In this document: positions 1 through 42,919 of the stretch, in pieces
How the letters are laid out: each line of letters begins with the position of its first letter
How positions within the stretch are numbered: the first letter of the stretch is position 1
Origin: a virus
Direction: 5' to 3' (one strand)
DNA length: 42,919 bases
IMG/VR virus record: IMGVR_UViG_3300047375_000029
Location: 1-42,919 of that record
The notes under the pieces: generated by a model
What the model saw: the letters and a program-made list of their open reading frames with translations, nothing else
Database searches by the model: none
Told to the model about the DNA's origin: nothing
Position numbers and translations under genes: made by a program

Positions 1-638
1 AAACAGGCAAGAGATTAAAAGATAGTGTTACTGTATTTAATCCCTCAAGCAGACACCATGTAGCACAAAGATTAAAAGATAAATATGGTTGGAGTGCAGA
101 AGAATTTACCAGTGATGGTAAAGCTAAATTAGATGACAGTATATTATCTAAACTTCCATACCCTGAAGCTAAAATATTATGTGAACATTTTTTATTAAAT
201 AAAAGAATTGCACAAATATCAAGTGGAACACAAGCGTGGTTAAAACATGAACGTGAAGGTAAAATTCATGGCACATGTAATACAAACAGTTGTGTTACAT
301 CAAGAGCTTCACATTCATTTCCAAATTTAGGACAAGTGCCAAGCACGTCTGCACCTTATGGTAAAGAGTGTAGAGAATTATTTACAGTGCCAAAAGGAAA
401 ACGATTAGTAGGTATAGACATATCAGGACTAGAAGTAAGAATGCTTTGTCATTTTATGTCTAAATTTGACAATGGTGCTTACACTAAAATTGTACTTGAA
501 GGTGATATACACACAGAGACGCAAACATTAGCAGGATTAGAAAGCAGAGACCTTGCAAAAAGATTTTACTATTGCCTACTCTATGGTGGTTCAGTTAAAC
601 GAGTAGCTGAAGTTATAAACAAACCATTTAAAGAAGCA
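1..638. repeat. Terminal overlap, inexact copy of 42282-42919
   Basis: Aligned by eye, these 638 bases match the last 638 bases of the window with no gaps. About the first 100 bases and the last 18 or so are identical; the middle differs at many sites. I count about 23 amino acid differences in 212 codons. Both copies stay open in the polymerase frame. Confidence 0.9.
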
Positions 639-1040
639 GGTAAAGTTAAGAAAAGATTTTTAAATAACTTACCTGCATTAGCAAAACTTATTGAAGGTGT
701 GCAGTCTGCGGCTGAACGTGGTTATCTAAATGGTTTAGACAAAAGACAAATCAAAGTTCGTAACAGCTATTCAAGTTTAAATACACTTTTACAATCGGCA
801 GGAAGTATTGTTTCAAAAAAATGGCTAGTAGAATTTAACAAAGAGATTAAGAAATTTAACAACGCACAACAAGTTGTATGGGTGCATGACGAGATACAAG
901 TTGAGTGTGAAGAACAAGACGCTGAAGACATTGGTAAGATAGCAGTAGAATGTATTAAACGTGCAGGTGAACACTTCCAATTAAGAGTGCCGCTAACAGG
1001 CGAATATAAAATATCAACTAATTGGAGTGGAACACACTAA
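1..1040 (+). CDS. Family A DNA polymerase, C-terminal part (partial at window start)
   Basis: This is the polymerase domain of a T7 gp5-like replicative DNA polymerase, read in frame from base 3. An FNPSSR segment near the start matches the T7 sequence that follows the thioredoxin-binding loop, and SFPNLGQVP matches T7 FPNLAQIP. Motif A is GIDISGLEVRML, with the metal-binding Asp and the following Glu and Arg. The O-helix motif is RDLAKRFYYCLLYG, with Arg, Lys and a Tyr at the position of T7 Tyr526 (E. coli Pol I 762). Motif C is WVHDEIQVE with the catalytic His-Asp. The N-terminal half is at the other window end (41624-42919); joined at the overlap the protein would be about 565 aa, against 704 in T7. 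The stop overlaps the next gene's ATG by one base. Confidence 0.95.
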   Translation, partial: TGKRLKDSVTVFNPSSRHHVAQRLKDKYGWSAEEFTSDGKAKLDDSILSKLPYPEAKILCEHFLLNKRIAQISSGTQAWLKHEREGKIHGTCNTNSCVTSRASHSFPNLGQVPSTSAPYGKECRELFTVPKGKRLVGIDISGLEVRMLCHFMSKFDNGAYTKIVLEGDIHTETQTLAGLESRDLAKRFYYCLLYGGSVKRVAEVINKPFKEAGKVKKRFLNNLPALAKLIEGVQSAAERGYLNGLDKRQIKVRNSYSSLNTLLQSAGSIVSKKWLVEFNKEIKKFNNAQQVVWVHDEIQVECEEQDAEDIGKIAVECIKRAGEHFQLRVPLTGEYKISTNWSGTH

Positions 1041-1444
1041 TGAAGAATAACAAATTCGATATTGACCTAAAGTATGGTCAAGAAAGAGAACAAAGACTAG
1101 CATCTATATTAGACAAAGATAAAAATAAAATAGAAGTTAAAACTGAAAGAGACTGGTGGTTCAAAACAGGTAACATTGCAATAGAAGTAGAATGTAATGG
1201 TAAACCTTCAGGTATCATGGCAACCAAAGCTGACTATTGGGTACACATATTAGCAGAGGGTGACAAAGATTATTGCAGATTAATATTTGATACTAGAACA
1301 ATAAAAAGATTAGCAAAAAAATACATAGGTACACTTAAAAATGGTGGTGATGGTTGGCGTAGTAGGTTTGTTTTAATACCTTTAGCCGAAATATTTTTAC
1401 CAAAAAATTTAAGCAAATCTATGCAGGAGAGGATAGTTAAATAA
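1040..1444 (+). CDS. Putative PD-(D/E)XK-type nuclease, 134 aa
   Basis: This small soluble protein sits between DNA polymerase and exonuclease. The segment IEVKTERDWW followed by NIAIEVE looks like the core of a PD-(D/E)XK nuclease (Glu-x-Lys on one strand, a Glu-rich strand after it), as in Holliday-junction resolvase or VRR-like folds. I infer a role in branched or broken DNA processing, distinct from the endonuclease I homologue at 37738. The start at 1040 is chosen because its ATG shares a base with the polymerase TAA, the junction type seen throughout this genome; a TTG 18 bases upstream is possible but would lie inside the polymerase end. The stop overlaps the exonuclease ATG by one base, so the genes are probably translationally coupled. 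Confidence 0.65.
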   Translation: MKNNKFDIDLKYGQEREQRLASILDKDKNKIEVKTERDWWFKTGNIAIEVECNGKPSGIMATKADYWVHILAEGDKDYCRLIFDTRTIKRLAKKYIGTLKNGGDGWRSRFVLIPLAEIFLPKNLSKSMQERIVK

Positions 1445-2196
1445 TGTATAAAAAGAAAAGAGTATTAGTAATTGATGGTGACATACTTGCTTACCAGATA
1501 GCAACTAACAATGAACAACCTATCAACTGGGGTGATGGCTTATGGACATTACACGCAGAGTTACCTACTTGTAATTCACAATTAGATGCAGTGATAGATG
1601 ATTTAGGTTCTGGGTTATCAGCAGATGACTATGTTGTAGCACTTACAGATAAGAATAATTTTAGAAAAGATGTTCTTCCTACATACAAAAGTAATCGTAA
1701 AGAAAAACGTAAGCCAATAGTTTTAAATGCAATGCGTGAACACATTATGGAAAAACATAATGGTATCATGTGGGCTAACCTAGAAGCAGATGATGTCATG
1801 GGTATTATGGCAACTGAACCTAGTGATGAAGAAAGAATATTAGTTAGCATTGATAAAGACATGCGAACAATACCATGCAATCTTTCACAAGATGGTATGA
1901 CAGTAGAACAGATACCAGAGAAGATAGCTAATTATAACTTTATGATACAGACAATCATGGGTGACAAGACAGATGGCTATGATGGTATTGATGGTGTTGG
2001 TATTAAGACAGCAGAAAAGCTCCTTCTTAAATATACTAATGTTCCACTTTTAGACCTATGGAAGATAGTCAAAGGTATCTACAAAGAAAAAGGTTACACA
2101 CAAAAAGAAGCTCTACAACAAGCTAGGGTCGCACACATTTTAAGACATGGAGAATACAATAAGAAAACAGGGAAGGTAAAACTATGGACGATATAA
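1444..2196 (+). CDS. 5'-3' exonuclease (T7 gp6 / FEN-like), 250 aa
   Basis: This is a FEN-family 5'-3' exonuclease that would remove RNA primers and degrade host DNA. The N-terminus VLVIDGDILAYQIA carries the first metal-binding Asp pair. LEADDVMGIMA holds the central acidic cluster, VSIDKDM the next Asp pair, and the helix-hairpin-helix region reads GDKTDGYDGIDGVGIKTAEKLL. The order and spacing match T7 gp6 and the Pol I 5' nuclease domain, and the length is usual for a phage stand-alone enzyme. It starts with an ATG overlapping the stop of the upstream nuclease gene and overlaps the DUF3310 gene downstream by 13 bases, as part of one replication and nucleotide-metabolism operon. Confidence 0.9.
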   Translation: MYKKKRVLVIDGDILAYQIATNNEQPINWGDGLWTLHAELPTCNSQLDAVIDDLGSGLSADDYVVALTDKNNFRKDVLPTYKSNRKEKRKPIVLNAMREHIMEKHNGIMWANLEADDVMGIMATEPSDEERILVSIDKDMRTIPCNLSQDGMTVEQIPEKIANYNFMIQTIMGDKTDGYDGIDGVGIKTAEKLLLKYTNVPLLDLWKIVKGIYKEKGYTQKEALQQARVAHILRHGEYNKKTGKVKLWTI

Positions 2197-2408
2197 AAAA
2201 ACCAATGCACTACAATCAAGGTGGTATTGAACCTATAGATTACATCACAAAGAATGACCTGTCTTACTGCGAAGGTAATGTAATTAAGTACATTTCTCGT
2301 TGGAGATTTAAAGGTGGCGTACAAGATTTAAAGAAAGCTAAACAATACATAGATTTTATTATTGAGAAAGAAGCACAACCCACAGTAACAGAAACAAAAG
2401 ATGATTGA
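2184..2408 (+). CDS. DUF3310 protein, 74 aa
   Basis: The sequence matches the DUF3310 pattern: KPMHYNQGGIEPIDYI near the start, then a conserved GNVIKYISRWRFKGG stretch and a Leu/Lys-rich helix ending in Glu and Lys. In T7 a DUF3310 domain forms part of gp1.7, a nucleotide kinase. This short form lacks the rest of gp1.7, so enzymatic activity cannot be assumed; a nucleotide-related role is suggested only by its place directly upstream of the reductase genes. It overlaps both neighbours (13 bases with the exonuclease, 8 bases with nrdA), so it is co-translated with them. The ATG at 2184 is preceded by a GGGAAGG-like stretch that can serve as ribosome binding site. Confidence 0.85.
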   Translation: MDDIKKPMHYNQGGIEPIDYITKNDLSYCEGNVIKYISRWRFKGGVQDLKKAKQYIDFIIEKEAQPTVTETKDD

Positions 2409-4152
2409 TTACGATAGAGACGAGTTACTTACTGACTTCGGTAAGACAACTTTAAAAGATAGGTATTTATTACCAGAAGAAACATCACCGCAAGATGGAT
2501 TTATGAGGGCGGCAAAAGCATTTTCAGATAATGATGAGATGGCAGAAAGAATTTATAATTACGCTAGTAAACTTTGGTTCATGTACTCCACACCTATTTT
2601 ATCTAATGGTGGTACTAACAGAGGTATGCCTATCTCTTGTTTCTTAAATTATGTTGGTGATAGTAGAGAAGGATTAACAGGACACTACACAGAGAATGCT
2701 TGGTTGGCATCTATTGGTGGTGGTATTGGTGGTTACTGGGGACATGTAAGAAGTGATGGTGTTAGTACATCAGGTGGTTCTGCATCTTCAGGTTCAATAC
2801 CTTTTCTTCACGTTGTAGACAGTGAGATACTTGCATTTTCTCAAGGTAAAACAAGGCGTGGAAGTTATGCGGCATATATGGATATGTCACACCCAGAGAT
2901 AATAGAATTTTTAGAAATGCGTAAGCCTAGTGGTGGAGACATACATAGAAAATGTCTTAACCTACATCATGCAATAAATATATCTGATGAGTTTATGCAG
3001 TTGATAGAAAAATGTATTGCTGAACCTACCTATGATGACAGTTGGAATTTAATTGACCCTCATACAAAGAAAGTAATACGAACTGTATCAGCTAGAGAGT
3101 TGTGGCAAAAATTATTAGAGACAAGAGTTGCTACTGGTGAGCCTTATGTTTCATTTATAGATACTATCAATGACGCATTGCCTGAAACACAAAAGAAACT
3201 AGGATTAAAAGTACATCATTCTAATTTATGTACAGAGATTACATTACCTACTAATGAAAATAGAACAGCAGTGTGTTGTTTGTCTTCAGTTAATTTAGAA
3301 AAGTATGAAGAGTGGAAGAATGAACCATTGTTTGTACCAGATTTAGTTAGGTTTTTAGATAATGCTTTGTCCCACTTTATAGAGAATGCACCAGAGAGTG
3401 TGTTCAGAGCAAAGTTTAGTGCGGCTAGTGAAAGAAGTATTGGGTTAGGAGCTATGGGTTTTCACGCATACTTACAATCTAAAGGTATACCTTTTGAAAG
3501 TGCATTGGCTAAAGCTATGAACTTAAAGATATTCAAAAAGATTAAACAAGAAGCTGTAGAAGAAAGTCAAAGACTAGCAATCAAGAGAGGTGAAGCACCT
3601 GATATGGAAGGTACAGGTATGCGTAATGCACACTTGTTAGCCATAGCACCTAACGCATCATCATCTATTATTTGTGGTACGACATCACCATCAATAGAAC
3701 CATACAGAGCTAACGCTTATGTACAGAAAACAATGTCAGGTTCTTTTCTAGTTAAGAATAAATATTTAGAAAAGTTACTAGATAAAAAAGGCATGAACAC
3801 TGATGCAGTGTGGCAATCCATAGTAGCACAGAGAGGTTCAGTATTACATTTAGATGAACTATCTGATTATGAAAAAGATACATTTAAAACATCTATAGAA
3901 ATTAATCAGCAATGGGTAATAGAACATGCGGCAGACAGACAACAGTATGTATGTCAAGGGCAGTCAGTAAATGTATTTGTACCTGCTGATGTAAACATCA
4001 AAGAGTTACATGACATACACATGTTAGCTTGGAAAAGAAAAATAAAAACTTTGTACTATTGTAGAAGTGAAGCAATCAAACGTGCAGAGTTAGTATCAAA
4101 AAAAGTAGAAAGAACAATCATACCAGAAGCCGATTGTTTAGCATGTGAATAA
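2401..4152 (+). CDS. nrdA: Class I ribonucleotide reductase, alpha subunit, 583 aa
   Basis: This is the catalytic subunit that reduces ribonucleotides for phage DNA synthesis. Visible catalytic features are Cys80 (PISCFLN), the N-x-C-x-E triad at 275-279 (NLCTEI), Cys292 (VCCLSSVNL), the Tyr-Tyr pair in KTLYYCRS near the C-terminus, and a C-terminal CLACE giving the Cys579/Cys582 pair used for re-reduction by thioredoxin or glutaredoxin. At 583 aa it is far shorter than E. coli NrdA (761 aa). The N-terminal ATP-cone is missing, since active-site Cys80 lies close to the start. It therefore probably lacks dATP feedback inhibition. Its ATG overlaps the end of the DUF3310 gene; nrdB follows after two tiny genes. 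Confidence 0.95.
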   Translation: MIDYDRDELLTDFGKTTLKDRYLLPEETSPQDGFMRAAKAFSDNDEMAERIYNYASKLWFMYSTPILSNGGTNRGMPISCFLNYVGDSREGLTGHYTENAWLASIGGGIGGYWGHVRSDGVSTSGGSASSGSIPFLHVVDSEILAFSQGKTRRGSYAAYMDMSHPEIIEFLEMRKPSGGDIHRKCLNLHHAINISDEFMQLIEKCIAEPTYDDSWNLIDPHTKKVIRTVSARELWQKLLETRVATGEPYVSFIDTINDALPETQKKLGLKVHHSNLCTEITLPTNENRTAVCCLSSVNLEKYEEWKNEPLFVPDLVRFLDNALSHFIENAPESVFRAKFSAASERSIGLGAMGFHAYLQSKGIPFESALAKAMNLKIFKKIKQEAVEESQRLAIKRGEAPDMEGTGMRNAHLLAIAPNASSSIICGTTSPSIEPYRANAYVQKTMSGSFLVKNKYLEKLLDKKGMNTDAVWQSIVAQRGSVLHLDELSDYEKDTFKTSIEINQQWVIEHAADRQQYVCQGQSVNVFVPADVNIKELHDIHMLAWKRKIKTLYYCRSEAIKRAELVSKKVERTIIPEADCLACE

Positions 4153-4268
4153 TGAAGAGATATATATTAGAAATTATCTATCATTATTCAACAGCTTTAA
4201 CGTCTTGGTCATGGCAAAGATTATACGGAGATAGAAAGAAGGGAGCAGGTTACAACAATGACAGATGA
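4152..4268 (+). CDS. Small hypothetical protein, 38 aa
   Basis: The ATG shares its A with the nrdA stop (TAATG), the usual junction of this genome. The product is short, aromatic and basic: it starts MKRYILEIIYHYSTAL, has a WSWQRLYGDRK stretch and ends in a polar tail. I recognise no domain. It overlaps the next small gene by 11 bases. The tight overlaps on both sides support real translation. It is too short to assign a function; the N-terminal half could be an amphipathic helix. Confidence 0.5.
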   Translation: MKRYILEIIYHYSTALTSWSWQRLYGDRKKGAGYNNDR

Positions 4269-4416
4269 AAGTATTTTTGATGGTTTTGATAAACCACGAA
4301 AGAAGAGACGTAAAAGAAAACCAAAACAATCAGTGTTATGGACTGTGTATCACACAATCCTAGCAGTGGAATTATTAATCATAATTATTATAGAAGGGAT
4401 TGAATTATTAAGATGA
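4258..4416 (+). CDS. Small membrane protein, 52 aa, between nrdA and nrdB
   Basis: Residues 12-23 form a very basic cluster (DKPRKKRRKRKPK). A hydrophobic helix follows at about residues 28-50, including a run of five isoleucines, consistent with one membrane span with a cytoplasmic basic N-terminus. The ATG is preceded by a GGGAG-type ribosome binding site inside the preceding gene, and the stop overlaps the nrdB ATG in an ATGA junction, so it lies within the reductase operon. No family is recognised. A membrane anchor or a superinfection/lysis-related role would be speculation. Confidence 0.6.
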   Translation: MTDESIFDGFDKPRKKRRKRKPKQSVLWTVYHTILAVELLIIIIIEGIELLR

Positions 4417-5363
4417 GTTTATTTAAGAAGAGAGCATACTACAAACCCTTTGATTACGAATGGGCATTTCAATCATACGATATGCAACAGAAGATGCACT
4501 GGCTACCAAGTGAAGTGCCATTGCATGAAGATGTAAGAGACTGGAATGAAAGATTAAGTGCAGAAGAGAAAAATTTAATAGGACAAATATTAAAATTTTT
4601 TACACAAGGAGATGTCGATATAGCACAAGCCTATTTAGATAAATATATTCCACAGTTTAAATCACCTGAAATAAGAATGATGTTATCTGCAATAGCTTCT
4701 AGTGAAGCAAACCATGCACATAGTTATTCTTTGTTAAATGATACTATTGGATTACCTGATAAAGAATACAAAGCATTTCAAGAGTACAAAGAAATGTCGG
4801 ATAAACATGAGTATCTATTTACATCTAAAGGTAAAGGACTTGAAGGACTAGCTAGAGAGATAGCTTGTTTCTCTGCATTTGGTGAAGGCTTACAGTTGTT
4901 TGCATCATTTGTCATGCTTCTTAACTTTCAAAGATATGGACGTATGAAGGGTATGTGTCAGATAGTAACTTGGTCTATCAGAGATGAGACACACCATGTT
5001 GAAAGCATGATTAAATTGTTTCATCAAATCATAAAAGAAAACCCAAATATTTGGACAGAAAAATTTAAAGCAAGTATCTATCAAACAGCTAGAGACATGG
5101 TTGACCTTGAAGATAAGTTTATTGATTTAGCTTTTTCTATGGGTGGTATCAGAGGATTAAAAGCTGAAGAAGTTAAAGAGTATATTAGATACATAGCAGA
5201 TAGAAGACTACTTCAACTATCTTTGAAACCTAATTATGGTGTTAAAGAAAACCCATTAGCGTGGTTGGATTGGGTATTAAATGGCGTAGAACATGCTAAT
5301 TTCTTTGAGAATAGAGCTACAGAATATAACAAAGGTACTGTCACAGGTAATCTTTGGGACTAA
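4413..5363 (+). CDS. nrdB: Class I ribonucleotide reductase, beta subunit, 316 aa
   Basis: This is the radical-generating subunit partner of nrdA. The ferritin-like metal ligands are visible: an acidic residue in FFTQGDVDIAQ (67-69), E-x-x-H at Glu98/His101 (SEANHAHSY), Glu158 in FSAFGEGLQLF and E-x-x-H at Glu192/His195 (RDETHHVE). Tyr105, four residues after His101, is at the place of the E. coli radical Tyr122, so a conventional tyrosyl radical enzyme is expected. The C-terminus is acidic and aromatic and ends in NLWD, as expected for the tail that docks on the alpha subunit. It overlaps the upstream small membrane gene by 4 bases. A phage-type promoter begins only a few bases before its stop. 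Confidence 0.95.
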   Translation: MSLFKKRAYYKPFDYEWAFQSYDMQQKMHWLPSEVPLHEDVRDWNERLSAEEKNLIGQILKFFTQGDVDIAQAYLDKYIPQFKSPEIRMMLSAIASSEANHAHSYSLLNDTIGLPDKEYKAFQEYKEMSDKHEYLFTSKGKGLEGLAREIACFSAFGEGLQLFASFVMLLNFQRYGRMKGMCQIVTWSIRDETHHVESMIKLFHQIIKENPNIWTEKFKASIYQTARDMVDLEDKFIDLAFSMGGIRGLKAEEVKEYIRYIADRRLLQLSLKPNYGVKENPLAWLDWVLNGVEHANFFENRATEYNKGTVTGNLWD

Positions 5364-5377
5364 CCTTACACTTTTAG
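5359..5377 (+). promoter_or_regulatory. Phage RNA polymerase promoter, copy A (late type)
   Basis: ACTAACCTTACACTTTTAG is one of four near-identical 19-mers in the window, all on the + strand at module boundaries. The core resembles SP6 (GACACTATAG) and T7 (TCACTATAG) promoters. It stands directly before the head gene block and overlaps the end of nrdB. Confidence 0.75.
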
Positions 5378-5560
5378 ATGAAAAACGTAATGGAAGATTT
5401 AATCTTACCTGAAAAAGTAGATGATTTAATTAAATTATTGAACACAGTTTACCCTGAAAAGTCACCTGATTTAAAAGATGATAGTAAAACTATTTATTTT
5501 AAAGCAGGTCAAAGGGACGTAGTTAATTTTATTAATACACTTAAAGAGAGGGATAAATAA
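5378..5560 (+). CDS. Small hypothetical protein upstream of head genes, 60 aa
   Basis: This is a short, soluble, charged protein (MKNVMEDLILPEKVDDLIKL at the start) predicted to be mostly helical, with no recognised family. The ATG at 5378 directly abuts promoter copy A, so a transcript from that promoter would have almost no leader. A second in-frame ATG at 5390 is an alternative start; neither has a clear Shine-Dalgarno sequence. The gene lies between the reductase and the connector block. T7-like phages often carry small accessory virion or assembly genes here, but nothing in the sequence proves that role. Confidence 0.6.
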   Translation: MKNVMEDLILPEKVDDLIKLLNTVYPEKSPDLKDDSKTIYFKAGQRDVVNFINTLKERDK

Positions 5561-5561
5561 C

Positions 5562-5771
5562 ATGTGCATGTCACCAAAGATACCACCTGCTCCTGAACCT
5601 GCTCCTGCTCCAGTTAACACTTCACAAACAGTGGGTGAACAAACTGCACCAGAGTTAGTTACATCAAATGAACAGGACTTAAACATTAAGAAGAAAAAAG
5701 TTAAGAAATCGGGTACGAGTTCTTTAAATACTTCTTCAGGTTTGAACATAGCTACTAACACAACTGTCTAA
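5562..5771 (+). CDS. Proline-rich small virion-type protein, 69 aa
   Basis: The N-terminus MCMSPKIPPAPEPAPAP is a proline/alanine stretch. It is followed by a polar linker, a lysine cluster (IKKKKVKKSG) and a Ser/Thr/Asn-rich tail. Proteins of this make-up, with an early Cys, a Pro-rich segment and a basic patch, are common directly upstream of the connector gene in T7-like and other podoviruses and are usually listed as minor tail or head proteins (compare T7 gp6.7/gp7.3 by position). It starts one base after the preceding stop region and is followed closely by the connector gene. Function is inferred from place only. Confidence 0.65.
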   Translation: MCMSPKIPPAPEPAPAPVNTSQTVGEQTAPELVTSNEQDLNIKKKKVKKSGTSSLNTSSGLNIATNTTV

Positions 5772-5775
5772 TTAG

Positions 5776-7335
5776 ATGGAATACGCAGGTAGTTTACAGA
5801 AAGCTCATACAGCTAAAGAACGATATCTTAAACTACAACAAGATAGAGAACATTATTTAGATAGAGCTGAAGAGTGTAGTGAATTAACTATCCCATCGCT
5901 TATTAAACCTGAAGGTTTTACATCTTCAGATGAACTATACAATCCATTCCAATCAGTTGGTGCAAGAGGTGTCAACAATTTAGCAAGTAAACTTCTTTTA
6001 TTATTGCTTCCCCCTAACTCCCCATTTTTTAGATTATCAATTACAGGTGACGCTAAAAAAGAATTAGAAGAAAATAAAGACATGAAGACTGACATAGAGA
6101 AGTCTTTGTCTGTAATAGAAAAAGAAGTGTCAGGTAAAATTGAACAACTAGCATTAAGAGTTAGTGTGTTTGAAGCTCTTAAACATCTTATTGTAGGTGG
6201 TAACGTATTAACTTACTTACCTAAAAAAGGTAGCATGAGAGTGTTTCCTTTATCACAGTATGTAGTTAGAAGAGATGCTTCAGGTAATGTACTAGAAGTA
6301 GTTATCTGTGAGAAAGCAAGTATTTTATCTTTAGGTAAAGATGTAACTGCACAAGTTATTTCTGACCCAGATTATAAGTCAGATGAAGACATAGAATTAT
6401 ACACACATATTTACAAATTAAATGAGAATGAGTTTTATGTTTGCCAAGAAGTAAACGGAATTAAAATACCAGAAAGTATTGGTACATTTAAAAAAGAAAG
6501 AATGCCTTACCAAGCATTAAGAATGGTAAGAGTTGACAATGAAGATTATGGCAGAGGATATGTAGAAGAATTTTTAGGTGATTTAAAATCATTAGAAGGT
6601 TTATCACAAGCACTTGTAGAGAGTGCGGCGGCATCATCTAAAATAGTATTCATGGTTAGACCTAACTCTGTTACTAGAAAAAAAGATTTAGCTATGACTA
6701 GAAATGGTGACATCATTACTGGTACGGCTGATGATGTGTCTGTACTACAAGCACAGAAACAATATGATTTACAAGTAGTAGAAAGAAGTATTGCTAAACT
6801 AGAAGAAAGAATGTCTTACGCATTCTTACTACACACAGCAATCCAAAGAGATGCAGAAAGAGTTACTGCACAAGAAATTAGATACATGGCAGAACAATTA
6901 GAGACTGCTATGGGTGGTATTTATTCATTACTATCACAAGAGTTCCAACTACCATTAGTTTCTATACTGATGAAAAGAATGGAACAAGCAAATGAAATAC
7001 CAAAACTACCTAAAGGTACAGTTCAACCAACTATTATTACTGGTATTGAAGCATTAGGTAGAGGTAATGATTTACAAAAATTAAGAGAATTTGTTGCAGA
7101 GATAGGAAATCTTGCACAGATAAATCCGCAAGTTGTTCAGGCGTTAAACCCTGATGATTTAATCAAACGTATCGCTATTGGTTTAGGGATTGATACAGAT
7201 GGTTTATTAAAATCACAAGAGCAACTAGCAGAAGAACAAGCGGCAGAAGCAGAGCAAATGGAACAACAACAAATGGTTCAGATGGCAGAGAAAGCTATCC
7301 CACAAGTCGCAAACAATCTAACTAAACCACAATAA
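5776..7335 (+). CDS. Head-tail connector (portal), T7 gp8-like, 519 aa
   Basis: This is the portal ring subunit through which DNA is packaged and ejected. Length and order (before scaffold and capsid) match T7 gp8 (536 aa). Typical stretches are the early YLDRAEECSELTIPSLI, then GARGVNNLASKLLLLLLPP, and later YGRGYVEEFLGDLKSLEG, all characteristic of the Podoviridae head-tail connector family. The C-terminus is Glu/Gln-rich (EEQAAEAEQMEQQQ), predicted to be a helix or coiled coil as in the T7 wing/crown region. The start is the ATG at 5776, just after the preceding stop. Confidence 0.95.
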   Translation: MEYAGSLQKAHTAKERYLKLQQDREHYLDRAEECSELTIPSLIKPEGFTSSDELYNPFQSVGARGVNNLASKLLLLLLPPNSPFFRLSITGDAKKELEENKDMKTDIEKSLSVIEKEVSGKIEQLALRVSVFEALKHLIVGGNVLTYLPKKGSMRVFPLSQYVVRRDASGNVLEVVICEKASILSLGKDVTAQVISDPDYKSDEDIELYTHIYKLNENEFYVCQEVNGIKIPESIGTFKKERMPYQALRMVRVDNEDYGRGYVEEFLGDLKSLEGLSQALVESAAASSKIVFMVRPNSVTRKKDLAMTRNGDIITGTADDVSVLQAQKQYDLQVVERSIAKLEERMSYAFLLHTAIQRDAERVTAQEIRYMAEQLETAMGGIYSLLSQEFQLPLVSILMKRMEQANEIPKLPKGTVQPTIITGIEALGRGNDLQKLREFVAEIGNLAQINPQVVQALNPDDLIKRIAIGLGIDTDGLLKSQEQLAEEQAAEAEQMEQQQMVQMAEKAIPQVANNLTKPQ

Positions 7336-7345
7336 GGAAACACAA

Positions 7346-8080
7346 ATGGTAGAAACAGTAGAGATAAAACAAGAAGAAACTACTAGCGAAAAGCCAGTAG
7401 AAGAAAATGTTACACAAAGTAAACCTGAAGGCTTACCTGAAAAATTCAACAGCGTTGAAGATTTAGCAAAGTCATATTCAGAACTAGAAAAGAAACTTGG
7501 TGACAACAAAGAAGCTCCTAAAGAAGAAGCTCCTAAAACAGAAACAAAAACATCTGATTTAGAGATTGCTGAAAAGGCAGTTGAGAGTGCAGGTTTAAAT
7601 ATGGATAACCTTGCAACAGAGTATAATGAAAAAGGTGAGCTAGATACTAAATCATACGAAGCATTAGAAAAAGCAGGTATACCTAAAGATTATGTAAACC
7701 AGTTTATTGAAGGTCAAAAAGCAATCGCTGACCAACAAGCAACATCTATCAAAGATATGGTAGGTGGTACTGATGCTTATACAGAGATGTCTAATTGGGC
7801 GGCAGAGAATATGTCCGAACAAGAAAAGACAGCTTACAATACAGCCGTTAATTCTAAAGATATAGAAACTGCAAAGTTAGCAGTGGTAGGATTAAAAGCT
7901 AAATTTGAAAGTGCTAATGGTAATGAACCAAGTCTCGTAGAAGGTAAAGGTACAATCACAGGACAAGATGGTTATAAGTCTTGGGCTGAAGTCACTGCCG
8001 CTATGGGTGATGACAGGTATTCAAAAGACCCTGCTTATCAAGCAATGGTTCAAGAAAAATTAGCTAAATCAGATTTATAA
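7346..8080 (+). CDS. Capsid assembly scaffolding protein, T7 gp9-like, 244 aa
   Basis: This is a very acidic protein with a Glu/Lys/Thr-rich disordered N-terminal half. It contains the phrase LPEKFNSVEDLAKSYSELEKKL, the hallmark of T7-like scaffolding proteins, followed by helical segments and a Lys-rich C-terminus (YQAMVQEKLAKSDL). Scaffold subunits template the procapsid and leave before or during packaging. It lies between connector and capsid genes as in T7. A GGAAAC-type ribosome binding site precedes the ATG. Confidence 0.9.
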   Translation: MVETVEIKQEETTSEKPVEENVTQSKPEGLPEKFNSVEDLAKSYSELEKKLGDNKEAPKEEAPKTETKTSDLEIAEKAVESAGLNMDNLATEYNEKGELDTKSYEALEKAGIPKDYVNQFIEGQKAIADQQATSIKDMVGGTDAYTEMSNWAAENMSEQEKTAYNTAVNSKDIETAKLAVVGLKAKFESANGNEPSLVEGKGTITGQDGYKSWAEVTAAMGDDRYSKDPAYQAMVQEKLAKSDL

Positions 8081-8081
8081 T

Positions 8082-8324
8082 ATGTGGTTAATAGCTTTAA
8101 GAAAGCTGTATGACGCAGAGGTTGCGGAGAGTACAGCAGTTATTGATACATTTTTAAAAAATTCTGTTGGTGTTGCAGACCATGATAATTTTATGAAAAC
8201 TATAAAATCACAGTTTGATAAATTAGTACATGCAAAACATGCCATATCAGAAATTGATGAGATAACTAAAAACGTAACAGAAGGAAAAAACAATGTACGG
8301 AAAGAAACCAAAGAAACCAAGTAA
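8082..8324 (+). CDS. Small helical protein after scaffold, 80 aa
   Basis: The ATG follows the scaffold stop by one base. The sequence opens MWLIALRKLYDAEVAEST and continues as a charged, mostly helical chain with no recognised domain. Related short proteins beginning MWL.ALR.LY are, from memory, found between scaffold and capsid genes of marine T7-like phages; their role is unknown. Its 3' end overlaps the next small basic gene by 32 bases. Confidence 0.6.
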   Translation: MWLIALRKLYDAEVAESTAVIDTFLKNSVGVADHDNFMKTIKSQFDKLVHAKHAISEIDEITKNVTEGKNNVRKETKETK

Positions 8325-8400
8325 AGTATTAAAAGGTGGACAGAAAAGATTACCTGCCGCTTTAAAAGCTAAAATAATGAGTAAGAAAAAGAAAGCATAA
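8293..8400 (+). CDS. Small basic protein, 35 aa
   Basis: A clear AAGGA ribosome binding site lies 8 bases before the ATG. The 35 residues are strongly basic: MYGKKPKKPSKVLKGG, then LPAALKAKIMSKKKKA. The pattern 'KGGQKRLPAALKAKI' is one I associate with short head-region proteins of marine phages. It overlaps the preceding gene in another frame, and its stop overlaps the next ATG (TAATG). It probably binds DNA or acidic protein surfaces; function unknown. Confidence 0.55.
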   Translation: MYGKKPKKPSKVLKGGQKRLPAALKAKIMSKKKKA

Positions 8401-8546
8401 TGGCAAAGAACGGATTATACGCAAACATACATAAGAAACGTGCTAGAATTAAAGCAGGTTCAGGTGAGAAAATGCGAACAGCAGGTACTAAAGGAAGACC
8501 TACTGCTAAACAATTCAAACGTGCCGCCAAAACTGCGAAAGCATAA
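8400..8546 (+). CDS. Small basic protein with AGSGEKMR motif, 48 aa
   Basis: This 48-residue Lys/Arg/Ala-rich protein has the segments LYANIHKKRARIKAGSGEKM and GRPTAKQFKRAAKTAKA. The pattern of IHxKRxRIxAGSGExMR followed by PTAKxFKxAAKTAK recurs in short proteins beside capsid genes of T7-like and T4-like cyanophages and pelagiphages. It is joined to both neighbours by one-base stop/start overlaps. Function unknown; the net charge suggests contact with DNA or scaffold. Confidence 0.7.
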   Translation: MAKNGLYANIHKKRARIKAGSGEKMRTAGTKGRPTAKQFKRAAKTAKA

Positions 8547-8785
8547 TGGTTGCTAAAAAACATCAAAGTCCTTCTGGTGGCTTAAATGCTAGAGGAAGGG
8601 CTTTCTTTAAGAGTAAAGGACATAACTTAAAAGCTCCAGTCACAGGCAATCCTAAAGCAGGTTCAAGAGCCGCAGGAAGAAAAAAGAGTTTCTGTGCGAG
8701 AATGGGCGGAGTAAAAGGAGCTATGTCTAAAAACGGAAAACCCACTAGAAAAGCATTAGCTTTACGAAAGTGGAACTGTAACTAA
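8546..8785 (+). CDS. DUF6321-like basic protein, 79 aa
   Basis: The sequence has the order SPSGGLNARGRAFF, KAPVTG, KAGSRAAGRKKSFCARMGG and a C-terminal ALALRKWNC. This is the hallmark of a short, widespread phage family I know as DUF6321. Two cysteines in fixed places (FCARM and KWNC) could form a metal or disulfide site. It is the third of three consecutive small basic genes between scaffold and major capsid protein. No experimental function is known to me. Confidence 0.75.
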   Translation: MVAKKHQSPSGGLNARGRAFFKSKGHNLKAPVTGNPKAGSRAAGRKKSFCARMGGVKGAMSKNGKPTRKALALRKWNCN

Positions 8786-8790
8786 AAAAT

Positions 8791-8818
8791 AGTTGTGCAA
8801 CGCTTATGCGTGGCAACT
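8791..8818 (+). other. Imperfect hairpin upstream of the major capsid gene
   Basis: AGTTG at 8791-8795 pairs with CAACT at 8814-8818, and inside it ACGC pairs with GCGT around a TTAT loop, separated by an asymmetric internal loop. It lies in the 141-base gap between the DUF6321-like gene and the capsid gene. No phage-type promoter is visible there. It may be an mRNA processing or stability element. Confidence 0.4.
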
Positions 8819-8926
8819 GCCAACTTTAATTAGCCAAATAACTTGACCCCTTGCGAGGGACAATCTTGACTAAATAACTTATTGAAGAGGCTTTTATAAA
8901 CTAACGTCATAACAGGAGAAAATACT

Positions 8927-9907
8927 ATGGCAAACGCAAGTCCAGTTAAATTTGGAAATGTAAATAGTGGTTCGACTAGAGATGATGCTCTGTTTCTAAA
9001 AGTATTCGCAGGTGAAGTAATTACTTCATTTGATAGAGCTTCAAAAACAGCAGGTGCAGATATGGTAAGAAGTATCAGCAACGGAAAATCTGCTTCTTTC
9101 CCAGTAATGGGTAGAGTAGGTGCTTCGTATCACGCAGTTGGAACTGAAATTACAGGTTCAGATGTTAACTCAAACGAAAAGGTTATTACAATTAATGACC
9201 TTCTAATATCTTCAGTATTCGTTTCGAATATCGAAGAAGCAAAAAACCACTGGGACGTAAGAAGTGCGTACTCTACTGAAATGGGTAGAGCATTATCTTT
9301 CCAAAAAGATAAGCATATCTTACAAACTATTGGTCAAGCAACTCTAGCTAGTGCAAACGTATCTGGTGGAGATGCTACAACTAACGTAGTAAACACAGGT
9401 ATCGCATCTAGTACAGATGCTACTGCGGCTAATGCAATGATTGATGCAATCTTTGCGGCGGCTAAAGAGCTTGATGCAAACTATGTTCCATCTGAAGGCA
9501 GAAAATGCTTTATGAGATTGGAAGAATACTACAAATTAGCGAATGCTACTAATGCAGTCAATGTTGACTTCAGTGGTGGTGCTAATGGTGGTGTTGCATC
9601 AGGTAAAGTTACAAGAATTGCAGGAATTGAATTAGTACCAGTTCCTCACTTTGTAGCTTCTAATGTTACTTCAGGTGCAGACGCAGGTTCAGCAACTAAT
9701 GGTGGTTCAACTCCACAAGCTGTTAACTTGACTAACTTCGTAGCTTTAGTTTCACACCCAAGTGCGGTTGGAACTGTTAAGCTAATGGATTTAGCTGTCG
9801 AGAAAGAATACGACATCAGAAGACAAGGTACGTTAATGGTTGCTAAATACAGCATGGGTCATGGTGTATTAAGACCAGAAGCGGCAGTCGGAATTAAAGA
9901 AGCATAA
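8927..9907 (+). CDS. Major capsid protein, T7 gp10-like, 326 aa
   Basis: This is the shell subunit with the HK97-type fold expected of T7-like heads. Length and position (after scaffold, before tail tube A) match T7 gp10A (345 aa). Recognisable segments are DALFLKVFAGEVITSFDRAS, GKSASFPVMGR, the AKELDANYVPSEGRKCFM stretch and the C-terminal KYSMGHGVLRPEAAVGI. A strong AGGAG ribosome binding site lies before the ATG, as expected for the most abundant virion protein. No slippery sequence or extension frame for a gp10B-like product was noticed at the end. Confidence 0.95.
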   Translation: MANASPVKFGNVNSGSTRDDALFLKVFAGEVITSFDRASKTAGADMVRSISNGKSASFPVMGRVGASYHAVGTEITGSDVNSNEKVITINDLLISSVFVSNIEEAKNHWDVRSAYSTEMGRALSFQKDKHILQTIGQATLASANVSGGDATTNVVNTGIASSTDATAANAMIDAIFAAAKELDANYVPSEGRKCFMRLEEYYKLANATNAVNVDFSGGANGGVASGKVTRIAGIELVPVPHFVASNVTSGADAGSATNGGSTPQAVNLTNFVALVSHPSAVGTVKLMDLAVEKEYDIRRQGTLMVAKYSMGHGVLRPEAAVGIKEA

Positions 9908-9920
9908 TACTTCTTTTTAT

Positions 9921-9955
9921 ACTGGGCGGAGATTAACACTGACAATCCGCCCAGT
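9921..9955 (+). terminator. GC-rich hairpin after the major capsid gene
   Basis: ACTGGGCGGA (9921-9930) pairs perfectly with TCCGCCCAGT (9946-9955) over 10 bp with a 15-base loop. It sits in the same place as T7 terminator T-phi, right after gene 10. No run of T follows, so it may act as a partial phage-polymerase terminator or as a 3' stability element rather than a classical terminator. Confidence 0.65.
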
Positions 9956-9986
9956 GTTCTCACACAAAATTTAACACAAAGGATAG

Positions 9987-10595
9987 ATGACTACACAAAT
10001 TACACCCACAAGCGAATTACAATCTGTAAATATCATGCTCTCTACAATCGGAGAAGCTCCAGTAAATAGTATTACTGGCACTACTACAGTTGACGTAAGT
10101 ACAGCAAAAAATATTCTTAATGAAACATCTATGTCTATCCAATCACAAGGGTGGAATTTTAACACACATACAAATTATAAATCACTATCTTTAGACAGTG
10201 ACAGCAAAGTACCCCTACCTTCAAACTGCGTAAAGGCTGACGCTAACTCTCAATTCAGACACTTAAACTACACTATTAGAAGTGGATATTTATACGATAT
10301 GGAAAACCATACAGACGTATTTATCTCTGCACCTAAATCTGTTGATTTAGTTTTAGTACAACAATTTGAAGATTTACCAGAATACGCAAGACAATATATT
10401 ACATTAAAAGCGGCAAGAAGATTTGCGGCTAGATTTATTGGTGATAAAGAAATTACACAATTAATTGGTCAAGATGAGAATGAAGCTCTTATGGCATTTC
10501 ATCAAGCTGATAGCCAAGAGAGTGATATAAATATGCTTGATGGTGATAGTAATACATTCTCTATAATTCATAGACCCACTAGAAGGCATTACTAA
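9987..10595 (+). CDS. Tail tubular protein A, T7 gp11-like, 202 aa
   Basis: This is the adaptor ring between connector and nozzle. The first third (ELQSVNIMLSTIGEAPVNSI) is the signature of the gp11 family, followed by AKNILNETSMSIQSQGWNFN and, later, YARQYITLKAARRFAARFIG. Length equals that of T7 gp11 (196 aa). It follows the post-capsid hairpin and precedes tail tubular protein B with a 2-base gap. A GGATAG-type ribosome binding site is present. Confidence 0.95.
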   Translation: MTTQITPTSELQSVNIMLSTIGEAPVNSITGTTTVDVSTAKNILNETSMSIQSQGWNFNTHTNYKSLSLDSDSKVPLPSNCVKADANSQFRHLNYTIRSGYLYDMENHTDVFISAPKSVDLVLVQQFEDLPEYARQYITLKAARRFAARFIGDKEITQLIGQDENEALMAFHQADSQESDINMLDGDSNTFSIIHRPTRRHY

Positions 10596-10597
10596 TT

Positions 10598-13090
10598 ATG
10601 GGAAGTGTTGTTTCACAATCTATTCCTAACTTTTTAAATGGCATGTCCCAACAGACACCAACACAAAGAGGTATCAATCAGGGAGCAGACCAAGTAAATC
10701 TACAGAATGGTTTAGTAGATGGTCTATCAAAAAGACCTCCTTTAGATTTTGTAGCAACAGTAGACAGTAGTAATATTTATTCTAACAAAACAAAATTTTG
10801 GCAAATACAAAGAGATGCTGATAACCAATACATTGTAGCTTTATATAATGGTGGCATCAAAGTATTTGATTTAGCAGGTAATGAAAAAACAGTTACAGTT
10901 GCAAGTGGTTCAAGTTATCTAACTTCAACAAACCCTAGAGAAAACTTTAAGTTAGTTAACATTGCTGATTACACGTTTTTAGCTAATACAGGAACAACAG
11001 TAACGGCTGACAGTACAACGTCTGCGGCTAAAGTAGAAGAGTTCTTAATTGTTTGTAAACTAACAAACTATGGTAGAGAATATAAAGTTGCATTGAAACA
11101 CCCATCAATGGCACAAGAACTAGAAGTAGTCTTTCAGTTACCTTCAGGTAATGACGCGTCTACTGATAGTAAATTTAGAGATACAAACAAAATTACAGAT
11201 ATACTTTTGTATGGAACTTCAAGTACACACTGGGATAGTAGTGCTGATGGTATAGCATTTAATGTTAGAAGAACTGACACAAATGCTTCAGTATCAACAA
11301 CACAAGGATTAGCAAACTACTCTGGTTTTACATCTCACTTTACATTTCAAGCATACGATAGTGTTATTTATGGAAAACCTACTGATGGGAATGCAAGTTA
11401 TACTATAACTACATCTGATGGTTCTGGTAATACAGCCATGTATTCTATTAGAGATGAAATACAAGATTTTAGTAAGTTACCTTTTTATGGAAAAGAAGGT
11501 GTAATTTTAAAAATAACTGGTGAAGAAGGTGATACCTTATCTGATTACTATGTAAAATTTTCAGGTAAATCTGGTGTATGGAATGAAACTATAGCACCTG
11601 CAACTTCTATAGGATTAGATAATTCTACAATGCCACATGCTTTGATTAATAACAATAATGGGACATTTACATTTCAACAATTAAATTGGACAGATAGAAC
11701 TTGTGGAGATATTGACACTAACCCTAATCCAACTTTTGTTGGTAAGAAAATTAATAACCTTACCTATTACAAAAATAGATTAGGTATTTTATCAGGTGAG
11801 AATTTAGTATTAACAGAGAATGCTTCTTTCTTTAATTACTTTGCAACAACATCTACACAAGTATTAGATACTGACCCTATTGATATTGCGGCTTCAGGTA
11901 CACAAGTTAACACACTTAAAAACTCTGTAGGATTTAATGAAAGTTTATTATTATTTTCTGATACAGCACAATATAAATTAGATAGTTCAGGTGAAAGTAT
12001 ATCACCTACAACAGCTATACTTAATGAAGTATCGTCATTTGAACATGATGATAAAGTAACACCAGTGTCAGCAGGTAAGTTTGCATACTTTGCACAAGCA
12101 AGAACAAACAATACAGCAATTAGAGAATACTTTGCTAATGATGATACACTTACCAATGATGGTATGGACATTACAGTATCAGTAGGAAACTTAATACCTA
12201 CTAACTGTTATCAAATTATAAGTAATACAACAGAAGATAATTTAATATTTTTAACGTCAGATACAGGAGACAGTCAAACAGCTCCTTATAGTGGCACAGT
12301 GTCTACAACATACGCTAACACAATGTACATCTATAAGTATTTCTTTGATGGTGGAGAGAAAGTACAAAACGCTTGGTCTAAATGGACATTTACAGGTGTT
12401 AAGATTTTAGGTGGCATGTCTTTAGAAAGTTTTATTTACTTATTAGTTTCAGAAGGCACAACTACAAAACTAGTTAAGATAGATTTAAGAAATTTAAAAG
12501 ATACAACAATAGGTCATGGAGTTTATATTGACCTTAAAACATCAGTTACAGGAACGTATAGTGCAACAACAGGTTTAACTACGTTTACATCACCTTATGG
12601 TGCAAAAACTGGATTGATTGCAGTAGATAAAACTAATGGTAATAATTACACAGTAACAAATACATCAGGTTCTACATATACAATCGTTGGTAATCACACA
12701 GCGTTATACATTGGTGTTCCTTACGAAAGTAAATACACAATGTCCCCGCAGTATGTCAGAGAAAATACTGGAAGAGGATTAGTAGCGGTAACTTCAGGTA
12801 GATACCAAATAAGAAACATATCATTTAACTTTGAGAACAGTGGGTACTTTCAAGTAGAAGTTACTCCTACTAATAGAGATACATCTACAGCTATTATGAA
12901 TGGTTATATAATTGGTACAGCCACATCAGTAGTAGGACAACCTGCTATAGCTACAGGCACATTAAGAGTACCTGTACAATGTCAAAACACAGAATTTACT
13001 TTAGATATTAAGTCTTCATCTCACTTGCCTATGTATATCGCAGGTGCAGAGGTTGAAGGCTATTATCACAATAGAGCAAGAAGGATTTAA
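10598..13090 (+). CDS. Tail tubular protein B (nozzle), T7 gp12-like, 830 aa
   Basis: This is the nozzle protein forming the distal tail tube. The opening VVSQSIPNFLNGMSQQTPTQ followed by a QVNLQNGLVDGLSKRPP segment is diagnostic for the gp12 family, whose members are close to 800 aa. The body is beta-rich with many Thr/Ser/Asn/Gly residues, as expected for a propeller-like protein. It starts 2 bases after tube A and shares its last base with the next gene's ATG. Confidence 0.95.
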   Translation: MGSVVSQSIPNFLNGMSQQTPTQRGINQGADQVNLQNGLVDGLSKRPPLDFVATVDSSNIYSNKTKFWQIQRDADNQYIVALYNGGIKVFDLAGNEKTVTVASGSSYLTSTNPRENFKLVNIADYTFLANTGTTVTADSTTSAAKVEEFLIVCKLTNYGREYKVALKHPSMAQELEVVFQLPSGNDASTDSKFRDTNKITDILLYGTSSTHWDSSADGIAFNVRRTDTNASVSTTQGLANYSGFTSHFTFQAYDSVIYGKPTDGNASYTITTSDGSGNTAMYSIRDEIQDFSKLPFYGKEGVILKITGEEGDTLSDYYVKFSGKSGVWNETIAPATSIGLDNSTMPHALINNNNGTFTFQQLNWTDRTCGDIDTNPNPTFVGKKINNLTYYKNRLGILSGENLVLTENASFFNYFATTSTQVLDTDPIDIAASGTQVNTLKNSVGFNESLLLFSDTAQYKLDSSGESISPTTAILNEVSSFEHDDKVTPVSAGKFAYFAQARTNNTAIREYFANDDTLTNDGMDITVSVGNLIPTNCYQIISNTTEDNLIFLTSDTGDSQTAPYSGTVSTTYANTMYIYKYFFDGGEKVQNAWSKWTFTGVKILGGMSLESFIYLLVSEGTTTKLVKIDLRNLKDTTIGHGVYIDLKTSVTGTYSATTGLTTFTSPYGAKTGLIAVDKTNGNNYTVTNTSGSTYTIVGNHTALYIGVPYESKYTMSPQYVRENTGRGLVAVTSGRYQIRNISFNFENSGYFQVEVTPTNRDTSTAIMNGYIIGTATSVVGQPAIATGTLRVPVQCQNTEFTLDIKSSSHLPMYIAGAEVEGYYHNRARRI

Positions 13091-13563
13091 TGAAAGAAAA
13101 TTATGTACGTCCTGCAAAATTAGAGGACAGCTTACAGTTAGCACCTAGAATAAGAAAAGGTGATAGACAAGAAATTATGGCTTCAGATGGTGCGTCACCA
13201 TTAGAGGCTTTAGTAATCCCATTTACACAAAAGAATGCAAAGATTTATTCTATAATTGGAACAAAGTCAGAAGGTGTAATTGGCATGTTTGGGTCTAGTC
13301 CAACAAAAGAAAAAGGTTATGGAGTAGTCTGGCTTTTATCTAGTGAGGATTTGTTTAAACATATTAAACAATTTATTCAAGAATGTCCCAAATGGGTAAC
13401 AGAGATGAGTAAAGATTATGAGTACGTCTACAATTTTGTAGATGAAAGAAATTGGAAAAGTTTAAAATGGTTACAATTTTTAGGATTTGAACCAAAGAAA
13501 AAAATAGGAGATTTCGGTATCGGTAAGATGCCATTTTTATTAATGATGAAAGAGGTAAAATAA
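13090..13563 (+). CDS. T7 gp13-like protein (DUF2833 type), 157 aa
   Basis: The position between tail tubular protein B and the core proteins is that of T7 gene 13. The sequence begins YVRPAKLEDSLQLAPRIRKGDRQEI and later has YVYNFVDERNWKSLKWLQFLGFE, a pattern resembling GNAT acetyltransferase folds, as in the DUF2833 family to which T7 gp13 belongs. In T7 gp13 supports virion morphogenesis; acetyltransferase activity is not established for it, so the fold likeness should not be read as function. ATG overlaps the previous stop by one base. Confidence 0.75.
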   Translation: MKENYVRPAKLEDSLQLAPRIRKGDRQEIMASDGASPLEALVIPFTQKNAKIYSIIGTKSEGVIGMFGSSPTKEKGYGVVWLLSSEDLFKHIKQFIQECPKWVTEMSKDYEYVYNFVDERNWKSLKWLQFLGFEPKKKIGDFGIGKMPFLLMMKEVK

Positions 13564-13565
13564 AT

Positions 13566-14075
13566 ATGTGTAGTATTCCTGCGGCACTTCAGATAGCAGG
13601 TTCAGTTGTTCAGTATCAACAAAAGAAAGCTGAAAACAAAGCTATTAGAAGAGACCAAGAGACAACAAGACGAAATGCCGATAAAGGTTATCTTCACGAC
13701 ATGACTAAAATTGACAGAGAAAAAGTCAATGCCGATAGAGAAAAAACACTAGCAGAAATTAGTTCTAAAAAAGAACGAGATGGCGAAATCGCACAATCAG
13801 TAAATTTAGGATTTGGAAACAGTACTAAAATTGTCCAATCAATCGGTGCATTATTTGATGATGATTGGAACACTATTAATAGAGATTACAGCAAAGATGT
13901 GACAACCTTGCAAGAACAACAATCCGAAGCCTTTGCTAATCAAGCAAAAACTTATAACAGTTTAACTCCTCCTATAGACCCATCAAGAACTGGACTAATT
14001 ATTGATGTCGCAAGTTCTGCTTATGAAGGCTATCAAACTTCTCAAAACAACCAGAAACCTAAGAAAACAAATTAA
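13566..14075 (+). CDS. Internal virion protein B, T7 gp14-like, 169 aa
   Basis: This is a core protein ejected with the DNA; in T7 gp14 forms the outer-membrane pore. The N-terminus MCSIPAALQIAGSVVQYQQ is a short hydrophobic segment followed by a long Lys/Glu/Asp-rich helical stretch, as in gp14 homologues (196 aa in T7). It is the first of three consecutive ejection-protein genes. The ATG lies just after the gp13-like stop. Confidence 0.75.
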   Translation: MCSIPAALQIAGSVVQYQQKKAENKAIRRDQETTRRNADKGYLHDMTKIDREKVNADREKTLAEISSKKERDGEIAQSVNLGFGNSTKIVQSIGALFDDDWNTINRDYSKDVTTLQEQQSEAFANQAKTYNSLTPPIDPSRTGLIIDVASSAYEGYQTSQNNQKPKKTN

Positions 14076-14080
14076 TAATT

Positions 14081-16102
14081 ATGGCTACAAAATATAACAG
14101 ACAATCAACAAACAAATACTATGGTGCGGCTAACGCAGGATATGTAAGAACAGGGTCAGCATCAGATGGCTTAGCTAAAGCGTTAGCAAGTGCTTCACAA
14201 TCCGTTGCTATAGGTGAAAATTTAAGAATTAATAATAAAAAAGATAAAGCAATAGAAAAGATACAAGCATTAGAAGCATCAGGTAAAACTCTTGAAGCTA
14301 TACAAGGAGAGATACTTGCAGGTAAACACCCAGATTTAACTGGTAAATACATTGATGCAACTACACAGTTTCACAGTGGTAAAGTAAAAGCGGCAGAAGT
14401 TATTGAAGAAATGACTAAAGCAATGGAGACTGATTACGATATTACAAAAGATAATCTTAATGATTTTAGTAAAAAGTTTTTACCTGATATGGAAGGACAA
14501 GATAGTTCTTTTATGGCAGGGTTTGGTTCATTCTATAATGTTTGGAAAAATGATGCTGATGTAAAAGATGCTAGAAAAAGAGGTGAAATTGCATCTCAAA
14601 ATAAAATTAATGAAGTTAGAAAAGTATTATCAGTTATTCCTAATGAAGATTTAGATACAAGGTATGTAGAAGAATGGAAATCTTTTGGAACTACACTTCG
14701 TACAGGAGACAACAAAGAACTAACAAAATTTTACACTAACGCAGAACTTATGGAAGCTATTAGACAAGACGTAGCTTCTATTATTGATACAGCAGATAGC
14801 CTTGAAGATATTGAAAGAGCAGAAAAGATTATGTCTTTAAATCTTGGTAAAGGTACTAATGGTCAAGAGTTAGGTTCTTTAAATAGTAGAAAAAATCAAA
14901 ACACAGATGTATTAAAAGCGGCACTTACTGCAAAGAAAGATGCGGTTATACAAAAAGAAAGAAGAGATGAACAATACAATACAGCTAAAGCTACACAAGC
15001 TGTATGGGTCGAGGCATATAAACCTAACGAAGATGGTACACCAAAATCTGCATTACAAATACAAGAGTTATTAGAAAAAATTAAAATTGCAAGTAAAGGA
15101 GACAGAGGAACAATAGAATCTTTTACTGAATATTTTAATTCTGACCCAAAAAGCAGAATGATAAAAGATTATAAAGGTGTAAATGATTTTCTATTAAGTA
15201 TTTCTTTAGGTGAATTTGACAGTCATAAAGACATGATGAAAGCAATGATTGAAGAAGGAATACCTGATAGTGAGTGGGACAGTGCAAATCAAAGATGGGA
15301 TAGATACCAAAAATCTAGTGCTGACGGAGCTATACCTCCTATTTATGATACTGACCATCATTATGTAAATACTAAAAACTCAATTATAAAACAAGTTACA
15401 GAAAAATACACTAAAAGTGATGATGGAACAGGAACAGCAAATCAAGCTGAAGCTGATGTTTTAAGATATATAGATACTGAAATTGAAAAACAAGAAATGA
15501 GGTGGGAAGCTGAAGGTTTAGATATTACTGCTAAAATGAGAAAAGATTTTATAAGTGAAGTAGAACAGTATGTGACTAAAACTTGGACAGGCAATGATGA
15601 AGATGAATTTAAAGCACCTGTTACAGATACTATTGAAGGTGTCCGAATGACACAAGAGTTTGATGAAATAGATAAAGAAATGGAAGCGGCAGAAATTGCA
15701 GAGCAAGAGAAAGCTGACAGTACAGTTATCTTTAATAGAGATGGAGTTGATGTAACTTTGAAAGATTATGTAAATGAAATTACTGAAAATATAAAAAACA
15801 ACAAAACTAAAATTAGAGTTCCTGTATTTAAAGGAGTAATTAAAGGTAAAGATGGTAAATCGGCTGACGAAATAGCTTTTGAAAAAATACAAGTTCCAAT
15901 CATACGAAAATATATGAAAGAAGTTTTAGGTTCTGGATTTAATCAAGATATTCTGTCGGCTATAAGTGAAGATGATTACAGAAATATTTTAATTAATTTA
16001 ACAACTTCTTTAGGGTTGATGGACGGCAATGAAGAAGAAGATAATGCAAACCTAAATAAAATACAAGAATTGTTATATAGCGTTTACAATATAGAAGGAT
16101 AA
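14081..16102 (+). CDS. Internal virion protein C, T7 gp15-like, 673 aa
   Basis: This is a large, charged, mostly helical core protein, identified chiefly by position between gp14-like and gp16-like genes and by size (T7 gp15 is 747 aa). The start KYNRQSTNKYYGAANAGYV resembles the gp15 N-terminus, and the rest is rich in Lys, Asp and Glu without membrane segments. In T7 gp15 builds the periplasmic tunnel with gp16. The C-terminal third is highly acidic (for example MDGNEEEDNANLN near the end). Confidence 0.8.
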   Translation: MATKYNRQSTNKYYGAANAGYVRTGSASDGLAKALASASQSVAIGENLRINNKKDKAIEKIQALEASGKTLEAIQGEILAGKHPDLTGKYIDATTQFHSGKVKAAEVIEEMTKAMETDYDITKDNLNDFSKKFLPDMEGQDSSFMAGFGSFYNVWKNDADVKDARKRGEIASQNKINEVRKVLSVIPNEDLDTRYVEEWKSFGTTLRTGDNKELTKFYTNAELMEAIRQDVASIIDTADSLEDIERAEKIMSLNLGKGTNGQELGSLNSRKNQNTDVLKAALTAKKDAVIQKERRDEQYNTAKATQAVWVEAYKPNEDGTPKSALQIQELLEKIKIASKGDRGTIESFTEYFNSDPKSRMIKDYKGVNDFLLSISLGEFDSHKDMMKAMIEEGIPDSEWDSANQRWDRYQKSSADGAIPPIYDTDHHYVNTKNSIIKQVTEKYTKSDDGTGTANQAEADVLRYIDTEIEKQEMRWEAEGLDITAKMRKDFISEVEQYVTKTWTGNDEDEFKAPVTDTIEGVRMTQEFDEIDKEMEAAEIAEQEKADSTVIFNRDGVDVTLKDYVNEITENIKNNKTKIRVPVFKGVIKGKDGKSADEIAFEKIQVPIIRKYMKEVLGSGFNQDILSAISEDDYRNILINLTTSLGLMDGNEEEDNANLNKIQELLYSVYNIEG

Positions 16103-16103
16103 C

Positions 16104-19100
16104 ATGGCTACAAAAATAGACTTCACAAAAAAGAAAAAGAAAACTTCCACAGCAACAGATGCGATTTCAGCATCATCAACAATTTCCAAATTAAGAAAAG
16201 TAACAACAGAAGAAGAAGCTCTTAATGAAATACAAACAGAAGAATTTTATAATACATTAAAAAGTTATTACACTCATAGAGATGGAGAAAGTGAAATTAC
16301 TGCAAGAGGTAATAATGTATTTTCAGAAATGTCTCATGCAGATTTATTAGAGTATTTCTACAACGACAGGTCATGGAGAAATAATAACACAGGTGCTATG
16401 ACTAAAGATTTAGCAAATGCGTTTACTGACAGTGATGACAGAAATGCACAGTTAGCTTACATATCTTCTACATATCACGCATTGCCATCATTTTGGAATG
16501 ACCCAAATAGAAGTTTTGGTTCATGGTTATATGACAATGGTGGAGCAATGATAGCTGACCCAGTTAATTTAATATCGTTTGGTATTGGGGGTCAAGCCGC
16601 TAAAGTTGCATATAGAAAAGGTTTAACAGAAGCTCTTAAAGGCAGAGTTGCAGGTCAAATTAATAAAGAAGTTTTAGAAGAAACAGCAAAAGTAGCATCA
16701 AAAGAAGCTATTGGTAAAGCAGTTTACAAAGGTGCAATGACGGAAGCTAAAATTGGTGCAGTAGTTGCAACAGCACAAGACACAATGCTTCAAGTTACAG
16801 AAGTTAAAACTGGTGTATCAGATGAGTTTAGTCTTAAAAGAAGTGCTATTGCTACAGGTGCAGGATTTGGTTTTGGTACTGTATTTGGTGGTGCATTTTC
16901 TTATGGTGGTTTTAAACTTGGAATGAGAAGTTCTAAAAATACAGCAGTTAAAAACTTAAAAGATATTCACGAATATGGTAGAAGTGAAATTACAGGTAAA
17001 CAACTATTTCAAGATTTAGCAGAACCTAAACCTGATAAAGCATTATATAAAAATCTTGATAAAGCTACAGTAGATAGAATTACAACAGAAAGTCAGCTTG
17101 TAGGAAAAACGCTTGATGAAAAAATTGGTAATTTAAGAAAGAATGGTAATTTAAGAAAAACTATTGGAACAGGTAAACCACCTGAAGAGGAATTAAACTA
17201 TTACAAATATCCAAAAAAAGTTAGGCTACATTTAAAAAATCTTGCTGATGAAATGGTTAGAGAAGGTAAGATAATTGATGATGTAGTAACTGAAAGATAT
17301 GCGATTAAACAAGCGGCAATCATAGGTTTAGATGCTAATGCAGTTATTAAATTAGGTAAATCAAGAGCTAAAGAAGATAAATTATTGTATGCTGAAATAT
17401 TAGCACATGGAGATTTGTTAGCTAAACAAAGTGATGACATAGTAAAACTATCTAATCAACTTCATAATTTAGATATTACACCTGACCAAGAAGCTAAAAT
17501 CTTAAAAGAGTTAGACATAAGACAAGCTGTTGCAGGAGAAACTTTAGTTAATCAAAAAGAAATTACTAGAAACGTAGCAAGAGCTATGAAGTTTATGCAG
17601 GTTGGTAAGAATGAAGCTAGAGCCGCAGAACTTAAAATAAATCCTGAAGACCCTGAAATGGCTACATTAAAAACAGGTAAGCCAAAAGAATTTTATAAAG
17701 CAATCGCAAAACTACATGACACTGACCAAGTTATTATGGCATTACAAAATGCTAGAAAAGTAAATGGTTGGGATTTAGCGTCAGAGTTTATTAATAACAA
17801 CTTACTGTCTTCACCTGATACACATGCAATTAACATTGTATCTGGTTTATTTCAAACACAATGGAAACCTTTAACTATGTTAGTTAGAGCCGCATATCTA
17901 GCTCCACAAGATAGTAAAAGAGCAAATCAATTAGCTAAAGAAGCTGTTGATACATACATTCACCAAATACTTTATACCAAAGATGCTTTGATGGCGGCTA
18001 AAAGAGGATTTATGGAAGGTCGTGGTATACTTGATAGTAAGCAGATGAAGTTCGATAACAACATTAGACAAGGACAACTTCAAAGATGGTTACAAGCTAC
18101 AACAAGACTTATGACTGACAGAATGGGGTCAGTAGGTGTTGGTCTTGATAAATATGTATTTAGACCAATAGGTTACGCTACAACTTTTCCTATGAGAATT
18201 TTAAGTGCAGGTGATGAATTTCTTAAAACTATGACTTACAAAGCTAGAGTAGCTTCACAAGTTAATACACAAATTAGAGAAGAAACAGGTAAAGGTTTTT
18301 GGAAGGGTGTAATTAAAGAAGATGATTACAAAGCAAGATTTAAAGAATTAGAAGCAGATTATCAAAAGACTGCATCTGGTGGTGCATTAGAAACTGCTGA
18401 CATGACAAGCACAACCATTAAAGATGTAAACAAATTACAAGTTAACGACCCATTACAATACGCTAGAGAAAGCACATATACACAATCTGCTTATTCTATG
18501 AACCCTGAAACAGGTAAGATGGAAGGTGGTATTACAGGTGGTGTGTTATCTTTTACAAGTAAACACAGATGGACAAGAGCATTAGGTTTACACTTTATTA
18601 ACACTCCTTCTAACTTAATTAAATGGAACTTTGAACATCTACCTCTTCTTAACAGAGCAGTGTTAAGTACAAGACATGCTTTAAAAAAAGGTAAAGATGG
18701 TAATTATATAAACCCAGAAGCGGCGGCAGAAGCTAACGCTAGAGCAACTATGGGATTTGCATTATGGACAGCCGCATTTGGTGCAGTGGCATCAGGTAAA
18801 ATTACTGGTGGTGGTTCAAGAAACTATAGAGAAAATATTGAAAGAGAAGCTAACACAGGGTGGAAACCTTATTCTTATAAAACAGATGATGGCAGATACA
18901 TTCAATTAAATAGAGCTGACCCTATAATGATGCCGTTTTTTATTATGGCTGACTTACAAGACAGTATGAATAAGTTTTTAAGATACAATGAAGATATACC
19001 TGAAGCAGTACAAAAAGATATGACAGAGTTATCTATGGGTGTTGTGAACTCTATCTTTAGAAATCTTAACTCTAAATTTTATATGAAAAATATAGTTGAA

Positions 19101-19865
19101 ACTGCAAACTTTTTGTTTAGTGATGATTTTGTTTCTACAAGGTCGCCTGACAAAGTAAGTGCTTCTATACTAGCTAGAGCTTTTTACAAAGTTGCACCTT
19201 TATCTGGTGGATTAAGATATATGAGTAGAATTGATGAAGATTACCAAAAAGAATTATTTACATTAAACGATAGGTTATTAGCTTTAAATCCATTTAAAGG
19301 TAAAGATAGTATTATGCCTAAACGTAATATGTATGGTGAAGTTATTGATAGAGACAGAGGTTGGTTCTTTGGGCTAGGTGGAAAATCAGGTTTATGGTCT
19401 TCACCTTTTGCTATGACTAAAACTAACAATCCTGCAATACAAAAGTTTTATGAAAATAGAGATTTTAAATATGTACCACCTGCAAAAATAGATAGAAAAT
19501 CAGGTGTAGATTTAAGAACTATAAAAAATGATAAAGAACAAACAGCGTATGACAGATGGAGAGAGCTTACAGGAGAAGTTACTTTGCCGTATAATGGTCA
19601 AAGATTAACTCTTAAAAAATTAATTGAGACTGTAATACAAGACCCTAAAAGTAAACTATACAAAAAAGCTGATGGAACTATTGCAGGTGTTGATGAAAGA
19701 CAAAAATTTATATTAGAATATGTACACAAAGCTGAAGCAAAAGCTAGAACACTGCTTCTTAAAGAGTTTCCTCAAATTAAGAAAATGAGAAAAGATAGAA
19801 AACTTATTAAAAGAAACGCTAAAAAAAGAGCTAAAAAGAACTACATTGAGATACTCACTCAATAA
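16104..19865 (+). CDS. Internal virion protein D, T7 gp16-like, 1253 aa
   Basis: This is the largest core/ejection protein, matching T7 gp16 in place and length (1318 aa). Two Gly/Ala-rich hydrophobic stretches in the first third (YRKGL..VAGQI region and ATGAGFGFGTVFGGAFSYGG) could be membrane-active. T7 gp16 has a lytic transglycosylase domain at its N-terminus. Here the N-terminus is a Lys-rich segment (IDFTKKKKKTSTATD) followed by sequence in which I see no transglycosylase motif, so the cell-wall activity may be absent or placed elsewhere. The C-terminus is very basic (KKMRKDRKLIKRNAKKRAKK), fitting DNA contact. Confidence 0.85.
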   Translation: MATKIDFTKKKKKTSTATDAISASSTISKLRKVTTEEEALNEIQTEEFYNTLKSYYTHRDGESEITARGNNVFSEMSHADLLEYFYNDRSWRNNNTGAMTKDLANAFTDSDDRNAQLAYISSTYHALPSFWNDPNRSFGSWLYDNGGAMIADPVNLISFGIGGQAAKVAYRKGLTEALKGRVAGQINKEVLEETAKVASKEAIGKAVYKGAMTEAKIGAVVATAQDTMLQVTEVKTGVSDEFSLKRSAIATGAGFGFGTVFGGAFSYGGFKLGMRSSKNTAVKNLKDIHEYGRSEITGKQLFQDLAEPKPDKALYKNLDKATVDRITTESQLVGKTLDEKIGNLRKNGNLRKTIGTGKPPEEELNYYKYPKKVRLHLKNLADEMVREGKIIDDVVTERYAIKQAAIIGLDANAVIKLGKSRAKEDKLLYAEILAHGDLLAKQSDDIVKLSNQLHNLDITPDQEAKILKELDIRQAVAGETLVNQKEITRNVARAMKFMQVGKNEARAAELKINPEDPEMATLKTGKPKEFYKAIAKLHDTDQVIMALQNARKVNGWDLASEFINNNLLSSPDTHAINIVSGLFQTQWKPLTMLVRAAYLAPQDSKRANQLAKEAVDTYIHQILYTKDALMAAKRGFMEGRGILDSKQMKFDNNIRQGQLQRWLQATTRLMTDRMGSVGVGLDKYVFRPIGYATTFPMRILSAGDEFLKTMTYKARVASQVNTQIREETGKGFWKGVIKEDDYKARFKELEADYQKTASGGALETADMTSTTIKDVNKLQVNDPLQYARESTYTQSAYSMNPETGKMEGGITGGVLSFTSKHRWTRALGLHFINTPSNLIKWNFEHLPLLNRAVLSTRHALKKGKDGNYINPEAAAEANARATMGFALWTAAFGAVASGKITGGGSRNYRENIEREANTGWKPYSYKTDDGRYIQLNRADPIMMPFFIMADLQDSMNKFLRYNEDIPEAVQKDMTELSMGVVNSIFRNLNSKFYMKNIVETANFLFSDDFVSTRSPDKVSASILARAFYKVAPLSGGLRYMSRIDEDYQKELFTLNDRLLALNPFKGKDSIMPKRNMYGEVIDRDRGWFFGLGGKSGLWSSPFAMTKTNNPAIQKFYENRDFKYVPPAKIDRKSGVDLRTIKNDKEQTAYDRWRELTGEVTLPYNGQRLTLKKLIETVIQDPKSKLYKKADGTIAGVDERQKFILEYVHKAEAKARTLLLKEFPQIKKMRKDRKLIKRNAKKRAKKNYIEILTQ

Positions 19866-19867
19866 AC

Positions 19868-19886
19868 ACTAAACTTACACTTTTAG
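19868..19886 (+). promoter_or_regulatory. Phage RNA polymerase promoter, copy B (late type)
   Basis: ACTAAACTTACACTTTTAG lies in the 54-base gap between the gp16-like gene and the fibre gene. It differs from copy A at one base. It would drive the fibre, lysis and packaging genes. Confidence 0.8.
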
Positions 19887-19919
19887 TAAAACCCAATCAA
19901 AAATTAAGGAAAATCATAC

Positions 19920-22319
19920 ATGGCAAATAGTTTTGTACGTTATACAGGCGATAACAGTACAACATCTTATTCTATACCTTTTAGCTATAGAGCCACAAGT
20001 GACCTTACAGTTACTCTATCAGGAGTAGCTACTACAGCTTTTAGCTTAAATAGTGCAGGAACTACCCTTACTTTTAACTCTGCACCTGCCCAAGATGCGG
20101 CTATTGAGATTAGAAGAAGAACGTCACAGACTACTAAATTAGTAGACTATGCTTCTGGGTCAGTCCTTACAGAGAGTGATTTAGATACAGATAGTGACCA
20201 AGCGTTCTTTATGTCGCAAGAAGCTATTGATGATGCAGGTGATGTAATTAAATTATCTAATACAAATTTTCAATGGGACACACAAAATAAAAGACTTACA
20301 AATGTAGCAGACCCAGTAAACAATACTGATGGTGTTAACAAACAATTTATATCTACAAACTTACCAAATATTACAACAGTATCAGGCATTAGTTCTGACG
20401 TTACTACAGTTGCAGGTATTGCATCTAATGTAACAGCAGTAGCTAGTGATGCTACCGATATTGGTTTAGTAGCTACAAACATTGCTTCAGTAAATACAGT
20501 TGCTACAGATATTGCTAAAGTAATTGTAGTAGCAAATGATTTAAATGAAACAGTTTCAGAAATAGAAACTGCGGCTTTAGATTTACAAGAAACAACTTCA
20601 GAAATAGACACAGTATCAAACAATATTGCTAATGTTAATACTGTAGGAACTAATATTACTAACGTAAATACAGTAGCAGGTAACAATGCTAATGTAACAA
20701 CAGTTGCGGGAATAAATACAGACGTAACTTCAGTAGCAGGAATATCAAGTGCGGTATCTGCTGTTAACTCAAATAGCACAAACATTAATGCAGTTAATGC
20801 TAATTCAGCTAACATAAACACTGTTGCAGGTATTGATAGTGATATTACAAGTGTTGCAAACATATCAAGTGACGTAGCGGCAGTAGAAAACATTGCGGCT
20901 AACGTAACAACAGTAGCAGGTAATAATTCTAACATTACAACAGTAGCAGGTGCTAACTCAAATATTACAGCAGTTGCAGGAGCAATAACTAATGTTAATA
21001 ATGTTGGTGGAGCAATCGCTAACATTAATAATGTTGGTGGTTCTATTGCTAACGTAAATACAGTTGCTACAAACCTAGCCTCTGTAAATAACTTTGCAGA
21101 ACAATATAGAATTGCAAGTTCAGCACCTACATCAAGTTTAAATGTTGGTGACTTATATTTTGATACAACAGCTAACGAATTAAAAGTTTATAAATCTAGC
21201 GGTTGGGCGGCTGCAGGTTCTACAGTTAACGGAACATCACAAAGATTTAATTATATTGCAACAGCAGGTCAAACAACATTTACTGGTGCAGACACAGCAG
21301 GAAACACACTTGCGTATGACGCAGGTTTTGCAGACGTATATTTAAACGGAGTTCGTTTATCAGCTAGTGATGTTACAATTACATCAGGAACTTCTGTAGT
21401 AATTAGTGCGGCAACTGTAGGGGATATTTTAGATGTTGTTGCTTACGGAACATTTAATGTAGCATCAATAGACGCATCAAACATAAGTAGTGGTACAATT
21501 AATAACGACAGATTACCTTCACCAGTATTAACAGTTAAAGGTGATGGTTCTTCTACAGATGGTGCTATACAATTAAACTGCTCACAAAATTCACATGGTG
21601 TTAAAATTAAATCACCTGCACATAGTTCTGGTCAATCTTATACTTTAGTATTACCTACATCAGTAGGAACCAGTGGACAGGTACTTGCTACAGCAGGTTC
21701 TAGCACAAACCAATTATCTTGGATTGATGCAACAGAAACAAAACCAACAGTAGCAGATGTATCTCAAACGATTGCACCTGCAACAGCTACAACGATTAGT
21801 ATTACAGGTACAAATTTTGTATCAATACCAATAGTAGAATTTATTAAAACAGATGGTTCAGTAACTTTAGCTAACACAGTAGCATTTACAAATGCAACTA
21901 CACTTTCAGTTAATGTAACTTTAGCTTCTGGTAACTATTATGTTAGAGTAGAAAACCCAGATGGTAATGCAGGAAGAAGCACAAACAATATTCTAACATC
22001 TTCTACTGCACCAACATTTAGTACATCAGCAGGTTCACTAGGAACTATTGCAGGTAATTTCTCTGGTACAGTTTCAACAATCGCAGGTTCATCAGATAGT
22101 GCAGTAACATTTTCTGAAACTACATCAGTATTAACAACAGCTAACTGTACGCTTTCAAGTGCAGGAGTAATTACAACAACAGATTTTGGTGGGTCGTCTA
22201 CGACACCTACTACTTATAACTTTACAATTAGAATAACAGATGCAGAAGGTCAAACAGCAGATAGAAACTTTAGTTTCACTTCTAACTTCGGTGCAACAGG
22301 TGGAGGACAATTTAACTAA
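19920..22319 (+). CDS. Tail fibre with T7 gp17-type N-terminus, 799 aa
   Basis: Residues 1 to about 140 match the T7 tail fibre attachment domain (SFVRYTGDNSTTSYSIPF, AIEIRRRTSQTTKLVDYASG, ESDLDTDSDQAFFMSQEA). Residues 149-392 are a shaft of about 24 ten-residue repeats. A short segment follows (LNVGDLYFDTTANELKVYKS) that is usual in marine phage fibres, then a beta-rich region. The end holds an IPT/TIG-like domain at about 610-690 and a cadherin-like/He_PIG-type domain to the C-terminus. Known homologues attach to the tail through the N-terminus and bind the host surface. The fibre tip is probably supplied partly by the next three genes. A phage promoter lies directly upstream. The stop overlaps the next ATG. 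Confidence 0.9.
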   Translation: MANSFVRYTGDNSTTSYSIPFSYRATSDLTVTLSGVATTAFSLNSAGTTLTFNSAPAQDAAIEIRRRTSQTTKLVDYASGSVLTESDLDTDSDQAFFMSQEAIDDAGDVIKLSNTNFQWDTQNKRLTNVADPVNNTDGVNKQFISTNLPNITTVSGISSDVTTVAGIASNVTAVASDATDIGLVATNIASVNTVATDIAKVIVVANDLNETVSEIETAALDLQETTSEIDTVSNNIANVNTVGTNITNVNTVAGNNANVTTVAGINTDVTSVAGISSAVSAVNSNSTNINAVNANSANINTVAGIDSDITSVANISSDVAAVENIAANVTTVAGNNSNITTVAGANSNITAVAGAITNVNNVGGAIANINNVGGSIANVNTVATNLASVNNFAEQYRIASSAPTSSLNVGDLYFDTTANELKVYKSSGWAAAGSTVNGTSQRFNYIATAGQTTFTGADTAGNTLAYDAGFADVYLNGVRLSASDVTITSGTSVVISAATVGDILDVVAYGTFNVASIDASNISSGTINNDRLPSPVLTVKGDGSSTDGAIQLNCSQNSHGVKIKSPAHSSGQSYTLVLPTSVGTSGQVLATAGSSTNQLSWIDATETKPTVADVSQTIAPATATTISITGTNFVSIPIVEFIKTDGSVTLANTVAFTNATTLSVNVTLASGNYYVRVENPDGNAGRSTNNILTSSTAPTFSTSAGSLGTIAGNFSGTVSTIAGSSDSAVTFSETTSVLTTANCTLSSAGVITTTDFGGSSTTPTTYNFTIRITDAEGQTADRNFSFTSNFGATGGGQFN
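20364..21095 (+). repeat. 30-base coding repeat (decapeptide shaft)
   Basis: About 24 copies of a 10-residue unit close to N-I-T-T-V-A-G-x-x-S run through the fibre. The last third is most regular (for example NITTVAGANS, NITAVAGAIT, NVNNVGGAIA, NINNVGGSIA). One phase shift occurs around residues 220-235. The DNA repeat is diverged, so selection on the protein pattern rather than recent duplication is likely. Confidence 0.85.
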
Positions 22320-23695
22320 TGGCTAGTACAAAACTTACAAGAACTATGGGAACACAAGGAAGTTCTATAAAAGGAACTTTCTCTGCTTGGGTTAAAAGAA
22401 ATAAAATTTCATTAGGTGCAAGTGGTGTTGATAGTGATATTTACCAACACAATTTTAGTAGTGACTACAGATTTTTTATTACATTCACTTCAAACGATAT
22501 ATTAAGAGTTGCTGACTATAGAAATGGTTGGATTATGAGACAAGATTTAAACAGAACATTCAGAGATACTAATGCTTGGTATCATATCTATGTTGCTATA
22601 GATAGAAGTTTAGCTTCTGGTGGAGATAGAACAAAAATTTATATTAATGGAGTGAGAGACGAAAGTTTTTCAAGTTCAACAGATTATGACCAACAAACTT
22701 CTGGTGGTCATACTGGCTCTCATTCAATGAATAATGATTATAACACTATTATTGGTGGTAGAGAAAATACTACAGATTATTTTGATGGCTCTATATCACA
22801 TTTATACTGGGTTGATGGTTCAGTTATAGATGTTTCTGAATTTGGAGAAACAGATAGCACAACTGGAGAATGGAAAATTAAAACTAACCCAACTATTGCA
22901 AGTTATGGAACTAATGGTCATTCACATTTTAAAGATGTTGCATCTGTAAATGACGCATCTCCTAACTCAAATAATTTTACTTTATCAACTGGTACACTTA
23001 CAAAAACAGAAGATTGTCCAAGTAATGTTTTTGCTACATTAAATCCTTTAAGAAATTTTAGTTCAATGGGTTCTTTTTCAAATGGTAATAATACATATAC
23101 CAAAGGAGATAATGGTTGGGTTTCTGCTCTTAGTACATTAGGCATAACTTCTGGTAAATATTATTATGAGGCTAAATGGGTTTCTGGCTCATATTTTAAA
23201 ATGGGATTTTGTACAGACAATGGAGTATCATCTATTGGACATATTGCTGAAGCAAATTTACCAAGTGGTTTTGCTTGGTATCAAAATTCGAATGGAGAGG
23301 TTAGAACAGATGGCTCAGTTGTTACTAATTGGAGTAGTTCAGATATAACTAATATTACTTCAATTTCTACAGGTGATATTATGAAAATTGCTGTAGATTT
23401 AGATAATAAGTATGCTTACTTTGGAGTAAATAATGTCTGGGCAAAAAATGCAGACCCAACTTCAGGTGCTTCAGGCACAGGTGGATTAGATATTTCCTCT
23501 GATTTTCCAAGTGGAACAATTTTATTTCCTGCTATTTCAGTTTACAATTCAGTAGCTAATGTAAATTTCGGTAATGGCTACTTCGGAACAACAGCAGTAT
23601 CTAGTGCAGGAACTAACGCATCTGGAATAGGAATATTTGAATATGATGTACCAACTGGGTACACAGCTTTATCAACAAAAGGATTAAACTTATAA
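22319..23695 (+). CDS. LamG/ConA-like lectin plus SPRY-like protein, 458 aa
   Basis: The first 170 or so residues look like a concanavalin A/LamG jelly roll: GTFSAWVKRNK, then WYHIYVAIDRS, TKIYINGVRDES, and a YFDGSISHLYWVDG strand. The C-terminal part (about 270-450) resembles a SPRY domain: SGKYYYEAKW, FKMGFC, IMKIAVDLDNKYAYFGVNN and ILFPAISVYNS. Such proteins serve as carbohydrate-binding receptor modules on marine phage tails. It is placed between two fibre genes, overlaps the upstream stop and is followed without gap by the next fibre-like gene. Confidence 0.8.
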   Translation: MASTKLTRTMGTQGSSIKGTFSAWVKRNKISLGASGVDSDIYQHNFSSDYRFFITFTSNDILRVADYRNGWIMRQDLNRTFRDTNAWYHIYVAIDRSLASGGDRTKIYINGVRDESFSSSTDYDQQTSGGHTGSHSMNNDYNTIIGGRENTTDYFDGSISHLYWVDGSVIDVSEFGETDSTTGEWKIKTNPTIASYGTNGHSHFKDVASVNDASPNSNNFTLSTGTLTKTEDCPSNVFATLNPLRNFSSMGSFSNGNNTYTKGDNGWVSALSTLGITSGKYYYEAKWVSGSYFKMGFCTDNGVSSIGHIAEANLPSGFAWYQNSNGEVRTDGSVVTNWSSSDITNITSISTGDIMKIAVDLDNKYAYFGVNNVWAKNADPTSGASGTGGLDISSDFPSGTILFPAISVYNSVANVNFGNGYFGTTAVSSAGTNASGIGIFEYDVPTGYTALSTKGLNL

Positions 23696-24726
23696 TGGCA
23701 TACACAACAATTAATAAATCTGGAGATTATTTTAATACTAAACTTTATACAGGTAATGGTTCAACACAATCTATTACTGGAGTTGGATTTCAACCAGACT
23801 TAAATTGGACTAAAGGTAGAAATGTAGGTACATTTCATATGCTTACTGATGCTGTTAGAGGTGTAACTAAAGCTATACAATCTAATACTACTACTGCAGA
23901 ACAAACTTTTGCTAGTGGGTTAACTTCTTTTAATAGTGATGGATTTACTGCAGGTAATAGTGATGATATTAATGGTAACTACAATTATGCATCATGGAAC
24001 TGGAAAGCAAATGGCACAGGTTCAGCTAATACAGATGGTACTATAAGTTCTACAGTTTCAGCTAATACTACAAGTGGATTTAGTATTGTGTCTTGGACAG
24101 GAAATGCTACAGCAGGAGCAACAATAGGTCATGGATTAGGCGTTACACCTAAAGTAATAATTTTAAAAGGAACAGACCAAACTGATGGTTGGTTTGTTCA
24201 ACATCAAGATTTGGGTGCAACAAAATTTTTAAGATTACAAGATACTAATGCTGTAACTACTCAAACAAATGTATGGAATGACACAGCACCAACGTCAAAT
24301 GTTTTTAGTGTCGGTAATGGAAGTGGAACTAATGGAAATGGAAACCAATTTATAACTTACTGCTTCGCAGAGAAAACTGGTTATAGCAAGTTTGGTTCTT
24401 TTACTGGTAATAATAATGCTGATGGAACATTTGTTTATACAGGATTTAAACCTGCTTTTGTTATGATTAAAAGAACAGATAATACATCAAATTGGCTTTT
24501 GTATGATAATAAAAGAGAGGGTTATAATCAAGCTAATGATTATCTAAATCCTGATAATAGTAATGCTGAAGGTGGTGGAGATAATTATTTAGATTTATTA
24601 TCTAATGGATTTAAAACAAGAGTAGCAAGTCAAAGTATTAATGTAAGTGGTGCATCATATATCTACATGGCATTTGCAGAAGCACCCCTAGTAGGAACTA
24701 ACAACGTACCATGTACAGCGAGGTAA
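23695..24726 (+). CDS. Tail fibre-like protein (DUF7483-like repeats), 343 aa
   Basis: The opening TTINKSGDYFNTKLYTGNGS and the repeated pattern G(V/F)xPxxxxxKxxxxTxxWxxxD (GFQPDLNWTKG, GVTPKVIILKGTDQTDGW, GFKPAFVMIKRTDNTSNW) are typical of secreted or virion adhesins of marine phages; I know the domain as DUF7483. Three such units are visible, suggesting internal duplication. It is Gly/Asn/Thr-rich and has no catalytic motif. It probably forms part of the adsorption apparatus with its neighbours. Confidence 0.75.
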   Translation: MAYTTINKSGDYFNTKLYTGNGSTQSITGVGFQPDLNWTKGRNVGTFHMLTDAVRGVTKAIQSNTTTAEQTFASGLTSFNSDGFTAGNSDDINGNYNYASWNWKANGTGSANTDGTISSTVSANTTSGFSIVSWTGNATAGATIGHGLGVTPKVIILKGTDQTDGWFVQHQDLGATKFLRLQDTNAVTTQTNVWNDTAPTSNVFSVGNGSGTNGNGNQFITYCFAEKTGYSKFGSFTGNNNADGTFVYTGFKPAFVMIKRTDNTSNWLLYDNKREGYNQANDYLNPDNSNAEGGGDNYLDLLSNGFKTRVASQSINVSGASYIYMAFAEAPLVGTNNVPCTAR

Positions 24727-24733
24727 ATAGAAT

Positions 24734-25963
24734 ATGACAAAAGCAAGAGACTTAGCAAATATAATATCAGGTGGTTTTGACGCTACAGATATTCCAAATT
24801 TAGATACTGCTAAGATTACAAGTGGTACATTTGCAGATGCTAGATTACCTAATTTAGATACTGCTAAGATTACAAGTGGTACTTTTGCAGACGCAAGAAT
24901 GCCATCTACTGTTTTAAACAGTAATGTATCAGTACAAAACCAATCAGCATTTAAAAACATCATCATCAATGGTTCAATGGACATAGCACAAAGAGGAACT
25001 TCTAAAGCTAATATTGGATTTGAGTATGGAACAGTAGATAGATTTCAAACTGTTCAAGGAAGTTTAGGTGCATTTACACAATCACAATCAACTGATGTAC
25101 CAACTGGTCAAGGTTTCGCTAAGTCTTTAAAAATGGATTGCACAACTGCTGACGCTTCTCCATCTAGTGGAGATGAATTATATATTAGACAACAAATTGA
25201 AGGTCAAAATTTACAATACTTATCAAAAGGCACATCATCTGCTAAAAGTTTAACAGTTTCATTTTGGGTTAAATCTAATAAAACAGGAACTTATATTGTT
25301 GAATTATTTGACCATGATAATTCAAGACACATTAATAAGTCTTATACAATTTCATCTGCATCAACTTGGGAAAAGAAAACTATAACTTATGATGGCGATA
25401 CTACTGGTGCTTTTAATAATGATAATGGCTCAAGTTTAAGTTTATCTTTCATGCTAGGTGCTGGAAGTAATTTTACTTCTGGAACTTTACAAACTTCTTG
25501 GGGAACAAGTACATCAGCAAATAGACAAGTAGGTCAAGTCAACCTTGCAGATAGCACATCAAACGAATGGTATGTTACAGGCGTACAATTAGAAGCTGGA
25601 ACAACTGCATCTGATTTTGAGTTCTTGCCTTTTGATGTATCTTTAAGAAGATGTCAAAGGTATTTTCAAAAATCTTATAATTACGGAACAGCAGTTGGTA
25701 ATTCTGGAAGTGATGGAAGATTTTATTTTGCTTTGGGTTTTGATACTGGTACTAGAAATAAAGGTGGTGGAGTTATTTTACAAACTCCAATGAGAGCTTC
25801 ACCTACACTTACTTTTTATAATGATTCTGGAACATCTGGTCAAATACAAGTTCCAAGTGGAAGTCCAAGCACCATTACAAACTCAAATAATCATTTTAAT
25901 ATTTATATTAATACAAATCTTAGTGAAGTTTATGGTCAATATACAGCAAGTTCGGAGTTATAA
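24734..25963 (+). CDS. Tail fibre/receptor-binding protein, 409 aa
   Basis: The N-terminus KARDLANIISGGFDATDIPN is a common start of marine phage fibre proteins. Two exact-type 18-residue repeats follow, then a beta-rich region starting at FKNIIINGSMDIAQRGTS and containing carbohydrate-binding-module-like strands (SLTVSFWVKSNKTGTYIVEL, EWYVTGVQLEAGTTASDFE). The motif WYVTGVQLEAG...FEFLPFD followed by LRRCQRYF is widespread in phage distal fibre proteins. It is encoded last of four fibre-type proteins and is followed by a small accessory gene. Confidence 0.8.
   Translation: MTKARDLANIISGGFDATDIPNLDTAKITSGTFADARLPNLDTAKITSGTFADARMPSTVLNSNVSVQNQSAFKNIIINGSMDIAQRGTSKANIGFEYGTVDRFQTVQGSLGAFTQSQSTDVPTGQGFAKSLKMDCTTADASPSSGDELYIRQQIEGQNLQYLSKGTSSAKSLTVSFWVKSNKTGTYIVELFDHDNSRHINKSYTISSASTWEKKTITYDGDTTGAFNNDNGSSLSLSFMLGAGSNFTSGTLQTSWGTSTSANRQVGQVNLADSTSNEWYVTGVQLEAGTTASDFEFLPFDVSLRRCQRYFQKSYNYGTAVGNSGSDGRFYFALGFDTGTRNKGGGVILQTPMRASPTLTFYNDSGTSGQIQVPSGSPSTITNSNNHFNIYINTNLSEVYGQYTASSEL
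24797..24904 (+). repeat. Two tandem 54-base coding repeats
   Basis: Residues 22-39 and 40-57 of the fibre protein repeat NLDTAKITSGTFADAR plus two residues. The DNA copies differ at only a few positions, indicating a recent or gene-converted duplication. Confidence 0.9.
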
Positions 25964-25965
25964 TT

Positions 25966-26142
25966 ATGAATAATATAAATTTCACATCAGTTACAAAATC
26001 ATACTTTAATGGTCAATTTAGTGGATATGTTATAGTTAGAAATCAAATTACTAGCAATGTACCACTAGACGAAGCAAACACAGATTACCAAGCAATTCAA
26101 GAATGGATAGCAGATGGTGGAACAGTAATAGATAATGGCTAG
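25966..26142 (+). CDS. Small fibre-associated protein, 58 aa
   Basis: This short protein follows the last fibre gene by two bases. Its C-terminal half (NVPLDEANTDYQAIQEWIAD) carries the pattern VPxDExNxDYQxIxEW, which recurs in small proteins next to fibre genes of many phages (XkdW-like type). They are thought to assist fibre folding or attach to it, but this is not established here. Its end overlaps the next gene by 8 bases. Confidence 0.7.
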   Translation: MNNINFTSVTKSYFNGQFSGYVIVRNQITSNVPLDEANTDYQAIQEWIADGGTVIDNG

Positions 26143-26374
26143 AAAAAAGATAACACCAAAAGAGTATAGCGAAGTCGCTACTGGAGTTAGACTTTCTTCA
26201 CATGAGAAACTCTGTGCTGAACGCATGAATAACATCTTGAAAACTTTAGAAGAAATGAAACGAGAAGTTAAGTCGTTAAGACAAGATGTTGCTATGGGTA
26301 AGGGTGGACTTAAAGTTATCCTAACTATAGGGACAATAATTGTTGGAATACTAGGTTATTTTAACTTTAAATAA
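26135..26374 (+). CDS. Coiled-coil protein with C-terminal membrane span, 79 aa
   Basis: Residues about 25-55 form a heptad-rich amphipathic helix (MNNILKTLEEMKREVKSLRQD). The last 20 residues (LKVILTIGTIIVGILGYFNF) form a membrane helix. This architecture resembles XhlA-type lysis accessory proteins, in which a coiled coil is anchored at the inner membrane. The start overlaps the preceding gene. It is the first of a series of small membrane or exported proteins upstream of terminase, the usual place of lysis genes. Confidence 0.65.
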   Translation: MARKKITPKEYSEVATGVRLSSHEKLCAERMNNILKTLEEMKREVKSLRQDVAMGKGGLKVILTIGTIIVGILGYFNFK

Positions 26375-26392
26375 TTACAAACACATCATTGA

Positions 26393-26608
26393 ATGAAATT
26401 TATACTAGCTTTTAGTATTTGCTCTGCAATTACTGGATTTTGTAACAACACTGCAACTGTGCAAACGCAATACAACACATGGACAGAATGTGTAAATGGT
26501 GGTGCTACTTTAATAACTAATTTTACTAAATCATTTGAAGAACAAGCAAACGAAGAAAAACTATACGTTACATACTTTTGTAATGAAGTAAAAAACGAAA
26601 AAATTTAA
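26393..26608 (+). CDS. Small exported Cys-rich protein, 71 aa
   Basis: The N-terminus MKFILAFSICSAITGFCN looks like a cleavable signal peptide or lipoprotein-like leader. The mature part is about 50 residues with further cysteines (TECVNGG and YFCNEV), fitting a small disulfide-bonded periplasmic protein. It has no recognised domain. It lies in the lysis region; an outer-membrane-linked spanin-like part is conceivable but there is no clear lipobox. A similar Cys-bearing exported protein is encoded at 27584. Confidence 0.6.
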   Translation: MKFILAFSICSAITGFCNNTATVQTQYNTWTECVNGGATLITNFTKSFEEQANEEKLYVTYFCNEVKNEKI

Positions 26609-26620
26609 AGAGGAGACAAC

Positions 26621-26743
26621 ATGATAATATATGGTTACACGCCAAAAACTTGGTTAAACAAAATAAAAATATACTGGACTAATACAGATAAAAAACTTTT
26701 TACATTGTTTGTAGCATGGTCAGTTGTTTTATGGGTAATGTAA
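26621..26743 (+). CDS. Small single-span membrane protein, 40 aa
   Basis: A strong AGAGGAG ribosome binding site precedes the ATG. The chain is basic in the middle (TWLNKIKIYWTNTDKKL) and ends with a hydrophobic segment (FTLFVAWSVVLWVM). It is too short for a family call. The good ribosome binding site and its fit between two genes support expression. A holin or antiholin role is possible given the surroundings. Confidence 0.55.
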   Translation: MIIYGYTPKTWLNKIKIYWTNTDKKLFTLFVAWSVVLWVM

Positions 26744-26744
26744 G

Positions 26745-27098
26745 ATGTGGTTTGCATTATTAAAAAACCCTCTTACTAAAATTATAGCAGAAAAAACATT
26801 TGGTGCTATTTCTCACAAGTTACAAAAAGATAAAATTGTAAGAGAAAAAGAGTTAGACGCAGTATCACAAATTTCAATAGAACAAATTAAACAACAAGAA
26901 CATTCGTGGAAAGACGAATGGTTATGTTTATTTTTTACAGTATTAATGGGATTACATTTTGTGCCATACTTTCAAGACACAATGGAACGTGGGTGGCAAA
27001 TATTACAAAATGCTGACCCTATGTTCTGGTACATAATACTAACAATCGTAGGAGCATCATTCGGTGTTACTACAATGAATAAACTAAAGAAAAAGTGA
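26745..27098 (+). CDS. Holin-like protein, 117 aa
   Basis: A charged amphipathic N-terminal half (residues 1-55) contains the segment IEQIKQQEHSWKDEW. Two hydrophobic segments follow, at about 57-77 (WLCLFFTVLMGLHFVPYF) and 92-110 (MFWYIILTIVGASFGV), then a short Lys-rich tail. This layout resembles the 'holin of 3TMs' family of gene transfer agents and marine phages, which would release the lysozyme encoded at 29729. No experimental evidence can be seen in sequence; the call rests on architecture and place. Confidence 0.65.
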   Translation: MWFALLKNPLTKIIAEKTFGAISHKLQKDKIVREKELDAVSQISIEQIKQQEHSWKDEWLCLFFTVLMGLHFVPYFQDTMERGWQILQNADPMFWYIILTIVGASFGVTTMNKLKKK

Positions 27099-27241
27099 TT
27101 GATAAGTTTATCTACACATTCTTCGGTTCTATCGACAGAGTGTTTGAGAAACTAAATAAGATTGTAGATGATGTCTACACTTTTGACTTCCCTAATTGCA
27201 AACAAAAGAAGAAAAGAAATGAAAATAAACGAAAACACTAG
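27095..27241 (+). CDS. Small hypothetical protein, 48 aa (GTG start)
   Basis: The GTG start overlaps the holin-like stop (GTGA). The sequence opens MIDKFIYTFFGSIDRVFEKL and ends in a Lys/Arg-rich tail. Short proteins with this 'IDKF.Y.FFG.ID' opening are, from memory, common in marine phage lysis regions. The N-terminal helix is amphipathic and could lie on the membrane. It overlaps the next gene by 23 bases. Function unknown. Confidence 0.6.
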   Translation: MIDKFIYTFFGSIDRVFEKLNKIVDDVYTFDFPNCKQKKKRNENKRKH

Positions 27242-27584
27242 CGTATCAATGCCAGTTAAAAACATGATTGGCATAGTTATAGGAGTAGCAATGGGTGTAT
27301 TTGCATACACAGAAGTTACAGCTAGACTTACTTCGTTAGAGACATCAAGAGAATTATTTGAAAACGATTTACTTAAAAAATCTGAACAAGTGCCTACAGA
27401 CCAAGAACAACATTTTTTATTAGAAGATTTATATAAGACAGTAGAAAAATTACAGTCTACGCAAGAAATGAATATGACTAATAAAGTTAATATAGAATTT
27501 CTTAAAACACAGTTAGATAAAGCATTAGAAGATATTGAACATCTTAAAGATAAAGTAAGAGCTAATGGTAATGGAGCTCATTAA
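27219..27584 (+). CDS. Membrane-anchored coiled-coil protein, 121 aa
   Basis: The ATG at 27219 is preferred over an upstream start because a purine-rich GAAGAAAAG stretch lies just before it and the upstream region codes for another gene. One membrane span is at about residues 15-35 (IGIVIGVAMGVFAYTEVTA), followed by a long helical region with heptads (LEDLYKTVEKLQ, FLKTQLDKALEDIEHLKDKV). This is the layout of an inner-membrane spanin (Rz-like) or virion-associated coiled coil. The partner could be one of the two exported Cys-containing proteins nearby. This pairing is inference. Confidence 0.6.
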   Translation: MKINENTSVSMPVKNMIGIVIGVAMGVFAYTEVTARLTSLETSRELFENDLLKKSEQVPTDQEQHFLLEDLYKTVEKLQSTQEMNMTNKVNIEFLKTQLDKALEDIEHLKDKVRANGNGAH

Positions 27585-27793
27585 TGACTGAAATTGTTAT
27601 TGCATTATTAATGATTGTTAATGGTGAAATAAAAGAACACCTAATACAAAACAGCATGTCAAACTGTTTGAAGGGCAAGAGGATTGCCATGCGTAATGCT
27701 AAAGCTCACATAGAATACCAATGTATAAAATCTAAAGCAGAAACAGAAATTTATGTAGGTAAGAAATCAATTAAAAAATTAATACTTGAGTAA
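27584..27793 (+). CDS. Small exported or membrane protein with two cysteines, 69 aa
   Basis: The N-terminus TEIVIALLMIVNGEIKEH is a short hydrophobic segment followed by SNCLKGKRIAMRNAK and YQCIKSKAE, so two cysteines could pair in the periplasm. The same arrangement, MxEIVxALLMxxNGEIKEH and then CLKGKRIA, is one I recognise from several marine phages as an unnamed family. It is coupled to both neighbours by one-base overlaps. Function unknown; context suggests lysis or envelope. Confidence 0.6.
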   Translation: MTEIVIALLMIVNGEIKEHLIQNSMSNCLKGKRIAMRNAKAHIEYQCIKSKAETEIYVGKKSIKKLILE

Positions 27794-27924
27794 TGGCTAG
27801 AAAATTTAAAGATTTTATTGTTAGAGATAAACCAAAGAAAAGAGTTAGAACACACAAGAAAAGGTTAAACAAAGATGAAAAACGAGACCATAAAAAATAC
27901 AACCGACAAGGAAGACCCCAATAA
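27793..27924 (+). CDS. Small basic protein, 43 aa, overlapping terminase small subunit
   Basis: This is a highly basic chain with the segments ARKFKDFIVRDKPKKRVR and KKRLNKDEKRDHKKYNRQ. The ATG shares a base with the previous stop. Its last 50 bases overlap the terminase small subunit gene in another frame, an unusually long overlap in this genome. Similar KPKKR...KRLNKxEKR proteins occur before terminase genes in related marine phages. It may bind DNA; function unknown. Confidence 0.55.
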   Translation: MARKFKDFIVRDKPKKRVRTHKKRLNKDEKRDHKKYNRQGRPQ

Positions 27925-28114
27925 TTTAGAAACAGTCTTAAAAGAGTTACCACAACTATTGGTAAACCATGCTTATAAGAAATTAAAATCTGGGGAAGAT
28001 TTAACAGCTTCAGAAATGAAAGTATGTTTAGAAGTTTGTAAAACATACAGTAAAGAACCTTTATCTAAAAAAGAAGATAACATTTTAGACGAAGTACCAT
28101 TTGATGATGGATAA
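27875..28114 (+). CDS. Terminase small subunit, T7 gp18-like, 79 aa
   Basis: This is an acidic, helical protein directly upstream of the large terminase and of the size of T7 gp18 (89 aa). The core ELPQLLVNHAYKKLKSGEDL followed by TASEMKVCLEVCKTY is typical of small subunits that start with an N-terminal disordered acidic segment. It would recognise concatemer DNA and regulate the large subunit. It overlaps the terminase large subunit by 14 bases. Confidence 0.8.
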   Translation: MKNETIKNTTDKEDPNNLETVLKELPQLLVNHAYKKLKSGEDLTASEMKVCLEVCKTYSKEPLSKKEDNILDEVPFDDG

Positions 28115-29738
28115 ACGATTAAAGAATTTTAAAAATTTTTTGTATTTGTGTTGGAAGCACTTAAACCTGCCTAACCCTACACCTATACAATTCGATATTG
28201 CAGATTACTTACAGTCAAACGAAAAGAGACTTGTAATAGAAGCATTTAGAGGCGTAGGTAAATCTTGGATTACCTCTGCTTTTGTCTGTCATCAATTACT
28301 TCTTAATCCACAAAAAAATATTTTAGTAGTATCTGCTAGTAAAACTAGAGCAGATGACTTCAGTACCTTTACACAAAGGTTAATCGGAGAGATGCCACTA
28401 TTACAACACTTGATACCTAGAGATAATCAAAGACATTCTAAAGTATCATTTGATGTAGCACCTGCTACAGCCAGTCATGCACCATCAGTTAAATCTATGG
28501 GTATCACAGGGCAGTTAACAGGTAGTAGAGCAGACATTATCATTGCTGATGACGTTGAGAGTGCTAACAACTCCCAAACGCAGTTAATGAGAGATAGATT
28601 AGGTGAGACTGTAAAAGAATTTGATGCAATCATTAAACCTAATACTGGAAGAATTATATTTCTTGGTACTCCACAAAATGAGATGTCATTATACAACTCA
28701 TTAGAAGAGAGAGGATTTAAGACAAAGATATGGACTGCACTTGTACCTAACCAAACACAAAAGATTAGTTATGGTCACAAACTTGCAGACATTATTCAAG
28801 GTACAGAAGGAGACCCCACAGACCCCAAAAGGTTTGATGCGGTAGACTTAATGGAAAGACTATCTTCGTATGGTCGTTCTGGTTTTAACTTACAATTTAT
28901 GTTGGACACAAGTTTGTCTGATGCAAATAGATACCCTCTAAAGTTAAACGATTTGATTGTAGCTTCAGGTTGCTCTACATGGAAAGATGCACCTGCAAAG
29001 ATACAATGGGCATCATCACCAGAGCAAATGAAAGCTATAGACCCTGATATTCCCAATGTGGGACTTAAAGGTGATTATTTTGTAGCTCCTATGATGATGA
29101 GTGAAGAATTTACAGCATTCGAAGGCACAGTAATGTCCATTGACCCATCAGGTCGTGGAGAAGACAAAACAGCGTATGCGGTGCTTAAAATGCTTCATGG
29201 AGTGCTTTATCTGACCTCTGTAGGCTCACTGGAAGGTGGTTATTCAGAAACTACTATGGCAAGACTGTCTAACATTGCAAAGAAACATGATGTGAACTAT
29301 GTGGTCATTGAGAGTAACTTTGGTGATGGTATGGCAACACAGTTGTTAAAACCTGTCATGGCAAAGATACACCCATGTGAGATAGAAGAAGTTAGACATA
29401 ATACACAAAAAGAAAAGCGTATTATAGATACACTAGAGCCTTTGATGAATAGTCATAGGTTAGTTGTAGATGACTTACTAATACACGAAGATTTTAAAAA
29501 TGAACCAGACCATCAGTTGTTTAGACAAATGACAAGACTGACTAGAGACAAAGGTTCATTAAGACATGATGATGCTATTGATGCTTTAGCTATGGCGGCA
29601 AAGTATTGGGTAGACAGAATAGATAGAGACCAAACATTATCTTATAATCAACACAAAGAAGAATTGTTAGACCAAGAATTAGAAAGATTTATGGAAAACA
29701 ATATCGGAAGGACACAGAGTAAAGACAGATGGATATAA
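28101..29738 (+). CDS. Terminase large subunit, T7 gp19-like, 545 aa
   Basis: This is the packaging motor and nuclease. The Walker A motif EAFRGVGKSW (residues about 46-55) is nearly the T7 form, and the Walker B DIIIADDVES is at 144-153. The C-terminal RNase H-like nuclease shows MSIDPSGRGEDKTAYAV with the first catalytic Asp and LRHDDAIDALAMA with the last ones. Length is close to T7 gp19 (586 aa). Two adjacent ATGs at 28101 and 28104 are possible starts. It is followed with a 10-base overlap by the lysozyme gene, and then by the presumed genome end. Confidence 0.95.
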   Translation: MMMDKRLKNFKNFLYLCWKHLNLPNPTPIQFDIADYLQSNEKRLVIEAFRGVGKSWITSAFVCHQLLLNPQKNILVVSASKTRADDFSTFTQRLIGEMPLLQHLIPRDNQRHSKVSFDVAPATASHAPSVKSMGITGQLTGSRADIIIADDVESANNSQTQLMRDRLGETVKEFDAIIKPNTGRIIFLGTPQNEMSLYNSLEERGFKTKIWTALVPNQTQKISYGHKLADIIQGTEGDPTDPKRFDAVDLMERLSSYGRSGFNLQFMLDTSLSDANRYPLKLNDLIVASGCSTWKDAPAKIQWASSPEQMKAIDPDIPNVGLKGDYFVAPMMMSEEFTAFEGTVMSIDPSGRGEDKTAYAVLKMLHGVLYLTSVGSLEGGYSETTMARLSNIAKKHDVNYVVIESNFGDGMATQLLKPVMAKIHPCEIEEVRHNTQKEKRIIDTLEPLMNSHRLVVDDLLIHEDFKNEPDHQLFRQMTRLTRDKGSLRHDDAIDALAMAAKYWVDRIDRDQTLSYNQHKEELLDQELERFMENNIGRTQSKDRWI

Positions 29739-30151
29739 ACCAAACAAAAGAAGCCGTTAAAAAAGAAGAAGGCTATAGATTAGAAACATATCATTGTACA
29801 GAAGGACATCTTACAGGTGGCTATGGTCACAAGATGTTAAAAGGAGAGACAGCTCCTACAGACCACGCAGGTTGGTTAGTATTATTCGAAAGAGACTTTG
29901 CTAGAGCTGTAACTGGTGCTGATGATTTACTGATGTTATGTCCTGATATTAACGACAGTGCAAGGAACATTGTGGTTGAGATGGTGTACCAAATGGGTGC
30001 TTATGGGGTGTCCAAGTTTAAGGGTATGCTTAAAGCATTACAAGATGGGAACTATAAGACAGCCAGTGTGGAGATGCTAGATAGTAGATGGGCTAAACAA
30101 ACTCCTAATCGTGCTAATCGAATGGCAGAACGCATGGCGAATATTTCATAG
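29729..30151 (+). CDS. Endolysin, T4 lysozyme-like (GH24), 140 aa
   Basis: This is a peptidoglycan muramidase. The catalytic pattern Glu-8 residues-Cys-5 residues-Thr is present as Glu14, Cys23 and Thr29 (EEGYRLETYHCTEGHLTGGY). In T4 lysozyme the middle residue is Asp20, but phage members with Cys are known and T4 D20C is active. GYGHK and a C-terminal RWAKQTPNRANRMA fit the family. There is no signal peptide, so it would need the holin. With the gp3.5 homologue apparently inactive, this is probably the only wall-degrading enzyme. It overlaps terminase by 10 bases and is the last gene before the intergenic region. Confidence 0.92.
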   Translation: MDINQTKEAVKKEEGYRLETYHCTEGHLTGGYGHKMLKGETAPTDHAGWLVLFERDFARAVTGADDLLMLCPDINDSARNIVVEMVYQMGAYGVSKFKGMLKALQDGNYKTASVEMLDSRWAKQTPNRANRMAERMANIS

Positions 30152-30161
30152 AAAATTATGA

Positions 30162-30198
30162 GGGGGTATTCGTATCTACGAAAAGGCTAGTTTCCCCC
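30162..30198 (+). other. Composite hairpin after the lysozyme gene
   Basis: GGGGG (30162-30166) can pair with CCCCC (30194-30198), enclosing a perfect TTCGTA/TACGAA stem with a two-base loop at 30169-30182. An alternative stem GGCTA (30185-30189) with TAGCC (30200-30204) competes with the outer pairing. Confidence 0.55.
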
Positions 30199-30208
30199 AT
30201 AGCCGACC

Positions 30209-30258
30209 AAAAAACCACGCCAAAAGAACAAAAAGATAGGCGTTTAGCGGTTTTTTTT
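30209..30258 (+). terminator. Terminator at the end of the late gene block
   Basis: AAAAAACC and ACGCC at 30209-30221 pair with GGCGT (30239-30243) and GGTTTTTT (30249-30256) with a 5-base bulge. A run of eight T follows. It would end late transcription after the lysozyme gene. Confidence 0.75.
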
Positions 30259-30404
30259 GTGTATAAGGATAGCATGTCCTTTGCGTATGCTGTGTGTGGG
30301 CGTACTTTTTTTATTTTCGCATGTGCTTGAGCTAGTCTGTTTTTTTGCTTTAGTCTTTATGTGTACGCATGGTGTGTGCGTTGCTCTCTTTAAGTTCCAC
30401 GCCT

Positions 30405-30466
30405 AGCCACACCCAAAGCACCACCACAAGCACCACCACAAGCCACACAGAGCCACGCACAGCCAC
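30405..30466 (+). repeat. C-rich short-repeat array (AGCCAC / AGCACC units)
   Basis: Units beginning AGCCAC or AGCACC start at 30405, 30417, 30429, 30441, 30451 and 30461, so the spacing is 12, 12, 12, 10 and 10 bases. Strand-biased C/A-rich DNA continues to about 30480. The composition differs sharply from the AT-rich surroundings. It lies between late terminator and promoter copy C, in the presumed genome-end region. Confidence 0.75.
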
Positions 30467-30509
30467 GCCAACGCACCAACGCAGGGCAGAGGTCAAAGGT
30501 ATTTTAATT

Positions 30510-30528
30510 ACTAAAGTTACACTATTAG
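30510..30528 (+). promoter_or_regulatory. Phage RNA polymerase promoter, copy C
   Basis: ACTAAAGTTACACTATTAG differs from copy D by one base. It stands in the gene-poor genome-end region, where T7 has its end promoters (phiOL/phiOR) that serve replication. It may also transcribe the small candidate gene at 30634. Confidence 0.75.
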
Positions 30529-30633
30529 ATGAGAGCAAAGAAAAGAAGATACTCTGTGTATCTCTTAAAGTATCTCTAAAGGTATAGACCAAAGGACAAC
30601 AACAAGCACAACAAAGGATAGTTATTATTAATA

Positions 30634-30798
30634 ATGATACAGAGAAAAGACTGGCTAAAGACAGACGCAGGGAAGCAATACAAAGCTAGAAGCAATAAGA
30701 ATTATAGACAAAAGAAACAACAGACAAAGAAGGACAATATTAAAGTAAATAAATCTTTTGATTTTCACTTTCCTTGCGGAATTACTTTAAAAGAATAA
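30634..30798 (+). CDS. Candidate small basic protein, 54 aa
   Basis: The open frame begins MIQRKDWLKTDAGKQYKARS, continues with a Lys/Gln-rich stretch and ends SFDFHFPCGITLKE. It lies downstream of promoter copy C. An AAGGA sequence lies 15 bases upstream of the ATG, further than ideal. No family is recognised. The composed, non-repetitive C-terminus favours a real gene, but its place in the genome-end region makes this uncertain. Confidence 0.4.
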   Translation: MIQRKDWLKTDAGKQYKARSNKNYRQKKQQTKKDNIKVNKSFDFHFPCGITLKE

Positions 30799-30819
30799 CT
30801 ATCCACACATAACATCTTA

Positions 30820-30874
30820 TCCTATCCCACATAATCCCATTATTTCCTATTATATCCCATTTAATCCTATAATA
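30820..30874 (+). repeat. Phased TCCYA array, 10-base period
   Basis: TCCCA or TCCTA begins at 30825, 30835, 30845, 30855 and 30865, exactly 10 bases apart, with one further TCCTA at 30820. The spacers are A/T only. All copies face one side of the helix. T7 carries arrays of a 7-base CCTAAAG repeat next to its terminal repeats; the place is comparable. A TATAAT at 30868 falls inside the last unit but has no convincing -35. Confidence 0.75.
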
Positions 30875-30963
30875 GCGTAAAATATGGCTTATTTAACTAT
30901 TTTAAATTATTTTAACTTTTTTTGATTTTAGGGGTTGCAATCCACAAATGCATCTGTACAAGG

Positions 30964-30981
30964 ACGTTATAACGTTTTTTT
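30964..30981. other. Perfect 12-base palindrome followed by T run
   Basis: ACGTTATAACGT at 30964-30975 is its own reverse complement and is followed by seven T (30975-30981). It could be an operator or a weak terminator. The sequence around it (30900-31010) is extremely A/T-rich and otherwise holds no gene. Confidence 0.6.
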
Positions 30982-31086
30982 AAAATTTTTTTATCTAGCA
31001 CAAAAAAAAATACTGCCAAAAGCGGTTCAATCCTTATTGGGTTTAATCTGGGCTAGTTGTCTTTAAAGCTTTTGGAAACTCCACAC

Positions 31087-31193
31087 GCAGGAGGGAACGG
31101 CTCTTAATTGAGATAAGCCCCTGCAAATCATTTGCGGTTCTTAATCTGCAAACACTATTTTTTTTTAGTGCTTACAGATTGCGACACGCAATC
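31087..31193 (+). ncRNA. Folded leader upstream of the early operon
   Basis: Consecutive stems are visible. GCAGG (31087-31091) pairs with CCTGC (31120-31124), with a 7-base bulge and an inner GGCT/AGCC. GCAAAT/ATTTGC lies at 31123-31135. AATCTG (31143-31148) pairs with CAGATT (31175-31180), and CACTA with TAGTG around an 8-T loop. GATTGCG/CGCAATC lies at 31177-31193. Some stems exclude each other, so alternative folds are possible. I match it to no known riboswitch. Confidence 0.45.
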
Positions 31194-31207
31194 AATCAAC
31201 AATCAAC
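31191..31207 (+). promoter_or_regulatory. Shared leader motif, copy 1
   Basis: ATCAATCAACAATCAAC lies between the last leader stem and the GGAG ribosome binding site of the gene at 31220. The same ATCAACAATCAA core recurs before four other genes. Confidence 0.6.
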
Positions 31208-31219
31208 ATGGAGTACACT

Positions 31220-31537
31220 ATGAAAGTAAAAAACATGACAAGTGCAAAAGGCAACAAGATAGCAAATCAATTTATTATTGATGACAACAATGGAAACACA
31301 TTTTTTCAAAGTTATAATTCAATAATTTGTAAAGTTAATTTTGATGAAATTGTTTTAGATAAAACGTACTGGAATTATTCAGTTACAACATCTAAATATT
31401 TAAATAAATTTCTTTGCATGACTACAAAAGAGGTCAAAGAAAAAATCAAGTCGGGTTTGTATAAATTAGCCGATTTAAATACTGGCGTATCTTATGAGCC
31501 TATCCCTTCATTAACTGACAATACATGGAGGTCTTAA
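31220..31537 (+). CDS. Early protein, DUF8033-like, 105 aa
   Basis: This is the first firm gene of the early region. The sequence runs KVKNMTSAKGNKIANQFII, then FFQSYNSIICKV and YWNYSVTTSKYLNKFLCMTT. The pattern NQFII...FQSYxSxI...WxYSxTTxKYxxxFL is one I know from a short phage family (DUF8033-like) of unknown function. The ATG at 31220 is chosen because GGAG lies 7 bases upstream; the ATG at 31208 would have its start overlap that ribosome binding site. The stop overlaps the next ATG. Confidence 0.75.
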   Translation: MKVKNMTSAKGNKIANQFIIDDNNGNTFFQSYNSIICKVNFDEIVLDKTYWNYSVTTSKYLNKFLCMTTKEVKEKIKSGLYKLADLNTGVSYEPIPSLTDNTWRS

Positions 31538-31656
31538 TGAATTTAATAATTAGACGAATATTATTTAAATTCCACATGTTGTTCACTGATAAGCACAACA
31601 TAGAAAAAAAGGTCAGACTGATTTGCAAGTATGACCCTTTGAACATCTTAAATTAA
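31537..31656 (+). CDS. Small early protein, 39 aa
   Basis: A GGAGG ribosome binding site lies 4 bases before the ATG, which shares a base with the previous stop. The product begins MNLIIRRILFKFHMLFTDKH, a basic amphipathic helix, and ends KYDPLNILN. No family is recognised. It is followed directly by a terminator hairpin. Confidence 0.6.
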   Translation: MNLIIRRILFKFHMLFTDKHNIEKKVRLICKYDPLNILN

Positions 31657-31666
31657 AAATAGACTT

Positions 31667-31703
31667 AAAGCCTATCCAAGCGGTAGGCTTTGAGACTTTT
31701 TTT
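31667..31703 (+). terminator. Early terminator 1
   Basis: AAAGCCTA (31667-31674) pairs with TAGGCTTT (31684-31691), with two further G-C pairs inside, followed by a T run at 31697-31703. A second stem GACTTTT/AAAAGTC (31694-31712) overlaps the T run. Confidence 0.8.
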
Positions 31704-31710
31704 ATAAAAG

Positions 31711-31725
31711 TCAATCAACAATCAA
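31711..31725 (+). promoter_or_regulatory. Shared leader motif, copy 2
   Basis: TCAATCAACAATCAA stands directly after early terminator 1 and before the AGGAG ribosome binding site of the gene at 31743. It is the best match to copy 1. Confidence 0.6.
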
Positions 31726-31742
31726 TAATAGGAGTACCACAC

Positions 31743-31904
31743 ATGCAAATTGCAAAATGTGTTCAGCGTATTCAAAGGGCGGAAGCTGTCTCAAAGTTTA
31801 AAGACGAGATTGCAAGAAAACTGCACTTTGACAGATACGCAAAAGCAACAGGAGCGGAGAAGCTAAAATTGTTTCACGTTGCTATTGCTGAAGGTTGGGT
31901 TTAA
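31743..31904 (+). CDS. Small early protein, 53 aa
   Basis: A clear AGGAG site precedes the ATG by 8 bases. The product is a basic helical chain (IAKCVQRIQRAEAVSKFKDE, then RYAKATGAEKLKLFHVAIAE) without recognised domain. It lies after a terminator and a copy of the shared leader motif, so it is probably the head of its own transcript or is reached by read-through. Host-takeover or anti-defence roles are usual for genes at this place in T7-like phages, but nothing specific is visible. Confidence 0.6.
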   Translation: MQIAKCVQRIQRAEAVSKFKDEIARKLHFDRYAKATGAEKLKLFHVAIAEGWV

Positions 31905-32069
31905 TTGAAACAGTTAAGCCTTTTCAGTCAACAAGAGTTGGAGAGATGCACCCTAGCATCTAACGTGTTAAAAAATGTTAGACGTGCAATCCGTTCAACT
32001 AATCTAAAAAATAAGCCTGTCCCAATCATGGGGCAGGTCATAAAGTTTCCAATCAAAAAAGTATCTTGA
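31905..32069 (+). CDS. Small early protein, 54 aa (TTG start)
   Basis: The TTG codon follows the previous TAA directly. The product is soluble and basic (KQLSLFSQQELERCTLASNV, then NVRRAIRSTNLKNKPVPIMG). No ribosome binding site is obvious, so it would depend on coupled translation; an internal GTG is an alternative. Its stop overlaps the next ATG, which supports it. No family is recognised. Confidence 0.45.
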   Translation: MKQLSLFSQQELERCTLASNVLKNVRRAIRSTNLKNKPVPIMGQVIKFPIKKVS

Positions 32070-32266
32070 TGATTGGGCTAGGTTGCCAACTTATAGAGGG
32101 CGAACTAGAAGAAGTAAAAATAAATGCTATTGGCTACACCAAGCAAGGACGCTCTCTGCTTGATAGCCAAGAGCATATTTTTACAGAGGTATTTTCTGAA
32201 ATGGAAGTTTTGTCAGCAGAGCAAAAACTGGCAAATCTTCAAAAAAAATACTTCAAGAAATACTAA
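32069..32266 (+). CDS. Small early protein, 65 aa
   Basis: The ATG shares the A of the previous TGA. The sequence IGLGCQLIEGELEEVKINAI followed by GYTKQGRSLLDSQEHIFTEVF is mixed and acidic, ending in a Lys-rich helix. No domain is recognised. A strong terminator follows the stop. Confidence 0.6.
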   Translation: MIGLGCQLIEGELEEVKINAIGYTKQGRSLLDSQEHIFTEVFSEMEVLSAEQKLANLQKKYFKKY

Positions 32267-32272
32267 AAAATT

Positions 32273-32308
32273 AACGCCGTTTGGTCTTAGGACTAGACGG
32301 CGTTTTTT
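32273..32308 (+). terminator. Early terminator 2
   Basis: AACGCCGT (32273-32280) pairs with ACGGCGTT (32297-32304). GGTC/GACT can extend the inside of the hairpin. A T run occupies 32303-32308. It is the strongest hairpin of the early region. Confidence 0.85.
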
Positions 32309-32312
32309 ATTT

Positions 32313-32325
32313 ATCAACAATCAAC
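32313..32325 (+). promoter_or_regulatory. Shared leader motif, copy 3
   Basis: ATCAACAATCAAC lies directly after early terminator 2 and before the CGGAG ribosome binding site of the gene at 32337. The order terminator, motif, ribosome binding site repeats that of copy 2. Confidence 0.6.
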
Positions 32326-32336
32326 GGAGTAAAATT

Positions 32337-32543
32337 ATGGCAGATTACAGAGTAGAAATAGAGGCAGTTCAAATCATACATGTTGAAGCAAACAGTGCTG
32401 AAGAAGCAAAAGAAAAAGTAAAATTGTCAGGGTTAGATTGGCAAACAACACACCCTGAAGATTTTTCAAATGGTTGTACTGCTAATTATCATTATGAACA
32501 GTGTGATTTTGATAAAGCTAAAGTGACTAACGAAGACGAATAA
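32337..32543 (+). CDS. Small early protein, 68 aa
   Basis: The ATG at 32337 has GGAG 9 bases upstream; the open frame extends further 5' through the terminator but has no suitable start there. The sequence ADYRVEIEAVQIIHVEANSA followed by EEAKEKVKLSGLDW resembles short proteins in which a beta strand pair precedes an 'A.SAEEA...' helix, a common phage pattern. It is acidic at the C-terminus. Its stop overlaps the next ATG. Confidence 0.65.
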   Translation: MADYRVEIEAVQIIHVEANSAEEAKEKVKLSGLDWQTTHPEDFSNGCTANYHYEQCDFDKAKVTNEDE

Positions 32544-32719
32544 TGTCAGGGTTTAAATCTTATAAAATACGAGACGGCGTTCATATCCCTTCCAAGAAAT
32601 ACAAGGAGGGGTGGGACGCTATATTTAGCAAAAAGAAACCAACTAAAGGACTAGACGGCGAAAATAAAAAAAGCAAAACTGATGAGGCTTCAATAGCTGA
32701 AATGCCGTCTAAAGACTAG
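32543..32719 (+). CDS. Small early protein, 58 aa
   Basis: The ATG shares a base with the preceding TAA. The product begins SGFKSYKIRDGVHIPSKKYK, has EGWDAIFSKKKPTKG and ends in a Lys/Ser/Glu-rich tail. It is strongly basic, with no recognised family. Its last codons form part of a hairpin that may act as terminator. The codons for GLDGE contain an exact 14-base copy of part of terminator 2. Confidence 0.55.
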   Translation: MSGFKSYKIRDGVHIPSKKYKEGWDAIFSKKKPTKGLDGENKKSKTDEASIAEMPSKD

Positions 32720-32728
32720 ACGGTGTAT
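32704..32728 (+). terminator. Hairpin at the end of the early gene group
   Basis: GCCGTCTA (32704-32711) pairs with TAGACGGT (32717-32724) around a 5-base loop; the stop codon lies in the 3' arm. Only a short ATTTT follows, so termination may be weak. Confidence 0.55.
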
Positions 32729-32761
32729 TTTGCATGTTAATAACGCATAAATTCTTCTTGT

Positions 32762-32804
32762 ACATACTATGTGTAACAGGATAGTAATTTAGAATTGTTA
32801 TAAT
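32762..32804 (+). promoter_or_regulatory. Host-type promoter with extended -10 and inverted repeat
   Basis: TGTTATAAT at 32796-32804 is a full extended -10 (TGnTATAAT). No good -35 is visible at 16-18 bases. ACATA-C-TATGT (32762-32772) upstream is a perfect inverted repeat and may be an operator. It would drive the mini-genes and regulator that follow. Confidence 0.6.
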
Positions 32805-32827
32805 ATAACGCAAAAGAAAGGAGGAAT

Positions 32828-32920
32828 ATGCCGACACTTGGTCAATTAGGGTCATTTCATGGTAAAGGCAAATCATGGTGGTTATGCCAACTATTAATAC
32901 ACAACACAATTAATAATTAA
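32828..32920 (+). CDS. Mini-protein or leader peptide, 30 aa
   Basis: A near-perfect AAGGAGG ribosome binding site lies 5 bases before the ATG, the strongest in this region. The 30 residues begin PTLGQLGSFHGKGKSWWLCQ and have no recognised domain. Directly downstream of the extended -10 promoter, it could be a small regulatory protein or a leader peptide. It is too short for confident calling. Confidence 0.5.
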   Translation: MPTLGQLGSFHGKGKSWWLCQLLIHNTINN

Positions 32921-32933
32921 CGAAAGGATAATT

Positions 32934-33062
32934 ATGTATATAAATTTTATTCTTTTTAAAGTGTATATTGAAAAATATAATAATTGGAGTAATCTCAACG
33001 TGAGTAAGGATAAATACGAGACTATAATAGATTTTGGAAAATATAGGTTGTATTTGTCTTAA
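32934..33062 (+). CDS. Small protein before the regulator, 42 aa
   Basis: AAAGGA lies 7 bases before the ATG. The product is aromatic and basic (MYINFILFKVYIEKYNNWSN near the start). No family is recognised. Its stop lies just before the inverted repeat upstream of the winged-helix regulator, so it is probably cotranscribed with it. Confidence 0.45.
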   Translation: MYINFILFKVYIEKYNNWSNLNVSKDKYETIIDFGKYRLYLS

Positions 33063-33068
33063 CATTTA

Positions 33069-33095
33069 ACAAAGTGTGTGTTGTGTTCACTTTGT
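33069..33095. promoter_or_regulatory. Inverted repeat, possible operator
   Basis: ACAAAGTG (33069-33076) and CACTTTGT (33088-33095) form perfect 8-base arms 11 bases apart, about two helix turns centre to centre. It lies 36 bases before the regulator ATG and could be its own binding site. Confidence 0.55.
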
Positions 33096-33131
33096 AAAAA
33101 CAAGAGACAACAAAAGAAAGAAGGAAAGACA

Positions 33132-33464
33132 ATGAGTAGCGGATTAAATCTATTAAAAATAATAGAAGAAATGCGAAAGTTTGATACACAAATTGAAGCA
33201 CAGGCTGTTGCTGTGTTTTTCTTTGTAGCGATACATGGTGGACGAGACGGAGTTGCCATGCAAACGATAAGTGAAGAATTAGACATAGCTCAATCTTCAG
33301 TGTCACGAAATGTCTACAAGTTAGGAGACATTAACAGGCACAAAAAGATTGGAATAGGTCTATTAGAGACTTTTGAAGACCCAATGGAAAGACGTAGAAA
33401 ACTTGTGCGTCTTACATCAAAAGGCAAGAGGGTTCACAGTACCCTTTTGAGTTGGGTTAAATAA
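33132..33464 (+). CDS. Winged-helix (MarR-like) transcription regulator, 110 aa
   Basis: Residues 42-63 (AMQTISEELDIAQSSVSRNVYKL) form a helix-turn-helix with the recognition helix SSVSRNVYKL. Residues about 85-97 (MERRRKLVRLTSKGK) form the basic wing with the RxxxVxLTxKGK signature of MarR proteins. The length is somewhat short for MarR (about 140), with reduced dimer helices. The ATG at 33132 follows an AAGGAAAG ribosome binding site. It lies between a perfect inverted repeat and the integrase gene, so control of integrase or lysogeny is the natural inference. A DNA-binding role is likely; the target is unknown. Confidence 0.8.
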   Translation: MSSGLNLLKIIEEMRKFDTQIEAQAVAVFFFVAIHGGRDGVAMQTISEELDIAQSSVSRNVYKLGDINRHKKIGIGLLETFEDPMERRRKLVRLTSKGKRVHSTLLSWVK

Positions 33465-33485
33465 CAATGAAAAGCGGAGGTACTA

Positions 33486-34358
33486 ATGCAACAACGAAAT
33501 ATAAAGTTGTTATCGGAGATACACCGCAAATTAACACTTAAAGGTTGGGAAAAGTTGCAATCTAAACGAGCCGAGAAAGTTATTGAAATGCTTGGTAAGG
33601 GTATGCTTGTAACTGAAGTCAACGACAGCCACATTGAGAACCTTGTGGACACGTTAGAAGACAGGGGTTTTGCTCCTGCTACTATCAATCGTTATCTTTC
33701 ATCAATCAGTAAGATGTTAAGGTTTGCTAATCAGAGACAGTCTATCTATCATCTTGATAGAATGCCTCATATTGATTGGCAAAAAGAAGACAATGGTAGA
33801 GAACGATACCTTGAACCAATGGAAGAGCAAGAAATTATCAGATTGTTAACCGAGTGGAATATGGTTGACTATTTGGAATTTTATTTGTTCTTAATTGATA
33901 CAGGTATGAGACTAGGCGAGGCGTTATCTATTAAGAAGTTAATGGTACATAACAACAATGGAAACTATGTTGTTAACTTACCTGCTAGTGTCACAAAGAA
34001 TGGTGAACCTAGAGGTATACCACTGACAGAACGTGCAAAGTCTATTGTTCTTAAATTGTTAATAAAAGCGGAAAGAAACGACCTTGTGTTTTCACATCTA
34101 AAGTATTGGACTTGTGAGAATACTTGGAGACGTTTGCGTAAGGCAATGAACCTTGAAGACGACAAAGAGTTTGTCATTCATTGCTTGAGGCACACTTGTG
34201 CAACACGTTTGGCTCAATCAGGTAAGGTTGAATTACACATGATAGGTCAAATGTTAGGTCACAAGTCGTGGAAGATGATAAAGCGGTACTCTCATTTAAT
34301 ACCGAATAATTTAATGGGAGCAGTAAATGTTTTAAACGGAATAAATAAATCCGCTTAA
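33486..34358 (+). CDS. int: Tyrosine integrase, 290 aa
   Basis: This is a phage-type tyrosine recombinase for integration into the host chromosome. The complete catalytic set is visible: Arg142 (DTGMRLGEAL), Lys171 (SVTKNGEPRGIPL), His232 and Arg235 (HCLRHTCATRLA), His259 (MLGHKSW) and the nucleophile Tyr268 (MIKRYSHL). The N-terminal part (about 40-95) contains the core-binding SAM-like domain (ATINRYLSSISKMLRFA). Size is typical. It follows the regulator by about 20 bases with a GGAGG-like site, and the attP core lies about 80 bases after its stop, the usual arrangement. Confidence 0.95.
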   Translation: MQQRNIKLLSEIHRKLTLKGWEKLQSKRAEKVIEMLGKGMLVTEVNDSHIENLVDTLEDRGFAPATINRYLSSISKMLRFANQRQSIYHLDRMPHIDWQKEDNGRERYLEPMEEQEIIRLLTEWNMVDYLEFYLFLIDTGMRLGEALSIKKLMVHNNNGNYVVNLPASVTKNGEPRGIPLTERAKSIVLKLLIKAERNDLVFSHLKYWTCENTWRRLRKAMNLEDDKEFVIHCLRHTCATRLAQSGKVELHMIGQMLGHKSWKMIKRYSHLIPNNLMGAVNVLNGINKSA

Positions 34359-34372
34359 ACATAAGTAGTGAT

Positions 34373-34507
34373 ATGAGGATAGTTGGAAAGTTAGTAATGA
34401 CAATGTTAGTAATAATGGCGTATTCAGGTGTGCATAGGTGCAATAGGATTTGCAATCCTCTGCGTAACCATTCCGCCACGTTGCCCCAACATTGTTTTTA
34501 CAAGTAA
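34373..34507 (+). CDS. Candidate small protein spanning the attachment core, 44 aa
   Basis: The frame reads MRIVGKLVMTMLVIMAYSGV, a hydrophobic signal-like start, then HRCNRICNPLRNHSATLPQH. The second half is encoded by the tRNA-like attachment core. Ribosome binding signal is weak. If real, integration would exchange its C-terminus. The frame may also be fortuitous. Confidence 0.3.
   Translation: MRIVGKLVMTMLVIMAYSGVHRCNRICNPLRNHSATLPQHCFYK
34437..34485 (-). other. attP: attP core: 5' part of a tRNA-Cys-like sequence
   Basis: Read on the minus strand from 34485, the sequence has GGCAACG (5' acceptor strand), TG, a D arm with GCG/CGC stem and GGTTA loop, and an anticodon arm GAGGATTGCAAATCCT with anticodon GCA (Cys). 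After about position 48 it stops resembling a tRNA: no GGTTC T-arm and no 3' acceptor strand follow. A truncated tRNA next to an integrase gene is the classic form of a phage attachment site; a host tRNA-Cys gene is the inferred target. Confidence 0.8.
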
Positions 34508-34586
34508 ACTCAACGACTATTCTCTATCACAAGCAAAACAAAATAGCAAAGGAGTGAACCTAATTTGTAGGTCATTCCGCAGTTGC

Positions 34587-34600
34587 ATCAATCAACAAAC
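34587..34600 (+). promoter_or_regulatory. Shared leader motif, copy 4
   Basis: ATCAATCAACAAAC stands just before the TGGAG ribosome binding site of the RNA polymerase gene; the first ten bases match copies 1 and 2. Confidence 0.5.
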
Positions 34601-34610
34601 TGGAGAATAC

Positions 34611-37055
34611 ATGAAGATATTAGAAATAATGCCGACTTACCAAGACCAAGTACAAACCGAGAAGATGTCCGCCGAGCTTGGCATGAACAGGACAAATAAG
34701 AGGAGGCTCTCTCACATTGAACGTGAAGAAGAAAGCGTCACATCTTACGGAAAAGTTATTGTAGCAAATACAATACGTCCACTAGCAATAGCCATTGCTG
34801 AATGGGTTGAACAAGCGTTACCTGAAGTTCATTCTAAAACACCCATTGCTCTCAAATACATATCCCAAGTAGACCCAAAGATAACTGCGTTGATAACTGC
34901 TAAACATGTAATCAATACTATTACTAACACTAAAAATTTGACTGCCTGTGCCATCACTTTAGGTGGTCGTATTGAAACTGAAATTAGTCTTAAAAACTTT
35001 AAAGGACTAAACCCAGAGCTATACGAAACTGTTAAAAAAGATTTAGATAAAAGGTCTTGGAACTATAATTACAAAAGACGTAAGTTAAGAGAAAGTGCCA
35101 AGAGAGATGAAGTTATGAGGTGGGAAGAATGGACTACCACTGAAAGACTACATGTTGGAATGGAGCTTGTGTCTTTATTGATTGAGAGTACAGGTCTTGT
35201 TGAAATAGCTACTGAACAACACAAGCATAAAACTGTCAAAGTTATTAAACAAACGGCTAAAACTAAAGAATGGATAGATAATCGTAATAAGTTTAACGAA
35301 CTACTAAACCCAGAATACCTTTGCATGGTAATGCCTCCAAAATCAGTTATTGATGGGAAGGTAACAGGTCATGGGTATTGGACAAAAGAAATGCCTGAAT
35401 TAGACCTAGTTAAGCAAAAAGGTAAGAAATTTAACAAGGAAATGGAAAACTGTGCCATGCCTGAAGTTACATCTGCGGTTAATCTTATGCAAAGTACAGC
35501 ATATAAGATTAATCCATTTATTCTGTCAGTCATGCAAAATGCTTGGGACAAAGGACTATCTATTGGAGGTATGCCACCAATTAAGAACCTTGATTTACCC
35601 AACAAACCCCATGACATAGAGACTAACCCAGAGGCACTTAAAAAGTTTAAGAAAGATAGTGTTATCATTCACACAGAGAATAACCGAATGGTATCTAAAA
35701 GACTTCTATATGCTAAAATTATATGGTTGGCAGAGAAGTTCAAAGACTATGCTACATTGTATTTTCCATTACAATTAGACTTTAGAGGTAGAGCTTATTG
35801 TGTACCTGCTTTTCTTAACTATCAGTCTATCAATGGTGCAAAAGCATTGCTTAATTTTAGTCAAGGTAAAGCTATCACTAAAGAGAACAGAGGTGTCTTT
35901 TGGTTAGCTGTACATGGTTCTAATATGTGGGGTAATGATAAGGTATCATTTGAGGACAGAGAGAAATGGTCTCACGATAACTTACAATGGATAACTGATT
36001 GTGCTGAAGACCCTATTGCTAATAGACAATGGGAAGACGCAGATAATCCTTTTCAATTTCTAGCATTTTGTGATGAGTGGAAAAGATACCAAGAAACAGG
36101 TGATGGGTTTATCTCTCATATACCTGTCAATGTAGATGGCAGTTGTAATGGATTACAAATCTATTCATTGTTATTGAAAGATAAAGTTGCAGGTAAGCTA
36201 GTTAATTGTTTGCCTAGTGAGATACCACAAGACATCTACCAATTAGTAGCTAACGAAGTAATTAAAACTTTGAAAGTGAAAGCTAGTGAGGGAGACCCAT
36301 TGGCACAGAAATGGTTAGACTATGGTGTTAAGCGTTCAACTTGTAAAAGACCTATTATGACAATCTGTTATGGGTCAACTAGATATTCTTGTACTGACTT
36401 TGTAGTAGAAGATTTAACTAAAAGAAAAGACAAAGGAGAAATGCACCCATTTGATGACATGTTTAAACCTGCAACATATCTGTCTAAAATTATTTGGGCA
36501 AGTATTGGTGAGAACTTAAAATCTGCTAGGGTTGGTATGGATTACTTACAAAACAATGCAAAGGTAATTGCAAAAGAAGGAATACCTATTCACTGGGTTA
36601 CACCTGTAGGCTTTCCTGTGTTTCAATACTATCCTGAAATGAAAAGCAAAAGAGTACGTTCTCATTTAATGGGAGAGGTGTTTGCACCGCAGATAAAAGA
36701 GGAGACAAAAGAAACGGACAAACTTCGAAGCCGTAACGCAGTCGCCGCCAATTATGTTCATAGTTTAGATTCCGCTTGTATGATTAAAACTGTCAATATT
36801 GCAAAAGCAAAAGGTATTGATAATTTTTGTAATGTGCATGATAGCTTTGCAACACATGCGTGTGACATTGATAAGCTAAATGTATCTATCAGAGAAGCCT
36901 TTGTAGAAACCTTTAGCAAAGACTTGTTAGGTACTTTTAAGGTAGATGTAGGAAGATTGTTAGATGATGAGACTAGAGGCAAACTACCTACAATCCCTGA
37001 AAGTGGAGATTTGGAGTTAGATTTACTGTATCAATCCAAGTTTTTCTTTGCCTAA
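34611..37055 (+). CDS. Single-subunit phage RNA polymerase, T7 gp1-like, 814 aa
   Basis: This polymerase transcribes the replication and virion genes from the phage promoter family. The central fold begins at YFPLQLDFRGRAYCVPAFLN (T7 FPYNMDWRGRVY). Motif A is VDGSCNGLQ with the first catalytic Asp (T7 D537). Motif B is KRSTCKRPIMTICYG with the Lys and Tyr of T7 K631/Y639. Motif C is VHDSFATH with the second Asp (T7 D812). The C-terminus ends FFFA, like the FAFA foot of T7. It is shorter than T7 (883 aa). The ATG at 34611 with TGGAG 5 bases upstream is chosen; the frame is open further 5' across the attP core, but those codons have no good start. The leader contains shared motif copy 4. Confidence 0.97.
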   Translation: MKILEIMPTYQDQVQTEKMSAELGMNRTNKRRLSHIEREEESVTSYGKVIVANTIRPLAIAIAEWVEQALPEVHSKTPIALKYISQVDPKITALITAKHVINTITNTKNLTACAITLGGRIETEISLKNFKGLNPELYETVKKDLDKRSWNYNYKRRKLRESAKRDEVMRWEEWTTTERLHVGMELVSLLIESTGLVEIATEQHKHKTVKVIKQTAKTKEWIDNRNKFNELLNPEYLCMVMPPKSVIDGKVTGHGYWTKEMPELDLVKQKGKKFNKEMENCAMPEVTSAVNLMQSTAYKINPFILSVMQNAWDKGLSIGGMPPIKNLDLPNKPHDIETNPEALKKFKKDSVIIHTENNRMVSKRLLYAKIIWLAEKFKDYATLYFPLQLDFRGRAYCVPAFLNYQSINGAKALLNFSQGKAITKENRGVFWLAVHGSNMWGNDKVSFEDREKWSHDNLQWITDCAEDPIANRQWEDADNPFQFLAFCDEWKRYQETGDGFISHIPVNVDGSCNGLQIYSLLLKDKVAGKLVNCLPSEIPQDIYQLVANEVIKTLKVKASEGDPLAQKWLDYGVKRSTCKRPIMTICYGSTRYSCTDFVVEDLTKRKDKGEMHPFDDMFKPATYLSKIIWASIGENLKSARVGMDYLQNNAKVIAKEGIPIHWVTPVGFPVFQYYPEMKSKRVRSHLMGEVFAPQIKEETKETDKLRSRNAVAANYVHSLDSACMIKTVNIAKAKGIDNFCNVHDSFATHACDIDKLNVSIREAFVETFSKDLLGTFKVDVGRLLDDETRGKLPTIPESGDLELDLLYQSKFFFA

Positions 37056-37072
37056 ACCTATGCACTGTCGGA

Positions 37073-37092
37073 TAGTAAAGTTACACTATTAG
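37073..37092 (+). promoter_or_regulatory. Phage RNA polymerase promoter, copy D
   Basis: TAGTAAAGTTACACTATTAG lies in the 90-base gap after the RNA polymerase gene and before the SSB gene, where T7 has phi2.5. It would be the first promoter read by the newly made polymerase for replication genes. Confidence 0.8.
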
Positions 37093-37095
37093 TAA

Positions 37096-37107
37096 ATCAA
37101 CAATCAA
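37096..37107 (+). promoter_or_regulatory. Shared leader motif, copy 5
   Basis: ATCAACAATCAA begins four bases after promoter copy D, so it would be at the extreme 5' end of that transcript, about 40 bases before the SSB ATG. Confidence 0.55.
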
Positions 37108-37145
37108 AAGAGAAAACACAGAGAACAACAACAATAAGGAAAACT

Positions 37146-37769
37146 ATGAGTAAACAAACATATAACAAGATTGTAACACCTGTAGGTGTATCACAATATT
37201 GTTGGTTAAATACGCCAGATACTAAATTTGATAAAGAGAATGGTGGTCACTTTAAGACTAACCTAATTATCAAAGGGTCTGACGCACAATCACTCATTAA
37301 ATCTGTTAATGATGAGATGAAAGTATCTTTAGAAATGGCAAAAGAAAAGTCTAAAGGTAAACCCCCAAAAACAGCAAACATGCCTTTTGAAGAAGAGTAT
37401 GTAGAAGGTAAACCAACTGGAAACATAATCTTTAAATTCAAAGCTAAAGCAAAAATTATGATGAAGTCTGGTGACGTAATAGACATCAAGATACCAATTT
37501 TTGATAGCAAAGGAACACCTATGAAAGAGCAAGTATGGTCAGGTTCAGAAATGAAAGTTTCTGCTGACATGATACCTTACTACACCGCAATGGCGGGAGC
37601 AGGTGTTTCATTGAGATTAAAGGCAGTGCAGATAACTAAATTAGTTGAAGGCGGAGCAGGTGCAGGAGCAAAAGGGCATGGCTTTGAAGAAATTAAAGAT
37701 GGTTATGTTGCACCAGAAGTCGATAAAACATTTGAGAATGAAGTACAGCCGAGCAACACTGACTTCTAA
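37146..37769 (+). CDS. Single-stranded DNA-binding protein, T7 gp2.5-like, 207 aa
   Basis: This protein coats ssDNA during replication and recombination. Place (after RNA polymerase, before endonuclease I), size (T7 gp2.5 is 232 aa) and the beta-rich core (GNIIFKFKAKAKIMMKSGDV, VSLRLKAVQITKLVE) fit the gp2.5 family. After a Gly/Ala-rich linker (GGAGAGAKGHG) comes an acidic C-terminus ending NTDF. The terminal Phe is as in T7, where it contacts polymerase and primase. An AAGGAAAAC ribosome binding site precedes the ATG. Confidence 0.88.
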   Translation: MSKQTYNKIVTPVGVSQYCWLNTPDTKFDKENGGHFKTNLIIKGSDAQSLIKSVNDEMKVSLEMAKEKSKGKPPKTANMPFEEEYVEGKPTGNIIFKFKAKAKIMMKSGDVIDIKIPIFDSKGTPMKEQVWSGSEMKVSADMIPYYTAMAGAGVSLRLKAVQITKLVEGGAGAGAKGHGFEEIKDGYVAPEVDKTFENEVQPSNTDF

Positions 37770-38154
37770 TCAAGTAGGACTTAAATATGGTTTTAGGTCT
37801 GGGCTAGAAATAGCTATCTCACAAGAGTTAGACGCTAATAGTGTAAAGTATGATTATGAGAAGGTTAAATTAACTTATGTTAAACCACAGAAAGCTCATT
37901 CTTATACCCCAGACTTTTACCTTAAAGAACAAAACATTTTTATAGAAACAAAAGGATTGTTTACATCAGCAGACAGACAGAAAATGCGTCTTGTCAAAGA
38001 ACAACACCCAGAGAAAGACATTAGATTTGTCTTTAGTAATTCACGAAGCAGAATATCAAAAAAATCTTCAACGACTTACGCTATGTGGTGTGAGAAGTAT
38101 GGTTTTAAATATGCTGACAAACATATCCCATTGGAGTGGTTAAATGGACAATAA
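37738..38154 (+). CDS. Endonuclease I (Holliday junction resolvase), T7 gp3-like, 138 aa
   Basis: This is a junction-resolving nuclease that trims replication intermediates and breaks host DNA. Catalytic residues match T7: Glu24 in FRSGLE, Asp59 in YTPDF, Glu70 and Lys72 in IETKGL. The segments LVKEQHPEKDIRFVFSNSRS and CEKYGFKYADKHIPLEWL are also close to T7 gp3 (149 aa). The start at 37738 gives the family's usual N-terminal length; an upstream start would add about 30 residues lying wholly in the SSB gene. It overlaps SSB by 32 bases and the next gene by 11. Confidence 0.93.
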   Translation: MKYSRATLTSNQVGLKYGFRSGLEIAISQELDANSVKYDYEKVKLTYVKPQKAHSYTPDFYLKEQNIFIETKGLFTSADRQKMRLVKEQHPEKDIRFVFSNSRSRISKKSSTTYAMWCEKYGFKYADKHIPLEWLNGQ

Positions 38155-38578
38155 TTATAGAACAAGAACTGATTATATTGTTGTTCATTCAACTAAAACT
38201 AAATCTAATCAAGACTTAAATGCAAAGGATATAACTTTGCTACACAGGAAAGAAGGTTTCTTTCATAACGCTTTTCATTTTATAATTAAAAGAGATGGTA
38301 CAATAGAAGAAGGAAGACCAGAAGATATGTCTGGTGCAATATTACCTATAAACCAACCTTTAATTACTAACCAAAATTCCATAGCGATAGCTTTAGTCGG
38401 CGGATTAGCTGATGATGGAAAAAGTCTCGACACTAACTTCACATACCTACAATACGCATCTTTGCGTGAACTTGTAAAAAGGTTGAAAAAGAAGTACAAA
38501 GTTGAGGTAGTGGGTTGCAGAAATGCAATTAACTCTAAATCGTGTATGTCTTTTGACGTACTGTCGATTGTTGATTGA
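38144..38578 (+). CDS. T7 lysozyme (gp3.5)-like amidase homologue, probably inactive, 144 aa
   Basis: The fold is clearly that of T7 gp3.5: YIVVHSTKT at 11-19, FHFIIKRDGTIEEGRPED at 44-61, NSIAIALVGGLADDGK and a C-terminal KSCMSFD. In T7 this N-acetylmuramoyl-L-alanine amidase has zinc ligands H17, H122 and C130 and catalytic Y46 and K128. Here His15, Lys132 and Cys134 remain, but the H122 position is Arg126 and the Y46 position is Phe44; no other His is near the C-terminus. Amidase activity is thus probably lost, while the second gp3.5 function, binding and restraining the phage RNA polymerase, may persist. Place between endonuclease I and primase-helicase is as in T7. Confidence 0.88.
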   Translation: MDNNYRTRTDYIVVHSTKTKSNQDLNAKDITLLHRKEGFFHNAFHFIIKRDGTIEEGRPEDMSGAILPINQPLITNQNSIAIALVGGLADDGKSLDTNFTYLQYASLRELVKRLKKKYKVEVVGCRNAINSKSCMSFDVLSIVD

Positions 38579-38579
38579 G

Positions 38580-38609
38580 ACGCTCCTAGTTAGAAATAGC
38601 TAGGGGCGT
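38580..38609 (+). terminator. Hairpin after the gp3.5-like gene
   Basis: ACGCTCCTAG (38580-38589) pairs with CTAGGGGCGT (38600-38609) over 10 bp with one G-T pair. A short TTCGTATTT follows. Confidence 0.6.
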
Positions 38610-38620
38610 TTCGTATTTAT

Positions 38621-38650
38621 GAGGTAGTAGAGGGAGACTGAAACTACCTC
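38621..38650 (+). other. Second hairpin before the primase-helicase gene
   Basis: GAGGTAGT (38621-38628) pairs with ACTACCTC (38643-38650); TTT follows. It lies 30 bases before the full-length primase ATG, so it may influence translation as well as transcription. Confidence 0.5.
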
Positions 38651-38679
38651 TTTCCCCAATATATCACCCAAAAAATTTT

Positions 38680-40281
38680 ATGACCCAAACCGAAAGTGAA
38701 TTTTTATATCACACATCTTGCGATAATTGCAGTTCGTCAGACGCAAATTCCGTTTATTCAGACGGACATGCCTACTGCTTTTCTTGCAATACAACAACAC
38801 AAGGACAATCAACAATGGAGTTAACACCAATTACAAAACAAGAAAGTAATTTTATTAAAGGCGAACACTTGCCTCTCAATAAAAGAAAAATTAATTTAGA
38901 CACAGTACAAAAATATAACTATCAAGTAGGTGCATGGTTTGCACGTCCTTGTCATATTGCTAATTATTATAATGATAGCAAAGAGTTAGTTGCACAAAAA
39001 TTAAGATACCCTTCCAAAGATTTTCAATGGTTAGGCAATCCTAAAGAAGCAGGATTGTTTGGACAAGAAACTTGTAAAGGACGTGGAAAATATTTGACAG
39101 TCTGCGAAGGAGAAATAGATGCTCTTACAATGTCGCAAAGCATGGATAACAACAAATGGGACGTTGTATCTATTAAGACAGGTGCGGCAGGTGCAAAAAA
39201 AGATATTCAAAAGTCACTAGAATTCTTGGAGGGTTATGAGAATGTAATCTTTATGTTCGACCAAGACGAACATGGGCAAAAGGCGGCGTTAGAATGTGCA
39301 AAACTTTTAACTCCTAATAAAGCCAAGATTGCTTCTCTACCACTTAAAGACCCTAACGAAATGTTACTTGCAGGTAAGCAAGATAAATTAGTTAAAGCTA
39401 TGTGGGACGCAAAACCATATAGACCTGATGGTATTGTTTTAGGTTCAGAAATTTTTGATGAAATAATGAAAGAAGATAACTATGTCACTGCACAATACCC
39501 TTTTAAATCTCTTAATGATAAGACACATGGATTAAGAAAAGGTGAACTAACAACTATTACAGCAGGTACAGGTGTAGGTAAATCATCTTTCTGTCGTCAT
39601 GTAGCATTAGATTTATTAAAACAAGATTTTGGTGTTGGTTACATTGCATTAGAAGAAAGTATTAAACGAAGTGCATTAGGTATTATGGGTGTACACCTGA
39701 AGAAACCTTTGCATCTAACAAGAGAAGGAATAAGTGAGACACAACTACAGGAAACTTTTAAATCTACTATTGGTAATGGGAATTTTTATTTATATAACCA
39801 TTTTGGCAACACAGTCGCCGATAGCCTTCTTAACAAAATAAGATATTTAGCAAAGTCGTGTGAAGTAGACTTTGTAGTATTAGACCATTTACACATGGCT
39901 CTGTCTGCACTTGGAGACGAACACACAAGTGATGAAAGAAAACTAATCGATTACTTTGTAAGTAAATTAAGAACACTTGTAGAAGAAACAGGTATAGGAG
40001 TTATTCTTATATCACATCTTCGTAGGTCAGAAGGCGACAAAGGTTTTGAAGATGGCAAAGAAGTTACTATGAATAGTCTTCGTGGTTCAGCTTCTATAGG
40101 TCAGTTATCAGATTTAATTATTGGTATTAATAGAGATATTAAGTCAGATAAAAAATTAGCTAATCTAACAATCCTCAAGAATAGATTTTCAGGAGAAACA
40201 GGCAAAGCCTGTACGTTGCTATATGATTTAGACACTGGTTGTTTGTCAGAAACAACACCTGACGTATTAGATGACTACTAA
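38680..40281 (+). CDS. Primase-helicase, T7 gp4-like, 533 aa
   Basis: This bifunctional enzyme primes the lagging strand and unwinds the fork. The N-terminal zinc finger is CxxC-15-CxxC with Cys14, Cys17, Cys33 and Cys36. The TOPRIM domain shows LTVCEGEIDALTM and VIFMFDQDEHGQ. The RecA-like helicase has Walker A TAGTGVGKSSF, Walker B VDFVVLDHLHMAL and LISHLRRS. The C-terminus is acidic and ends DDY, like the T7 tail that docks on DNA polymerase. The ATG at 38680 lacks a Shine-Dalgarno sequence. An internal in-frame ATG at 38815 (Met46), just after the zinc finger, has AAGGA 9 bases upstream, so a short helicase-only form like T7 gp4B is likely. Confidence 0.96.
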   Translation: MTQTESEFLYHTSCDNCSSSDANSVYSDGHAYCFSCNTTTQGQSTMELTPITKQESNFIKGEHLPLNKRKINLDTVQKYNYQVGAWFARPCHIANYYNDSKELVAQKLRYPSKDFQWLGNPKEAGLFGQETCKGRGKYLTVCEGEIDALTMSQSMDNNKWDVVSIKTGAAGAKKDIQKSLEFLEGYENVIFMFDQDEHGQKAALECAKLLTPNKAKIASLPLKDPNEMLLAGKQDKLVKAMWDAKPYRPDGIVLGSEIFDEIMKEDNYVTAQYPFKSLNDKTHGLRKGELTTITAGTGVGKSSFCRHVALDLLKQDFGVGYIALEESIKRSALGIMGVHLKKPLHLTREGISETQLQETFKSTIGNGNFYLYNHFGNTVADSLLNKIRYLAKSCEVDFVVLDHLHMALSALGDEHTSDERKLIDYFVSKLRTLVEETGIGVILISHLRRSEGDKGFEDGKEVTMNSLRGSASIGQLSDLIIGINRDIKSDKKLANLTILKNRFSGETGKACTLLYDLDTGCLSETTPDVLDDY

Positions 40282-40495
40282 AAAAGCTACTGCAAAGCAA
40301 AAGAAAGATGCTTTGTTTTGGTCTGGGTTAGTAGCAGACGCAGTGGCGAAAGCCAAATCAACACATAAACCACAAACAATAACAATAGGAAATATTAAGA
40401 CAGCATTTATGTTGCAAGACACACTAACGTCTATGGCGTTAGCAGGTGAAGATGCGGCGTGGAAAGTAGAAGTCTTATTAGAAACATCACATTAA
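40271..40495 (+). CDS. Hypothetical protein, 74 aa
   Basis: This small, Lys/Ala-rich, helical protein (TKKATAKQKKDALFWSGLVA, then TITIGNIKTAFMLQDTLTSM) overlaps the primase-helicase gene by 11 bases and ends just before the PP-loop protein. No domain is recognised. The overlap suggests coupled translation with the helicase. Function unknown. Confidence 0.65.
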   Translation: MTTKKATAKQKKDALFWSGLVADAVAKAKSTHKPQTITIGNIKTAFMLQDTLTSMALAGEDAAWKVEVLLETSH

Positions 40496-40497
40496 TT

Positions 40498-41337
40498 ATG
40501 ACAAAACATTTACGAATATTATCTCTTGGAGCAGGAGTACAAAGTTCAACACTAGCATTAATGATTGAAAGAGGTGAAATACCTAATGTTGATGCCGCTA
40601 TTTTTGCAGACGTAAAAGGAGAACCTAAATCCGTAGAAACATGGTTGGCTTATTTAGAAACTCAAATTACTAAATTTCCTATTTATAAAGTTACATGGAG
40701 AAATTTAAAACAAGACGTATTAGATGCGGCAGAAGGTAAATACAAACCTTTTACAGCACCTTTTTTTACTAAAAATATTACTACAGGTAAAAAAGGAATG
40801 CTTCGTAGACAATGCACGAGTTCATACAAAATTAAACCTGTAGTTCAAAAAGTAAGAGAGTTACTTGGACTGCAAAAAGGAGAAAAAAGAAAAGCAGGTA
40901 CAACTGTTGAGATGTTAATGGGAATTTCTAAAGACGAAGTAGTTAGAATGAAAACAAATCCTATTAAATATATAACAAATGTTTATCCTTTAATTGATAA
41001 AAAATTATCAAGAACTGATTGTCTAAATTGGATTAATAAACAAGGATATCCTACTCCGCCACGTTCTGCTTGTACGTTTTGTCCGTTTCATTCAACAGCA
41101 GAATGGAGAGAAATAAAAAATAACAAAGAAGAATGGGCTGAAGTTGTAGCCATAGATAAAGCAATTAGAAATCAAGAAAAATTTAAAGATAAAAATTTAG
41201 GAAAAGAAATTACTGAACAACTTTATCTACACCGAAGTTGTAAACCTATTGATGAAATAAATTTTAACGAACAAGACAAACAACAAGACCTTTTTTACGG
41301 CATGGAAAATGAGTGCGAGGGTTATTGTGGAAACTGA
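40498..41337 (+). CDS. PP-loop / PAPS reductase-like protein, 279 aa
   Basis: The N-terminus RILSLGAGVQSSTLALMI (residues 6-23) is a PP-loop variant of the adenine nucleotide alpha-hydrolase fold used by PAPS reductases, tRNA thiolases and DndC-like proteins. Conserved Cys-rich stretches follow: MLRRQCTSSYKIKPV (Cys106) and SACTFCPFHSTAEWR (Cys192/Cys195), plus Cys248, Cys273 and Cys277, suggesting a metal or Fe-S site. Phage members of this family are usually labelled PAPS reductase, but no sulfate-assimilation partner is present here. Nucleic-acid modification or redox chemistry is more plausible given the place between primase and polymerase. ATG 40498 is chosen over an earlier start inside the upstream gene. 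Confidence 0.75.
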   Translation: MTKHLRILSLGAGVQSSTLALMIERGEIPNVDAAIFADVKGEPKSVETWLAYLETQITKFPIYKVTWRNLKQDVLDAAEGKYKPFTAPFFTKNITTGKKGMLRRQCTSSYKIKPVVQKVRELLGLQKGEKRKAGTTVEMLMGISKDEVVRMKTNPIKYITNVYPLIDKKLSRTDCLNWINKQGYPTPPRSACTFCPFHSTAEWREIKNNKEEWAEVVAIDKAIRNQEKFKDKNLGKEITEQLYLHRSCKPIDEINFNEQDKQQDLFYGMENECEGYCGN

Positions 41338-41345
41338 AGTAAATT

Positions 41346-41627
41346 ATGAAACTACCAAATATAAATAAAAAAATATTAGACGCACCTTTTGTGCATTGCT
41401 ATTGGAAAGATATAAATTCCTCTGCAATTTGGACTTCATTAAAAGAGGCTAAAGCAAGTAAGGTTACAATTTGTATTACAGCAGGTTGGCTTTTAAGAGC
41501 AGACAAAGATGTGCATGTAATTGCAGGTGATGTTAACTTTAATGATGATGGCACACTAGGTGACGTAGGTAACGTGACTACTATGCCTTCAGTAAACGTA
41601 TTAAAGATTAAGAAGGTATCAGTTTGA
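41346..41627 (+). CDS. Hypothetical protein coupled to DNA polymerase, 93 aa
   Basis: The sequence FVHCYWKDINSSAIWTSLKE followed by ASKVTICITAGWLLRADKDV and a VIAGDVNFNDDGTLGDVGNV stretch looks like a small beta-rich domain ending NVLKIKKVSV. Similar short proteins next to polA occur in related marine phages to my recollection, without known function. The stop TGA overlaps the TTG start of DNA polymerase (TTGA), so the two are translated in tandem. Confidence 0.65.
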   Translation: MKLPNINKKILDAPFVHCYWKDINSSAIWTSLKEAKASKVTICITAGWLLRADKDVHVIAGDVNFNDDGTLGDVGNVTTMPSVNVLKIKKVSV

Positions 41628-42919
41628 GATACGTCTTTGATATAGAAACAAATGGATTTCTACATCTATGCGATAAGGTACATTGTATTGTACTCAAAGA
41701 CATAGACACAGGAGAGATACTTACACCTAGCAATGAAGATGCTATTAAACTTTTAGAAGACGCAGAGTTAATTATTGGTCATAACATTATTAAGTTTGAT
41801 ATTCCTGTATTAGAGAAATTATATTCCGCTACATTTAAGGGCAAAATTTTCGACACATTAGTGGGTACAAGATTAGTCTATGCAGACATTAAAGAAAGTG
41901 ACTTTTCTAAAAAAGACTTTCCTAAAGATTGTATAGGTAGACACTCATTAAAAGCATGGGGTAATCGTATTGGTGAATACAAAGAACAGATACAAACAGA
42001 TTGGCAAACTTTTACACCAGAGATGTTGGAGTATTGCAAACAAGATACAGAAGTAACATATAAATTATATAAAGTTTTAGAAGAAAAAGGTTACTCCCAA
42101 GAAGCTATGGATTTAGAACATGAAGTAGCTTCTTTAATATTTAAACAAGAGCAACATGGCTTTACTTTTGATAGAGAAAAAGCAGAGGCATTGTCTGTTA
42201 AATTAAAAGCAAGACAAGCAGAGTTAGCTGAAGAATTACAAGGTGTGTTTGAACCTATCGTAGCTGAAAGATGGTCTACTAAAACAGGCAAGAGATTAAA
42301 AGATAGTGTTACTGTATTTAATCCCTCAAGCAGACACCATGTAGCACAAAGATTAAAAGATAAATATGGTTGGAGTGCAGAAGAGTTCACAAGTGATGGC
42401 AAAGCTAAACTTGATGATACAATATTAAGTAAACTACCATACCCAGAAGCTAAAATATTATGTGAAACTTTTTTATTAACTAAAAGAATTGCACAAATAT
42501 CTAATGGTTCACAGGCTTGGTTAAAACATGAACGTGATGGTAAAATTCATGGTACATGTAATACAAATTCGTGTGTAACTCAAAGAGCAAGTCATTCTCA
42601 CCCAAATTTAGGACAGGTGGTTAGTTCGTCTGCACCTTATGGCAGAGAATGCAGAGAATTATTTACAGTACCAGAAGGAAAGCGATTAGTAGGTATAGAT
42701 GTAAGTTCGTTAGAAGTTATGATGCTTTGTCATTTTATGTCAAAGTTTGACAATGGTGAGTACACTAAAGTTGCACTTGAAGGTGACATACACACAGAGA
42801 CACAGAAACTAGCAGGGTTAGACAGCAGAGATTTAGCAAAGCGTTTTTACTATTGCTTTTTATATGGTGGAAGTGTCAAAAAAATTGCTGAAGTAATAAA
42901 CAAACCATTTAAAGAAGCA
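41624..42919 (+). CDS. Family A DNA polymerase, N-terminal part (partial at window end)
   Basis: A TTG start at 41624 gives MRYVFDIETNGFL, the usual beginning of T7-like polymerases. The 3'-5' exonuclease motifs are Asp6 and Glu8 (FDIETN), GHNIIKFDIPVL, and YCKQDTEVTYKLYK. After ELAEELQGVFEP only about 20 residues separate the thumb from FNPSSRHH, where T7 has about 70 residues including the thioredoxin-binding loop. The last 638 bases duplicate the window start with differences: motif A here reads GIDVSSLEVMML, with Met where the other copy and T7 have Arg. The O-helix keeps Arg, Lys and Tyr (RDLAKRFYYCFLYG). The reading frame runs off the window. Confidence 0.95.
   Translation, partial: MRYVFDIETNGFLHLCDKVHCIVLKDIDTGEILTPSNEDAIKLLEDAELIIGHNIIKFDIPVLEKLYSATFKGKIFDTLVGTRLVYADIKESDFSKKDFPKDCIGRHSLKAWGNRIGEYKEQIQTDWQTFTPEMLEYCKQDTEVTYKLYKVLEEKGYSQEAMDLEHEVASLIFKQEQHGFTFDREKAEALSVKLKARQAELAEELQGVFEPIVAERWSTKTGKRLKDSVTVFNPSSRHHVAQRLKDKYGWSAEEFTSDGKAKLDDTILSKLPYPEAKILCETFLLTKRIAQISNGSQAWLKHERDGKIHGTCNTNSCVTQRASHSHPNLGQVVSSSAPYGRECRELFTVPEGKRLVGIDVSSLEVMMLCHFMSKFDNGEYTKVALEGDIHTETQKLAGLDSRDLAKRFYYCFLYGGSVKKIAEVINKPFKEA
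42282..42919. repeat. Terminal overlap, inexact copy of 1-638
   Basis: This is the partner of the repeat at the window start. Amino acid changes include Met for Arg in motif A, Val for Pro after PNLGQV and Glu for Ala after FDNG. Confidence 0.9.

Follow-up and report, generated by a model that had tools for sequence, protein, structure and literature searches.

A helically phased TCCYA array beside a presumed early promoter of a temperate T7-like SAR11 phage: a possible early control element

Introduction

Phage T7 carries short direct repeats near its genome ends, SRL and SRR (unit CCTAAAG; some T7 units read TCCTAAAG), and its left array advances mainly in 12-13 bp steps, directly after the terminal repeat and before phi-OL. 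T7 origins have a phage-polymerase promoter upstream, and plasmid and phage origins combine iterons, which are usually longer than 10-bp units, with a DnaA box and an AT-rich region. Direct repeats spaced by about 10 bp form the P' arm sites of phage lambda, and in the ParR/parC system short head-to-tail direct repeats make up a ribbon-helix-helix operator array. In the integrase-bearing T7-like phage LUZ100, a MarR-like protein is proposed to act at a promoter before the polymerase gene (PMC10134795). Its likeness to the phage studied here lies in a MarR-like gene before the integrase and in a control region that acts, in our phage presumably, on transcription; the difference is that the proposed LUZ100 sites precede the polymerase gene and that the available part of that report describes no phased array (PMC10134795).

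Pelagiphages are among the commonest marine viruses, and the timing of early transcription in their temperate T7-like members is an open question; the available part of the HTVC022P transcriptome paper states that the role of the phage polymerase in early transcription is still to be investigated (PMC12753301). Here we describe an array of TCCYA units near the genome end of such a phage. In a literature search on pelagiphage terminal repeats, promoters, origins and tandem repeats, no title or abstract opening among the papers listed described such an element. A conserved phased array beside a presumed early promoter offers a short, testable target.

Genome context of the array

The window, that is the whole stretch of DNA that was analysed (42,919 bases, one virus record), is most closely related among named phages to the Pelagivirus podophages of SAR11 (HTVC022P, HTVC019P, Jormungand and others), and named Pelagibacter phages account for 23 of the 27 records that match it. 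It encodes a T7-type RNA polymerase, SSB, primase-helicase and DNA polymerase, as well as a MarR-like regulator and a tyrosine integrase. Judged from its sequence, the phage is a Pelagivirus, a temperate T7-like SAR11 phage of the HTVC019P group.

The ends of the window cut the DNA polymerase gene; the genome is therefore permuted, and the TCCYA array lies near the natural left end. Positions 1-638 and 42282-42919 overlap each other at about 83-90% identity, and closure, which falls in the DNA polymerase gene, seems to join sequence from diverged strains. The deposited HTVC019P record has an exact terminal repeat of 162 bp, and the repeat edges given for the window (Table 1) rest on similarity to HTVC019P and were not taken from this phage's own read ends. 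Four contigs from metagenomes (L025, L026, L055 and L057) end within ~ 10 bases before the inner repeat edge, which fits the mapped position. The TCCYA array is thus placed ~ 650 bp inside the genome end and ~ 480 bp from the predicted inner edge of the terminal repeat, and the interval holds a phage promoter and a small gene.

Table 1. Features around the TCCYA array, in their order from left to right.
Feature	Position	Strand	Remark
Predicted direct terminal repeat	30170..30338	+	edges mapped by sequence from HTVC019P
CA-rich regular array, positional match of the T7 left short repeats	30406..30480	+	close to the inner edge of the predicted repeat
Phage RNA polymerase promoter repeat, phi-OL-like	30510..30528	+	one of about six
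Conserved ORF for a 54-aa basic protein	30634..30798	+	ends right before the box
Box CTATCCACACAT, DnaA-box-like ([ACGT]TATNCAC)	30799..30810	+	precedes the first unit by about two helical turns
TCCYA array, five in-step units and one out-of-register TCCTA	30820..30869	+	from sequence; conserved in relatives
Dyad AAATATGGCTTATTT	30880..30894		one of several classes among relatives
AT-rich stretch	30895..30929		before the presumed promoter
Presumed early host-type promoter (promoter-like block), TTGCAA-16-TACAAG	30935..30962	+	weak in the window; relatives show TTGACA or TATAAG variants

Likely phage RNA polymerase promoters with the consensus ACTAAASTTACACTWTTAG are found at 2035, 5359, 10261, 19868, 30510 and 37074, all on the + strand. 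The protein encoded directly upstream of the box (Table 1) is modelled as a single long helix (mean pLDDT 77, pTM 0.38) with no known DNA-binding fold. A tRNA-Cys-like fragment (the likeness was judged by eye) lies on the minus strand at 34436-34487, directly behind the integrase gene, and is the probable attP. HTVC022P, whose integrase is 99% identical to that of the window, is reported to integrate at tRNA-Cys in the available part of its description (PMC12753301). A scan of cellular genomes with the integrase yielded no prophage relative.

Structure and conservation of the TCCYA array

The original prediction placed five TCCYA units on an exact 10-base period, all on the same side of the helix, and the window bears this out. 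The in-register units are TCCCA at 30825, TCCCA at 30835, TCCTA at 30845, TCCCA at 30855 and TCCTA at 30865, and their exact 10-base step keeps them on one face. A sixth unit, TCCTA at 30820, starts five bases upstream of 30825, out of register. The spacers (CATAA, TTATT, TTATA, TTTAA) had been described as A/T only, which is right for every letter but the C at 30830. A strict three-unit pattern gave three overlapping matches in the window and none in 100 dinucleotide shuffles, and the longest period-10 TCCYA chain is five units, against a maximum of two among 200 first-order Markov shuffles. The array, its phase, orientation and position, like the conservation described below, are read directly from the sequences. 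RNA structure of the array is weak (z -1.78), a scan of the window against Rfam at gathering scores found no match, and a permissive scan of 30150-31230 returned only a sub-threshold match to SAM-II.

The unit and period had been predicted to differ from the CCTAAAG arrays of T7, and they do: the steps of the T7 left array are mostly 12-13, whereas the TCCYA array steps by 10 bp and its unit is WANTCCYATA. Both consist of short direct repeats, and both belong to T7-like phages and lie near the genome end. The comparison with arrays beside the terminal repeat did not hold, since the TCCYA array does not directly adjoin the repeat but follows the phi-OL-like promoter, ~ 480 bp inside. Because the T7 left repeats follow the terminal repeat and precede phi-OL, their positional match is the CA-rich array at 30406-30480, not the TCCYA array. 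The CA-rich array recurs in many relatives with a period of 10-12.

Comparison of the 10-base phasing in related phages had been named beforehand as a test. With the conserved 54-aa ORF directly upstream as anchor, we obtained 90 loci with the ORF (two too short) and 45 distinct downstream regions. The phasing is kept: 127 of 133 TCC-to-TCC steps equal 10, four equal 20 and two equal 8, in a count that allowed steps of 6-22 and retained the chain richest in 10s per region, thereby favouring 10 somewhat. Five units are present in 17 of the 45 regions, four in 19, three in three and two in two. The remaining four regions (L031, L483, L484 and L497) have no array, though L031 retains one unit, and at least L031, L484 and L497 retain downstream promoter-region sequence.

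Unit statistics come from a separate earlier set of 31 distinct regions with 133 units (50 distinct), in which 20-base gaps were filled with the intervening unit. The consensus is WANTCCYATA, and the core is conserved at 100% (T), 98% (C) and 97% (C). TCC is on one strand in every unit and the spacers have about 11% G+C, so that the array looks like a selected head-to-tail recognition element rather than a slippage satellite. Spacer identity is 0.66 between units of the same rank in different phages versus 0.50 between units within one array, which indicates that the units are old and not recent slippage copies.

Two further kinds of array were seen. More distant Pelagivirus relatives have a CTTAGG array with steps of ~ 12 bases at the corresponding place (L018 ~ 2265-2330, L093 ~ 6605-6665), and in two phages of another pelagiphage group an early gene is preceded by a 10-base array, CTAGGGGCGA (L017 ~ 1736-1800, L019 ~ 4123-4180).

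Downstream of the array, the presumed host-type promoter matches the hexamers at 8 of 12 positions in the window, where a simple, strict sigma70 scan reports no site at this place; its assignment rests on the relatives with TTGACA or TATAAG. The distance from the array to the -35 element is 70-71, 60, 63, 65 or 43 depending on the class of region, and its helical phase is not constant. The dyad of the window is a possible operator. Between array and promoter, relatives have AATAAGSCTTATT, a TGAGTCA-type, a TGCGACA-type or a fourth dyad or block, and these classes reassort with the modules on the left (T1 with a, b and c; T4 with a and b; T6 with b and c). Since left ORF types pair with several dyad classes, modules have been swapped around an array that was itself retained. 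Such exchange around a retained array is as expected of exchangeable operators and favours a control region.

Possible functions of the array

We consider the TCCYA array to be, at a probability of about 45%, a cis-acting control array of the early region that binds protein cooperatively. Each 10-bp unit would be one recognition site, sharing face and direction with its neighbours. A small DNA-binding protein would probably load head-to-tail along four to five turns of the helix, nucleating a cooperative filament or wrap. Situated 60-110 bp ahead of the presumed early promoter of host type, and next to phage-specific dyads, the array would most likely modulate that promoter and, through it, influence the lytic/lysogenic decision. 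Promoter activity, cooperative binding and the regulatory role are what we infer here; the position of the array, with a conserved ORF on one side and a conserved promoter-like block on the other, is in keeping with them. At least three array-less regions keep the downstream promoter-region sequence, so the promoter can do without the array, and this, together with the non-constant phase between array and promoter, weakens a model of direct activation. In its short head-to-tail repeats, its helical register and its place beside a promoter the array resembles the ribbon-helix-helix operator arrays of the ParR/parC type; a search of the early ORFs, covering part of the small ones, gave no ribbon-helix-helix match. 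A wider and more tentative proposal, which may well prove wrong, is that in SAR11 podophages the phased array nucleates a putative protein filament next to the early promoter, is common to phages with differing operator dyads, and constitutes a control element known neither from T7 nor, within the literature searched, from other T7-like phages.

The main rival is an origin of replication, and the iterons named in the original prediction stay a live alternative, although we regard this as rather unlikely. A protein loaded on the 10-bp iterons would open the AT-rich DNA, with the DnaA-like box on one side and the unwinding stretch on the other, all downstream of the phi-OL-like promoter. The box, the array and the AT-rich stretch do co-occur in that order, as in plasmid and phage origins, whose direct repeats have a DnaA-like box on one side and an AT-rich stretch on the other, and the upstream phage-polymerase promoter is placed as at T7 origins. 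Variation in the box falls mainly on the N position of a DnaA box, and the box precedes the first unit by 21-24 bp in 29 of the 32 regions measured. However, it is degenerate (the last position can be any base) and is found in only 32 of 41 array-bearing regions, being absent from the other nine. The units, at 10 bp, are also short for iterons, the phage encodes its own T7-type replication genes, and no initiator was recognized.

In a packaging signal, the small terminase subunit would bind the phased units near the genome end, in the role presumed for the T7 short repeats. The array does lie near the genome end, but a promoter and a gene separate it from the repeat edge, the T7-like position is held by the CA-rich array, and some relatives have no array; we judge a packaging role improbable. 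Terminase binding, as originally suggested, is at best weakly supported by positional statistics. A scan of IMG/VR for four TCCYA units at period 10 gave at least 80 loci. Fifty of these, chosen so as to exclude pelagiphage loci and a large number of simple or GC-rich repeats, were tested for closeness to TerL, and the 31 with a phrog_2 match entered the count, from which TerL genes recognized by other means (L148, L182) were excluded. In these unrelated phages TerL is no more than 2 kb from the array in 13 of the 31 records versus 7.3 expected (P 0.010), and in 9 of 22 versus 4.8 expected after removal of relatives (P 0.021). The control, 50 loci from a scan with a scrambled unit (18 with a phrog_2 match), is not enriched at 2 kb (6 of 18 versus 6.5 expected) but is so at 3 kb (13 of 18 versus 8.1, P 0.004). 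With enrichment this modest and the control itself enriched at 3 kb, we set TerL proximity aside as evidence for terminase. In individual unrelated phages, TCCCA arrays of period 10 lie next to genes for late transcription activators (L123, L162, L178) or directly after TerL (L111, L121).

There is little to recommend a minisatellite, or an intrinsically bent spacer that acts without bound protein. Many-unit period-10 tandem arrays are widespread in viral and cellular contigs, and the copy number of the present array is variable. However, its spacers diverge while TCC stays, its units are orthologous between phages and not copies of each other, and their orientation is fixed. In the scan of cellular genomes for such arrays the matches listed were mainly rumen or gut Bacteroidales and other repeats, with no SAR11 record among them. 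Bending of the DNA, another function originally put forward, finds no backing in the predicted curvature of 53.6 degrees, which 12% of shuffles reach in a wedge model and which is thus unexceptional; a mere bend is further disfavoured because it would not need TCC always on one strand.

Arm-type sites of attP, bound by integrase or excisionase, are very improbable: the phage is temperate and its ~ 10-bp spaced direct repeats recall the lambda P' arm sites, but the attP candidate is 3.6 kb away and the array does not flank its core, the integrase (290 aa, with a SAM-like match at residues 42-84 and the catalytic domain at 113-271) has no room for an N-terminal arm-binding domain, and only 8 of 50 array-bearing records, unrelated or related, have an integrase match.

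Early leader RNAs

The early leader of the window (31008-31205) is a structured RNA (z -3.55) that belongs to no Rfam family, and it shares the block CTGGGCTAGTTGTCTTTAA with the more distant relatives L018 and L082. The early leaders of many relatives contain type III hammerhead ribozymes, sometimes two in a row, with a GUC or GUA site, a CUGANGA...GAAA core and varying paired stems. Examples are L027 (5808-5863), L003 (971), L004 (2676), L011 (464), L013 (290), L023 (4472 and 4812) and L030 (7064 and 7444), and others occur in L046, L060, L079, L082, L091, L093, L129, L171 and further relatives; none was found in the window. The Rfam Hammerhead_3 match in L027 scores 41.3 bits (E 4e-8), below the curated 48.5, and a scan of 16 loci at the gathering threshold reported no hammerhead. 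A strict core-and-stem scan gave 90 matches (34 distinct) in 502 sequences and none in mononucleotide-shuffled sequence. A literature search for hammerhead ribozymes together with pelagiphages listed a single paper with both terms, a general perspective (PMC6433886). By analogy with the RNase III sites of T7, the leader hammerheads may process early mRNA.

Follow-up and report, generated by a model that had tools for sequence, protein, structure and literature searches.

SAR11 phage genomes suggest the loss of one of two functions in a T7-lysozyme-type protein

Abundant ocean phages appear to have separated in nature, through several active-site changes within one clade, the two jobs of T7 lysozyme (gp3.5), namely its amidase activity and its control of the phage RNA polymerase. 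This lysozyme is the textbook case of a dual-function protein; as far as we know, only engineered mutations have separated the two functions so far. The analysis started from a viral DNA of 42,919 nucleotides (IMG/VR record IMGVR_UViG_3300047375_000029), referred to as the window. This DNA comes from an HTVC019P-type pelagiphage (Autographiviridae, Pelagivirus); over the aligned parts only, its RNA polymerase region is 91-93% identical to those of HTVC019P and Ran EXVC014P. Computation identified in this clade a gp3.5 homologue with a conserved fold and a clade-wide altered active site, which is under purifying selection and is accompanied by a separate lysozyme.

The reading we favor, although we give it only about an even chance as a whole, is that the gp3.5 of the window has lost or nearly lost amidase activity, that a dedicated lysozyme takes care of lysis and that the protein acts on the phage RNA polymerase. 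Under this scheme, lysis would have been taken over by the lysozyme encoded next to the terminase gene. The gp3.5 protein, keeping its fold and its place in the gene order, would act inside the cell, where it would bind the phage's own RNA polymerase and damp or pause late transcription. His15, Cys125 and Cys134 might still coordinate a zinc ion in a structural role. These phages offer a ready protein set for asking whether control of the polymerase is enough for gp3.5 to be retained in genomes.

Identification of the gp3.5 homologue

The gene is a genuine gp3.5 (T7 lysozyme) homologue. The encoded protein matched Pfam Amidase_2 (E 3.6e-12) and phrog_822 (E 9.3e-47), with homology spanning the whole domain, and a search of PDB sequences retrieved T7 lysozyme (1ARO/1LBA, about 5e-24). 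Its AlphaFold2 model (pLDDT 87.6) superposed on T7 lysozyme 1LBA with a Z-score of 20.7 and 1.5 Å over 135 residues. The two proteins thus share a fold over nearly their full length, with 38% identity in the structural alignment, in agreement with the original prediction that the T7 fold is kept. The gene neighbors are also alike: T7-type RNA polymerase, ssDNA-binding protein (gene 2.5), endonuclease I (gene 3), gp3.5 and primase follow one another in the same order as in T7. His17, Lys128 and Cys130 of T7 are retained, whereas His122 is changed to Cys, Tyr46 to Phe and His68 to Ile. The protein of the window further differs by a new loop (residues 66-75), an N-terminal tail three residues shorter and a shorter C-terminal end. 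The reading frame contains no other ATG, GTG or TTG start, which rules out a longer N-terminal tail from an upstream start.

Table 1. Features of the window discussed in the text, with their coordinates and the basis of each assignment.
Feature	Position	Strand	Basis
GH24 lysozyme adjoining the terminase gene, motif E14-x8-C23-x5-T29 intact	29729..30151	+	Pfam, motif check
Phage RNA polymerase, presumed gp3.5 partner	34611..37055	+	Pfam/PHROGs
Gene 3 endonuclease I; 11-base overlap with gp3.5 start	37738..38154	+	start by analogy with HTVC019P
gp3.5 (T7 lysozyme) homologue, 144 aa	38144..38578	+	ORF, Pfam, PHROGs, PDB sequence search, fold
Short tail MDNNY at the N-terminus, ahead of Arg6 (8 residues precede the corresponding Arg in T7); first codons overlap gene 3 end	38144..38158	+	alignment
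His15 (T7 zinc ligand His17)	38186..38188	+	47/47 distinct clade genes
Phe44 (catalytic T7 Tyr46)	38273..38275	+	Tyr in 3/47 clade members
Loop ILPINQPLIT (66-75), invariant and clade-specific, replacing T7 HAKG; Ile66 for cleft His68	38339..38368	+	clade alignment
Cys125 (position of T7 zinc ligand His122)	38516..38518	+	profile alignments, models; 47/47 clade genes
Arg126 (R of the GHR motif, one residue past the zinc-ligand position)	38519..38521	+	profile alignment; invariant in 47 clade genes
Lys132 (T7 Lys128)	38537..38539	+	clade: Lys 40, Asn 6, Ile 1
Cys134 (T7 zinc ligand Cys130)	38543..38545	+	Cys in 46/47 clade genes

Active site and zinc ligands

Residue names follow the numbering of the T7 literature, in which the intact set consists of His17, Tyr46, His122, Lys128 and Cys130. 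Alignment confirmed four of the originally proposed correspondences: Tyr46 with Phe44, and retention of His15, Lys132 (Lys128) and Cys134 (Cys130). The fifth, which equated His122 with Arg126, had to be revised. Two independent profile alignments, one with 27 sister sequences and one with 7 intact homologues, gave the same register, with Cys125 on the column of the zinc-binding His and Arg126 on the next one. The sister phages HTVC142P, HTVC168P and Eistla carry EIVGHRDV or EVVGHRDV followed by SC, and the protein of the window carries EVVGCRNA...SC, so that GHRD in the sisters corresponds to GCRN here. The profile alignment and the sister sequences therefore rule out Arg126 as the replacement of His122. 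A gapless alignment to T7, apparently the basis of the earlier assignment, hides a one-residue shift ahead of the last strand.

The spacing between the ligand His and Cys130 ranges from 8 to 10 in intact homologues (8 in T7, 9 in ICP3 and 10 in RHEph21); the value of 9 for Cys125 and Cys134 is therefore ordinary. In AlphaFold models, the strand stops just before His122 (ORF residue 123) in a T7-type protein and just before Cys125 in the protein of the window. Since Cys125 is found in all 47 distinct clade genes, its presence is not due to chance.

Thus, two of the three T7-type zinc ligands are present (His15 and Cys134), with Cys125 at the position of His122, and one of the two T7-type catalytic residues, Lys132, is retained, Phe44 replacing Tyr46. 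The description of the protein as being without zinc is not established, because a site made of His15, Cys125 and Cys134, all conserved, may persist, perhaps in a structural role; what is observed is a change of ligand from His to Cys. This conservation speaks against our preferred reading, as it fits some zinc-dependent role.

Cysteine is a common zinc ligand, and catalytic zinc sites of the His-Cys-Cys type exist in other enzymes. The protein could still be a zinc amidase with a re-tuned site, which would cut peptidoglycan, if perhaps at a low rate or in the wall of its own host; conservation of His15, Cys125 and Cys134 and of Lys132 in most members would agree with this. We consider it unlikely, however, because Tyr46 is Phe in nearly all members, Ile replaces His68, Met or Ile replaces Pro131, and other ligands are lost in sister lineages. 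Moreover, Tyr-to-Phe changes cripple relatives: Ts2631 Tyr58Phe is left with 10% of its activity (PMC4573324). For T7 lysozyme itself, the same article describes a considerable drop in activity for Lys128Thr.

Distribution of the active-site changes

The intact set was then scored over 144 non-redundant homologues, on a tree whose alignment omitted columns 46, 122, 128 and 130. All 91 homologues outside the clade carried the full T7 set, and none of the 53 inside did. A single branch of the tree, with a support of 100, separated intact from altered sequences. A second sampling, by a DNA pattern located outside the active site and avoiding the catalytic residues, agreed with the tree survey except for a few unscorable fragments and remote sequences. 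Since every intact outside homologue has the full set and no clade member does, the predicted loss of amidase is well supported as either loss or strong impairment. Judged from sequence, amidase impairment in the gp3.5 of the window is likely; we infer a loss of catalysis from these changes. The database names "lysozyme" and "amidase" given to these genes probably misstate the activity of their products. In a literature search that covered few subscription journals, no paper on amidase-defective gp3.5 in pelagiphages was found.

Sublineages of the clade alter different residues: His122 is replaced by Cys, Tyr or Arg, Cys130 by Ser or Ala, and Lys128 by various residues including Ser, Thr and Val. 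In the HTVC019P group, position 122 is Cys and position 46 mostly Phe. The zinc triad is intact in one sister group that has no Lys128, and a further group carries Ser or Ala at 130; HTVC109P combines Tyr at 122 with Ser at 130, and one further sequence (L290) has Arg at 122. In two members (L282 and L321), Tyr46 and the zinc triad are both present and residue 128 is Thr, the residue found there in amidase PGRPs; judging from these residues, some members of the clade may have retained activity. Where Cys130 has become Ser in a sister group (L113-L155 and related, motif LSPHF), a His located two residues downstream could in principle be an alternative third ligand.

Remodelled cleft

A further change, overlooked in the original prediction, concerns His68 of the T7 cleft, which is Ile66 in the protein of the window. 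His68 is retained in 89 of 91 intact sequences and in all 37 sister sequences, and is Ile in the whole HTVC019P group (16/16). Non-catalytic animal peptidoglycan recognition proteins (PGRPs) bind peptidoglycan fragments without cutting them. The protein might likewise bind such fragments, or another ligand, in its remodelled cleft without cutting and without acting on RNA polymerase. It shares the fold of the PGRPs and has acquired an invariant new loop where intact homologues carry His68, and sister groups repeat the Cys-to-Ser changes seen in non-amidase PGRPs (PMC4573324). Nevertheless, the loss of the cleft His68, the lack of an evident export signal in the sequence and the location of the gene among DNA-metabolism genes, just after the RNA polymerase, make this explanation improbable. 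The likeness to non-catalytic PGRPs (PGRP-SA and others) is also partial. They have the same fold and have lost a zinc ligand, by the Cys-to-Ser change seen in pelagiphage sister groups, and they act on extracellular peptidoglycan. The clade of the window, in contrast, changes the His ligand and keeps Cys134 (46/47); the PGRP-like pattern of a zinc-site Cys changed to Ser in an otherwise preserved cleft is not found here, as His68 is Ile.

In a bolder version of the amidase loss, the cleft of the HTVC019P clade would have been rebuilt rather than merely lost. The His-Cys-Cys zinc site and loop 66-75 would make the protein an amidase-dead regulator of RNA polymerase dependent on zinc or on a ligand, with lysis moved to the separate lysozyme. 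We regard this as rather unlikely, if somewhat less so than the two preceding explanations.

Separate lysozyme

The predicted separate GH24 lysozyme is indeed present in the window (Table 1), and a separate lysozyme is general among the pelagiviruses inspected. Proteins with an intact GH24 E-x8-C-x5-T motif are generally active. Of 18 pelagivirus records, 10 matched PF00959, and the 11 records with an intact gp3.5 gave no match; this is a trend rather than a census, some records being fragments. Several pelagiviruses with no PF00959 match have a divergent GH24 or a pesticin-type lysozyme at the same place. The terminase-side lysozyme varies in type (the window gene; L081:2339-2914; L132:1810-2424; L242:6784-7290): a soluble GH24, a GH24 bearing a hydrophobic segment at its N-terminus, or a pesticin-type enzyme. 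The Roseobacter phage CRP-125 has an intact gp3.5 together with another annotated cell wall hydrolase. A second hydrolase by itself therefore does not lead to decay of gp3.5.

Selection and possible function

The gp3.5 genes of the clade are under purifying selection, with a median dN/dS of 0.18 among 47 distinct genes and 78 of 144 positions invariant. That the gene is a decaying, functionless relic is thus very improbable, even though several catalytic residues have been lost in parallel and HTVC120P relatives have no gp3.5; the truncated Votkovvirus version itself has a dN/dS of about 0.165.

Control of RNA polymerase is the obvious candidate role, because the amidase is not needed for inhibition. 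T7 lysozyme Lys128Tyr has no amidase activity and inhibits the polymerase fully (PMC5732464), and inhibition is kept by Tyr46Phe and Lys128Thr (PMC4573324). The Lys128Tyr form, used in expression strains, is an engineered version of the separation proposed here (PMC5732464). It results from one engineered change, whereas the changes in the clade of the window are natural, clade-wide and located at other residues, and inhibition by these proteins is a prediction.

Inhibition by T7-type lysozymes depends on the N-terminal tail (PMC10138996); no contact residues are given in PMC5445346. Weighing against such a role, the tail of the window protein has 5 residues, compared with 8 in T7, and no Arg at position 3. 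This tail is conserved within the clade, and the partner polymerase differs as well. It is plausible that gp3.5 is retained as a regulator of the phage RNA polymerase, with odds slightly in its favor, and we infer polymerase binding less firmly than the loss of catalysis. The originally proposed "clean split" of the two functions is too strong for this protein, because its regulatory role is indirectly deduced, its tail is shorter and some polymerase-bearing relatives have no gp3.5.

Truncation and absence of gp3.5 in related pelagiphages

HTVC120P-type pelagiphages have a related RNA polymerase (about 46% identity) and no gp3.5, with about 110 bases between endonuclease and primase; control by gp3.5 is thus dispensable in these relatives, which also weighs against the regulator role. 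The gaps lie at L349:7925-8035, L350:8549-8659 and L351:8549-8659, and Amidase_2 and GH24 gave no match in these three whole records.

In the Votkovvirus phages HTVC119P, HTVC200P and S28C10, which are SAR11-type and bear an RNA polymerase, gp3.5 occupies the same gene position as in the window. Unlike the window protein, it has Asp for His17 and has lost the C-terminal region with His122, Lys128 and Cys130. Its dN/dS was obtained from one pair. A GH24 lysozyme is located elsewhere in the genome (two records). These forms lend support to the general idea and illustrate the originally proposed split better than the protein of the window does, and truncation here, with absence in the HTVC120P type, adds to the changes seen within the clade.

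The Votkovvirus genes (L352:7713-8057, L353:7553-7894 and L358 around 2450-2785) are annotated as lysozyme in two cases and amidase in one. In two of them, the gp3.5 homology already starts ahead of the annotated ATG (L352:7515-7764, L353:7355-7604), where the frame stays open through the end of gene 3; translation may begin at a TTG or ATT codon or continue from gene 3. Finally, the annotation of Chosvirus KT997847 (L158:6600-9222) divides the RNA polymerase into two adjacent ORFs, owing to a frameshift, to an error in sequencing or to a gene that is truly split.
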